Below are positions 1 to 37,096 of a DNA stretch of 37,096 bases, piece after piece. Within the stretch, counting starts at the first letter, position 1. Every line of letters begins with the position of its first letter. The stretch is from an uncultured Fibrobacter sp. (GTDB taxonomy: Bacteria > Fibrobacterota > Fibrobacteria > Fibrobacterales > Fibrobacteraceae), in contig NZ_CAMZCS010000030.1 of the NCBI RefSeq assembly GCF_947305105.1, positions 1 through 37,096 on the forward strand. The letters run 5' to 3'. A program made the translations under genes and the position numbers. Under the pieces are notes generated by a model, which saw nothing but the letters and a program-made list of their open reading frames with translations, was not told the DNA's origin and did not search any database.

Positions 1-497
1 AAGTCGGCATAGCGCGGGAACTTGAGGCTATCGAAGTAGATGCCGTCGCTGGTACGGTAGGTGTAACCCTTTTCTTCGAGCGTCTTCACCAGGTCGATCT
101 GTTCCTGGATGTGCTGCGTGGCAGGCGTCCAGCGGGTCGGTTCCTGGATGTTGAGGCGGTGCCAGTCAGCCATGAAGGCGTCGGTGTAGAACTTCGCGAT
201 GTCCCAGACGGACTTGCCTTCGCGGGCGGCGCCCTTTTCCATCTTGTCGTCGCCGGAGTCGGCGTCGCTGGTGAGGTGGCCCACGTCGGTGATGTTCACG
301 ATGTGGTTCACCTTGTAGCCGTAGTATTTGAGCGTACGGACCAGGAAGTCTTCAAAAATGTACGTGCGGAGGTTGCCGATGTGAGCGAAATGGTACACGG
401 TGGGGCCACAACAGTACATGCGCACGGCGGGAACGCCTTCGGGGAGAGTGAATACTTCTTTCTTGCGCGATGCGGTGTTGTAGAACTGTAGAGCCAT
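1..497 (-). CDS. cysS: Cysteinyl-tRNA synthetase, N-terminal part (cut by window edge)
   Basis: Class I aminoacyl-tRNA synthetase that charges tRNA-Cys with cysteine in the cytoplasm. About 165 N-terminal residues are visible and the frame is still open at the left edge, so roughly two thirds of the usual 460-500 residue protein lies outside. The family-defining stretch is clear: CCGPTVY at residues 29-35, whose Cys30 aligns with the zinc ligand of the family, and the HIGH-type signature HIGN at 39-42. These are followed by the usual NITDVGH and [11 protein letters not shown] segments. The start is the ATG at 495-497, preceded on the minus strand by a good GGAGG site about five bases away. 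The KMSKS motif and anticodon-binding domain are not in the window. Identification is from recognised family motifs and is secure. Confidence 0.96.
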
Positions 498-749
498 TTT
501 AGCCTCCGGTTAGTTGATTTGGCGCGGAATGCACCAAGCGGGAGCAAATTTAGCAAAAGGCGAACGCAATGGCAAAATCATGAAGCCACAAAGAAAGAAA
601 AAAGCGTGATAACCGTCATGTATCAAGCCACTTAAAAAAGTTTTTTCAAAAACCTGTTGTATTGGCTTCAACGGAAACTTCGCCGGAACGGAGGCCCGTT
701 GTGGGTTTAAAATCTATGAATCTATATTACATAGAAAGAGGAGTTCCCT
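498..749. other. Divergent intergenic region cysS / carbohydrate-binding lipoprotein
   Basis: AT-rich spacer between divergently transcribed genes, so it should hold both promoters. A possible plus-strand promoter is listed separately. An imperfect dyad CAACGG (669-674) / CCGTTG (696-701) lies just upstream of it. No RNA gene or convincing small ORF is visible. Confidence 0.5.
699..728 (+). promoter_or_regulatory. Possible sigma70-type promoter of the carbohydrate-binding lipoprotein gene
   Basis: TTGTGG at 699-704, an 18-base spacer, and TATATT at 723-728. The -10 is good (5 of 6) and the -35 is poor (3 of 6). It would give a short leader of about 15 bases before the ATG at 750. Weak call. 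Confidence 0.3.
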
Positions 750-2747
750 ATGAAATTTTTGAAATTGCCAGTAATGGCTGCATCTGCAGCCCTGATTGTT
801 ATGGCTTGTTCCGACGAAAGTTCAACTGTGCAACCCGACACTGGGGCAATTATCCCTGCACAACAATCTTCCAGTAGTGAAGTTATCGGTAATGAAGTTG
901 TCAACAATGGCTCTTCCAACTCTAGCAACGCAGTTTCCGGAAACGACATTCCAAACAACGGTGTTTCCAGTTCTGGCAATACGGAGCCGGCCAACCAGGT
1001 TCCGAACAACGGAACGTCAAGTTCCGGCGTTCAGATTCCGGTCAATGGTCCTTCCAGCTCTAGTGGTGTAGCACCTGTGAATGGCTCCTCGAGTTCCGGC
1101 ACCGCCGTTCCGGGCAGCGTAGCTTCTGGCGACGATGAAAACGATAACGAAGACGCAAGGACCTTGGATGGCACCCAGATTCTCCTGAAACTTGCGGGAA
1201 CCTCCGCCACCATTGAAAACAACAACGGTTGCGTCGAAGTTAAAGAAAAGAGTGCAACAATTACTTGCCCAGGCGCTTACTACGTGACCGGCGAATCGTC
1301 CGATTTCCAGGTCATCGTGAACACACCGGCCACCGAAAACGAGGGCAACACCGGCATCTACCTCCATAACGCAACCATCAAGAGTTCCAACTCCCCCATT
1401 CTCGTGACGAACGCCGACAAGACGGTGCTCCACTTGGTGAAGGGCACCACGAACGTAGTGGAAGATGGCAACGGGAACCACGTGTTTACCAAAGTCAATG
1501 GCACCCCGGATACCGCGAAGGCCGCGATTTACGCGAGGGACGACCTCAACATCAAGGGTGCGGGCACGCTTACCGTGAAGGGCAAGTTCAAGAACGGCAT
1601 CCAGTGCAGCAACGACCTCAAGATTAAGAACGGCAACATCACGGTCGAAGCCGAAGAGAACGCCATCAAGGGCAAAGGCAGCCTCCAGATTTCGGGTGGC
1701 ACGCTGAACCTTACGGCCAAGAAGGGCGACGGCCTCGAGAGCGACGAATGCGAAGAAGCCCAGGACGGTTCTTGTAAGAACATCGTTGAAGGCAAGGGCA
1801 TTGTCGATATCAGGGGCGGTAGCGTCACCATCAATGCTGCTGACGACGGCATCGACGCGGCAAACTACATCCGCATCAGCGATTCCACCGATGCAGCCAC
1901 GGTCAAGGTTACGGCTACGGGCAAGGGACTTGTCGCCGAAAAGTACATCTACGTGGACGGCGGCAAGTCCGATGTTAAGTCCACTGGCGACGACGCCCTG
2001 CACACCCACTGGCAGATTCACCTGAACGCCGGCGAAGTGACGGTCAACGCGAAGGACGACGGTATCCATGCGGACTCCGCTTTGTACATGAAGGGCTCTA
2101 CCATCAACGTCGTTACAGCCAACGAAGGCATCGAAGCCTACAAGATTTTCGCCGAGGGCGGCATCACCGCAACCTTCGCGACCAACGACGGCTGGAACGG
2201 TGCCGGCGGCCCGAAGGAAAATGCGGGCGGATATTCCATGTTCAGCGAATCGAGTGGCCATATCGTGGTGAGTGGTGGTTACCACTACATCGCCTCGAAG
2301 GGCAACATGATTGACGTACTCGACGCGAATGGTTCTGCAAAGATGACCGGCGGCGTGCTCATTCTCGAAATCACCGGCCAGAGCTATGAAAGTCAGGGCG
2401 GCGGCATGGGCATGGGTATGGGCTTCCCGGGCATGGGTGGCCAGCAAGGCGGCGGCAACGGATGCCCCTCCAACATGGCCGGCGGTCTCATCGACACCGA
2501 TACCGGTTTCGAAATTACCGGTGGCGTGTTGCTCGCGTTCGGTGACTACTCGACCGACACCCCGAACTGCGCATCCGTGAGCTTCACGAGCGACAACTGG
2601 TACGGCTCCGACAAGGCAGCCTTCAAGCCGGAATACAAAGGCAGCACCATCTTCTACGGCGGCGAAGTAAAATCCGTTAGCCAGGTGAATACCGCCGGGA
2701 TGCAGGAACTCAAGTTCCCTAACGGCAAGGTGTACATGTACAAGTAA
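750..2747 (+). CDS. Carbohydrate-binding beta-helix lipoprotein (Cthe_2159 / DUF4353-like)
   Basis: Predicted outer-surface lipoprotein of 665 residues. The signal sequence ends in a lipobox (VMAC, acylated Cys20). A low-complexity linker of Ser/Asn/Pro clusters follows to about residue 135. The rest resembles the Cthe_2159 (DUF4353) family, right-handed beta-helix proteins whose founding member binds cellulose and acidic sugars. The visible basis is a run of about 20-30 residue coils with recurring KDDGIHA, DDALHT, NEGIEA and DDGIDAA turns between roughly residues 240 and 480. A Gly/Met-rich insert (GMGMGMGFPGMGG) sits near residue 550. The start has a GAGGAG site seven bases upstream. A strong hairpin terminator follows, so the gene is probably monocistronic. 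Binding to plant polysaccharide is inferred from family and context; ligand specificity cannot be read from the sequence. Confidence 0.8.
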   Translation: MKFLKLPVMAASAALIVMACSDESSTVQPDTGAIIPAQQSSSSEVIGNEVVNNGSSNSSNAVSGNDIPNNGVSSSGNTEPANQVPNNGTSSSGVQIPVNGPSSSSGVAPVNGSSSSGTAVPGSVASGDDENDNEDARTLDGTQILLKLAGTSATIENNNGCVEVKEKSATITCPGAYYVTGESSDFQVIVNTPATENEGNTGIYLHNATIKSSNSPILVTNADKTVLHLVKGTTNVVEDGNGNHVFTKVNGTPDTAKAAIYARDDLNIKGAGTLTVKGKFKNGIQCSNDLKIKNGNITVEAEENAIKGKGSLQISGGTLNLTAKKGDGLESDECEEAQDGSCKNIVEGKGIVDIRGGSVTINAADDGIDAANYIRISDSTDAATVKVTATGKGLVAEKYIYVDGGKSDVKSTGDDALHTHWQIHLNAGEVTVNAKDDGIHADSALYMKGSTINVVTANEGIEAYKIFAEGGITATFATNDGWNGAGGPKENAGGYSMFSESSGHIVVSGGYHYIASKGNMIDVLDANGSAKMTGGVLILEITGQSYESQGGGMGMGMGFPGMGGQQGGGNGCPSNMAGGLIDTDTGFEITGGVLLAFGDYSTDTPNCASVSFTSDNWYGSDKAAFKPEYKGSTIFYGGEVKSVSQVNTAGMQELKFPNGKVYMYK

Positions 2748-2775
2748 GGCTTTTTCAGGAACTATCCCTCATGGT

Positions 2776-2804
2776 CCCTTCCGAGGAATCGGAGGGGCTT
2801 TTTT
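2776..2804 (+). terminator. Rho-independent terminator after the carbohydrate-binding lipoprotein
   Basis: Nine-base-pair stem (2776-2784 with 2789-2797, one G-T wobble) closing a GGAA tetraloop, followed by C and six T. It lies 28 bases after the stop codon. Confidence 0.85.
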
Positions 2805-2818
2805 GGGGGATTTTTTTG

Positions 2819-2844
2819 ATTCGTTGTTAAAACAAACAACGAAT
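2819..2844. promoter_or_regulatory. Perfect inverted repeat upstream of a promoter (operator-like)
   Basis: ATTCGTTGTT (2819-2828) and AACAACGAAT (2835-2844) are perfect inverted arms around a six-base spacer. There is no T-run after either side, so it is not a typical terminator. It lies 24 bases upstream of the -35 box of the next gene, where a regulator could bind. The role is inferred. Confidence 0.4.
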
Positions 2845-2868
2845 TGTAGAAGATTAACAAAAATATTC

Positions 2869-2897
2869 TTTACAATATTCATTGTATTAAATATTAT
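2869..2897 (+). promoter_or_regulatory. Sigma70-type promoter of the repeat lipoprotein gene
   Basis: TTTACA (2869-2874) and TATTAT (2892-2897), each 5 of 6 to consensus, separated by exactly 17 bases in an AT-rich stretch. Transcription would start near 2904, giving a leader of about 28 bases that includes the AGGAG site before the ATG at 2932. This is the best promoter visible in the window. Confidence 0.6.
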
Positions 2898-2931
2898 TGG
2901 CGCAAACAACAAATTTTAATAGGAGTATTGT

Positions 2932-3615
2932 ATGATCTCTAAAAAATATATCCTCCCCATTGCCGCCATTTCTATGGCTGTTCTCGCCGGTTGTGGCGAC
3001 GACAGTTCTTCTGGCGCAGCCTCCAACGAAATCCCTGCCAGCGTCAAGACTCTGCAGGAAGTCGTAAAGCTTCCGTGCAACGAAGAAATCAAGTGCCAGA
3101 AAGTTCTCATCGAAGAACACAACGACTATATGCAGTGTGACGGTGCCCAGTGGCAAACCGTTAGCGAAACCATGCCCTTGGCCGCCTGCTCTGCAGACGG
3201 AGCCCCCGCCACTAATCCGGCAAGTTCCTCCTCCGAAGCTGCTCCGGCTGGCGATGCAAGTTCCTCTTCCGAAGCCGCTCCGGCTGGCGATGCAAGCTCC
3301 TCCTCCGAGGCCGCTCCGGCTGGCGATGCAAGCTCCTCCTCCGAGGCCGCTCCGGCTGGCGATGCAAGTTCCTCCTCCGAGGCTGCTCCGGCTGGCGATG
3401 CAAGTTCCTCTTCTGAGGCCGCTCCGGCTGGCGATGCCAGCTCCTCCTCCGAAGCTGCTGCCGCTCCGGCTGGTGGCGACATGGTTTCCTGCGACGTTCC
3501 GGGCGCCATGGGCGAATGTATGGAATACGCCGCAGGCACCTCAGAAGCACAGCAACTGAGCGAGTCCTGCGTATCCGTCCTCCAGGGCACGCTCGGCACC
3601 GGCTGCGCGAAATAA
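2932..3615 (+). CDS. Small lipoprotein with 12-residue Ser/Ala/Pro repeats
   Basis: 227-residue predicted lipoprotein (LAGC lipobox, acylated Cys21). Residues about 40-85 form a small cysteine-containing module ending in a DYMQC...W pattern, which resembles modules in the FISUMP lipoprotein later in the window. Residues 97-183 are six exact copies and one altered copy of the 12-residue unit SSSSEAAPAGDA, probably an extended stalk. The last 45 residues are a Cys-rich tail with four cysteines. The start is set by AGGAG with good spacing and a strong promoter. Function is unknown. It looks like an abundant surface lipoprotein, judging only from the promoter and the strong terminator. Confidence 0.8.
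   Translation: MISKKYILPIAAISMAVLAGCGDDSSSGAASNEIPASVKTLQEVVKLPCNEEIKCQKVLIEEHNDYMQCDGAQWQTVSETMPLAACSADGAPATNPASSSSEAAPAGDASSSSEAAPAGDASSSSEAAPAGDASSSSEAAPAGDASSSSEAAPAGDASSSSEAAPAGDASSSSEAAAAPAGGDMVSCDVPGAMGECMEYAAGTSEAQQLSESCVSVLQGTLGTGCAK
3220..3480 (+). repeat. In-frame tandem repeat, 36-bp unit, six copies plus one variant
   Basis: Six 36-bp units at 3220-3435 differ only at a few third-codon positions. A longer variant copy (45 bp) follows at 3436-3480. All units keep the reading frame, so copy-number change would lengthen or shorten the stalk without breaking the gene. There are no unique spacers, so this is not a CRISPR array. Confidence 0.95.
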
Positions 3616-3642
3616 GGGCAAATCCCGATTTTTAACAAAAGA

Positions 3643-3667
3643 GGTCCCCTAAAAGGGGGCCTTTTTT
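3643..3667 (+). terminator. Rho-independent terminator after the repeat lipoprotein
   Basis: Stem of seven pairs GGTCCCC / GGGGGCC (one wobble) with a TAAAA loop, then six T. It lies 27 bases after the stop codon. Confidence 0.85.
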
Positions 3668-3793
3668 GCAAATCCCGAAAAAAGATATTTTTTCCAGTTT
3701 AAGTGCTACCAGCCGCTTTTTCTGTCCCCTTTTTTATGTATATTGGTAGCAAGCACCTATGGTGCCAAAGAATTATAATCACAAGGAAAAAAA

Positions 3794-4318
3794 ATGCTTT
3801 CTTACAACGAAGCCTACAAAATTGCGGAGGAAATTCACAAGGGTCAAAAAGACAAGGCTGGAGGCCCCTACATCGATTTTCTCCAGAACGTCGCAGACTA
3901 CCTCAAGAACAAGGGAGAATCCGAAGAAGTGCAGACCCTGGCCATTTTGCAGGATTCCATTACTTCGGCCACAAAGAAGACTCCGGAAGACATGGTAAAG
4001 ATGGGCGTTCCGGCAGACATGGTCGACCTTATCCAAAAAATGACTTACCACAAGAACCAGGGCTGGATTGACGAATACAGTTGCAAGCTCATGGAAAAAG
4101 GCGTACCCGCCGAAGATTCCACCTACGATGCCCGCGAAAAGGACTTCGTCCGCTTTGTGGAAACCTTGAAGGACAATCCCATGGCAGCAAAGGCGAAGAG
4201 CGCCATCCTGAACGTGCTCCTCGAAGACAAGTACATCCAACGCCAAGAACGCCGCGAACTCAAGACCAAGTTCAGGCTCAAGAAGTACAAGGCCGCCATC
4301 CAGGCACTCGGAGTGTAA
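3794..4318 (+). CDS. RelA/SpoT-like HD-fold protein with degenerate metal site
   Basis: 174-residue cytoplasmic protein. Residues 5-85 match the opening of the HD hydrolase domain of RelA/SpoT/MESH1 proteins: a helix ending HKGQKDK, then GGPYI, VA, and an ILQDS...T segment followed by a TPEDM...G helix pattern. In active family members PYI is followed two residues later by a metal-binding His, and the second motif is LHD with ED close behind. Here these read PYIDF (residues 25-29) and LQD (52-54), so two metal-binding His are replaced and the ED pair is absent. The protein is therefore likely not a normal ppGpp hydrolase; a binding or structural role is possible. There is no synthetase domain. 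The start has an AAGGAA site, and the gene is flanked by its own terminators. Confidence 0.65.
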   Translation: MLSYNEAYKIAEEIHKGQKDKAGGPYIDFLQNVADYLKNKGESEEVQTLAILQDSITSATKKTPEDMVKMGVPADMVDLIQKMTYHKNQGWIDEYSCKLMEKGVPAEDSTYDAREKDFVRFVETLKDNPMAAKAKSAILNVLLEDKYIQRQERRELKTKFRLKKYKAAIQALGV

Positions 4319-4353
4319 CCTCTTTCGGCCTTCCGGCTTTATCAACCTCTTTC

Positions 4354-4384
4354 AAGAAACGGACTCTTCGTCCGTTTCTTTTTT
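4354..4384 (+). terminator. Rho-independent terminator after the HD-like gene
   Basis: Perfect 11-bp stem (4354-4364 with 4370-4380), a five-base TCTTC loop, then a T-rich tail. It lies 35 bases after the stop codon. Confidence 0.85.
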
Positions 4385-4390
4385 GTGCAT

Positions 4391-4424
4391 AAAAAAACGC
4401 CCCGGTCGAAGGAAGACCGGAGCG
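4391..4424 (-). terminator. Rho-independent terminator for the GH5 gene (minus strand)
   Basis: Read on minus: a 10-bp stem (4415-4424 with 4398-4407, one wobble), a seven-base loop and seven T (4391-4397). It lies about 140 bases beyond the GH5 stop codon and sits back to back with the plus-strand terminator, separating the convergent genes. Confidence 0.75.
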
Positions 4425-4565
4425 CCTATTGATGGAGGAGAGAGTTTCTTAAAAAATCTTCTGCGTCAAAAGTTTACTTTTTTCGCACAAATAAAATATG
4501 TAATTTTCCCTGCATTAGTACGAAAACTTTTATTTACATCATTTAATTTATTCGCTATTTCGGTT
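4425..4565. other. 3' untranslated spacer of the GH5 gene
   Basis: AT-rich spacer between the GH5 stop codon and its apparent terminator. No ORF or structured element stands out. Confidence 0.4.
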
Positions 4566-7500
4566 TTACCTTATCAAAACATTGAGATTTTGTACAGAAC
4601 TCCCGTTGTTAACGCGGATTAGATAGCGACCTTGCTCCAGATAATGCAGGGAGAACACGTGGCTCCCGGAAACGTTGGCACGGAAATTTCCGTGACTGTT
4701 TCCAAGCATGTCGAATACCTGGACATTGACCCAGCTGGACCGCGGTGCCGTGACAACCAGATTGTTGCCCGAGAAAAGGACGCTCATGTTCGTAAGCGCC
4801 ACGGTCGGCAACACGTCGGACTTGCCCTTCGAAGACGAGCTGGACTTGCCGGACTTCTTGCTGCTCGAAGACGCCGCCTTCTTGCTGCTGGAAGAGGCAG
4901 CCTTGTTGCTGGAACTCGACACAGCCTTGCTACTGCTGGACTGCGCCTTGCTGCTGCTCGTCGCGACCTTGCTGCTGGACGTTTCGGCAGGCTCAACTTT
5001 CTTACTGCTGCTACTGCTTTCCGGTTGCGGCAGAGCCTTAGACGTATACGTTGCCTTGTAGGTAGCGCTGTCCGTCACGGCGACAACCGCAGGACTCCAG
5101 CCCGCAAAGGTGTATGAGTACTGCGCGTCATTTTTCCTAGTCGGATTCTCCGGGACAATGACCGACGCCGCGGTATTGTAGTCATAGCTGTCCTTCGCGA
5201 GTTCAGAACCATCCCAATCAAGGAAGGTGATGGTATAGGCCCGGACTGTCTCATGGAACGCAGCTTTCAGCGTCATGTCGCCCCCCAGTACGGCATCTGC
5301 AGGCAAACCAGAAGTCGTCGAGCCAGACACAACCACCCACTTGTCAAACGTGTAGGAGAACTGCGCCGTAGACGGTTTTGTCGGGTTTGTTGCCGGGAGC
5401 AGGGACGAAACATTCGTGCCATATTCCGCCGTTTGTGGCTCAGGAAGGCCGACCACACCCGAATCACCCGCAAAGGTAACGGTATAGGAATTCTTCACGG
5501 ACGTGAACACCGCCGTATACGTGGCATCACCAGTCACCTTGACGATATCCGGAGTCCAGCCCGCAAAGGTGTAGGTGAATTCCGCCGTAGGATCCTTGGT
5601 CGGGGTTCCGTCAAACACCGGGATTTCACCTTCGGCATAGGTTTCCGTCCCCAGCGGAGTCTCGCCTTCGTCGGGCATCCAGGTAATGGTGTACGTGTCC
5701 GTCTTGGCGGTGCGCGTGTATTTCGCCGTATAGACTTGCTCCTTGGTCACGGCAGAAAGCTCCGGTTCCCAGCCCGCAAAGGTGTAGGTGTAATTGTCAT
5801 CTTCCGGCCTGACGAGAATTGAATCATCCGGAAGCGCGATTCCAGAAACGGGCGTGTTATACACATAAAGAGTCGCCGACTTGAGCGGAGAGTTGTCGTA
5901 GTTCACAAAGGTGACTGCATACTTGCGGTCAAATTCCATGAATACGGCCTTGAGCTTCATGTCGGAAACAAGAACAGCACCTTCAGCCAGTTCCGTATCC
6001 TCGGTGTCGGAAACCTTTATCACCCACCGGTCGAATTCGTAGGTCTTTGCATCTGTCGGTTCCTTTGTCGGGTCTGGCGACGGGAACATGGAGACAATTT
6101 CAGTGCCGTAGTCCCTGGTGACACTGGAGAGTGGCGTGGAGCCGTCATCGCTCACGAAGGCCACAGTGTACTGATTCTTGTTCTGTTTGTACTTGGCCGT
6201 GTAAGTGACTCCGCCCGTAACGACAGTCTGGTCCGTAATGGCCGGCATCCAGCCATCAAAAACATAGGTGTATTCGGCGGTCACGGCGCCATCGACCTGC
6301 GGAGCGAAGGATGCGACCGCTTCTCCGTACTCCTTGGAAACCGTGATATTCGCATCGGGGTTATGCTCGGCCACAAATGTCACGTCGTACTTGTTCTTCA
6401 CGCTTGTATACGAGGCCGTATAGGTCGCATTCTCCGTAGCGGCAACCACCACGGGAGTCCACTTGTCGAAGGTATAAGTGTATTCAGCCGTAGGATCCTT
6501 TGCCGGATCTTCGCCATAGTACGGCATATCGCCATCATCAACATATTCCAGGCGCAACACGGAACCGTCGTCATCCTTCCAAGTGATGACAATCTTGTCT
6601 GTATAGAGCGCCTTGTAAGTCACGCTCCTAGTGACCGGAGCAAGCCCCGGATCCCAGCCAGCAAACTTCAGCCCGCCCTTATCGGCAACGACGGGAACGT
6701 CAATCTGGTCAACCGGAGTGCCATAAGGATATTCCACAGCACCCTTTAACGGAGTATCGTCATCGTCGACAAAAGCGATGGCATACAAGTTCGTGGACGT
6801 CGTAAAGTTCGCCGTGTAGGAAACGTCACCCGTCACGACCGTCTCGCCAGTAATCGCGGGATCCCAGCTGTCGAACCTATAGGTAAACTGCGCATCGGCA
6901 TCCTTGACCGGATCTGGAGGCGCAACACTCAAAACAGGAGTGCCGTATTCCACACCTTCCACTTGTCCATAAACCGTTTCGCCATCGTCCAATAGGAAGG
7001 TAACGGTATAGGCATTCGTAATTTCCGTATAAACGGCCTCGTAGGTGGCTTCACCGACAACGAGCCTTGTCGGATACCCCCATTCATTCTCGTACCATGT
7101 CCAATAGTCGAAAACATAGGTGTACTGGGCATCGGCCGCCTTGGCGGGCACCCCGGCCGGGTCGGGCACATTGGAACCTGCAGCCCAGCTCTTTACTTCA
7201 TAGTCTTCATCGCCATTCTTGAATGTTATAGTGTAGTACGGGGTTTCGGCAAGGCCAATGCAACGAATGTTGTCGATGGCAAGAGTGCCACTGGATACAT
7301 CGTCCACATCTTTACCGTCAATTCGCCAGTCAAATCCGTTAACATACGGGAGGACCGTTTCTATATCCACCCAGTTACCGCTACTGCCTGTCCATTGCTG
7401 TCTCAAGCTGGCAACAGGGATTGTCACGGTCTGCCACGATGCGCTAGAATCGCCCACCACGAAAGTGGGGAATCCCCAGCCCATGTCGAGCAAGTTGTTC

Positions 7501-9569
7501 ATTGTCTCGCTAACTTTCACCCGGAAACTGTGGGCGGCGCCCTTGTAATCGTAGCGGACTTCCGAACACTGCGAAAGGTTCAAGTCCATGAAGTCGTTGG
7601 TGGAAATCGTCGCATAGGGAGGGCCCCATGGGTACTCACCCACATCCAGGGAGTAGGTCATCTGCAAAGCATGGGAAGAATTGTTTCCCTTCACAATGGA
7701 CAGTTCCGCCGTCGAGGCGCCACCGCCACCGATAACATCCGTCTCTACCCAGTAGGGCCCGACATCCCACAGCGGATTGTAGTCGCCGTCCTCGAAGTCA
7801 TCCACCAGTTCCGTGTTGGTCGTGGGTGCGTTCGGTTCGGGGAGCTGCACTGAACTGCTGGAATTTTCCGTACCGCCGGAACTGCTGGAGTAATAACCAT
7901 CCTTTATACACTGAATATCCTTGATATAGAGGTTTCCGTTTTCACCGCCAGAAACCTGCCACTTGATATCCAGAGCATTATCCAAATCGATTCCAGATAG
8001 CGATGCCATATTGAACGTGTGAGTCGTCCATGTGTCACTACCGGAGATGGACCATTCCGCTGTCACGTCAGCACCATCAGGGGTATTGGCAAAAGTCAGG
8101 TTGTGTGCAATACCGATATACTTGTACGATAGAGTCCGGCATCCGCTCAAATCGAACACGTTCATGCCGACACCGGCATAACCGTCCTCCGTTCCCGTGG
8201 ACACATTTTTCAAGCCCCAGAAATAATCGCCCAGTTCTTGGTCATAAACGGTTGCCTCTGTCCCCCATTCACCTTCCGGGTTCGCAACGGTCCACCCACC
8301 ACCAGCGTAGGCATAATCGTAAACCGGCATGAGCGTGTATATTCCAGACCCACCACTGGAACTACTGATTCCGCCACTGCTGCTACTGGAAGCAGGTACA
8401 TAGTCGTCGCAGGCCGTGTAAGTGGCGGGCAAATCGTTAAAGACGTTTGCGTTGACCCACTGGCCACTGCGGGAATAAGTCCAATTATCAGGAGCGTTGT
8501 CGGGATCGAAATTGAATCCAAAGTATTCAGAACCGGATTCACTGCTGGGATCGTCGCTTTTCCCGACATTCCAGTTTGCCGAAGAAATTTTCCGGGAATT
8601 CATCCAAGTTTGCCACTGCGGATTCAACGTGGTACTCGGCACACCGCCACCATTGTAGCCGACCGTACCCCATTCGCTCACGAAAACCGACAGGCCCCTT
8701 TGCATTGCGAAATTCGCATTAGAGGTCAAAGAAAACTCATGAGCCGCCGTGCCATCGTCCCGCCCCGCATAAAAATGGAACGCATAGGCAATGTTGTCTC
8801 TTTCTAGAGGGTCCTCAACCGGATAATCAACCACCGCATTCGGGTACTGGTCCCACATCGGCGTCCCTACGATAATCAGGTTGTCGGAATACTCGCGGAT
8901 CACCGAAACCACCTGGTCGGCATAGTTCTTGATGTCGGCCATGCCAATAAATCCGCCATATTCGCTACAATCGCTATTGTCGCCAACGGAACCCGAAGTG
9001 CAAATCGGCTCGTTGAACACCTCGAAAATCACGTTGTCATATTTGCCCCATTTTTCCGCCTGAATCCTGAAAAAGGACGTCGCGTTCTCGACACTGTCCG
9101 CCGCCACATGGGAATGGAAGTCAATAATCACGTAAATGTCATTTTCGATGGCCGCTTCTACGGCCTCATCCAGCATGGCCTGGTAGAAATCGGGCTTTGT
9201 AAAATAGTGACCATCGGCCCACTCGCCCATGTCGTCTACCGCCATGGCAGCGCGAATCAGCTGGATATTCTGCCGTTCCACAAGTCCCGTAATGATATCC
9301 TTTTTCCAGTACCGCTGCTGATTTGCAGCACAACTCCAGAAAAGGCTCATGCCCTTCACCTGGACTTCGTTTCCGCTAGAACGGAAATGCCTGCAGCTGC
9401 CGTAAATCCGACCGTTTTGAGCGTTATCCTTACCCGCCTGCAACTGGCCGTACTGGCTCACGGGCCCTACACGCTTGGGGGTAATGTTTTGTGTTTGCGC
9501 CGAAGCAAGTCCCATGCCTAATGCCAACAGGCCAAGCATGATGATTTGGGGAAAAGTGTGTCTGGCCAT
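4566..9569 (-). CDS. Giant secreted GH5 endoglucanase-like enzyme with CBM-like modules, InlB-type repeats and T9SS-like tail
   Basis: 1667-residue secreted glycoside hydrolase, probably a beta-1,4-endoglucanase. A signal peptide ends near ASA-Q (residue 24). The GH5 barrel covers about 45-385, with acid/base Glu187 in EVFNEP and nucleophile Glu299 in VSEWG. After a Ser linker, two beta-sandwich CBM-like modules follow (about 410-556 and 590-770; the second resembles CBM11). Residues about 776-1510 are ten diverged repeats of about 70 residues. They share the pattern YTVTF..DDG, YGT, ADAQYTYTF..W.P and TYTA.Y, typical of InlB-B/List-Bact repeats. A Ser/Lys linker to about 1586 leads to a C-terminal domain with VQVFDMLGN and RYLIRV, like T9SS type-A sorting domains. 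The start has GGAG six bases upstream. A plain fibre enzyme rarely carries ten InlB-type repeats, which may form a stalk. The exact substrate is inferred. Confidence 0.9.
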   Translation of the reverse strand: MARHTFPQIIMLGLLALGMGLASAQTQNITPKRVGPVSQYGQLQAGKDNAQNGRIYGSCRHFRSSGNEVQVKGMSLFWSCAANQQRYWKKDIITGLVERQNIQLIRAAMAVDDMGEWADGHYFTKPDFYQAMLDEAVEAAIENDIYVIIDFHSHVAADSVENATSFFRIQAEKWGKYDNVIFEVFNEPICTSGSVGDNSDCSEYGGFIGMADIKNYADQVVSVIREYSDNLIIVGTPMWDQYPNAVVDYPVEDPLERDNIAYAFHFYAGRDDGTAAHEFSLTSNANFAMQRGLSVFVSEWGTVGYNGGGVPSTTLNPQWQTWMNSRKISSANWNVGKSDDPSSESGSEYFGFNFDPDNAPDNWTYSRSGQWVNANVFNDLPATYTACDDYVPASSSSSGGISSSSGGSGIYTLMPVYDYAYAGGGWTVANPEGEWGTEATVYDQELGDYFWGLKNVSTGTEDGYAGVGMNVFDLSGCRTLSYKYIGIAHNLTFANTPDGADVTAEWSISGSDTWTTHTFNMASLSGIDLDNALDIKWQVSGGENGNLYIKDIQCIKDGYYSSSSGGTENSSSSVQLPEPNAPTTNTELVDDFEDGDYNPLWDVGPYWVETDVIGGGGASTAELSIVKGNNSSHALQMTYSLDVGEYPWGPPYATISTNDFMDLNLSQCSEVRYDYKGAAHSFRVKVSETMNNLLDMGWGFPTFVVGDSSASWQTVTIPVASLRQQWTGSSGNWVDIETVLPYVNGFDWRIDGKDVDDVSSGTLAIDNIRCIGLAETPYYTITFKNGDEDYEVKSWAAGSNVPDPAGVPAKAADAQYTYVFDYWTWYENEWGYPTRLVVGEATYEAVYTEITNAYTVTFLLDDGETVYGQVEGVEYGTPVLSVAPPDPVKDADAQFTYRFDSWDPAITGETVVTGDVSYTANFTTSTNLYAIAFVDDDDTPLKGAVEYPYGTPVDQIDVPVVADKGGLKFAGWDPGLAPVTRSVTYKALYTDKIVITWKDDDGSVLRLEYVDDGDMPYYGEDPAKDPTAEYTYTFDKWTPVVVAATENATYTASYTSVKNKYDVTFVAEHNPDANITVSKEYGEAVASFAPQVDGAVTAEYTYVFDGWMPAITDQTVVTGGVTYTAKYKQNKNQYTVAFVSDDGSTPLSSVTRDYGTEIVSMFPSPDPTKEPTDAKTYEFDRWVIKVSDTEDTELAEGAVLVSDMKLKAVFMEFDRKYAVTFVNYDNSPLKSATLYVYNTPVSGIALPDDSILVRPEDDNYTYTFAGWEPELSAVTKEQVYTAKYTRTAKTDTYTITWMPDEGETPLGTETYAEGEIPVFDGTPTKDPTAEFTYTFAGWTPDIVKVTGDATYTAVFTSVKNSYTVTFAGDSGVVGLPEPQTAEYGTNVSSLLPATNPTKPSTAQFSYTFDKWVVVSGSTTSGLPADAVLGGDMTLKAAFHETVRAYTITFLDWDGSELAKDSYDYNTAASVIVPENPTRKNDAQYSYTFAGWSPAVVAVTDSATYKATYTSKALPQPESSSSSKKVEPAETSSSKVATSSSKAQSSSSKAVSSSSNKAASSSSKKAASSSSKKSGKSSSSSKGKSDVLPTVALTNMSVLFSGNNLVVTAPRSSWVNVQVFDMLGNSHGNFRANVSGSHVFSLHYLEQGRYLIRVNNGSSVQNLNVLIR

Positions 9570-9775
9570 AGTAACTCCATACCATTTATTTATTACAAAA
9601 TAATTACAACATTGGAAAATCGCTCCGCTGTTTTTGAAAAAATTTATTTACCGATTTTTTTGGCGTATTTTGCCTAGACCCTGATTTTTCAAAGAAAATT
9701 GCCACTTGGGTATTATTTTTCTAGATTTGGCAACGCAAAATTGAATAAGGCCCAACCTTAAAAAAGGAACAAATC
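9570..9775. other. Divergent promoter region GH5 / serC
   Basis: AT-rich spacer between divergent starts, containing a T-tract near 9652-9660. The candidate serC promoter is listed separately; no clear GH5 promoter could be assigned. Confidence 0.45.
9699..9727 (+). promoter_or_regulatory. Possible serC promoter
   Basis: TTGCCA (9699-9704, 5 of 6) and TAGATT (9722-9727, 4 of 6) with exactly 17 bases between them, giving a leader of about 40 bases before the serC ATG. Confidence 0.4.
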
Positions 9776-10882
9776 ATGGCAAACAAAGTCTATAACTTTA
9801 GCGCAGGACCGTCTGTCCTGCCGGAACCGGCACTCAAGGAAGCTTCGGCTGCCTGCATCGATTACGCAAACAGCGGCATCAGTATCCTCTCCATGAGTCA
9901 CCGTTCAAAGCCGATCGAGAACATGTTTGCCGAAACCGAACAGTTCCTCCGCGACCTCATGGGCATTCCTGAAAACTACGATATCGTGTTCCTCGGTGGT
10001 GGTTGCTCACTTTTGTTCTGCATGCTCCCGATGAACTTCCTCGACCAGGACGCCACGGCCGACTACGCCCTCACCGGCGTGTGGGCAAACAAGGCCTACA
10101 AGGAAGCGAAGCTTTTCGGTAACGCTCTCGCCGCTTGCGACACCAAGTCCGAAACCTACAGCCGCATCGACAAGAACCTCAAGCTCAGCGACAACGCCAC
10201 GTACCTCCACGTGACTGCCAACAACACCATCTATGGTACGGAATGGCACAACTTCCCGAAGCCGAAGTCCGGCTTCCTCATGGCCGACGTGAGCTCCGAC
10301 TTCCTCGCCCGCAAGATCAACGTCTCTGACTTCGGCGTTGTGTACGGCGGCGCCCAGAAGAACATCAGCTGCGCTGGCGTGACCGTGACGATTATCCGCA
10401 AGGACCTGCTCGGCAAGGTGAACCGCACCATCCCGACCATGCTCAACTTCCAGACCCACATCGATGCGAAGAACATGTTCAACACGCCTCCGGTATTCGC
10501 CGTGTACGTCATGAACCGCACGCTCAAGTGGCTCAAGGAATTCGGTGGTGTCGATGCTATCGAAAAGGTGAACCGCTCCAAGGCCGCCCTCCTCTACAGC
10601 GCCCTCGACAACTCCAAGGTGTTCGTCGGTACCGCTGCCAAGGAAGACCGCTCCATCATGAACGTTCCGTTCGTGTTCAACAAGGACGTGGTTGCCGCTG
10701 ACAAGGCTGACGATCTCGCCAAGGAATTCCTCGAATTTGCGAAGGAACGCGGGCTCCAGCAGCTCAAGGGTCACCGCTCCGTCGGCGGCTTCCGCGCTTC
10801 CATCTACAACGCGATGCCGGTCGAAGGCGTGCAGGCTCTCGTCGACTGCCTCGGTGACTTCGAAAAGAAGGTGCTCGGCTAA
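9776..10882 (+). CDS. serC: Phosphoserine aminotransferase
   Basis: PLP-dependent class V aminotransferase that converts 3-phosphohydroxypyruvate and glutamate to 3-phosphoserine, the second step of serine synthesis in the cytoplasm. At 368 residues it matches the usual 360-365. Clear family marks are NFSAGPS at the N-terminus, ISILSMSHRS, the FLGGG segment, and GGAQKN, in which Lys195 is the expected PLP-binding lysine. The C-terminal HRSVGGFRASIYNA is also diagnostic. The start ATG has an AAGGA site. It stands alone between its own putative promoter and a strong terminator, with no serA or serB beside it. Confidence 0.97.
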   Translation: MANKVYNFSAGPSVLPEPALKEASAACIDYANSGISILSMSHRSKPIENMFAETEQFLRDLMGIPENYDIVFLGGGCSLLFCMLPMNFLDQDATADYALTGVWANKAYKEAKLFGNALAACDTKSETYSRIDKNLKLSDNATYLHVTANNTIYGTEWHNFPKPKSGFLMADVSSDFLARKINVSDFGVVYGGAQKNISCAGVTVTIIRKDLLGKVNRTIPTMLNFQTHIDAKNMFNTPPVFAVYVMNRTLKWLKEFGGVDAIEKVNRSKAALLYSALDNSKVFVGTAAKEDRSIMNVPFVFNKDVVAADKADDLAKEFLEFAKERGLQQLKGHRSVGGFRASIYNAMPVEGVQALVDCLGDFEKKVLG

Positions 10883-10910
10883 TCGACGCTTGCTCAAGCA
10901 AACGCTATTG

Positions 10911-10940
10911 AAAATGCTCCGCTACTGCGGAGCATTTTTT
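10911..10940 (+). terminator. Rho-independent terminator after serC, possibly bidirectional
   Basis: Perfect 12-bp stem AAAATGCTCCGC / GCGGAGCATTTT with a TACT loop and a run of six T. Read on minus it ends in four T, so it may also stop transcription of the convergent GLUG gene, whose stop codon is 29 bases away. Confidence 0.9.
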
Positions 10941-10968
10941 GCACAAAGTATTTCCTATCGGTCTGCGC

Positions 10969-13392
10969 CTAGCGAAGCAAGGACTTCGACAAAGCCCGGC
11001 CGTTCTGCTCCAGAACCATCACGACGACACCGCGGGATTCAACAGTATCGTTCAATTCCACATGATGAGTTCCTTCGCCCATTATGCCAAGCGGCACAAT
11101 CTTTTGCAGACGGCCTTTCAAATTGTACACCTTGATATGTGTTAGGCCTGAACGGGATAGTGTTATCGTAGCACGCAGATTCTGGCGGGTTCCATACAGC
11201 TTTAGGCCATCGGTCCCCTTAATCACGACTAGGTTCGGTTTGACGACTTTTGTGGGAGTCTCAACTTCAATGCTGTCGATGGATTTGCCAACAGCAAATG
11301 CAAGTAGCGGGAATGGCATGGTATCGTTCAAAACCCAGTTCTTATCAAAATCAGTCCAGTCCTTGTAGAGGCTCGGCTTATTCATGTCGGCAGCGGCAAC
11401 GCCGCTTACGGTGGAATCCGATCCGAAGTCGCAATCATCCTCATTGTAGAAGGCATTTTTTACGGAACCCGAATTGCGAGAAACAAAACAGCTCGGAACA
11501 ATTAGCTCTTCAATCCCTTCCATAACAAACGACTTTCCCGTAAAGAAGGCATTCTCGATGTCCCGATCGTTGATAGAAGCAAAGCCACCTGGTTCCACTC
11601 TACCAGAAACATCCCCCGTAGCAAACACGTTCTTGATAATTCCTTCATTGTTCGAAACAAATCCGCCTGGCGTGTATTCGCTAATTACATCCCCCGTGGC
11701 ATAAGCATTTTCAATATAGCCATCATTGACCCCGACAAAACCGCCGGCATTAAGCGCTCTAGAGAACGTTTCAAGTTTTCCTAGATTCCCTGTCGCATAG
11801 CTATAAAGGATTCTGCCTTGATTTCTTGCGACGAAACCACCAAACCAAGCATACGCATGAACGTCACCCGTGGCATAGCAGTTTTGAATTTTCCCTTCAT
11901 TAACAGCAGCAAAACCGCCCGAATGCACTTGTCCACGTACTTCACCCGTAGCATAGCTGTTCGTAATGATTCCATTGCTATCGTTTGTGGCAACAAAACC
12001 GCCAAAGAACTCACCACCTCCACCTGGATTGCCTTTATTCAAAATGCCTGTGGCATAGCAATTGTCTATTTTCCCACTATTCCGCCCCGCAAATCCACCC
12101 ACTATGGAGACCCCATCCACATCCGACTTCGAATACGAATTCGAGATGGCCCCCACATTGTACACGACAAATCCACCCACATTGAGGAGTCCTCCCACCT
12201 TTGACTCCGAATACGAATTCAGGACAGATCCCACATTGTACACGACAAATCCGGAAACATTATATCCAGACCCTTCCGAAGACGTATCGGCAGCTACAGA
12301 ACCTTCCGCATGGGAATTTTTGATGACACCGGCATTGTACACGACGAAACCGGCGCTACTGTCTGCCATGACTTTTGTTTTCGCAAAACAGTTTTCTATG
12401 ACACCCGTGGAATCGTTTGTCGAAACAAAGCCAGCCACTCCGAAATGGGAAATAACGGAATCCGCCTCAACACTCGAATTTTTAATGGTCCCGCTGTTAT
12501 ACCCAGCCAAGCCACCAGCATTTTCGTTCAGCGAAACGACGGAAACATGCGAAATACACGAATCGATTGTGCCCAAATTGCTTCCGGTCACCCCTCCAAG
12601 AAAACGGACTCCATGTTCAAGGATTCCCTTAGCTTCTGCAGAAACAATCAATCCCTCGTTTATCCCGGCAATTGCGCCGAGGTACCGCCCGTAATAATTA
12701 GTCACCATGTCGGCATGCAGCTTTACGTTACGAATAACCGAATTCACCCCGGAATTGGAGCCGACCACCCCACCAATGTAAATGCGATCGTTAATACCGC
12801 GGACAACGCCATTGAAGTCAATATTCTGGATGGTTCCCTCTTCATTAACACCCACGACACCACCCGTGTTGGACGTGCCAATGACCGTGTCGCGCACGAA
12901 CTTGATATTTTCAATCAGGCCAGAATTGCCCACAGCCACCGATGCCGCAGCCCAGACCCCCTCAGCCGAAAAGAAACAATCTTCCATTTTAAGGTTCTTG
13001 ACAACGCCCGTAGAATCTATTCCCAAGAACATGGCCGTCGAACGACCTTCTTTCGACATTGAATAGAGGTGCGATATGGTATGGTTCGCACCGTCAAATA
13101 CACCACCAAAACTGGATTGAGGCGTTCCGTAATATGCCATGCCTATCGGCTGGAAACCTTGGGTGGAATCGGTTTCACTTTTTTCGCCCCGCGAAGCCGA
13201 GGCATCAATATCGGCCACCAAAACATAGTGACCATTCATGCTATAGCTGTCAACGCCAACAGCCTTCAGGTCCTCGTAATCGGCCACCTGCCAAGGATTA
13301 TCGGCAGTTCCATCGCCAGCCATATTGCCGTTTGTCGCAAAGCAGAACGCAGCAAACAGCAAACCGAAACAAAAGGGAATTCGATTTATCAT
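10969..13392 (-). CDS. Secreted GLUG-repeat adhesin-like protein with T9SS-like tail
   Basis: 807 residues from the ATG at 13390-13392, which has AGGAG five bases upstream and begins directly with a signal peptide (hydrophobic run ending near CFAT). An upstream in-frame ATG at 13461 would add 23 residues before the signal and is rejected. After a DGTADNPWQVADYEDL segment, typical of GLUG proteins, come about 18 repeats of the pattern GGF...N.G.I.N.YATG.V (PF07581 GLUG motif). They predict a long beta-helical fibre. The C-terminal 70 residues include THIKVYNLKGRLQ and resemble a T9SS type-A sorting domain. The likely role is surface adhesion or substrate contact; this is inferred from repeat type and secretion signals. 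It converges with serC and shares its terminator. Confidence 0.85.
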   Translation of the reverse strand: MINRIPFCFGLLFAAFCFATNGNMAGDGTADNPWQVADYEDLKAVGVDSYSMNGHYVLVADIDASASRGEKSETDSTQGFQPIGMAYYGTPQSSFGGVFDGANHTISHLYSMSKEGRSTAMFLGIDSTGVVKNLKMEDCFFSAEGVWAAASVAVGNSGLIENIKFVRDTVIGTSNTGGVVGVNEEGTIQNIDFNGVVRGINDRIYIGGVVGSNSGVNSVIRNVKLHADMVTNYYGRYLGAIAGINEGLIVSAEAKGILEHGVRFLGGVTGSNLGTIDSCISHVSVVSLNENAGGLAGYNSGTIKNSSVEADSVISHFGVAGFVSTNDSTGVIENCFAKTKVMADSSAGFVVYNAGVIKNSHAEGSVAADTSSEGSGYNVSGFVVYNVGSVLNSYSESKVGGLLNVGGFVVYNVGAISNSYSKSDVDGVSIVGGFAGRNSGKIDNCYATGILNKGNPGGGGEFFGGFVATNDSNGIITNSYATGEVRGQVHSGGFAAVNEGKIQNCYATGDVHAYAWFGGFVARNQGRILYSYATGNLGKLETFSRALNAGGFVGVNDGYIENAYATGDVISEYTPGGFVSNNEGIIKNVFATGDVSGRVEPGGFASINDRDIENAFFTGKSFVMEGIEELIVPSCFVSRNSGSVKNAFYNEDDCDFGSDSTVSGVAAADMNKPSLYKDWTDFDKNWVLNDTMPFPLLAFAVGKSIDSIEVETPTKVVKPNLVVIKGTDGLKLYGTRQNLRATITLSRSGLTHIKVYNLKGRLQKIVPLGIMGEGTHHVELNDTVESRGVVVMVLEQNGRALSKSLLR

Positions 13393-13469
13393 AACAGCTC
13401 CTACCCGAAATTTTATGCACAGCTTGGCTATGCGCGTGCAATCACGATATTTTTTTTGCAAAAATGCTT

Positions 13470-13808
13470 TTATTCAGCGTCTTTTTTCTTGCCGCTGAAC
13501 TTGTTCACCACGTCGGGGACAATATCCATGACCTTCCCGACAAGCGAACTGTCCTTGCTGATAGGCATGATGCGCACATCGTCGCCCCTGATGACAAGGA
13601 ACGCCACCGGTTCCACAGAAGCGCCACCGCCGGAGGCAGATGTGTCTCCCTTGGACTGGTGACCGCCGAAACCGAAGCCGACCGAGACACGGCTCACGGG
13701 AACAATCGTCGATTCACCCGCCTGGATGGGTTTTCCGATAACCGTCTCCGCCTGAGTAATGAAACGGAGCTTTTCCAAAAGAGTTTCTGCAAGTTTTTCA
13801 ATAGCCAT
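13470..13808 (-). CDS. GerW/YtfJ-family protein
   Basis: 112-residue cytoplasmic protein of the GerW (YtfJ, PF09579) family. Visible marks are the N-terminal helix, GKPIQAGESTIVPVSRVSVGFG, a Gly-rich GGGASVEPVAFLVI stretch and a hydrophilic Lys-rich end. The family was named from spore germination in Bacillus but is widespread in non-spore-formers, where its role is unknown; nothing here suggests sporulation. The start at 13806-13808 has no recognisable ribosome site, so translation initiation may be weak or leader-dependent. The adjacent upstream region is the heptamer-repeat locus. The GLUG gene begins 77 bases downstream on the same strand. Confidence 0.82.
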   Translation of the reverse strand: MAIEKLAETLLEKLRFITQAETVIGKPIQAGESTIVPVSRVSVGFGFGGHQSKGDTSASGGGASVEPVAFLVIRGDDVRIMPISKDSSLVGKVMDIVPDVVNKFSGKKKDAE

Positions 13809-13824
13809 GCTGTTAATATAGTAT

Positions 13825-14011
13825 AGACGAGAGACGAAAGACGAGAGACGAGAGAAAAAAAGGGGGAGAATAGTAGGAAGTAGACAGTAGGAAGTGATTA
13901 GAGACTAGAATCTAGAGGCTAGGGAGAAATATCACGGCTTCGCCGTCTTATATTGACGCACGAAGTGCGTGATTCTTTTCACTAGCCTCTAGCTCCTAAT
14001 CTCTAGTCTCT
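13825..14011. repeat. Heptamer-repeat locus 1 (convergent AG-heptamer arrays)
   Basis: Intergenic DNA in register with a seven-base period. Four near-identical AGACGAG-type units lie at 13825-13852. After a break come eight units at 13872-13927, all beginning AG (for example AGTAGGA, AGAGGCT). Five units in the opposite orientation lie at 13977-14011 (for example AGAGACT read on minus). The arms pair: CTAGAGGCTAG (13912-13922) with its exact complement at 13982-13992, and 13901-13909 with 14002-14010. The locus begins 15 bases after the stop of the minus-strand lipoprotein gene and reaches to the gerW start, so it may act as a terminator or insulator. Confidence 0.8.
13931..13973. other. Nested hairpins at the apex of heptamer locus 1
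   Basis: Between the two heptamer arms, ATCACG (13931-13936) can pair with CGTGAT (13968-13973). Alternatively two small hairpins form: ACGGC-TTC-GCCGT (13934-13946) and ACGCAC-GAA-GTGCGT (13956-13970). The whole locus could fold as a branched or cloverleaf-like structure in DNA or RNA. Confidence 0.55.
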
Positions 14012-14026
14012 ATTCTCACGCCTCGA

Positions 14027-14860
14027 TCAATACCTCGCTTCGTAGATGCGGTCGCTGGCTGTTTTGAACTTTTTGGCCAAATCAGCCCACGAGAGGTAGC
14101 CCCAGACCACGGCCACACGGCCGCCCGCCATTTGCTGGGCCATGCCGTTTCCGTTGTTCCCGGCATCGAAGTACACGATATCGCTCTCCGGCTCAATCCC
14201 GACAGGCTCGACCCGGTTCAGCAAAAGAGCCCAAGAATCAAAGTCCTGCTCTTCCACCTGTTCCCAACTACGGGCGACACTCCAACGGAGGTCGGCATTC
14301 CTGTAGCTCTGCACAAGCACCGGGAAATAGGCCTTGACCCCCATGAAATATTTCGTCTGTATCGATGTGCGGCCCGCCTCGCGGAATTCAAACGGGAGGC
14401 TCAGGAATTCCTGCGGGAAACCGCCCCGATACCCCGGAAAGTGCCGGACAAAGGTTTCAAGGTCGCTACGCTCGTACTGGCGGAAACTGTCGTGGCTAAA
14501 GATGAATATGTGGCAATCGGCACGGATGCTCTGCTCCAAGTGTTCGCCCCTGAGGATAGGCGTGATTCCCTGGAACTTGCCGCTGTTCATGTAGTGGTCC
14601 ATGGCATACACGTCGCTCCGGAATTCCAGAATGTGTACGTTCAGCGTATCCCCAGGAGAAACACGGTAGCTCAAATCAATCACGCGCTTGAGTGCCGGAA
14701 TGTTGTACGTAGCGACAGATGAAGTCACGTCATGAGCAAACGGAGCAACATTCTTGTACAGGATTTTTGAATAGTCCACCGGTTTGGGCGGCTTGGATGG
14801 AAGGCAGCCGACAAGTCCAATGGCAACAAACAACAACAAGCAATTACAGACGAACTTCAT
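14027..14860 (-). CDS. Uncharacterised lipoprotein in the psd gene set
   Basis: 277 residues, starting at the ATG 14858-14860 whose ATGA overlaps the stop codon of the upstream gene. An upstream in-frame ATG (14890) would place ten residues before the signal sequence and is rejected. LVGC lipobox, acylated Cys19. The mature part is soluble, mixed alpha/beta, with no repeats. A weak resemblance to DUF6599-type proteins (an alternating pattern around EFRSDVYAMDHY and the later DIVYFDAGN segment) is a guess. Coupling to the HhH-type gene and psd suggests co-expression, not a shared pathway. Function unknown. No hairpin terminator follows; heptamer locus 1 does. Confidence 0.75.
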   Translation of the reverse strand: MKFVCNCLLLFVAIGLVGCLPSKPPKPVDYSKILYKNVAPFAHDVTSSVATYNIPALKRVIDLSYRVSPGDTLNVHILEFRSDVYAMDHYMNSGKFQGITPILRGEHLEQSIRADCHIFIFSHDSFRQYERSDLETFVRHFPGYRGGFPQEFLSLPFEFREAGRTSIQTKYFMGVKAYFPVLVQSYRNADLRWSVARSWEQVEEQDFDSWALLLNRVEPVGIEPESDIVYFDAGNNGNGMAQQMAGGRVAVVWGYLSWADLAKKFKTASDRIYEARY

Positions 14861-15690
14861 TTTCGGTTTCCATTGTCGGCATAGCCACAAAATTCAAACA
14901 GCGGGCAATTCACACAGGAATGCGTCCATTCGCGGCAGATAAAATCCTCGCCCCCTTGTTCCAGGTAGAACTGCAACGCATGGGCTGCTTCGTAAGGGCC
15001 GTTCGGGTTGAGCGTACAGAACAGTGCGTTCGCGAGTTCTTGCTTCCGTTTCGGCTCCATTTCTGCGAAATCAGAATCCTTGGCAGGGCCGAGGAATGCC
15101 AGGTAGCGGCGAGCACCCATGGTAAGCGGCAGCGGAGGCATTTTTTTCGAAGAAACACACGGCATGCCAAGCCCCAGCGGTTCGGGAGCAACCATGCGGT
15201 AAAAGGCAGCACAGGCCTTCGGGCGCGGATTCCCCTTGCCCATGAAATAGACCTCGCCCAAATCGCGCCAAATTTCTTCGGGATTGCGGCTCGCGAGCCA
15301 TGCGACAAGATCGCAACCATGATGACGCACAAAAAGTCCCACGCTCCAAAAAATGCCCGCCAAGTTTTTAAACAGAGTCCAGTGGCAACAACCAAAGACA
15401 CGCTCTGCGATGCCTTCGATTTTTCCCGCCGTCGGCACAGGGAGTGTCCAGAGTTTTTCATCGGGAAAAGCATCAAACAAAGCATTCAGCAACGATGAGA
15501 TTTCAGTATAGCTCCGGCTTTGGAACAAGGTGGTCCCAAGGATGGTCCAGGCAATTTTCGCTGTAGGGGTTTTTGCCCGTTGCGCCACATGCACCACCGG
15601 ATCGGGCACAGAGGCGAACATAGAAACAAACTTCCGTGTCGCTTCGAAAACCGCCGGCTCATCGCGCACAAAGTTTTCTACAAGCTTCAT
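14857..15690 (-). CDS. Endonuclease III-like HhH-GPD-type protein with [4Fe-4S] loop
   Basis: 277-residue helical protein. The C-terminal loop has cysteines 252, 259, 262 and 268, spaced C-x6-C-x2-C-x5-C exactly as in the endonuclease III/MutY [4Fe-4S] cluster, which strongly suggests a HhH-GPD DNA glycosylase fold. The LGTTLFQSRSY helix near residue 50 fits the LLSAQ helix of the family. The central hairpin is poorly kept: RPKACAAFY places a Lys where endonuclease III has its catalytic Lys. The following segment (PLTMGARRYLAFLG) lacks the catalytic Asp of VDTH. It may be a divergent glycosylase or a non-catalytic DNA-binding relative. The gene begins 16 bases after psd and its stop overlaps the next lipoprotein start, so the three genes are probably one transcript. 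Confidence 0.7.
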   Translation of the reverse strand: MKLVENFVRDEPAVFEATRKFVSMFASVPDPVVHVAQRAKTPTAKIAWTILGTTLFQSRSYTEISSLLNALFDAFPDEKLWTLPVPTAGKIEGIAERVFGCCHWTLFKNLAGIFWSVGLFVRHHGCDLVAWLASRNPEEIWRDLGEVYFMGKGNPRPKACAAFYRMVAPEPLGLGMPCVSSKKMPPLPLTMGARRYLAFLGPAKDSDFAEMEPKRKQELANALFCTLNPNGPYEAAHALQFYLEQGGEDFICREWTHSCVNCPLFEFCGYADNGNRK

Positions 15691-15706
15691 CCCCTACCGC
15701 CAAACA

Positions 15707-16561
15707 TTAAAGCGCTTCGCCGACCTTGACAGCCTTGCCTAGACGGCTCTTGAACAGGTTCGGATGGCGTTCGCGAATTTTTTTGTCGACGATAAGGATA
15801 ACCGTACTACCCATCTCGAAGCGGCCCAGTTCATCGCCTTTTTCAAAATGGAAGTTACTGGCCGGCTGCCAGTCCAGGCGCTTCTTGCTGCGGTCCAATT
15901 TTCCAGCATTCACAAGCAGGTCGTCGGAATACACGACACCGATGCGGCCCACGTTCGTTGCACCGACCTTCACGACCAAAATTTCAGAACCGTCCTGCAA
16001 GCGGATATGGCTCGTCAGGCGTTCGTTGATGCAGAACAAGCCTTCCACGCGTTCGACGCTACCCGCATTCACCGGCCAAAGCGTCCCAGGGCAATAGCTG
16101 GCATCGACCAAGTCACCCTTGACCGGGCTATGGATGCGGTGGTAGTTGAATGGTGCCAGATAAATCGTTGCAAAAGCACCCTCTTCAAAACGCGCCGCCA
16201 TTTCGTCGTCGCGGAGCAAATCCTTGAGTTCGTAGAACTTCCCCTTCGTCTGGATAAGCGTTTGCTTTCCGTCATCAAAGGTTCCCGTCTGCGAAAGCAC
16301 ACCATCGACCGGGCTCACGACTTCGGCATTGTCGATAATGCGCGCACCGGGTTTGAGCCTGCGGATAAACAGTTCCCCGATGTTCTTGTAATGGCTCAGC
16401 GGGTATTCCGACTCGGCCATATTCAACTTGTAGTAACGGGCAAATGCCGAACGGGCCCAGCGGGTAAACGGAGGAATATTGAGCCGAGTGAATGCACCGA
16501 AGGCGCGGCTGGCCGCATTCTTCGGCAAGAGTTTCATAAAAACATAGAAGGGGGTATTCAT
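15707..16561 (-). CDS. psd: Phosphatidylserine decarboxylase proenzyme
   Basis: Membrane-associated pyruvoyl enzyme that makes phosphatidylethanolamine from phosphatidylserine. At 284 residues it is a bacterial PSD-B type, slightly shorter than E. coli (322). Key sites are present: Asp86 in SPVDG, His144 in YHRIHSP, and the self-cleavage motif EMGST (Gly251-Ser252), where Ser252 becomes the pyruvoyl group of the alpha chain. The start is uncertain. The ATG at 16559-16561 and a second at residue 9 (MKLLPK) both lack a clear ribosome site. It is first in a set with the HhH-type and lipoprotein genes; upstream lies heptamer locus 2. No pssA is in the window. Confidence 0.95.
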   Translation of the reverse strand: MNTPFYVFMKLLPKNAASRAFGAFTRLNIPPFTRWARSAFARYYKLNMAESEYPLSHYKNIGELFIRRLKPGARIIDNAEVVSPVDGVLSQTGTFDDGKQTLIQTKGKFYELKDLLRDDEMAARFEEGAFATIYLAPFNYHRIHSPVKGDLVDASYCPGTLWPVNAGSVERVEGLFCINERLTSHIRLQDGSEILVVKVGATNVGRIGVVYSDDLLVNAGKLDRSKKRLDWQPASNFHFEKGDELGRFEMGSTVILIVDKKIRERHPNLFKSRLGKAVKVGEAL

Positions 16562-16580
16562 GAAGGTAAAGATAGAAAAT

Positions 16581-16678
16581 AGGGGCTAGGATCTAGAGGC
16601 TAGAGGTTAGTGGTCAGTGGTCAGTGGTTAGTGGTTAGTGATTAGGGCTAACTCCTCGAGCCTGGAGCCTCGAACCTC
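16581..16678. repeat. Heptamer-repeat locus 2 (convergent AG-heptamer arrays)
   Basis: Ten consecutive seven-base units on plus at 16581-16650 all begin AG (for example AGGGGCT, AGGATCT), including a tight tandem of AGTGGTC/AGTGGTT units at 16609-16643. Read on minus, about four further units beginning AG (for example AGGCTCC, AGGCTCG) occupy about 16651-16678. AGGCTAGAGG in the plus array can pair with CCTCGAGCCT in the minus array with one mismatch. The locus starts ten bases beyond the stop of the minus-strand CXXCH lipoprotein gene and ends just before psd. Confidence 0.8.
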
Positions 16679-16687
16679 ATCGCTCAA

Positions 16688-17527
16688 TTAGTGATTTTCC
16701 AGTTTGCTCAGGTCTGTGCTGAACATCTTCCACAGGCGAGGGGCAAAAGGCACCGACCATTCCTTCTCGGGGGCGACACGGCTAGTCGTCTCTGCGACAA
16801 AAGAGGAATACGTCAAGAACACCAGCTCGCCATAACGCATGTCCCACAGCGACCAGACAATTTTCCACGTGTATCCACCACTCTTGCCCAGCTTGGGGTC
16901 CATCTCGACTTCCAGCACAATCGGGATTGACGCATAACGGATTCCGTAGCGAGACGCAATGTTGTTCATAAAATCTTTGAACTGCGGAGGAATCTCGCGG
17001 ACGAAGGTCTGTTCAATACCGTCACGGCCTTCCCATGGTTCAAAACTCGCCAAATTTTTTCCGTCGGCAATTTTCGATGCGAGAATATGCCTGGACAACG
17101 TATCGATGTACAGCGAATCCTCTTCGGGGAGGCGCATTCCGGGCAGCATCAGTTCTCGCTTCATCTTGGGGAATGCCTTCGCAAACAAGGAATCTTCAAT
17201 ATGCGCCAAGTCAAAATCAAGTGCATCGGCGCTGAAGCTATGGCACATCTTGCATTTCTCGGGGCGCTTGGCAGTCACCTTGAGCGTCTGGAAAACACCC
17301 ACCACCGCATTGGAATCAAGGCGCCCATAGGCAGCGGGGTTCCATTCACGGTAAGACACTTCTTTCGAAATCTTGAGTTTGATATCTCCCTGCGTGCCGC
17401 ACTCGTTGCACGGGCCGTCCATCATTCCGGAATTATCGCCCGCACCGGGACCGGGGCCGACCGAACCGGCACAGCCCACAAGCGCCCCCAAAAGAGCCAT
17501 CACGAAAAGAGACCGAATTTTCATCAT
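16688..17527 (-). CDS. Uncharacterised lipoprotein with CXXCH motif
   Basis: 279-residue lipoprotein (LVGC lipobox, Cys19). The mature protein has two Cys pairs: CNEC at residues 40-43 and CKMCH at 92-96. The second is a CXXCH motif, the signature of covalent haem attachment. Together the two pairs could instead form a zinc ribbon, which I consider more likely because there is no other cytochrome feature such as a distal Met in a recognisable context. The C-terminal half (about 195-260, IPIVLEVEMD...KIVWSLWDMRYGELVFLT) has the alternating strand pattern seen in periplasmic LpoB/CsgG-like lipoproteins; this is only a resemblance. It begins three bases after the CAP-domain gene, so the two are co-transcribed. 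The start could be either of two adjacent ATGs (17527 or 17524). Confidence 0.72.
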   Translation of the reverse strand: MMKIRSLFVMALLGALVGCAGSVGPGPGAGDNSGMMDGPCNECGTQGDIKLKISKEVSYREWNPAAYGRLDSNAVVGVFQTLKVTAKRPEKCKMCHSFSADALDFDLAHIEDSLFAKAFPKMKRELMLPGMRLPEEDSLYIDTLSRHILASKIADGKNLASFEPWEGRDGIEQTFVREIPPQFKDFMNNIASRYGIRYASIPIVLEVEMDPKLGKSGGYTWKIVWSLWDMRYGELVFLTYSSFVAETTSRVAPEKEWSVPFAPRLWKMFSTDLSKLENH

Positions 17528-17530
17528 AAC

Positions 17531-18784
17531 TTAAGGGAAGAAGTCAATATTCAGCCAACCCTTCTTGCCATCATCCGATACAGCAAACCCACAAGAGACT
17601 GTCTTATATTTTCCCTTCATGTTCAGGTAATGCCCGATATACGGATAATCCTCTTTATTGTCCGGGTCACGCTGGCCCGATGTGACAAGAGCTTTTTCAT
17701 CTTCCCACATCATCTTCAAATACTTCTTAGCATAGTCATCGTATGACTTGTTACCACTCATAACTATATCAGGTCCTGTATTCTGCGCGCCTTCCCCACA
17801 ATCACCAAAATGTCCGTGAGCCTCGCCAGAAGCAAGGTCGTCAGCCGCCTGTTTGTCGGTACAGTTTTGCCTTGTTTCAGTAGCAAGCGAAAGCGCGGAA
17901 AGGCTCTCTGTCGCACGATATTCGTTAATAACATCAAGGCACGTCTGTCGCCAATCACTCAATGGTTCCGACGAGGAACTAGAGGAACCCGTCCCACCGG
18001 AACTGCTCGAAACTTCGTTGCCATCCGGGCAATATTTCATTTCGCGTGCAACATCAAGGGAATCTACCGAAATATACTTTTTCGGGTTATCGGCTTCGTC
18101 CGAAGCATAGAACGTGACAAAAAGACGGAACTTTCCGCACACATTCGTTTCATCAAAATAAACTTTGGTCTTCAACTGAGACAAGTTAATGCTTGTCGAA
18201 CTGTCCGGAAATTCATCGTGAGTCACCTGAATTTTTTTGTATAAAGTACTCGTCCCCTCTTTATTCACTTTCGCCATCACCAGTTTCATATCGGTAAAGA
18301 AGATATCGGCATCAGTCCGCTCAATCGTCGAATCCGACAAATCAATGGACGCCCCTCCTCTAATAACAAATTCGGTTTTATCTTCATTGGCCAAATACTG
18401 CAACGCATCAATAACAATCGGAGAATCAGACGTAGGAGTTTCTACAACCGAGACAGCTGGTTTTGCAGAAGATGAACTGGATCGGGTAGAACGCTTAGAC
18501 GATGAACTGCTCTTCTTCTGTTTGCTAGAAGATTTCGATTCCGAACTTTCCGTAACATCAGAGTCCGTCTCTTCATCATCGTTAGTCTCGGTTTTTTTGA
18601 TTTTAACAGATGACTCTTCGTCCGATTCTGACGAATCCGCTTTGGAAGACGAACTTTCATTCTGTTGAGAAAGATTGTCATCTACTCCAACTGTATCCGA
18701 CGCCTTCACGGTAGAAGATGAATCATCCGAACACGCAACGGCAAACAAAGCTGCGCAGCCCAATGCAAAAATCCATTTTTTCAT
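17531..18784 (-). CDS. CAP-domain (SCP/PR-1) lipoprotein
   Basis: 417-residue lipoprotein (lipobox ending AVAC, Cys18). Residues about 20-110 are a Ser/acidic/Lys linker. A middle domain (about 115-255) of unknown type resembles a beta-sandwich. A second Ser linker precedes a C-terminal CAP domain (about 277-417). The CAP cavity residues appear complete: His in HGHFG (about 325), Glu in GEGAQN (331), Glu in WEDE (about 361) and His in YIGHYLNM (385). Several cysteines may form disulfides. Bacterial CAP proteins are extracellular with unclear biochemistry; some bind lipids or cell-wall material. The start has a GAGGA site. The gene lies 64 bases after dtd and three bases before the CXXCH lipoprotein. 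Confidence 0.85.
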   Translation of the reverse strand: MKKWIFALGCAALFAVACSDDSSSTVKASDTVGVDDNLSQQNESSSSKADSSESDEESSVKIKKTETNDDEETDSDVTESSESKSSSKQKKSSSSSKRSTRSSSSSAKPAVSVVETPTSDSPIVIDALQYLANEDKTEFVIRGGASIDLSDSTIERTDADIFFTDMKLVMAKVNKEGTSTLYKKIQVTHDEFPDSSTSINLSQLKTKVYFDETNVCGKFRLFVTFYASDEADNPKKYISVDSLDVAREMKYCPDGNEVSSSSGGTGSSSSSSEPLSDWRQTCLDVINEYRATESLSALSLATETRQNCTDKQAADDLASGEAHGHFGDCGEGAQNTGPDIVMSGNKSYDDYAKKYLKMMWEDEKALVTSGQRDPDNKEDYPYIGHYLNMKGKYKTVSCGFAVSDDGKKGWLNIDFFP

Positions 18785-18848
18785 AGAAAAGTCCTCATTA
18801 CTCCCATTAAAGATATACTATTTCAAATAAAAAGGCAAACCCCATCCC

Positions 18849-19286
18849 TTATTCCAGCATGATTGTAAACGGGCCATCGTTGACGAGGCTCACTTGCATG
18901 TCGGCACCAAAGCGTCCCGTTTCCACGATGCCGACTTCCTTGCGGCATTGTTCCACAACATATTCATACAATTCGTTTGCCAGTTCCGGGTTTCCTGCAC
19001 CGTTGAACGTGGGGCGGTTGCCCTTGTGGCAATCGGCGTACAGCGTGAACTGCGAGACTATCAGCAGAGAGCCACCGACATCTTTAATGGAGAGGTTCGT
19101 CTTCCCATTTTCGTCAGCAAAAATGCGTAGAGAAAGCATCTTGCGAATAAACCGGTCAGCAATTTCGCGGGTGTCCGTCTCGGCCACACCGACAAGGACC
19201 AAAAAGCCACGACCATCGATTTTCCCGACGACCTCGCCATCAATTTTCACATCAGCCTGCGTAACCCGCTGGATTAAAAATTTCAT
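18849..19286 (-). CDS. dtd: D-aminoacyl-tRNA deacylase
   Basis: 145-residue cytoplasmic proofreading enzyme that hydrolyses D-amino acids (and glycine on tRNA-Ala) from mischarged tRNA. The size is standard. Signature parts are present: N-terminal [13 protein letters not shown] at residues 78-82, and the cis Gly138-Pro139 in the C-terminal NDGPFTIML motif. Its ATG overlaps the asparaginase stop codon (ATGA), so it is translationally coupled as the last gene of the peptidase-MA / asparaginase / dtd set. Confidence 0.96.
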
Positions 19287-20206
19287 ACAAATTCCTCAAA
19301 ATACTTCTTGATTTTTTGTGCATCCTGTGTCTCCGTCAACGCAAGACGCAAGAGGACTGCGGCTTTCTGCGGAGGGAGCGAATATGCCGGAATCGTACCG
19401 GGCACAAGCAACCCTTCGGGCAAAACCGTTCCACGCCCGATTCTCGAAGTAACGACAACGGGCTCGTTCACGCGGGCAAGAACATCCATCCATTCCTTGC
19501 TGAATTCCCCCGCTCCCGCGCCCGCGATGACAATCCCGGCGGAACGCTGCGCCGCGAATTCGAGCAAAGCCGAATCCGCGTCGGCATGGAAATACAGCAC
19601 GGCGACTTTGGGCAAATCAGAAAGGCCTTCAATGGAGAATTTGGGCAACGCACTCCCGCATGCCGAGCCGATGGCGTCGAACGCATCCAGATCATTCGCG
19701 TGGACCTTCTGGACACGAAGCGCATCGAACATCTTCCCCGCAAAGGCAACGCGCACGCCTCGGCAAGCGGCGCCGTTACAGCCCGCGGCGATGCCAACGG
19801 CATAACACAGGTTCGCCGGGCCGTCGGGAGCAAAGGAGGTCGCCGGCCGCATGGCCCCCGTCAGCACCACAGGCTTTTCTACATCCAGCACGAGGTCCAG
19901 GAAAAATGCAGTCTCTTCCATCGTATCGGTCCCGTGCGTGACAACGATGCCGTCGACATCCCCGCGTTTACAAACCGCCCGGATGCGGTTTGCAAGGGCA
20001 ATCCATATCTCCGAGTTCACATCGTCGGAGTTGATGTTGCACACCTGCTCCACTTCTACATCGGCAATGCCGGACAATCCCGGAACCGATTTCACCAGTT
20101 CCTCACCTGTGATGGAGCCTGAATGGTAACCCACATCCTCACCAGGTTTCCCGGTACCGGCGATCGTTCCTCCTGTAGCAAGGACTACAACTTTTTTCAT
20201 GGGCAC
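19283..20206 (-). CDS. L-asparaginase (type I/II family)
   Basis: 307-residue enzyme that hydrolyses L-asparagine to aspartate and ammonia. The two active-site signatures are clear: ATGGTIAG at residues 10-17 with nucleophile Thr14, and HGTDTMEET at 91-99 with Thr93-Asp94. There is no signal peptide, which argues for a cytoplasmic enzyme. The start is probably the GTG at 20204-20206, five bases after GAGGT. The ATG two codons later would have a long 11-base spacing. It follows the peptidase-MA gene by three bases and overlaps dtd by four. Whether it resembles AnsA or AnsB more closely cannot be settled by eye, so no symbol is given. Confidence 0.92.
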
Positions 20207-20209
20207 GGT

Positions 20210-21235
20210 TTACCTCACTTGGTCCAGCAACTGCGCCGCCGTCAGGCCGTAATGTTTTTTCAAAGCGCCGTCAGTCCCGAGCGTGTACAAATCCTGGATG
20301 CAGGCGCGCAACTTGCGGACCGACTCGACCGCACGTTCGTCCCCGCGGGTAACTCCGTCGCGATACAGCAGCGTCTCCACCATTTTTTGCGAATACCAGT
20401 AGAGCCGGGTAGCGACCTCGGAATTTTCCTGGTTCACGAACGGCTGCGTCAACATTTCCAAATCCGGGACGGGCCCTTCGGGTCGTGGTTTGTCGTTGCG
20501 CGAGGCGTCGACAACCTGCGCGATTCCCTCGTTCAGCCAAAGCGGGACCTTGGCGCGGGTCATTGCGCGGACAAAGGCGTGCGTCAACTCATGGAAAAGC
20601 ATCGGGCGGTACACTTCGCGGTACTGCATCACATTGACCGGGACGCGCAATTTGCCGTCGAAGACGGCCCCGACCCAGTCGGGTCGCGGACCCGCGCCCT
20701 GGTATTCCGAAGATTGATAGAGCACCAGCCCCATCTTGTTCGCCGGTCTGAAATCGAAAAGCCTGCACAGGGAATCGTACGCCACCTCGAGAACGCTCAA
20801 CGCCTCGAGAATATCGTTCAAGGCAGGAGTTCCCTCGAATTCCAAGCGAAAATGGTCCGACGATTCCAGCTTGAGTTCGCGCATCTCGCGCATGATTGTC
20901 TGGGACTTTTCCTTGAGCACCTTGAAATCGGCTCCGCCACGCTGCAGAGAATCCACATAACGGATACATTCCTCGTACCGTTCCTGCTCGAACAAGATTC
21001 CTGCCAAATGCAGTTGCAAGTTCGTATCGTCCGGGGTTTCCGCAAGCAATGCTCGGATTCCCTTTTCGGCACATATCCAATCCCCCGAAGCAAGGCAATC
21101 GTTTGCCTCGACCACCAACGAATTGTGGTGTTCAAATTCTGCTCGCTGGTCCGAAATATCCTTAATCTCGCGAATCGCAAAAAACAATGTCGCAAGACAC
21201 AGAATTAAAAGAAAAATCACGCGTTTATTGTGCAT
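20210..21235 (-). CDS. Membrane-anchored gluzincin metallopeptidase (peptidase MA-like) with TPR-like helices
   Basis: 341 residues. An N-terminal membrane anchor (about 5-21, little positive-inside cleavage signal) is followed by helical pairs resembling tetratricopeptide repeats (about 35-120). A peptidase MA-family domain (about 130-290) contains HELTH (His215, Glu216, His219) and a downstream Glu236 in WLNEGIAQ, the arrangement of a gluzincin zinc site. The catalytic part should lie outside the cytoplasmic membrane. The substrate is unknown. It is first in a set with asparaginase and dtd; releasing peptides whose amino acids feed asparaginase is a conceivable but unsupported link. It is divergent from the TIGR02147 regulator across about 100 AT-rich bases. 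Confidence 0.85.
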   Translation of the reverse strand: MHNKRVIFLLILCLATLFFAIREIKDISDQRAEFEHHNSLVVEANDCLASGDWICAEKGIRALLAETPDDTNLQLHLAGILFEQERYEECIRYVDSLQRGGADFKVLKEKSQTIMREMRELKLESSDHFRLEFEGTPALNDILEALSVLEVAYDSLCRLFDFRPANKMGLVLYQSSEYQGAGPRPDWVGAVFDGKLRVPVNVMQYREVYRPMLFHELTHAFVRAMTRAKVPLWLNEGIAQVVDASRNDKPRPEGPVPDLEMLTQPFVNQENSEVATRLYWYSQKMVETLLYRDGVTRGDERAVESVRKLRACIQDLYTLGTDGALKKHYGLTAAQLLDQVR

Positions 21236-21338
21236 TTTTTCACATTCCGTCTTAACAAATCGTCAAAAAAATAGCCTTATGGTATTATTCTCTTTCTTTC
21301 AAATTTAAGTATATTTTAAACAAATCATGGAGTATGTC
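21236..21338. promoter_or_regulatory. Divergent promoter region peptidase-MA / TIGR02147
   Basis: About 100 AT-rich bases between divergent starts. A TATATT box at 21310-21315 could be a -10 for the plus-strand pair, but no matching -35 is convincing. Confidence 0.35.
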
Positions 21339-22169
21339 ATGGCAGAAATCTTTGACTATGATGACTACCGGGATATGATCAAGGATTACTACCAGGAGCA
21401 TAAGAAAAAGAACTCCCTGTATTCCTTCAACACTCTCGGAAAAATGCTGGGGCTGGACGCCAGTCACGCGTACTATATTGTACAGAAAAAACGCAACCTG
21501 CCCGTCCATGCAGTACCCGCCGCAAAAAAGATGCTCGGTCTCGAAGGTCGAGCCGCCATGTATTTCGACCTGTTGTTGGTCGCCTCCCGTACAAAGTCCG
21601 AAAAGAAGAAAGCCGAAATTATGCAGAAGGCCTTCCAGCTCCGCGATGTCAAGCGCCACATGCTGGAAGACACAGAAATCAAGTACCTGAGCGAATGGTG
21701 GACGGTCGTCGTCCGCGCCCTGGTCGAAGTCAAACACGGCAACATCGACGTTGCCGAAATTGCCAGCAGCCTTATCCCGCCCATTACTGAGGAACAGGCC
21801 CAGGCAAGCCTAGATATTCTTAAGTCGTTGGGTTTCATCAAGCCATTAAACGATAACCTAGTCAAGATTTCGGACTCCCATATTACCATCCAAGGGGCCG
21901 AAAAAGCGGAGGCAATCCGCAGTTTTCAGGCAAAAGTCATGCAATTTGCCATTCGTTCGCTCAGCGAAATCCCCCCAAGCGACCGAGATGTTTCTACAAT
22001 TACCATGGCGGTAGATGCCAAAGGGTTTAACGATATTAGAAACATGATTCGAGAATTCCGAAAAGAATTGCAGATTCGCGTTGACAAGTGCAGCGTTCCG
22101 GACCGCGTGATGCAGCTTAATCTCGCCCTTTTCCCGGTGGCCCAGAACAACAAGAGGAAGTCAAAATGA
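21339..22169 (+). CDS. TIGR02147-family regulator-like protein (DUF4423)
   Basis: 276 residues from the ATG at 21339, which has GGAG seven bases upstream. The ATG at 21327 lacks a ribosome site and is rejected. The protein matches the TIGR02147 paralogous family known from Fibrobacter succinogenes. It has an N-terminal FDYDDYRDMIKDYY, then a helix-turn-helix-like YSFNTLGKMLGLDASHAYYIV (about 30-55). The DUF4423 region carries IKYLSEWW, ...ITEEQAQASLDILKSLGFIK (winged-helix-like, about 150-175) and the C-terminal FRKELQIRVDKC...VMQLNLALFPV. The family is treated as probable transcription regulators. Its stop overlaps the start of the lipoprotein gene (ATGA), so the two are translationally coupled. 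It may control its own operon or partner gene; this is inference. Confidence 0.88.
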   Translation: MAEIFDYDDYRDMIKDYYQEHKKKNSLYSFNTLGKMLGLDASHAYYIVQKKRNLPVHAVPAAKKMLGLEGRAAMYFDLLLVASRTKSEKKKAEIMQKAFQLRDVKRHMLEDTEIKYLSEWWTVVVRALVEVKHGNIDVAEIASSLIPPITEEQAQASLDILKSLGFIKPLNDNLVKISDSHITIQGAEKAEAIRSFQAKVMQFAIRSLSEIPPSDRDVSTITMAVDAKGFNDIRNMIREFRKELQIRVDKCSVPDRVMQLNLALFPVAQNNKRKSK

Positions 22170-23701
22170 GATACACATCGAGACTGCTCTTTTTGCTCCC
22201 CTTTGGCCTTCTGATGTCCTGCGACCATACCGAAAGCGCAGGCAATACGACAGAAATTGAAAACGCCATCGCCATCAGGGTATTTAACGGGGACGAACCG
22301 GCCGACGGTGTCGCCTACCGGGTATTACCTTCTTGGTACGTTGCCGACACCAACGAGACCGATTCCGGCGTTGATTTCGCCTATTCCGGAACAACCGACG
22401 AAGATGGCTGGATGCGTATCGACGGCCATGAAGAAGGCTCCTTCACCGTCCAGTTCAGCAAGGACAAGTATTCCATTGTCACGAACTACACGCTAGACAA
22501 GCTCACCCCCAATGTCACCATCGACAGCGTGGCGCTTGCCAAGCCTGGCACCATCAAGGGCCGCGTCGATCTGCCCGACTCCGCGAAATACGCCTGGATT
22601 TATATGCAGGGTATCGAAAGGGTCGAAAAGACGGACCGCAAGGGCGCCTTCGCCATCAGCAACTTGCCCGCCGGCGACCTCAAGCTCAAGGCCTGGGTCC
22701 CCAATATCCAGAAGTTCATCGCAGAGGCAGAAGTGTCCGTGCCCGCAAACGATACACTCGACGTGGGCAACGTTTCCGACACCACCGACGAAATCGTGTT
22801 CAAGAGGACGATGAAAATCAATCCACGTGAATTGATTTCCAGCTGGATGCGTCCATTACCGATACCGACAGTCCTCATACTGCGCCTCGATTCCACGTTC
22901 AACTTCTTCGAGACGACTGAAGACGGAAGTGATGTCCACCTGCTCGACAGCGAGGGCAACCCGCTCCCCATCGAGATTGACACATGGGACAAGGACATCC
23001 AGAGCGGTGTGATTAATATTCGCATCGAATCCAAAGCCGACACTGCAAAGCTCTGGACGCTCGAGTGGGGAGATTCAACCGAAGCCCCGCAAAAAAGAGC
23101 CGATGTATGGGAAGACCTTAGCGACTCCCTCATCTGGGCATTAAATACCGTCCAGATACTCGATTTCGAGAACCCGACCTTCAAGAACGACCTCCCCGAG
23201 CCGCTCACGCCGAAGGACTGGTACGTCCAGGCTCACGACGGGGCCACCGTCTACGATTCCGTCGCCGACGACATCCGCAAGGGCGTCATCGATTCCGGTG
23301 GCGGAGCTTTCGAGTCCAAGGTTCTTCAAGTAAACTACAAGGCGGAGAAGCCGGAATATGTCGTCATCGGCACGCGCATCAGCGACACGCCGCACGACCT
23401 GAGCCGCCTCGACTCCGTCGAAGTCTGGATCAAGACCGACGGAAAAATCGAGATTATCCTTGAAACAATTATCGAATCCGACACCAACTTCAAGGCCACC
23501 TACAAAGCCGAAGGCGACGGAAGCTGGACACGCTACGCAGTGCGTCCGCAGGATTTCGACACGAAAGATACAGTGAAATACCACGGCTGGGATGTCACGA
23601 GAAATCGGATAACTAGGTTTACAATCTTCGCCTATGACGGGAGCAGTATCCTGGTCGACAACGTAAGGATGTACGGCATCAACCGGGACGACTTGAAGTA
23701 G
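22166..23701 (+). CDS. Lipoprotein with carboxypeptidase-regulatory-like, DUF2341-like and CBM11-like domains
   Basis: 511-residue lipoprotein (lipobox LMSC, Cys19). Residues about 35-120 and 125-205 are beta-sandwich domains; the second, with GTIKGRVDLPDS...KGAFAISNLPAGDLKLKAW, looks like a carboxypeptidase-regulatory-like (CNA-B) fold. Residues about 230-310 (PTVLILRLDSTFNFF, DGSDVHLLDSEG, IDTWD) match the DUF2341 pattern. The last 180 residues (LDFENPTF ... ILVDNVRMYG) resemble CBM11/CIA-type carbohydrate-binding domains. The likely role is surface binding of polysaccharide or display of a receptor, as partner of the coupled TIGR02147 protein. Its stop codon directly abuts the stop codon of the convergent CE6-like gene, leaving no room for a terminator. 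Confidence 0.8.
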   Translation: MRYTSRLLFLLPFGLLMSCDHTESAGNTTEIENAIAIRVFNGDEPADGVAYRVLPSWYVADTNETDSGVDFAYSGTTDEDGWMRIDGHEEGSFTVQFSKDKYSIVTNYTLDKLTPNVTIDSVALAKPGTIKGRVDLPDSAKYAWIYMQGIERVEKTDRKGAFAISNLPAGDLKLKAWVPNIQKFIAEAEVSVPANDTLDVGNVSDTTDEIVFKRTMKINPRELISSWMRPLPIPTVLILRLDSTFNFFETTEDGSDVHLLDSEGNPLPIEIDTWDKDIQSGVINIRIESKADTAKLWTLEWGDSTEAPQKRADVWEDLSDSLIWALNTVQILDFENPTFKNDLPEPLTPKDWYVQAHDGATVYDSVADDIRKGVIDSGGGAFESKVLQVNYKAEKPEYVVIGTRISDTPHDLSRLDSVEVWIKTDGKIEIILETIIESDTNFKATYKAEGDGSWTRYAVRPQDFDTKDTVKYHGWDVTRNRITRFTIFAYDGSSILVDNVRMYGINRDDLK

Positions 23702-24826
23702 TTACCTGTTCCGACCCCCCGTGACATCGATTAGCCATTTTCGACCATTTTTTTCTACGCTGATAAACACCTTATGGCGTTTTTCATCGTAGACAAGATG
23801 GCCGTTGTTTTTGGAGGAGTATCTTATGGCTAATTCCGTGGATTTTGAATTGTGAATAGCAGTCGTCGAAGTATCCGCAACGGAAGTATCTGCAACAGAA
23901 ACAGAAGAATCCTTCACAGACGAATCAGCAACAGCAACTGCAGTGTCTTTTGCCGAGGTATCAACCGGCGGAACTTCCGGTTCGGCCTTCTTCAGCAGTT
24001 CGAGCATCTTTTCGGCATAACGTTCACCGAACGTTTCATAACCCTTTCGCGTGAAATGGAGCGTGTAGTTCGGTTCCTTCAACGCGGGGCAACCTTCTGC
24101 CGAAATGAGATGACCATTAGGGATTAGACTCGCCGCTTCGGCAACTGCACTGTTTCTCCAGCCCAGATCTCCACCCGCAGCGGTTGTTGCCAGTTCCCCA
24201 ACAAGAATTGGCACTTTCGTTGAGTCTAATCCCAAATCCTTAATAAGATCGTCGTAAACTTTCTTGACACGCTTGGGCCAGTCGTTCATCTGGTAGTCCG
24301 CCTCGCCCTGATGGAAAAGGAACCCCTTAATGACGCCCTTTTCCTTTGCAATCTTTCCCATTTCCACAATGCGCTTGTAGAGGTCGCCACCGTATTCATC
24401 CAGGTACTGGATCCACCACGTGTCGCCCTTGTTCTTTGCATTCTGGACATACGCCTTGTTGCGGTCCTTGTCGAACAGGTCGATGCTTTGACCGCCAATG
24501 GCGATGTTCGCGACAGCAATCTTGATACTGTCGGGCAATTCCTTCACCATCTTGCGACCGAAGATATCGACAATTCCTACCTTGGACGCGCTATGTCCCA
24601 TTGGCGGTGCAGCAGGGTAAAACTCTCCAACCTTTTGATTCGAATGGTTTGCCGCACGCAAGACCAAGAAGCGCGGATCCTCCGCACGGTCGGCTGCGGT
24701 CACATCCGCCTGACCGGACATATTGGACTGCCCATAGGCAAGATAAATGTGGAGGTTCGGGTCCTGGGCAAAGCTCAAGGAAACTGTAGCAGCAACAACA
24801 AACGCAGGAAAAATAGATTTATGCAT
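23702..24826 (-). CDS. Secreted SGNH acetylesterase (CE6 / sialate O-acetylesterase-like)
   Basis: 374-residue secreted esterase with a signal peptide ending near SFA-Q (residue 20). The SGNH/SASA family is clear: YGQSNMSGQ with nucleophile Ser34, the GGQS block near 111-114, FHQGEAD at 171-177, and LHFTRKGY with the catalytic His257. CE6 members remove acetyl groups from xylan. The C-terminal part (about 275-374) is a low-complexity Ala/Ser/Asp/Val stretch plus a short 50-residue end of unknown type. It lies 17 bases downstream of the CE15 gene on the same strand, so both are probably expressed together to strip ester groups from glucuronoxylan. Start ATG with a GAGAAG site. Confidence 0.88.
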   Translation of the reverse strand: MHKSIFPAFVVAATVSLSFAQDPNLHIYLAYGQSNMSGQADVTAADRAEDPRFLVLRAANHSNQKVGEFYPAAPPMGHSASKVGIVDIFGRKMVKELPDSIKIAVANIAIGGQSIDLFDKDRNKAYVQNAKNKGDTWWIQYLDEYGGDLYKRIVEMGKIAKEKGVIKGFLFHQGEADYQMNDWPKRVKKVYDDLIKDLGLDSTKVPILVGELATTAAGGDLGWRNSAVAEAASLIPNGHLISAEGCPALKEPNYTLHFTRKGYETFGERYAEKMLELLKKAEPEVPPVDTSAKDTAVAVADSSVKDSSVSVADTSVADTSTTAIHNSKSTELAIRYSSKNNGHLVYDEKRHKVFISVEKNGRKWLIDVTGGRNR

Positions 24827-24843
24827 TTTACTTCTCGTACAAA

Positions 24844-26412
24844 CTAACGAGCCCTATGGGTAAAACTCTTCGTCATGAGCACAGAACCATTGGAACTGAG
24901 CACCATGGCAACGAACTTTCCGGAACGCGGAATCAATCCGCCATTCTCGCCCAAGACACTGACCAAGTGACCCTGGAGGTCGAACAGCTTGACTACGGCA
25001 CCTACAGGAGCTCCGGACAGAGCGAGGAAATTACCGACAATATCGATTTCGGCAACAGGAGCCACACCCCTCACAGCCGAGAACAAAGGCTTCGTGGTGG
25101 AATCGGTGGCGGAACTGTCACCCGGCGTAGTCGTAGTCGAATCATTCACAGAAGGCGTCGTCGTGGAATCCCCAGGAGGCGTTGTCGTGGTGGACGCTTC
25201 GTACTTGATGGTCGGAGTTTCCCAGTCGATCCAGTCAGCATAGTTGTCTATCTTGAAACCCTTACCATTAGTGGGCTTCACGTGGATATCCGTGTTGGCT
25301 TCCTTATTGCGGAGGAACTTGTCAACAAACGCGGTCACCGATTTGGTCTGGCTCGAAGCCGCCTGGCAATGTTCGTGACCACCGGTAAAGTCGAAACCGA
25401 TACGGTCCTCGATGCCCATGGCCTTCCACACTTCGGTCGCCGCCATCATGGACTTGTAACCCGATTCGTCGCCCAGCCATTCGTAACCGGGGTTGCCGAG
25501 AGCAATCACCGCACGCGGAGCAATCATGGCAATAAGTTCATGGTGGTCGTGCGGGAGCTTGTACGGATCCTGACGTTGCAGGCTCTGCATGAACCAGCTG
25601 TAGTTCGTGTTGTCAATCTTCTCGATGTTCGTGCCGCGCTTGGCAAAATCATCCGAGGTACGCCAGGAGTTAATGCCGCCGCCACCCGATTCCTGGGCAA
25701 TGGTAAGCGTCACGCGTTCGTCAAAGGCGCCCGCAAAGAGAGCCATCTTGCCTGCGTAGGAACAACCCGTCACCGCGATTTTGCTCATGTCAAGGTGATG
25801 TTCTTCGGCAATCAGCGCAAGGCCGTCAATCAAGCGGCTCACGCCCCAAGACCATGCAGAATAGTCACCATTGGAATTTTTGTCACCGTAGAACTTGTAG
25901 AAACCTACGCCCGTGTCCTTCTGGCCGTTCATGGAATATTTGGCCACCTGGTCATGGCTGAAGGGCACCTGCACAAAGCCACTAAAAATGCTAGAGGAAA
26001 GCGAGCCCGTACCGCTATTCATACCAATGATAATCGGGTGCGGGCCCTCTCCAGAAGGAATACTGAACTTGGAAGTAATCGTCGCGGTCTTGCCACCTTC
26101 CTTGACTGTCACCGTGAGGGTGCCTCCGCTATACGTTGCCGTAACATCAGAAGGTATCGGTTTCTCGCCTATCTCGTACTTCTCGATATCGGCCTTGATT
26201 TCGTTGCGACGCTTGCTCCAGTCGTCGAAAGTCGCGACCTTGGACCCGTCATTGAATTCAAACGGGTTGGGAAGTTTCTTGTTTTCCTTGAGTTCTCCGG
26301 CCTTGGCACCTAAATCCTTGCCACGGTTTTCGGTATCGAAATTGAGAGGGATTTCGGAAAATGCATAGCCGCATAAACCTAGAACAATAATACCTAGAAC
26401 GGCATTACGCAT
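24844..26412 (-). CDS. Secreted CE15 glucuronoyl esterase with T9SS-like tail
   Basis: 522 residues from the ATG at 26410-26412, preceded by GGAGG seven bases away. An earlier in-frame ATG (26460) would add 16 residues ahead of the signal peptide and is rejected. It is a serine hydrolase that cleaves ester bonds between lignin and glucuronic acid side chains of xylan. Catalytic candidates are Ser218 in GCSYAGKMAL, Glu241 in QESGGGG and His348 in HEHC. The usual CE15 motif is GCSRxGKxA; here the conserved Arg is Tyr219. A Thr/Pro/Ser linker (about 425-460) leads to a C-terminal T9SS type-A-like domain with VVKLFDLQGHLV. It is first gene of the CE15-CE6 operon. Confidence 0.9.
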   Translation of the reverse strand: MRNAVLGIIVLGLCGYAFSEIPLNFDTENRGKDLGAKAGELKENKKLPNPFEFNDGSKVATFDDWSKRRNEIKADIEKYEIGEKPIPSDVTATYSGGTLTVTVKEGGKTATITSKFSIPSGEGPHPIIIGMNSGTGSLSSSIFSGFVQVPFSHDQVAKYSMNGQKDTGVGFYKFYGDKNSNGDYSAWSWGVSRLIDGLALIAEEHHLDMSKIAVTGCSYAGKMALFAGAFDERVTLTIAQESGGGGINSWRTSDDFAKRGTNIEKIDNTNYSWFMQSLQRQDPYKLPHDHHELIAMIAPRAVIALGNPGYEWLGDESGYKSMMAATEVWKAMGIEDRIGFDFTGGHEHCQAASSQTKSVTAFVDKFLRNKEANTDIHVKPTNGKGFKIDNYADWIDWETPTIKYEASTTTTPPGDSTTTPSVNDSTTTTPGDSSATDSTTKPLFSAVRGVAPVAEIDIVGNFLALSGAPVGAVVKLFDLQGHLVSVLGENGGLIPRSGKFVAMVLSSNGSVLMTKSFTHRAR

Positions 26413-26550
26413 AAACGGTCCTCCTAAAAAAAAGAACTCCAAACCAACACTGCAAACCAACCCCCAGAAGCCACATTCCCGTGTAGTCTGGGACTAGCTA
26501 TAAATTATCTAATCCCCATAGAATAGGGTTAAAACCGCAAATTTCGTTTA

Positions 26551-26565
26551 TTGACAAAATGTCAA
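26551..26565. promoter_or_regulatory. Perfect palindrome TTGACA-AAA-TGTCAA
   Basis: Six-base inverted arms around AAA; each strand also reads as a perfect -35 box (TTGACA). It lies about 140 bases upstream of the CE15 start. It could be an operator or overlapping divergent -35 boxes, but no well-placed -10 was found on either strand. Confidence 0.35.
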
Positions 26566-26816
26566 AAAATCGTCAATGCCCGTTTTCACGCTAAAAACGA
26601 TAACAAAAAGTTACATTCCTGCAAAATATCGCAAAAAAGCCAGATTTGCCCCCCTAACCACACCCCAAAAAAATTTTCTCCATCATTTCCCACAGAAAAA
26701 AATCCATATACCTCTTTATACTCCAATTACCTCTTTTTTTACACAAAGCGAGATCGTCAATCAATACCAAAGGCATATTATTCTCCGTCGAGAGAATAGA
26801 AGCGTCGGCCAAGGAT

Positions 26817-26875
26817 GGGGAGGGTGCAGGGAGGGGCCCGTGCGGCCTTCGCAACTCTGAGCTGGGGCCCCTCCC
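26817..26875. other. GC-rich island: G-quadruplex motif overlapping an 11-bp hairpin
   Basis: Four G-tracts lie at 26817-26820, 26822-26824, 26829-26831 and 26833-26836 with loops of 1, 4 and 1 bases, a canonical quadruplex motif. The last two tracts are also the left arm of a perfect inverted repeat, GGGAGGGGCCC (26829-26839) and GGGCCCCTCCC (26865-26875). Inside its 25-base loop is a small TGCG/CGCA hairpin. There is no T-run on either side, so it is not a normal terminator. It stands out sharply from its AT-rich surroundings. A leader element, small RNA or mobile-repeat remnant are all possible. Confidence 0.6.
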
Positions 26876-26993
26876 GCATGATTCAAATTGTGTAAAAGAA
26901 TAAAACATGGCAAAGTACCTGCTCCGAAAAAAAAGCTATCTTTCCCCCTTGAAATAAATCAGAAGCCGTAAGGCTAGAAAATCGGAGTCGATC

Positions 26994-28091
26994 ATGGGTT
27001 TCAAATGCGGTATCGTAGGCCTCCCGAACGTAGGCAAGTCCACCATCTTTAACGCTATCACCAACGCCGGCGCCGAAGCCGCGAACTATCCCTTCTGCAC
27101 CATCGAGCCCAACGTGGGCATGGTGAGCGTCCCGGACAGCCGTCTCGACGAACTCGTGAAGGTCTACAATCCCAAGTCCATCGTTCCCGCCGTCACCGAA
27201 TTCGTGGACATTGCAGGCCTCGTGAAAGGTGCTGCCCAGGGCGAAGGCCTCGGCAACCAGTTCCTCACCCACATCCGCGAATGCGAAGCCATCATGGAAG
27301 TCATCCGCTGCTTCGACGACGAGAACATCGTACACGTGAGCGGTTCCGTGGACCCGGTCCGCGACGTGGAAGTCATCGAAACGGAACTCATCCTCAAGGA
27401 CCTTGACTCCGTCGAGAAACGCCTCGCCACCGAAGCCAAGGGTGCCCGCACCGGCAACGCCGAAGCGAAGGCTCGCCTCGCCGCTTGCGAACTTTTGAAA
27501 AAGACTCTCGAAGAAGGCCGCTCCGCACGCACCGTCATGAACGACAGCGACGAAATGATCGGCGTCGTCAAGGACCTCGCTCTCCTCACTGCCAAGCCGC
27601 TGTTCTACTGCGCGAACGTCAAGGAAGACGACATCCTCACGGGCAACGCCTATGTGGACCAGCTCAAGGAATACGCCGCCAAGAACGGCCACGAAGTCAT
27701 CGTCATCAGCGGAAAGATCGAAGAAGAACTCTCGGCCATGGAACCCGCCGACAAGGCTGAATTCCTCAAGGAACTCGGCATGAAGGAATCGGGCCTCGAC
27801 GCCGTTGTGCGCAAAGGCTACGAAATCCTCGGCCTCCGCACGTTCTTCACCGCCGGCGAAAAGGAATGCCGCGCCTGGACGTTCCATGCAGGCTACAAAG
27901 CACCGCAATGCGCAGGCGTCATCCACACCGACTTCGAACGCGGGTTCATCCGCGCCGAAACGCTGAGCTACGCAGACTTCCTCAAGCACGGCAGCTGGAA
28001 CGCCGCCAAGGAAGCTGGTCTCGTCCGCACCGAAGGCAAGGACTACCTGGTACAAGATGGCGACATCATGTACTTCTTGTTCAATGTGTAG
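26994..28091 (+). CDS. ychF: YchF / Obg-family ribosome-binding ATPase
   Basis: 365-residue cytoplasmic P-loop NTPase of the YchF (OLA1) family, which prefers ATP and binds ribosomes, with links to translation and stress. P-loop GLPNVGKST at residues 9-17, the switch/G3 segment DIAGLVKGA, and an NVKE segment in place of the NKxD guanine-specificity motif, as expected for an ATP-preferring YchF. A central coiled-coil (about 130-180) and a C-terminal TGS domain (about 280-365, ending DGDIMYFLFNV) complete the usual architecture and length (363). The ATG has CGGAG seven bases upstream. No hairpin terminator follows; heptamer locus 3 begins three bases after the stop. Confidence 0.97.
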   Translation: MGFKCGIVGLPNVGKSTIFNAITNAGAEAANYPFCTIEPNVGMVSVPDSRLDELVKVYNPKSIVPAVTEFVDIAGLVKGAAQGEGLGNQFLTHIRECEAIMEVIRCFDDENIVHVSGSVDPVRDVEVIETELILKDLDSVEKRLATEAKGARTGNAEAKARLAACELLKKTLEEGRSARTVMNDSDEMIGVVKDLALLTAKPLFYCANVKEDDILTGNAYVDQLKEYAAKNGHEVIVISGKIEEELSAMEPADKAEFLKELGMKESGLDAVVRKGYEILGLRTFFTAGEKECRAWTFHAGYKAPQCAGVIHTDFERGFIRAETLSYADFLKHGSWNAAKEAGLVRTEGKDYLVQDGDIMYFLFNV

Positions 28092-28093
28092 TT

Positions 28094-28149
28094 AGGGATT
28101 AGGGGCTAGGATCTAGGGGCTAGAGGCTCGGGGTTCGAAGCTCGAGCCT
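28094..28149. repeat. Heptamer-repeat locus 3 (convergent AG-heptamer arrays)
   Basis: Five plus-strand seven-base units at 28094-28128, all beginning AG (AGGGATT, then AGGGGCT/AGGATCT types). They abut three minus-strand units (28129-28149) such as AGGCTCG and AGCTTCG. AGGCTCG (28124-28130) can pair with CGAGCCT (28143-28149). It lies between the convergent stops of ychF and the FISUMP lipoprotein gene, a place where a bidirectional terminator is expected. Confidence 0.78.
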
Positions 28150-28167
28150 TTATGTTTAGGCTTTTAC

Positions 28168-29889
28168 TTATTCTTGAATACAGAGGGTTTGTACCATAGG
28201 GTACAAGTCTTTGGGACATTCTACAATGCGCGATGCTTTTCCTTTCATAGTAACGCCATCCATCGATGTTTCAAAGCAATATTGCGTTCCGGGATCCTTC
28301 TCGGTACTTGCCCAAAAAACATTCGCATATATTTTATTATTCAACGAACAACGAGCTACTCCATACGTCCAAAATATCGGAGCATCATTTAGATATTGAA
28401 AGCCATATTTCTTAAGTTCGGTCGTGTCGGGAAGGCGATACCCTCTAGGGCACGACGTCTTAGCAGTTTCATAATCCATATAGACGCTTTCCTTATAACG
28501 CACGGCAGAGACTATAGAATCATCCACTTCGACAATTTTACCGTTACAAATGCAATCTTGACTGAGGCGTTCCTTCCATCCAGCATAAAAATCATCAAAC
28601 GAGGAGCTTTTGTTTTGAATTGAATTCAACAAAATAGAATCAACTCCCAATTCGCCTCGCAAAAATATTTGTCGACCACGAGTACTCGCCACATAATTGA
28701 CGTCATCAATCACCATATGCGTCAGGACAAAAAAATATTGACCATTAATAGTCTTGACAGAAAAGTGGTATTCAGCCCCATCTATAGTTACTTTATACAA
28801 AGAATCACCCAAACTCTGACCCGCAATTTTATTCCTATCAAACGACACCGGTAAAAGGTAAGTGGGGGACGGTTCCACAATGACCCGTTTCCATTCTTCA
28901 ACCCCATCAACATTTGTGCAACCAAAAAATGCGCCATCCGCTTCGCTCCAGTGAAGGACCTTATTAGAAATCGTATCACAGGTTCCAAGGCTATCCTTAT
29001 ATCTATACGGAACAGACTTTATGCTATCCAGCAAAATCCATGCGTTTGTCGTTTCGCAGAGATAATAATTTTTGTCATACACTTCCACCGTATTGTACAA
29101 ATCCTCTTTACAGATCTTTCCCTCTTTTTCTGGCGGCAGCAAAGAAGCTTCATCAACCTTTATCCATTCCAAATACCAATACTCGCATTCATAATAAGTC
29201 CCGTCATAAGAAACTTTCAGATTGCCGATTTCTCTTGTACATTGTTCCTTAATAAAAGGGTATTTTGTTTCAGAGCTGTCTTTCCGTGTTTCACTCGAAC
29301 TGCTCATGGCACTGGAACTTTGCACAGACTGAGTCGTTTTTTTACTAGACGATGAAATTTGTTTCGAAGATTCCGAACTCATCGACGAAGAACTGGAGCT
29401 TTTTTCCTCTTTTCTCGGGCTCTTTTTTAAATAGTAGGTATTGCCGTTTTCTTCTTTGCAAATGCAATCATCAAATGTCCAATCGCTCAAACCGGAAACC
29501 CAGTTCTCGAAATCTCCGGCACTTCCTATCCTGTGCTTGCACCCAGAAATATCCGTCCAAATATGCTTAGTTCCACTTTCGGTGGAAATTTCCATTTTAA
29601 CACGGTTATCAGATTCGCTGAAATTGGAAGACACGCACCTTGCAAAAAAGGCGAACATTTCACTCATGTACTTCGACATATAGTCACAGAGACCATCAAC
29701 GACATAACTGCTGTCAGAAAGGTCGGTCGTCCAAGAATCCTCTTCAGTAATGCCATATTTATCACGGCAATATGCGGAGTTATCATACGAACCGGAATCA
29801 TCCTGGGTTTCAGAAGAACTGGAGCTAGAATTTTCAGAGCATGCCGCAAAAAGAAGCACAAGGGTGCCTATCACCAACAATTTTTCCAT
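28168..29889 (-). CDS. FISUMP-domain lipoprotein
   Basis: 573 residues from the ATG at 29887-29889, which directly begins a lipoprotein signal (FAAC lipobox, Cys17). The longer frame starting at 29952 would overlap the upstream gene and lacks a signal, so it is rejected. After an acidic/Ser linker and a Cys-containing domain (about 30-140), a Ser-rich linker leads to three small modules. Each has a cysteine and a YYxC...W or FFGC...W pattern (about 205-330), as in the small lipoprotein at 2932. The C-terminal 95 residues (CPRGYRLPDTTEL from about 480, FWAST, QYCFE) match the Fibrobacter major paralogous domain (TIGR02145), related to SUMF1/C-type-lectin folds. It is last gene of the SUMF1 / membrane protein set. 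Function unknown; surface exposure is inferred. Confidence 0.82.
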   Translation of the reverse strand: MEKLLVIGTLVLLFAACSENSSSSSSETQDDSGSYDNSAYCRDKYGITEEDSWTTDLSDSSYVVDGLCDYMSKYMSEMFAFFARCVSSNFSESDNRVKMEISTESGTKHIWTDISGCKHRIGSAGDFENWVSGLSDWTFDDCICKEENGNTYYLKKSPRKEEKSSSSSSMSSESSKQISSSSKKTTQSVQSSSAMSSSSETRKDSSETKYPFIKEQCTREIGNLKVSYDGTYYECEYWYLEWIKVDEASLLPPEKEGKICKEDLYNTVEVYDKNYYLCETTNAWILLDSIKSVPYRYKDSLGTCDTISNKVLHWSEADGAFFGCTNVDGVEEWKRVIVEPSPTYLLPVSFDRNKIAGQSLGDSLYKVTIDGAEYHFSVKTINGQYFFVLTHMVIDDVNYVASTRGRQIFLRGELGVDSILLNSIQNKSSSFDDFYAGWKERLSQDCICNGKIVEVDDSIVSAVRYKESVYMDYETAKTSCPRGYRLPDTTELKKYGFQYLNDAPIFWTYGVARCSLNNKIYANVFWASTEKDPGTQYCFETSMDGVTMKGKASRIVECPKDLYPMVQTLCIQE

Positions 29890-29905
29890 GGTCCTATCCC
29901 CTTTT

Positions 29906-30532
29906 TCAGCTATGTTTCTTCGCAGCGCGCTTCGCTTTGACTTCCTCGACAATCGGGCGTATAATCACGGCAAGGTTCATCGCAGAACCGATTAGAATCA
30001 AGGCACTGGCGGCATAGATGCCGACTCCGGGATCCACCTTCAGCATCGGGATTCCCAAAGACGAGCACAGCCCTCCTAGTTGCATCAGCATGGCCCACAA
30101 CGAGAACATGGCAAGCATTCCCATCGTCAGGGAACCGAGCGGCGAGATAAAGACAAATGCCGCCGCGAGCAGCACAGCAATCGCAATTCCCCATAGGTAC
30201 GTCATTGGTTCCATCTTCGGAAAATTCGGCATCACCGCAGTAAGCTTTTTCTGCGTTGCCTCGTTCTTGTCAATCATGTTGTGCAACTGCTTGGAAGCAT
30301 CAGGCGCAAGGGACTTGTCCAAATCTATCCCTGTCGCGAGTTCGTAGACGCTAGCCTCTAGAATCGGTTTTGTTTTCGCCTCATCCAAAGAGCACGACAC
30401 ATTCGCAAGCGGCATCAACAGCGCAAGCAACACGAGCAAATAAGGGACTGCCGCTAACTTCTTGAAAAACTTGAATTCCTTCGAATCCTTGAGGGAATTT
30501 TCGCTTTGCTTTTTTTCCACTTTACTTTCCAT
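29906..30532 (-). CDS. Four-helix membrane protein of unknown function
   Basis: 208 residues with a charged N-terminus and four predicted membrane helices: about 26-47, 111-130, 133-156 and 169-193. A soluble loop of about 60 residues (48-110) between helices one and two probably lies outside the cytoplasm; its first cysteine is right after helix one. The C-terminus is Lys/Arg-rich, consistent with a cytoplasmic location. The start codon lies inside the end of the SUMF1-domain gene (11-base overlap), and the FISUMP lipoprotein begins 16 bases after its stop. I recognise no family. The context suggests a part of an envelope complex with its two neighbours. Confidence 0.75.
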   Translation of the reverse strand: MESKVEKKQSENSLKDSKEFKFFKKLAAVPYLLVLLALLMPLANVSCSLDEAKTKPILEASVYELATGIDLDKSLAPDASKQLHNMIDKNEATQKKLTAVMPNFPKMEPMTYLWGIAIAVLLAAAFVFISPLGSLTMGMLAMFSLWAMLMQLGGLCSSLGIPMLKVDPGVGIYAASALILIGSAMNLAVIIRPIVEEVKAKRAAKKHS

Positions 30533-32891
30533 TCTTTTTCTTGATTACATCTTGGGGGAACACGCAGCGGAATCCGATTCTATCGGACCAGTAGCGCGGA
30601 TCTTCGTCATCGGTTTCGACGAGGTTTATGTCTTTTTCGCTATCCTTCCAGGAACCGCCCTTGAACACTTTCAGGTACCCGAACATGGAACCGCTCGGGT
30701 TGGATTTTTCCATCCAGAACGCAATCGGGAAATGCTTGTCGCGAGTCCATTCGGCCACGTTACCCGACATGTCGTAAATTCCCCAAGCGTTCGGTTTTCT
30801 CTTGCCCACAGGCTGCGGGCCATAGGCTTCGGATTCCTTGCCGAGCTTGTAGGAATTGTCCCTGTAAACCGCATAGTTACTAGGATCGGGGACATCGTCC
30901 AAGACCCAAAGTGCTCCTTCGTTGTTGTCGGCACGGCCAGCAAATTCCCACTGGGCTTCGCTAGGCAGGTCACCACCCAACTGTTCGCAGAATTCCTTCG
31001 CGACAGTCCACGTCACATTGTGTACGGGCTTTTCGTCGCCCTTGAACTTGGAGCGGTCCTCGACTCGTTTAGCAGAATCACGACGGGCCATCGTCGTGGC
31101 AAAGAATTTCTGCGTCACTTCTGTCACGTGAATTGCAAACGGCGAAATGCCCACCACGTGTCCCTTGTAACGGAACGAACCTGAATCAATCATCACGACA
31201 TCGCCGCGGAAAGCATCATGGATAACGCGAGAATCTTCGGAAGAAGAAGACGGCGGGATAACGATTAACTCGGGAACAGAAGAAGAGGAGGAAACCGGCT
31301 GTGCCGACGAAGAAGACTCGACAGGCTTCGGATGCAGCCAATCCTGAACTTCCGGCTGGCGCAAAATATAGGTCGGCAAAATGAAGTCCCCTTCACTCGG
31401 GTAAATCTGCCCGTTGAACTCGAATTCCATTTTCACATAGCGGTAATGGTGACGGCTAGAAACTTTATCATTCTGGTATACCCAGACTGGCTTGTCGTTC
31501 TGGAGCGTGACAATCATGTTCACCTTACCGTTCCGGATAAGGGCAATCAAGTTTTCGGTATCGATTCCCTGAGCCTTGCCAGTCCACCGGAAATCATAGC
31601 GGTCACCTGGATGACCAATGACAAGCTCAATCTTTTCTGCCGGGACTTGAGGCGCTGCCGGCTGGGGAGCCACTTCAGGAGCGACCGCAGCAACGCCTTC
31701 TTGAGTTGCAGGTTCCTGCGGTGCAACCGGTTCTTGAAGCGGAGCAGGCGTATTCGTCGAATCGGGAGTCTGAACCGCAGCAGGGCTCAGTTCCGCAGAA
31801 TATTCCGGAATGGCAATCGGGTAAACCGGGTTCACAGTGTTCGGCCACACATACATGCGGCTGGGCAACGCCTGCAAACTGTCGAACTTGTGCTTGAAGG
31901 CCGCTTCCAGCGCAACAACTTCTGCATTCTGCCCCTTCTTCCACATGGCGTACGATTCGTTGCGCTTCGACGTGTAGCGAGCAACGTAGTTGCGATATTC
32001 CATGGAAGACGGCGATGTCATGAACGCGGAGGCGCTCATCTGCTTCGGATAATTTTTGTAGAACGCAGAGGAATCCGCCGATTTTTCTGTGCCCTGAGTT
32101 TCGGCCGTAAAGCGGTCGTACAGTTCCTCCGTTTCCTGCAAGTTTGCCGCAGCGTCCAACATCTGTTTGTTCACAGTCAACTTGGGGGCTTCGTTCCCCG
32201 AAACCGTAGCGGGAACAAGTTTCGGTGCAATAACGTGGACAGAGGCCGGCTTGACCGATACCATTTCTGCATAAGGCATGCAGTCATTCTTCATGTAGAT
32301 AAAGGTATAGAGCCCTGGATCAACGGGATGCACATAGCGCACGCCCTTCTTGACAGAAATGTCCTCGGATGCAATTTCCGTCTTTCCATCACCCCAGTTA
32401 AATTCAATGATAGATGGCGTATCGTTTTCCTTCAACATCTGCCAGCGGCCGTTCTTATAAAAGTACAACTTAGGCAGGCGGGTAGAATAAATGTATTCCT
32501 TGTCAAAATAGACATCTGTTTCGTCTTGGAACGCCTTGGAATTCGTGGCAGCGTAAAAACGCATCAAGACCACTTCGCCCACTTTCAACCGATTTTCCGA
32601 GAGGTTGAACGCATGGACTTCCTTAAAATTTTCAGGATTTATTGTTCCGACAAACCACTTGTATTCCTTCGCGCCCTTCTTCTGGCGGAGGTACAAGGCG
32701 TTTTCCTTGAGCGGGAATCCCGGCTGGATTGAAAGAGCATTCTTCTCGAGCTCGATAATCTGGCCCGCCGTCGGTTCCATTTTGGCGCCAACCTTGAACT
32801 TGTCCAAAGTAATCTTATAGTTGTTATCGCCGGCAGCAAAAAGACATGCCGGCACAACTAAAAGCAACGCAAACAAATGAAGGAAGCGCAT
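30522..32891 (-). CDS. Secreted protein with C-terminal SUMF1 (FGE-sulfatase) domain lacking the FGE cysteines
   Basis: 789 residues with a signal peptide (cleavage near LFAA-G, residue 20; VPAC is a poor lipobox because of Pro). Residues about 20-240 are beta-rich, 240-345 helical, and 345-430 Pro/Ala/Gln-rich. A small domain (about 430-530) and a Ser linker precede the SUMF1 domain (about 560-789). That domain shows PVHNVTW, LPSEAQWEFAGR, YDMSGNVAEWT, KGGSW and IGFRCVF. In the oxygen-dependent formylglycine enzyme a catalytic Cys pair follows GGSW; here the segment reads GGSWKDSEKD, so the domain is probably structural or ligand-binding. The gene begins 54 bases after uvrA with a good AAAGGAG site and heads the SUMF1 / membrane / FISUMP set. 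Confidence 0.85.
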   Translation of the reverse strand: MRFLHLFALLLVVPACLFAAGDNNYKITLDKFKVGAKMEPTAGQIIELEKNALSIQPGFPLKENALYLRQKKGAKEYKWFVGTINPENFKEVHAFNLSENRLKVGEVVLMRFYAATNSKAFQDETDVYFDKEYIYSTRLPKLYFYKNGRWQMLKENDTPSIIEFNWGDGKTEIASEDISVKKGVRYVHPVDPGLYTFIYMKNDCMPYAEMVSVKPASVHVIAPKLVPATVSGNEAPKLTVNKQMLDAAANLQETEELYDRFTAETQGTEKSADSSAFYKNYPKQMSASAFMTSPSSMEYRNYVARYTSKRNESYAMWKKGQNAEVVALEAAFKHKFDSLQALPSRMYVWPNTVNPVYPIAIPEYSAELSPAAVQTPDSTNTPAPLQEPVAPQEPATQEGVAAVAPEVAPQPAAPQVPAEKIELVIGHPGDRYDFRWTGKAQGIDTENLIALIRNGKVNMIVTLQNDKPVWVYQNDKVSSRHHYRYVKMEFEFNGQIYPSEGDFILPTYILRQPEVQDWLHPKPVESSSSAQPVSSSSSVPELIVIPPSSSSEDSRVIHDAFRGDVVMIDSGSFRYKGHVVGISPFAIHVTEVTQKFFATTMARRDSAKRVEDRSKFKGDEKPVHNVTWTVAKEFCEQLGGDLPSEAQWEFAGRADNNEGALWVLDDVPDPSNYAVYRDNSYKLGKESEAYGPQPVGKRKPNAWGIYDMSGNVAEWTRDKHFPIAFWMEKSNPSGSMFGYLKVFKGGSWKDSEKDINLVETDDEDPRYWSDRIGFRCVFPQDVIKKKNGK

Positions 32892-32945
32892 AAAAACTCC
32901 TTTGTGGTCTTACGGACTAAAGATATATTTTTGCTTACATGAAAG

Positions 32946-35900
32946 TTACAGAACAGTCCCATTTGCCCCCATATTGAGCAAATATCCGCCTTTTTCGCCA
33001 CCCACGGGGCCCAATTCCACCTTCCAGTCGGCAAGACGGATGATATCGGGATGGTGTTCGATGACGATAACGGTATCGCCACGGGCCGAAAGTTTACGCA
33101 ACATGTTCCAGAGAATCTGGATATCCTTGAGGTGGAGCCCTGTAGTCGGTTCGTCGAGCAGGTAAACCATTTCTTGGGCAGGCTTGCGGGCAAGTTCCGC
33201 TGCCAGCTTGAGGCGCTGGGATTCGCCGCCACTGAGCGTGGTAACGGACTGGCCGAGCTTTACGTACGGGAGGCCTACATCGCGCAGGCATTCCAACTTC
33301 GGCAAGATTTTCGGCTGGTCCTTGAAGAACTCGCAAGCTTCGGCGACGCGCATGTCGAGCACATCGGCGATGTTCTTGCCCTTGAAGGTGACGGTGAGGG
33401 TTTCCTGGTTGTAGCGCTTGCCGCCACAGACGTCGCAGACTTCCCATACGTCGGAGAGGAAGTGCATCTCGATGGCGACTGCACCGCGGCCCTCGCAGGC
33501 CTCGCAGCGGCCGCGGACCAAGTTGTAACTGAACCGCCCGTAATCGAAACCCTTCAACTTGGCCTGCGGCAACTTGGCGAACAGCCTACGGATGTCGTCA
33601 AGTACGCCCGTGAAACTCGCGGGCGTGCTGCGAGGTGTCCCCGAAATCGGACTCTGGTCCACCAGCAACACTTCACCGCTCTGCTTCTTGCGACCACGGG
33701 CCTGGAACTTCTTCTTGAGGCGCGGGAAGATTTCGTCCATGACCATGGAACTCTTGCCCGAACCCGACACGCCGCAGACCACGCTAATCGCGCCCTTCGG
33801 GAATTTTACAGACAAATTCTTCAAGTTGTTGTGCTTAAGTTTTTCGAACTCGTAGAATTCCGTAGAATCCGTGATGGGCCTTGCCGCAATCTCGTTCGCC
33901 ATCGGGATGGTGTGCGTAAGGTACTTGACCGTCTCGCTGCGCGGGAACTGCTGTAAGGCGTAAGGTTTGGAAAGCTGTGCGGGAGAACCCTCGGCGACGA
34001 CCTCGCCACCGAACTCGCCCGCCGCCGGGCCCATATCGATAATGTGGTCTGCCGCCTGCATCATCTTCATGTCGTGTTCCACGACCACAAGCGTGTTGCC
34101 CAAATCGCGCAGGCGGTAAAGCGTATCAAGGAGCATGGCCGTATCGCTTTCATGCAAGCCCACTGTGGGTTCATCGAGCACGTAGAGCACGCCTTCAAGG
34201 CCGCTACCAATCTGGCTTGCTAGGCGGATTCTCTGCGATTCGCCACCGGAGAGCGTATCGCCTGCGCGGTCGAGGCCGATGTAGCCAAGGCCCACGCCCT
34301 TGAGGAAGTTCAGACGGCCAACAATTTCACGGAGCAAGGGTTCGGCGACCGTCATCTTGCCGTCGGCATTCTTGTCGCCCTTGAAATTGTCGCGCTTGAA
34401 GTTTTCGTTATTGAACCATTCGTAAGCCTGAGCGATGCTCATGTGGTTCACGTCCATGATGTTCTTGCCACCGATGCGTACCGCGAGGTATTCGGGTTTG
34501 AGGCGTTCACCATGGCAGTCTGGGCAGACATGGCCATCGTAATCGTGACCGAGGCCAAGGCAGGTTTCGCAAGCGCCCCAGTGCGTGTTGAAACTGAAGT
34601 GCTTCGGGTTCAGCGCCGAATCCATGTACCAGCCACATTCGGGGCAGCCCGGCTTTTCGGAGCAGGCCAAGCGACCGCCCTTCTCGTCTTCCACATACAG
34701 AATTCCGTTTCCGTCGCGGTAGCCACGTTCAAAGGCTTCTACCAGGCGGGCGCGGTTTTCTTCCTTGACCACGACCGTATCAACGACAGCAAACAATTGC
34801 TTTTCGCGGGTAGGAATTTTCGGTAGCGGGAGTTCCACCAGCTTATTACCGAGGTAAACTTTGCGGTAGCCTTTTTCCGTGAGAATCTTGGAAAGTTTCA
34901 GCACGTCCTTGATTTCGAACGGAGCAAGCACCGTGACCTTTTTATTCAAGTCGCGATCGAAGGCGTATTGCATCAGGTCGCCCGCGCTGTACGAAGACAC
35001 AGGCTTCCCGCATTTCAAACAATGCGGGGTGCCGACCCTCGCCCAGAAAATGCGGAAGTAGTCATAGATTTCGGTGAGGGTCGCGACCGTACTGCGCGGG
35101 CTCTTGCTCGCACTCTTCTGGTCAATCGCAATCGCCGGCGCGAGGCCCGAAATGGAATCGATGCTCCCGTGGTCGGGGCGACCGAGGAAGCGGCGGGCAT
35201 AAGTGCTCAACGTCTCGACAAAGCGGCGCTGGCCTTCGCTAAATAGCGTATGGAACGCGAGGCTCGATTTTCCGGAACCCGAAACGCCTGTAACCACCGT
35301 GAGCTTGTGACGCGGAATCGTCACGTCGATGTTCTTGAGGTTATGCTTGCGCGCGCCATGCACCTCGATATCGAGCGACAAATCTTCGCCGCCCTTGAGC
35401 GTGCGGTCAAAATGATGGTTCTCGCCATGCTTTTTCGCAAGCACCGGCGCGAGATAGCGGCCCGTCTCGGACTTCTTGCTCTTCGCAATCTGTTCGGGCG
35501 TACCCGTCGCAATCACGCGACCACCGTGAACGCCCGCATCCGGGCCCAAGTCGATAATCCAGTCGGCGCACTTGATCACGTCCAGATTGTGTTCGATAAT
35601 CACGACGCTGTTGCCGAGGCTACGCAGGCGATTCAGGCAATCCATGAGCTTGCGGATATCTTCGAAGTGCAGGCCCGTCGTCGGTTCATCAAGTAGGTAA
35701 AGCGTCTTGCCGGTACCCGGGCGGCGCAACTCAGAAGCAATCTTGATGCGCTGCGCCTCTCCCCCGCTCAACGTTGTCGAAGGCTGGCCCAAAGTAAGGT
35801 AGCCGAGGCCCACTTCCACGAGCAGGTTCAGCGGCTGCGCAATCTTCGGAATGTCCTTGAAGAATTCCGCCGCATCGGCAATGCTCATGTCGAGAATTTC

Positions 35901-37096
35901 GGAGACGTTCTTGCCCTTGAAATAAACTTCGCGCGTCGCATCGTTAAAACGCTTGCCACCGCACACTTCGCAAGTCACCTGCACGCTCGGGAGAATGTGC
36001 ATGTCGACGATTTTCACGCCCGCGCCTTCGCACGCATCGCAGCGGCCGCCCTTCACGTTGAAACTGAAACGGCTCTTGCTGTAACCACGAATCTTGCTTT
36101 CTTCCATGCTCGCGAAAAGGTCGCGCACATCGTCCCAAATCTTGGTGTACGTCGCCGGGTTGCTTCGCGGTGTGCGGCCAATCGGCGTCTGGTCAATTTC
36201 AATCACCTTGTCGATATTCTCGAGGCCTTCCAGGTGGTCGAACTTACCCACCGGTTCTTCGGAATTATAGAACACGCGGGCCAATTCGCGACGCAAAATC
36301 TGGTTAATCAGCGTACTCTTGCCGGAGCCCGAAACGCCCGTCACCACCGTCAAAGCACCATCGAGCGGAATTTCGACATCGATATTCTTCAGGTTGTTTT
36401 CGGCGGCACCGCAAATCTTGAGTTTCGGCGTATTCTTATCAATCTTCTTGCGAGTCGCAGGAATTTCAATCGCCTTGCGACCGCTCAAGTACGCGCCCGT
36501 CAGCGAAGCCTTGTTCTTCTCAAGCTCCTCAACAGTCCCTGCCGCAATCACGCGACCGCCTTCCACGCCGGCACCCGGCCCCACGTCAATCACGCAATCC
36601 GCATGGCGCATCGTATCTTCGTCGTGCTCCACGATAATCAGGGAGTTGCCCTGCGCACGCAAATGTTCGAGCATCCCGAGCAACTTATCGTTATCACGCG
36701 GGTGGAGGCCGATGCTCGGCTCATCAAGCACGTAAAGCACGCCCTGCAAGCCAGCACCCACGGCGCTTGCAAGCCTTATGCGCTGAGCCTCGCCACCGCT
36801 CAATGTGGACGCCTTGCGGTTGATATTCAGGTAGCCAAGCCCCACCGCATTCAAGAAAGAAAGTCGCCCGCGAATCTCTTTCAAAATCTCCTTGCCGATT
36901 CGCTTTTCCTTCTCGGACAAGTCGAGCTTGTTGAAGAACTCCACCGACTTCTCGACGGACCATTCCGTCATCTCGGTCAGGTTGTGCCCGTGGAACGTAA
37001 CCGCATTTGCCGTGCGGTTGATACGCGTGCCGTGGCATTCAGGGCAAACGCCAATCTGCATGTACTTGCGGAAGTGGTAAATATGCCACATGTCCC
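32946..37096 (-). CDS. uvrA: Tandem double UvrA (excinuclease ABC subunit A), 5' end cut by window edge
   Basis: DNA damage-sensing ATPase of nucleotide excision repair. At least 1383 codons are visible and the frame is still open at the right edge, so the first in-frame ATG at 37091 is not the true start. The first UvrA copy is visible from the CPECHGTRI zinc finger onward: signature LSGGEAQRIRLASA, Walker B, then its second ABC module with GVSGSGKST, a CDAC...CEVC zinc finger and LSGGEAQRIKIASEL. A second UvrA follows near residue 570, complete with GVSGSGKSS, CLKC, CPEC/CETC, CPDC, two further LSGGESQR signatures and a CEAC...CDVC finger. The full protein should be about 1,750-1,850 residues, twice a normal UvrA. 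All four visible ATPase signatures look intact. Confidence 0.93.
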   Translation of the reverse strand, partial: DMWHIYHFRKYMQIGVCPECHGTRINRTANAVTFHGHNLTEMTEWSVEKSVEFFNKLDLSEKEKRIGKEILKEIRGRLSFLNAVGLGYLNINRKASTLSGGEAQRIRLASAVGAGLQGVLYVLDEPSIGLHPRDNDKLLGMLEHLRAQGNSLIIVEHDEDTMRHADCVIDVGPGAGVEGGRVIAAGTVEELEKNKASLTGAYLSGRKAIEIPATRKKIDKNTPKLKICGAAENNLKNIDVEIPLDGALTVVTGVSGSGKSTLINQILRRELARVFYNSEEPVGKFDHLEGLENIDKVIEIDQTPIGRTPRSNPATYTKIWDDVRDLFASMEESKIRGYSKSRFSFNVKGGRCDACEGAGVKIVDMHILPSVQVTCEVCGGKRFNDATREVYFKGKNVSEILDMSIADAAEFFKDIPKIAQPLNLLVEVGLGYLTLGQPSTTLSGGEAQRIKIASELRRPGTGKTLYLLDEPTTGLHFEDIRKLMDCLNRLRSLGNSVVIIEHNLDVIKCADWIIDLGPDAGVHGGRVIATGTPEQIAKSKKSETGRYLAPVLAKKHGENHHFDRTLKGGEDLSLDIEVHGARKHNLKNIDVTIPRHKLTVVTGVSGSGKSSLAFHTLFSEGQRRFVETLSTYARRFLGRPDHGSIDSISGLAPAIAIDQKSASKSPRSTVATLTEIYDYFRIFWARVGTPHCLKCGKPVSSYSAGDLMQYAFDRDLNKKVTVLAPFEIKDVLKLSKILTEKGYRKVYLGNKLVELPLPKIPTREKQLFAVVDTVVVKEENRARLVEAFERGYRDGNGILYVEDEKGGRLACSEKPGCPECGWYMDSALNPKHFSFNTHWGACETCLGLGHDYDGHVCPDCHGERLKPEYLAVRIGGKNIMDVNHMSIAQAYEWFNNENFKRDNFKGDKNADGKMTVAEPLLREIVGRLNFLKGVGLGYIGLDRAGDTLSGGESQRIRLASQIGSGLEGVLYVLDEPTVGLHESDTAMLLDTLYRLRDLGNTLVVVEHDMKMMQAADHIIDMGPAAGEFGGEVVAEGSPAQLSKPYALQQFPRSETVKYLTHTIPMANEIAARPITDSTEFYEFEKLKHNNLKNLSVKFPKGAISVVCGVSGSGKSSMVMDEIFPRLKKKFQARGRKKQSGEVLLVDQSPISGTPRSTPASFTGVLDDIRRLFAKLPQAKLKGFDYGRFSYNLVRGRCEACEGRGAVAIEMHFLSDVWEVCDVCGGKRYNQETLTVTFKGKNIADVLDMRVAEACEFFKDQPKILPKLECLRDVGLPYVKLGQSVTTLSGGESQRLKLAAELARKPAQEMVYLLDEPTTGLHLKDIQILWNMLRKLSARGDTVIVIEHHPDIIRLADWKVELGPVGGEKGGYLLNMGANGTVL

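Follow-up and report, generated by a model that had tools for sequence, protein, structure and literature searches.

Convergent heptamer arrays between Fibrobacter genes as probable arms of S23 elements

RESULTS

Three intergenic loci carry heptamer arrays

The window, that is, the whole stretch of 37,096 nucleotides analyzed here, is contig 30 of the genome of an uncultured Fibrobacter sp. (G000; 3.57 Mb, 72 contigs, 99.97% complete). Three of its intergenic loci contain tandem 7-nt units (Table 1). Locus 1 separates the minus-strand genes at 13470-13808 and 14027-14890. The AGACGAG-type units at its left edge adjoin the TATACTATATT box upstream of the former gene, and 9 nt separate the end of its right arm from the stop codon of the latter. 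The unit types AGTAGGA, AGTAGAC, AGTGATT, AGAGACT, AGAATCT, AGAGGCT, and AGGGAGA make up the AG-started left arm, which is followed by a 43-nt core. The consecutive AG-started heptamers and the reverse-oriented units that an earlier note had described at this locus were borne out by the sequence. Stop codons in all frames were rejected as the principle of the arrays, because AGACGAG and other arrays hold no stops.

Table 1. Positions of the heptamer arms and inner parts of the three loci within the window
Feature	Position	Strand	Description
Outermost left arm, locus 1	13825..13852	+	Four AGACGAG-type heptamers; sequence and tandem repeat finder (13825-13855, period 7)
Left heptamer arm, locus 1	13872..13927	+	Eight AG-started units
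Core of locus 1, 43 nt	13931..13973	+	ATCACGGCTTCGCCGTC-N9-CGCACGAAGTGCGTGAT; two hairpins (13934-13946, 13956-13970)
Right heptamer arm, locus 1	13977..14017	-	Five to six units, right end approximate; sequence and tandem repeat finder
Left heptamer arm, locus 2	16573..16649	+	Eleven units; tandem repeat finder
Right heptamer arm, locus 2	16652..16685	-	GAGGCTC-type units; tandem repeat finder (16654-16678, period 7)
Left heptamer arm, locus 3	28093..28127	+	Five TAG units
Inner part, locus 3	28128..28150	.	GAGGCTC-type units within a 9-pair hairpin (28130-28150) that has a T-rich tail

The left arm of locus 2 starts with TAGGGGC, TAGGATC, and TAGAGGC units and continues with TAGTGGT types, while its right arm ends beside the stop codon of the gene at 16688-17527. 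At locus 3, the left arm begins 1 nt past the TAG stop codon of the gene at 26994-28091. The same plan had been ascribed to all three loci; both further loci are present and the minus arm of locus 2 is clear, but the reverse arm of locus 3 amounts to about two units only. All three loci had also been placed behind the 3′ ends of genes. Stop codons do adjoin the arms, but loci 1 and 2 each lie between two co-directional minus-strand genes, and therefore one arm adjoins the start of a gene and not only a 3′ end. At window positions 13809-13822 and 16562-16577, the arrays stop just before a TATA-like box ~10 nt upstream of the ATG. A search of the whole window against Rfam gave no match. Elsewhere in the window, the gene at 2932-3615 contains an in-frame tandem repeat (3220-3459) of 6.7 copies of a 36-base unit.

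Arrays are numerous and point inward

Across the 3.57 Mb genome, WAGNNNYTAGNNNYTAGNNNYWAG gave 176+178 matches, compared with 1 for the reversed pattern. Array statistics were obtained from about 825 kb of this genome, sampled by stretches, with genes predicted by our own dicodon model and arm types assigned by our own scripts and by reading. In the intergenic DNA of these 825 kb, 99 lag-7 segments were found versus 0 in dinucleotide shuffles, and the control lags of 5, 6, and 8-11 yielded 1-9 segments each. Among neighboring array pairs, 44 were convergent (><) and 1 was divergent (<>). Relative to the nearest gene edge, 153 arrays pointed inward and 29 outward (p = 1.5e-21). The scan thus found runs well beyond chance and upheld the proposed family of repeats, in which the convergent arrangement is fixed.

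The arrays occurred at 3′ (80) and 5′ (72) gene edges and pointed inward at both. Their distance from the 3′ edge had a median of 1 nt and a commonest value of -2, which corresponds to the AG of a TAG stop codon; from the 5′ edge, the median was 20 nt. TAG was enriched as the stop codon of genes that end no more than 12 nt from an array (27/47 versus 181/572, p = 6e-4). Arrays were present in 26% of the regions between convergent genes, 18% of those between tandem genes, and 12% of those between divergent genes.

Hairpin cores and the question of a terminator role

The 43-nt core of locus 1 has 44 exact copies in its own genome and 18, 41, and 7 copies in three relatives, with none in the remaining sampled relatives; G000, G008, and G013 are the main carriers. 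Among GTDB genomes, the named contigs that carry it were all from Fibrobacter, several of them titled as coming from goat or yak stomach compartments, and no copy was found among the viruses of IMG/VR. A related core in G006 has GTGGC/GCCAC where that of G000 has ACGGC/GCCGT, so that the stem is kept. More generally, 26 of 38 gaps between convergent arms contained a perfect G+C hairpin (0.8 expected), and these hairpins belong to several unrelated sequences. Other dispersed intergenic hairpin repeats of G000, such as GAGATTGCTTCAGGGCTTCGCCCTTCGCAATGACA (C5:11511-11773), often lie beside heptamer arrays.

A core with an inverted pair of small hairpins, present between genes in tens of copies, is reminiscent of REP/BIME-like elements, whose mobility depends on a RAYT (Y1) transposase. 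Likewise, a purine strand running inward 5′ to 3′ on both sides is what 3′-end extension at two DNA ends, as by a reverse transcriptase, would be expected to leave behind. However, the own genome, at 99.97% completeness, contains neither PF01797 (Y1_Tnp) nor PF00078 (RVT_1), PF01797 is also absent from G008 and G013, and the Y1 genes of relatives show no evident relation to array number. RAYT/Y1 mobilization and telomerase-like end extension were rejected on account of these missing domains, and we regard an origin of this kind as very improbable.

The two arms share a complementary vocabulary, and the arrays might therefore be transcription terminators or 3′-end insulators, in which the complementary arms of the transcript fold back and stop transcription; the earlier note had likewise favored a termination role. 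In the own genome, the RNA of the elements folded better than shuffled sequences (median z = -4.0), the arrays were commonest between convergent genes, and canonical terminators were weakly depleted beside them (21% versus 37%, p = 0.017; p = 0.21 with a stricter T-run). However, folding of the window loci exceeded chance only at locus 1 (z = -4.8, -0.6, and -1.2 for loci 1, 2, and 3, respectively), and some array pairs enclosed strong canonical terminators. Moreover, the arrays were as frequent at 5′ as at 3′ edges, occurred in divergent regions as well, and pointed inward whatever the direction of transcription. At loci without an open reading frame (ORF), the two arms matched each other no better than they matched the arms of other loci (p = 0.13), and the foldback therefore arises from a common vocabulary. 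Given these unmatched arms, the transcription-independent orientation, and the weak terminator statistics, we rejected a terminator or hairpin role as unlikely on the present data. Doubt also falls on the related claim that the adjoining 3′ ends lack hairpin-plus-T terminators. Locus 1 has two hairpins with T-rich tails and locus 3 has the one listed in Table 1, although the matches are weak and terminator-like sites in the locus 1 region do not exceed those in shuffles (4 versus 4.4).

Most Fibrobacter S23 genes lie between heptamer arms

Within the stretches sampled from the own genome, one array pair encloses a reading frame with a PF05635 match (E = 2.3e-38). PF05635 is S23/IVP, the four-helix-bundle protein of 23S rRNA intervening sequences (IVSs). 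The enclosed protein shows distant similarity to bAvd, and its best structure match is 2gsc. We inspected 30 PF05635 loci of the genus Fibrobacter (L355-L384), this one among them. An inward heptamer array lay beside all 30, and 23 had such arrays on both sides, whereas among 611 ordinary genes of the own genome, arrays flanked none on both sides and 24 on either side. The two arms of one S23 locus matched better than arms across loci (p = 5e-5, n = 20). None of the inspected S23 elements contained the 43-nt core.

At a single genomic site compared between species, S23 proteins were at least 68% identical when the arm type was the same and at most 66% identical when it differed. Since arm type tracks S23 identity at one site, arm and gene travel as one element. 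Differing S23 subtypes share a small number of genomic sites across species, for example, upstream of genes with products containing LIAWRYLGAQRKSLF; another lies upstream of genes whose products begin with MEGLLILIGIW.

The arm types at S23 loci were GAGGCTC, TAGAGGC/TAGGATC, TAGTGGT, TAGACAG/TAGGAAG, and AGTTATG. These unit types are also common in the own genome, where they make up most ORF-less arrays, and they partly account for the window loci, where several types are combined. No S23 gene was found at the three window loci in the ORF list or the sequence, and their link to S23 consists of the common unit types and the layout. At the inspected S23 loci, no upstream arm was seen to consist of the AGACGAG unit found at locus 1.

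We compared AG-heptads with the presence of PF05635 in 151 Fibrobacterota genomes. Within the genus, the median was 71.5 in genomes with PF05635 and 3 in those without (p = 8.5e-7), and AG-heptads were also higher with PF05635 across the phylum sample (p = 6.8e-12), both statistics ignoring shared ancestry and genome completeness. As exceptions, G156 has 115 arrays and no detected PF05635 in a genome that is 71% complete, and G058, G104, G122, and G050 carry S23 and almost no arrays.

Array-bearing regions turn over between species

The site of locus 1 is empty in G008 (13 bp versus 218 bp), and further empty sites exist elsewhere. In G047, the site holds a mosaic, and in other species, it is occupied by quite different heptamer elements; AGACGAG-type units are also present there in G001, G019, G020, and G047. 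The locus 1 element (window 13819-14026) and its counterpart in G018:C21 show 3 differences in 208 bases, with flanking genes 88-92% identical, which hints at either a recent exchange or an uncommon degree of constraint. The right arm of locus 2 is common to the orthologous site in G013, where the left part differs. The stop codon orthologous to that preceding locus 3 is TAA in G008, and other units follow it. At C4:71166, the core and one arm are conserved, and most units of the other arm have been replaced with the AG frame kept.

Across 78 orthologous intergenic regions of G000 and G008, the median identity was 0.61 with arrays and 0.85 without (p = 7e-5), and the similarity of the flanking genes was equal for the two kinds of region. 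That sister species have empty sites or wholly replaced elements is a further argument against the arrays being terminators.

The empty sites consist of hardly more than a TATA-like box, which suggests very short Fibrobacter promoters. A palindromic element, CCTTTGACCACTTAGTGC...GGCCCCTTTTGGGGG, is inserted in a heptamer arm of G008 (at the site orthologous to C2a:20036-20416 of G000) and also occurs near C4:100058 of G000.

Most plasmid S23 genes of other phyla are flanked by similar arrays

A tblastn search of plasmids returned mostly cyanobacterial S23 genes. For 18 plasmid S23 genes, inward arrays of period 7 or 8 were present on both sides of 12 and on at least one side of 15, compared with 0 and 1, respectively, of 90 control genes from two Nostoc plasmid segments. 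The convergent layout was seen in cyanobacteria, Azospirillum, and Riemerella. The S23 genes on plasmids of Nostoc, Calothrix, Aulosira, and Trichormus sit between heptamer arrays, and the arms have a period of 8 in Picosynechococcus, Leptolyngbya, and Gemmatirosa (L391, L397, and L401). The earlier note had drawn an analogy with the heptanucleotide repeats of cyanobacteria; the relation goes further than analogy, as convergent heptads of the same kind also flank the S23 genes of cyanobacteria. No arrays were found around the Avd protein, a distant S23 relative, of a phage diversity-generating retroelement. No S23 relative was confirmed in IMG/VR; phages yielded distant Avd proteins only. On three cyanobacterial plasmids (L390-L392), the S23 gene is located within a CRISPR gene cluster. 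Its neighbors are cas6 and cas4 in Pseudanabaena galeata and Anabaena sp. 90, and cas10 and cmr3 in Picosynechococcus PCC 7003.

These comparisons bear on a rival explanation, in which the arrays are neutral simple-sequence repeats, with polymerase slippage favoring 7-nt units in dispensable intergenic DNA and S23 tending to land in or near them. Adjacent identical units are indeed in excess (46 versus 8.7), arrays exist in species without detected S23, and heptanucleotides are given as the commonest long simple repeats of many bacteria (PMC4679880, citing Mrazek 2007). However, slippage alone explains neither the convergent layout nor the dispersed identical 43-nt core and the central G+C hairpins. 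Arm type, moreover, tracks the S23 subtype at a fixed site, and the arrays of cyanobacterial plasmids accompany S23 genes and flank none of the 90 control genes on both sides. We therefore consider it unlikely that the arrays are neutral repeats.

DISCUSSION

We propose that the heptamer arrays are probably arms belonging to small S23 elements of a mobile or selfish kind, and that the three loci of the window are derivatives of composite origin that lack an ORF and often have a hairpin core. A full-length element would consist of an inward-pointing heptamer array, an S23/IVP gene, and a complementary heptamer array, that is, the anatomy of the intervening sequences of 23S rRNA placed between protein genes. 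The window loci would combine arms derived from several lineages of S23 elements, with a compact double hairpin in place of the S23 gene at locus 1. Such elements would sit in dispensable stretches that separate a stop codon from the promoter box of the following gene. Slippage in 7-nt steps probably lengthens and shortens their arms, and recombination probably swaps or removes arms as a whole. S23 may recognize the arms, ORF-less copies may be moved in trans, and the elements would be selfish and of no benefit to the host. We know of no catalytic activity of S23. The homopentameric ring formed by Xanthomonas S23 in a crystal form (cited in PMC4990558) is suggestive of repeat binding, in which each subunit would contact one unit.

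According to PMC4990558, the 23S rRNA IVSs of Coxiella, Leptospira, and Brucella also have terminal inverted repeats around a PF05635 reading frame; they lie inside helix 45 and are excised by RNase III. In contrast, the Fibrobacter elements lie among protein genes, have tandem heptamers in both arms, and in most copies lack a reading frame. The IVS of Coxiella has a terminal inverted repeat of 28 bp and, just before the S23 start codon, three tandem GACAGAT heptamers whose number varies between strains, which the accessible part of that paper treats as a local detail (PMC4990558). In Fibrobacter, terminal inverted repeats are present as the convergent arms, which are matched at S23 loci; at ORF-less loci, arm complementarity is no more than the common vocabulary gives. 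A PF05635 frame between the repeats is absent at the window loci and is found at 30 other Fibrobacter loci. As a kind, the Fibrobacter elements would be an intergenic S23/IVS variant, apparently new, in which tandem heptamers form the arms, and the window loci are filed as derivatives of this element, not as members.

The heptanucleotide STRR repeats of cyanobacteria were reportedly described by Mazel et al. in 1990. Like the Fibrobacter arrays, they are degenerate tandem heptamers in many intergenic copies with lineage-specific units, but their host is cyanobacterial and their published units differ from those of Fibrobacter. STRR fingerprinting is described in PMC5088731. The open-licence literature yielded no description of STRRs as convergent or as linked to S23. 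TAACTGA direct repeats of Beggiatoaceae, cyanobacteria, and Bacteroidetes, as presented in PMC4679880, are likewise tandem 7-mers that are intergenic, genome-wide, and taxonomically patchy. Unlike the Fibrobacter arrays, they have one fixed unit and lie mostly upstream of start codons, with one indirect repeat reported, and the accessible part of that paper states no link to S23. Finally, REP/BIME elements and MITEs resemble the Fibrobacter arrays as non-coding, dispersed intergenic repeats with inverted symmetry and hairpins. However, the arms described here are tandem heptamers of variable sequence in a genome lacking a Y1/RAYT transposase, and their full-length relative carries S23 instead of a transposase. 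The open-licence literature, which leaves most subscription papers outside and so does not prove priority, contained papers on heptamer repeats (PMC4679880 and PMC4692102) and the Coxiella paper but none tying heptamer arrays in general to S23.

A wider generalization can be offered only tentatively. S23/IVP proteins and tandem inverted arrays of 7-nt, sometimes 8-nt, units might form one widespread class of bacterial selfish elements, in which the S23 pentamer ring binds the units (as RNA or single-stranded DNA), one per contact, and thereby maintains or moves both coding and ORF-less copies. Many unexplained heptamer repeats, including STRRs, might then be such arms.

STRRs and other bacterial heptamer repeats have been recognized for decades, to our knowledge with no account of their origin, and S23 of the rRNA intervening sequences is conserved across phyla with no role that we know of. 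If the S23 link is general, it would provide an origin for STRR-type repeats. Heptamer arrays would become a marker for the activity of S23 elements, and the function of S23 would become directly testable through binding to its own arms. Fibrobacter is a main fiber degrader of the rumen, and a large part of its fast-changing intergenic DNA would be accounted for if this explanation is true.
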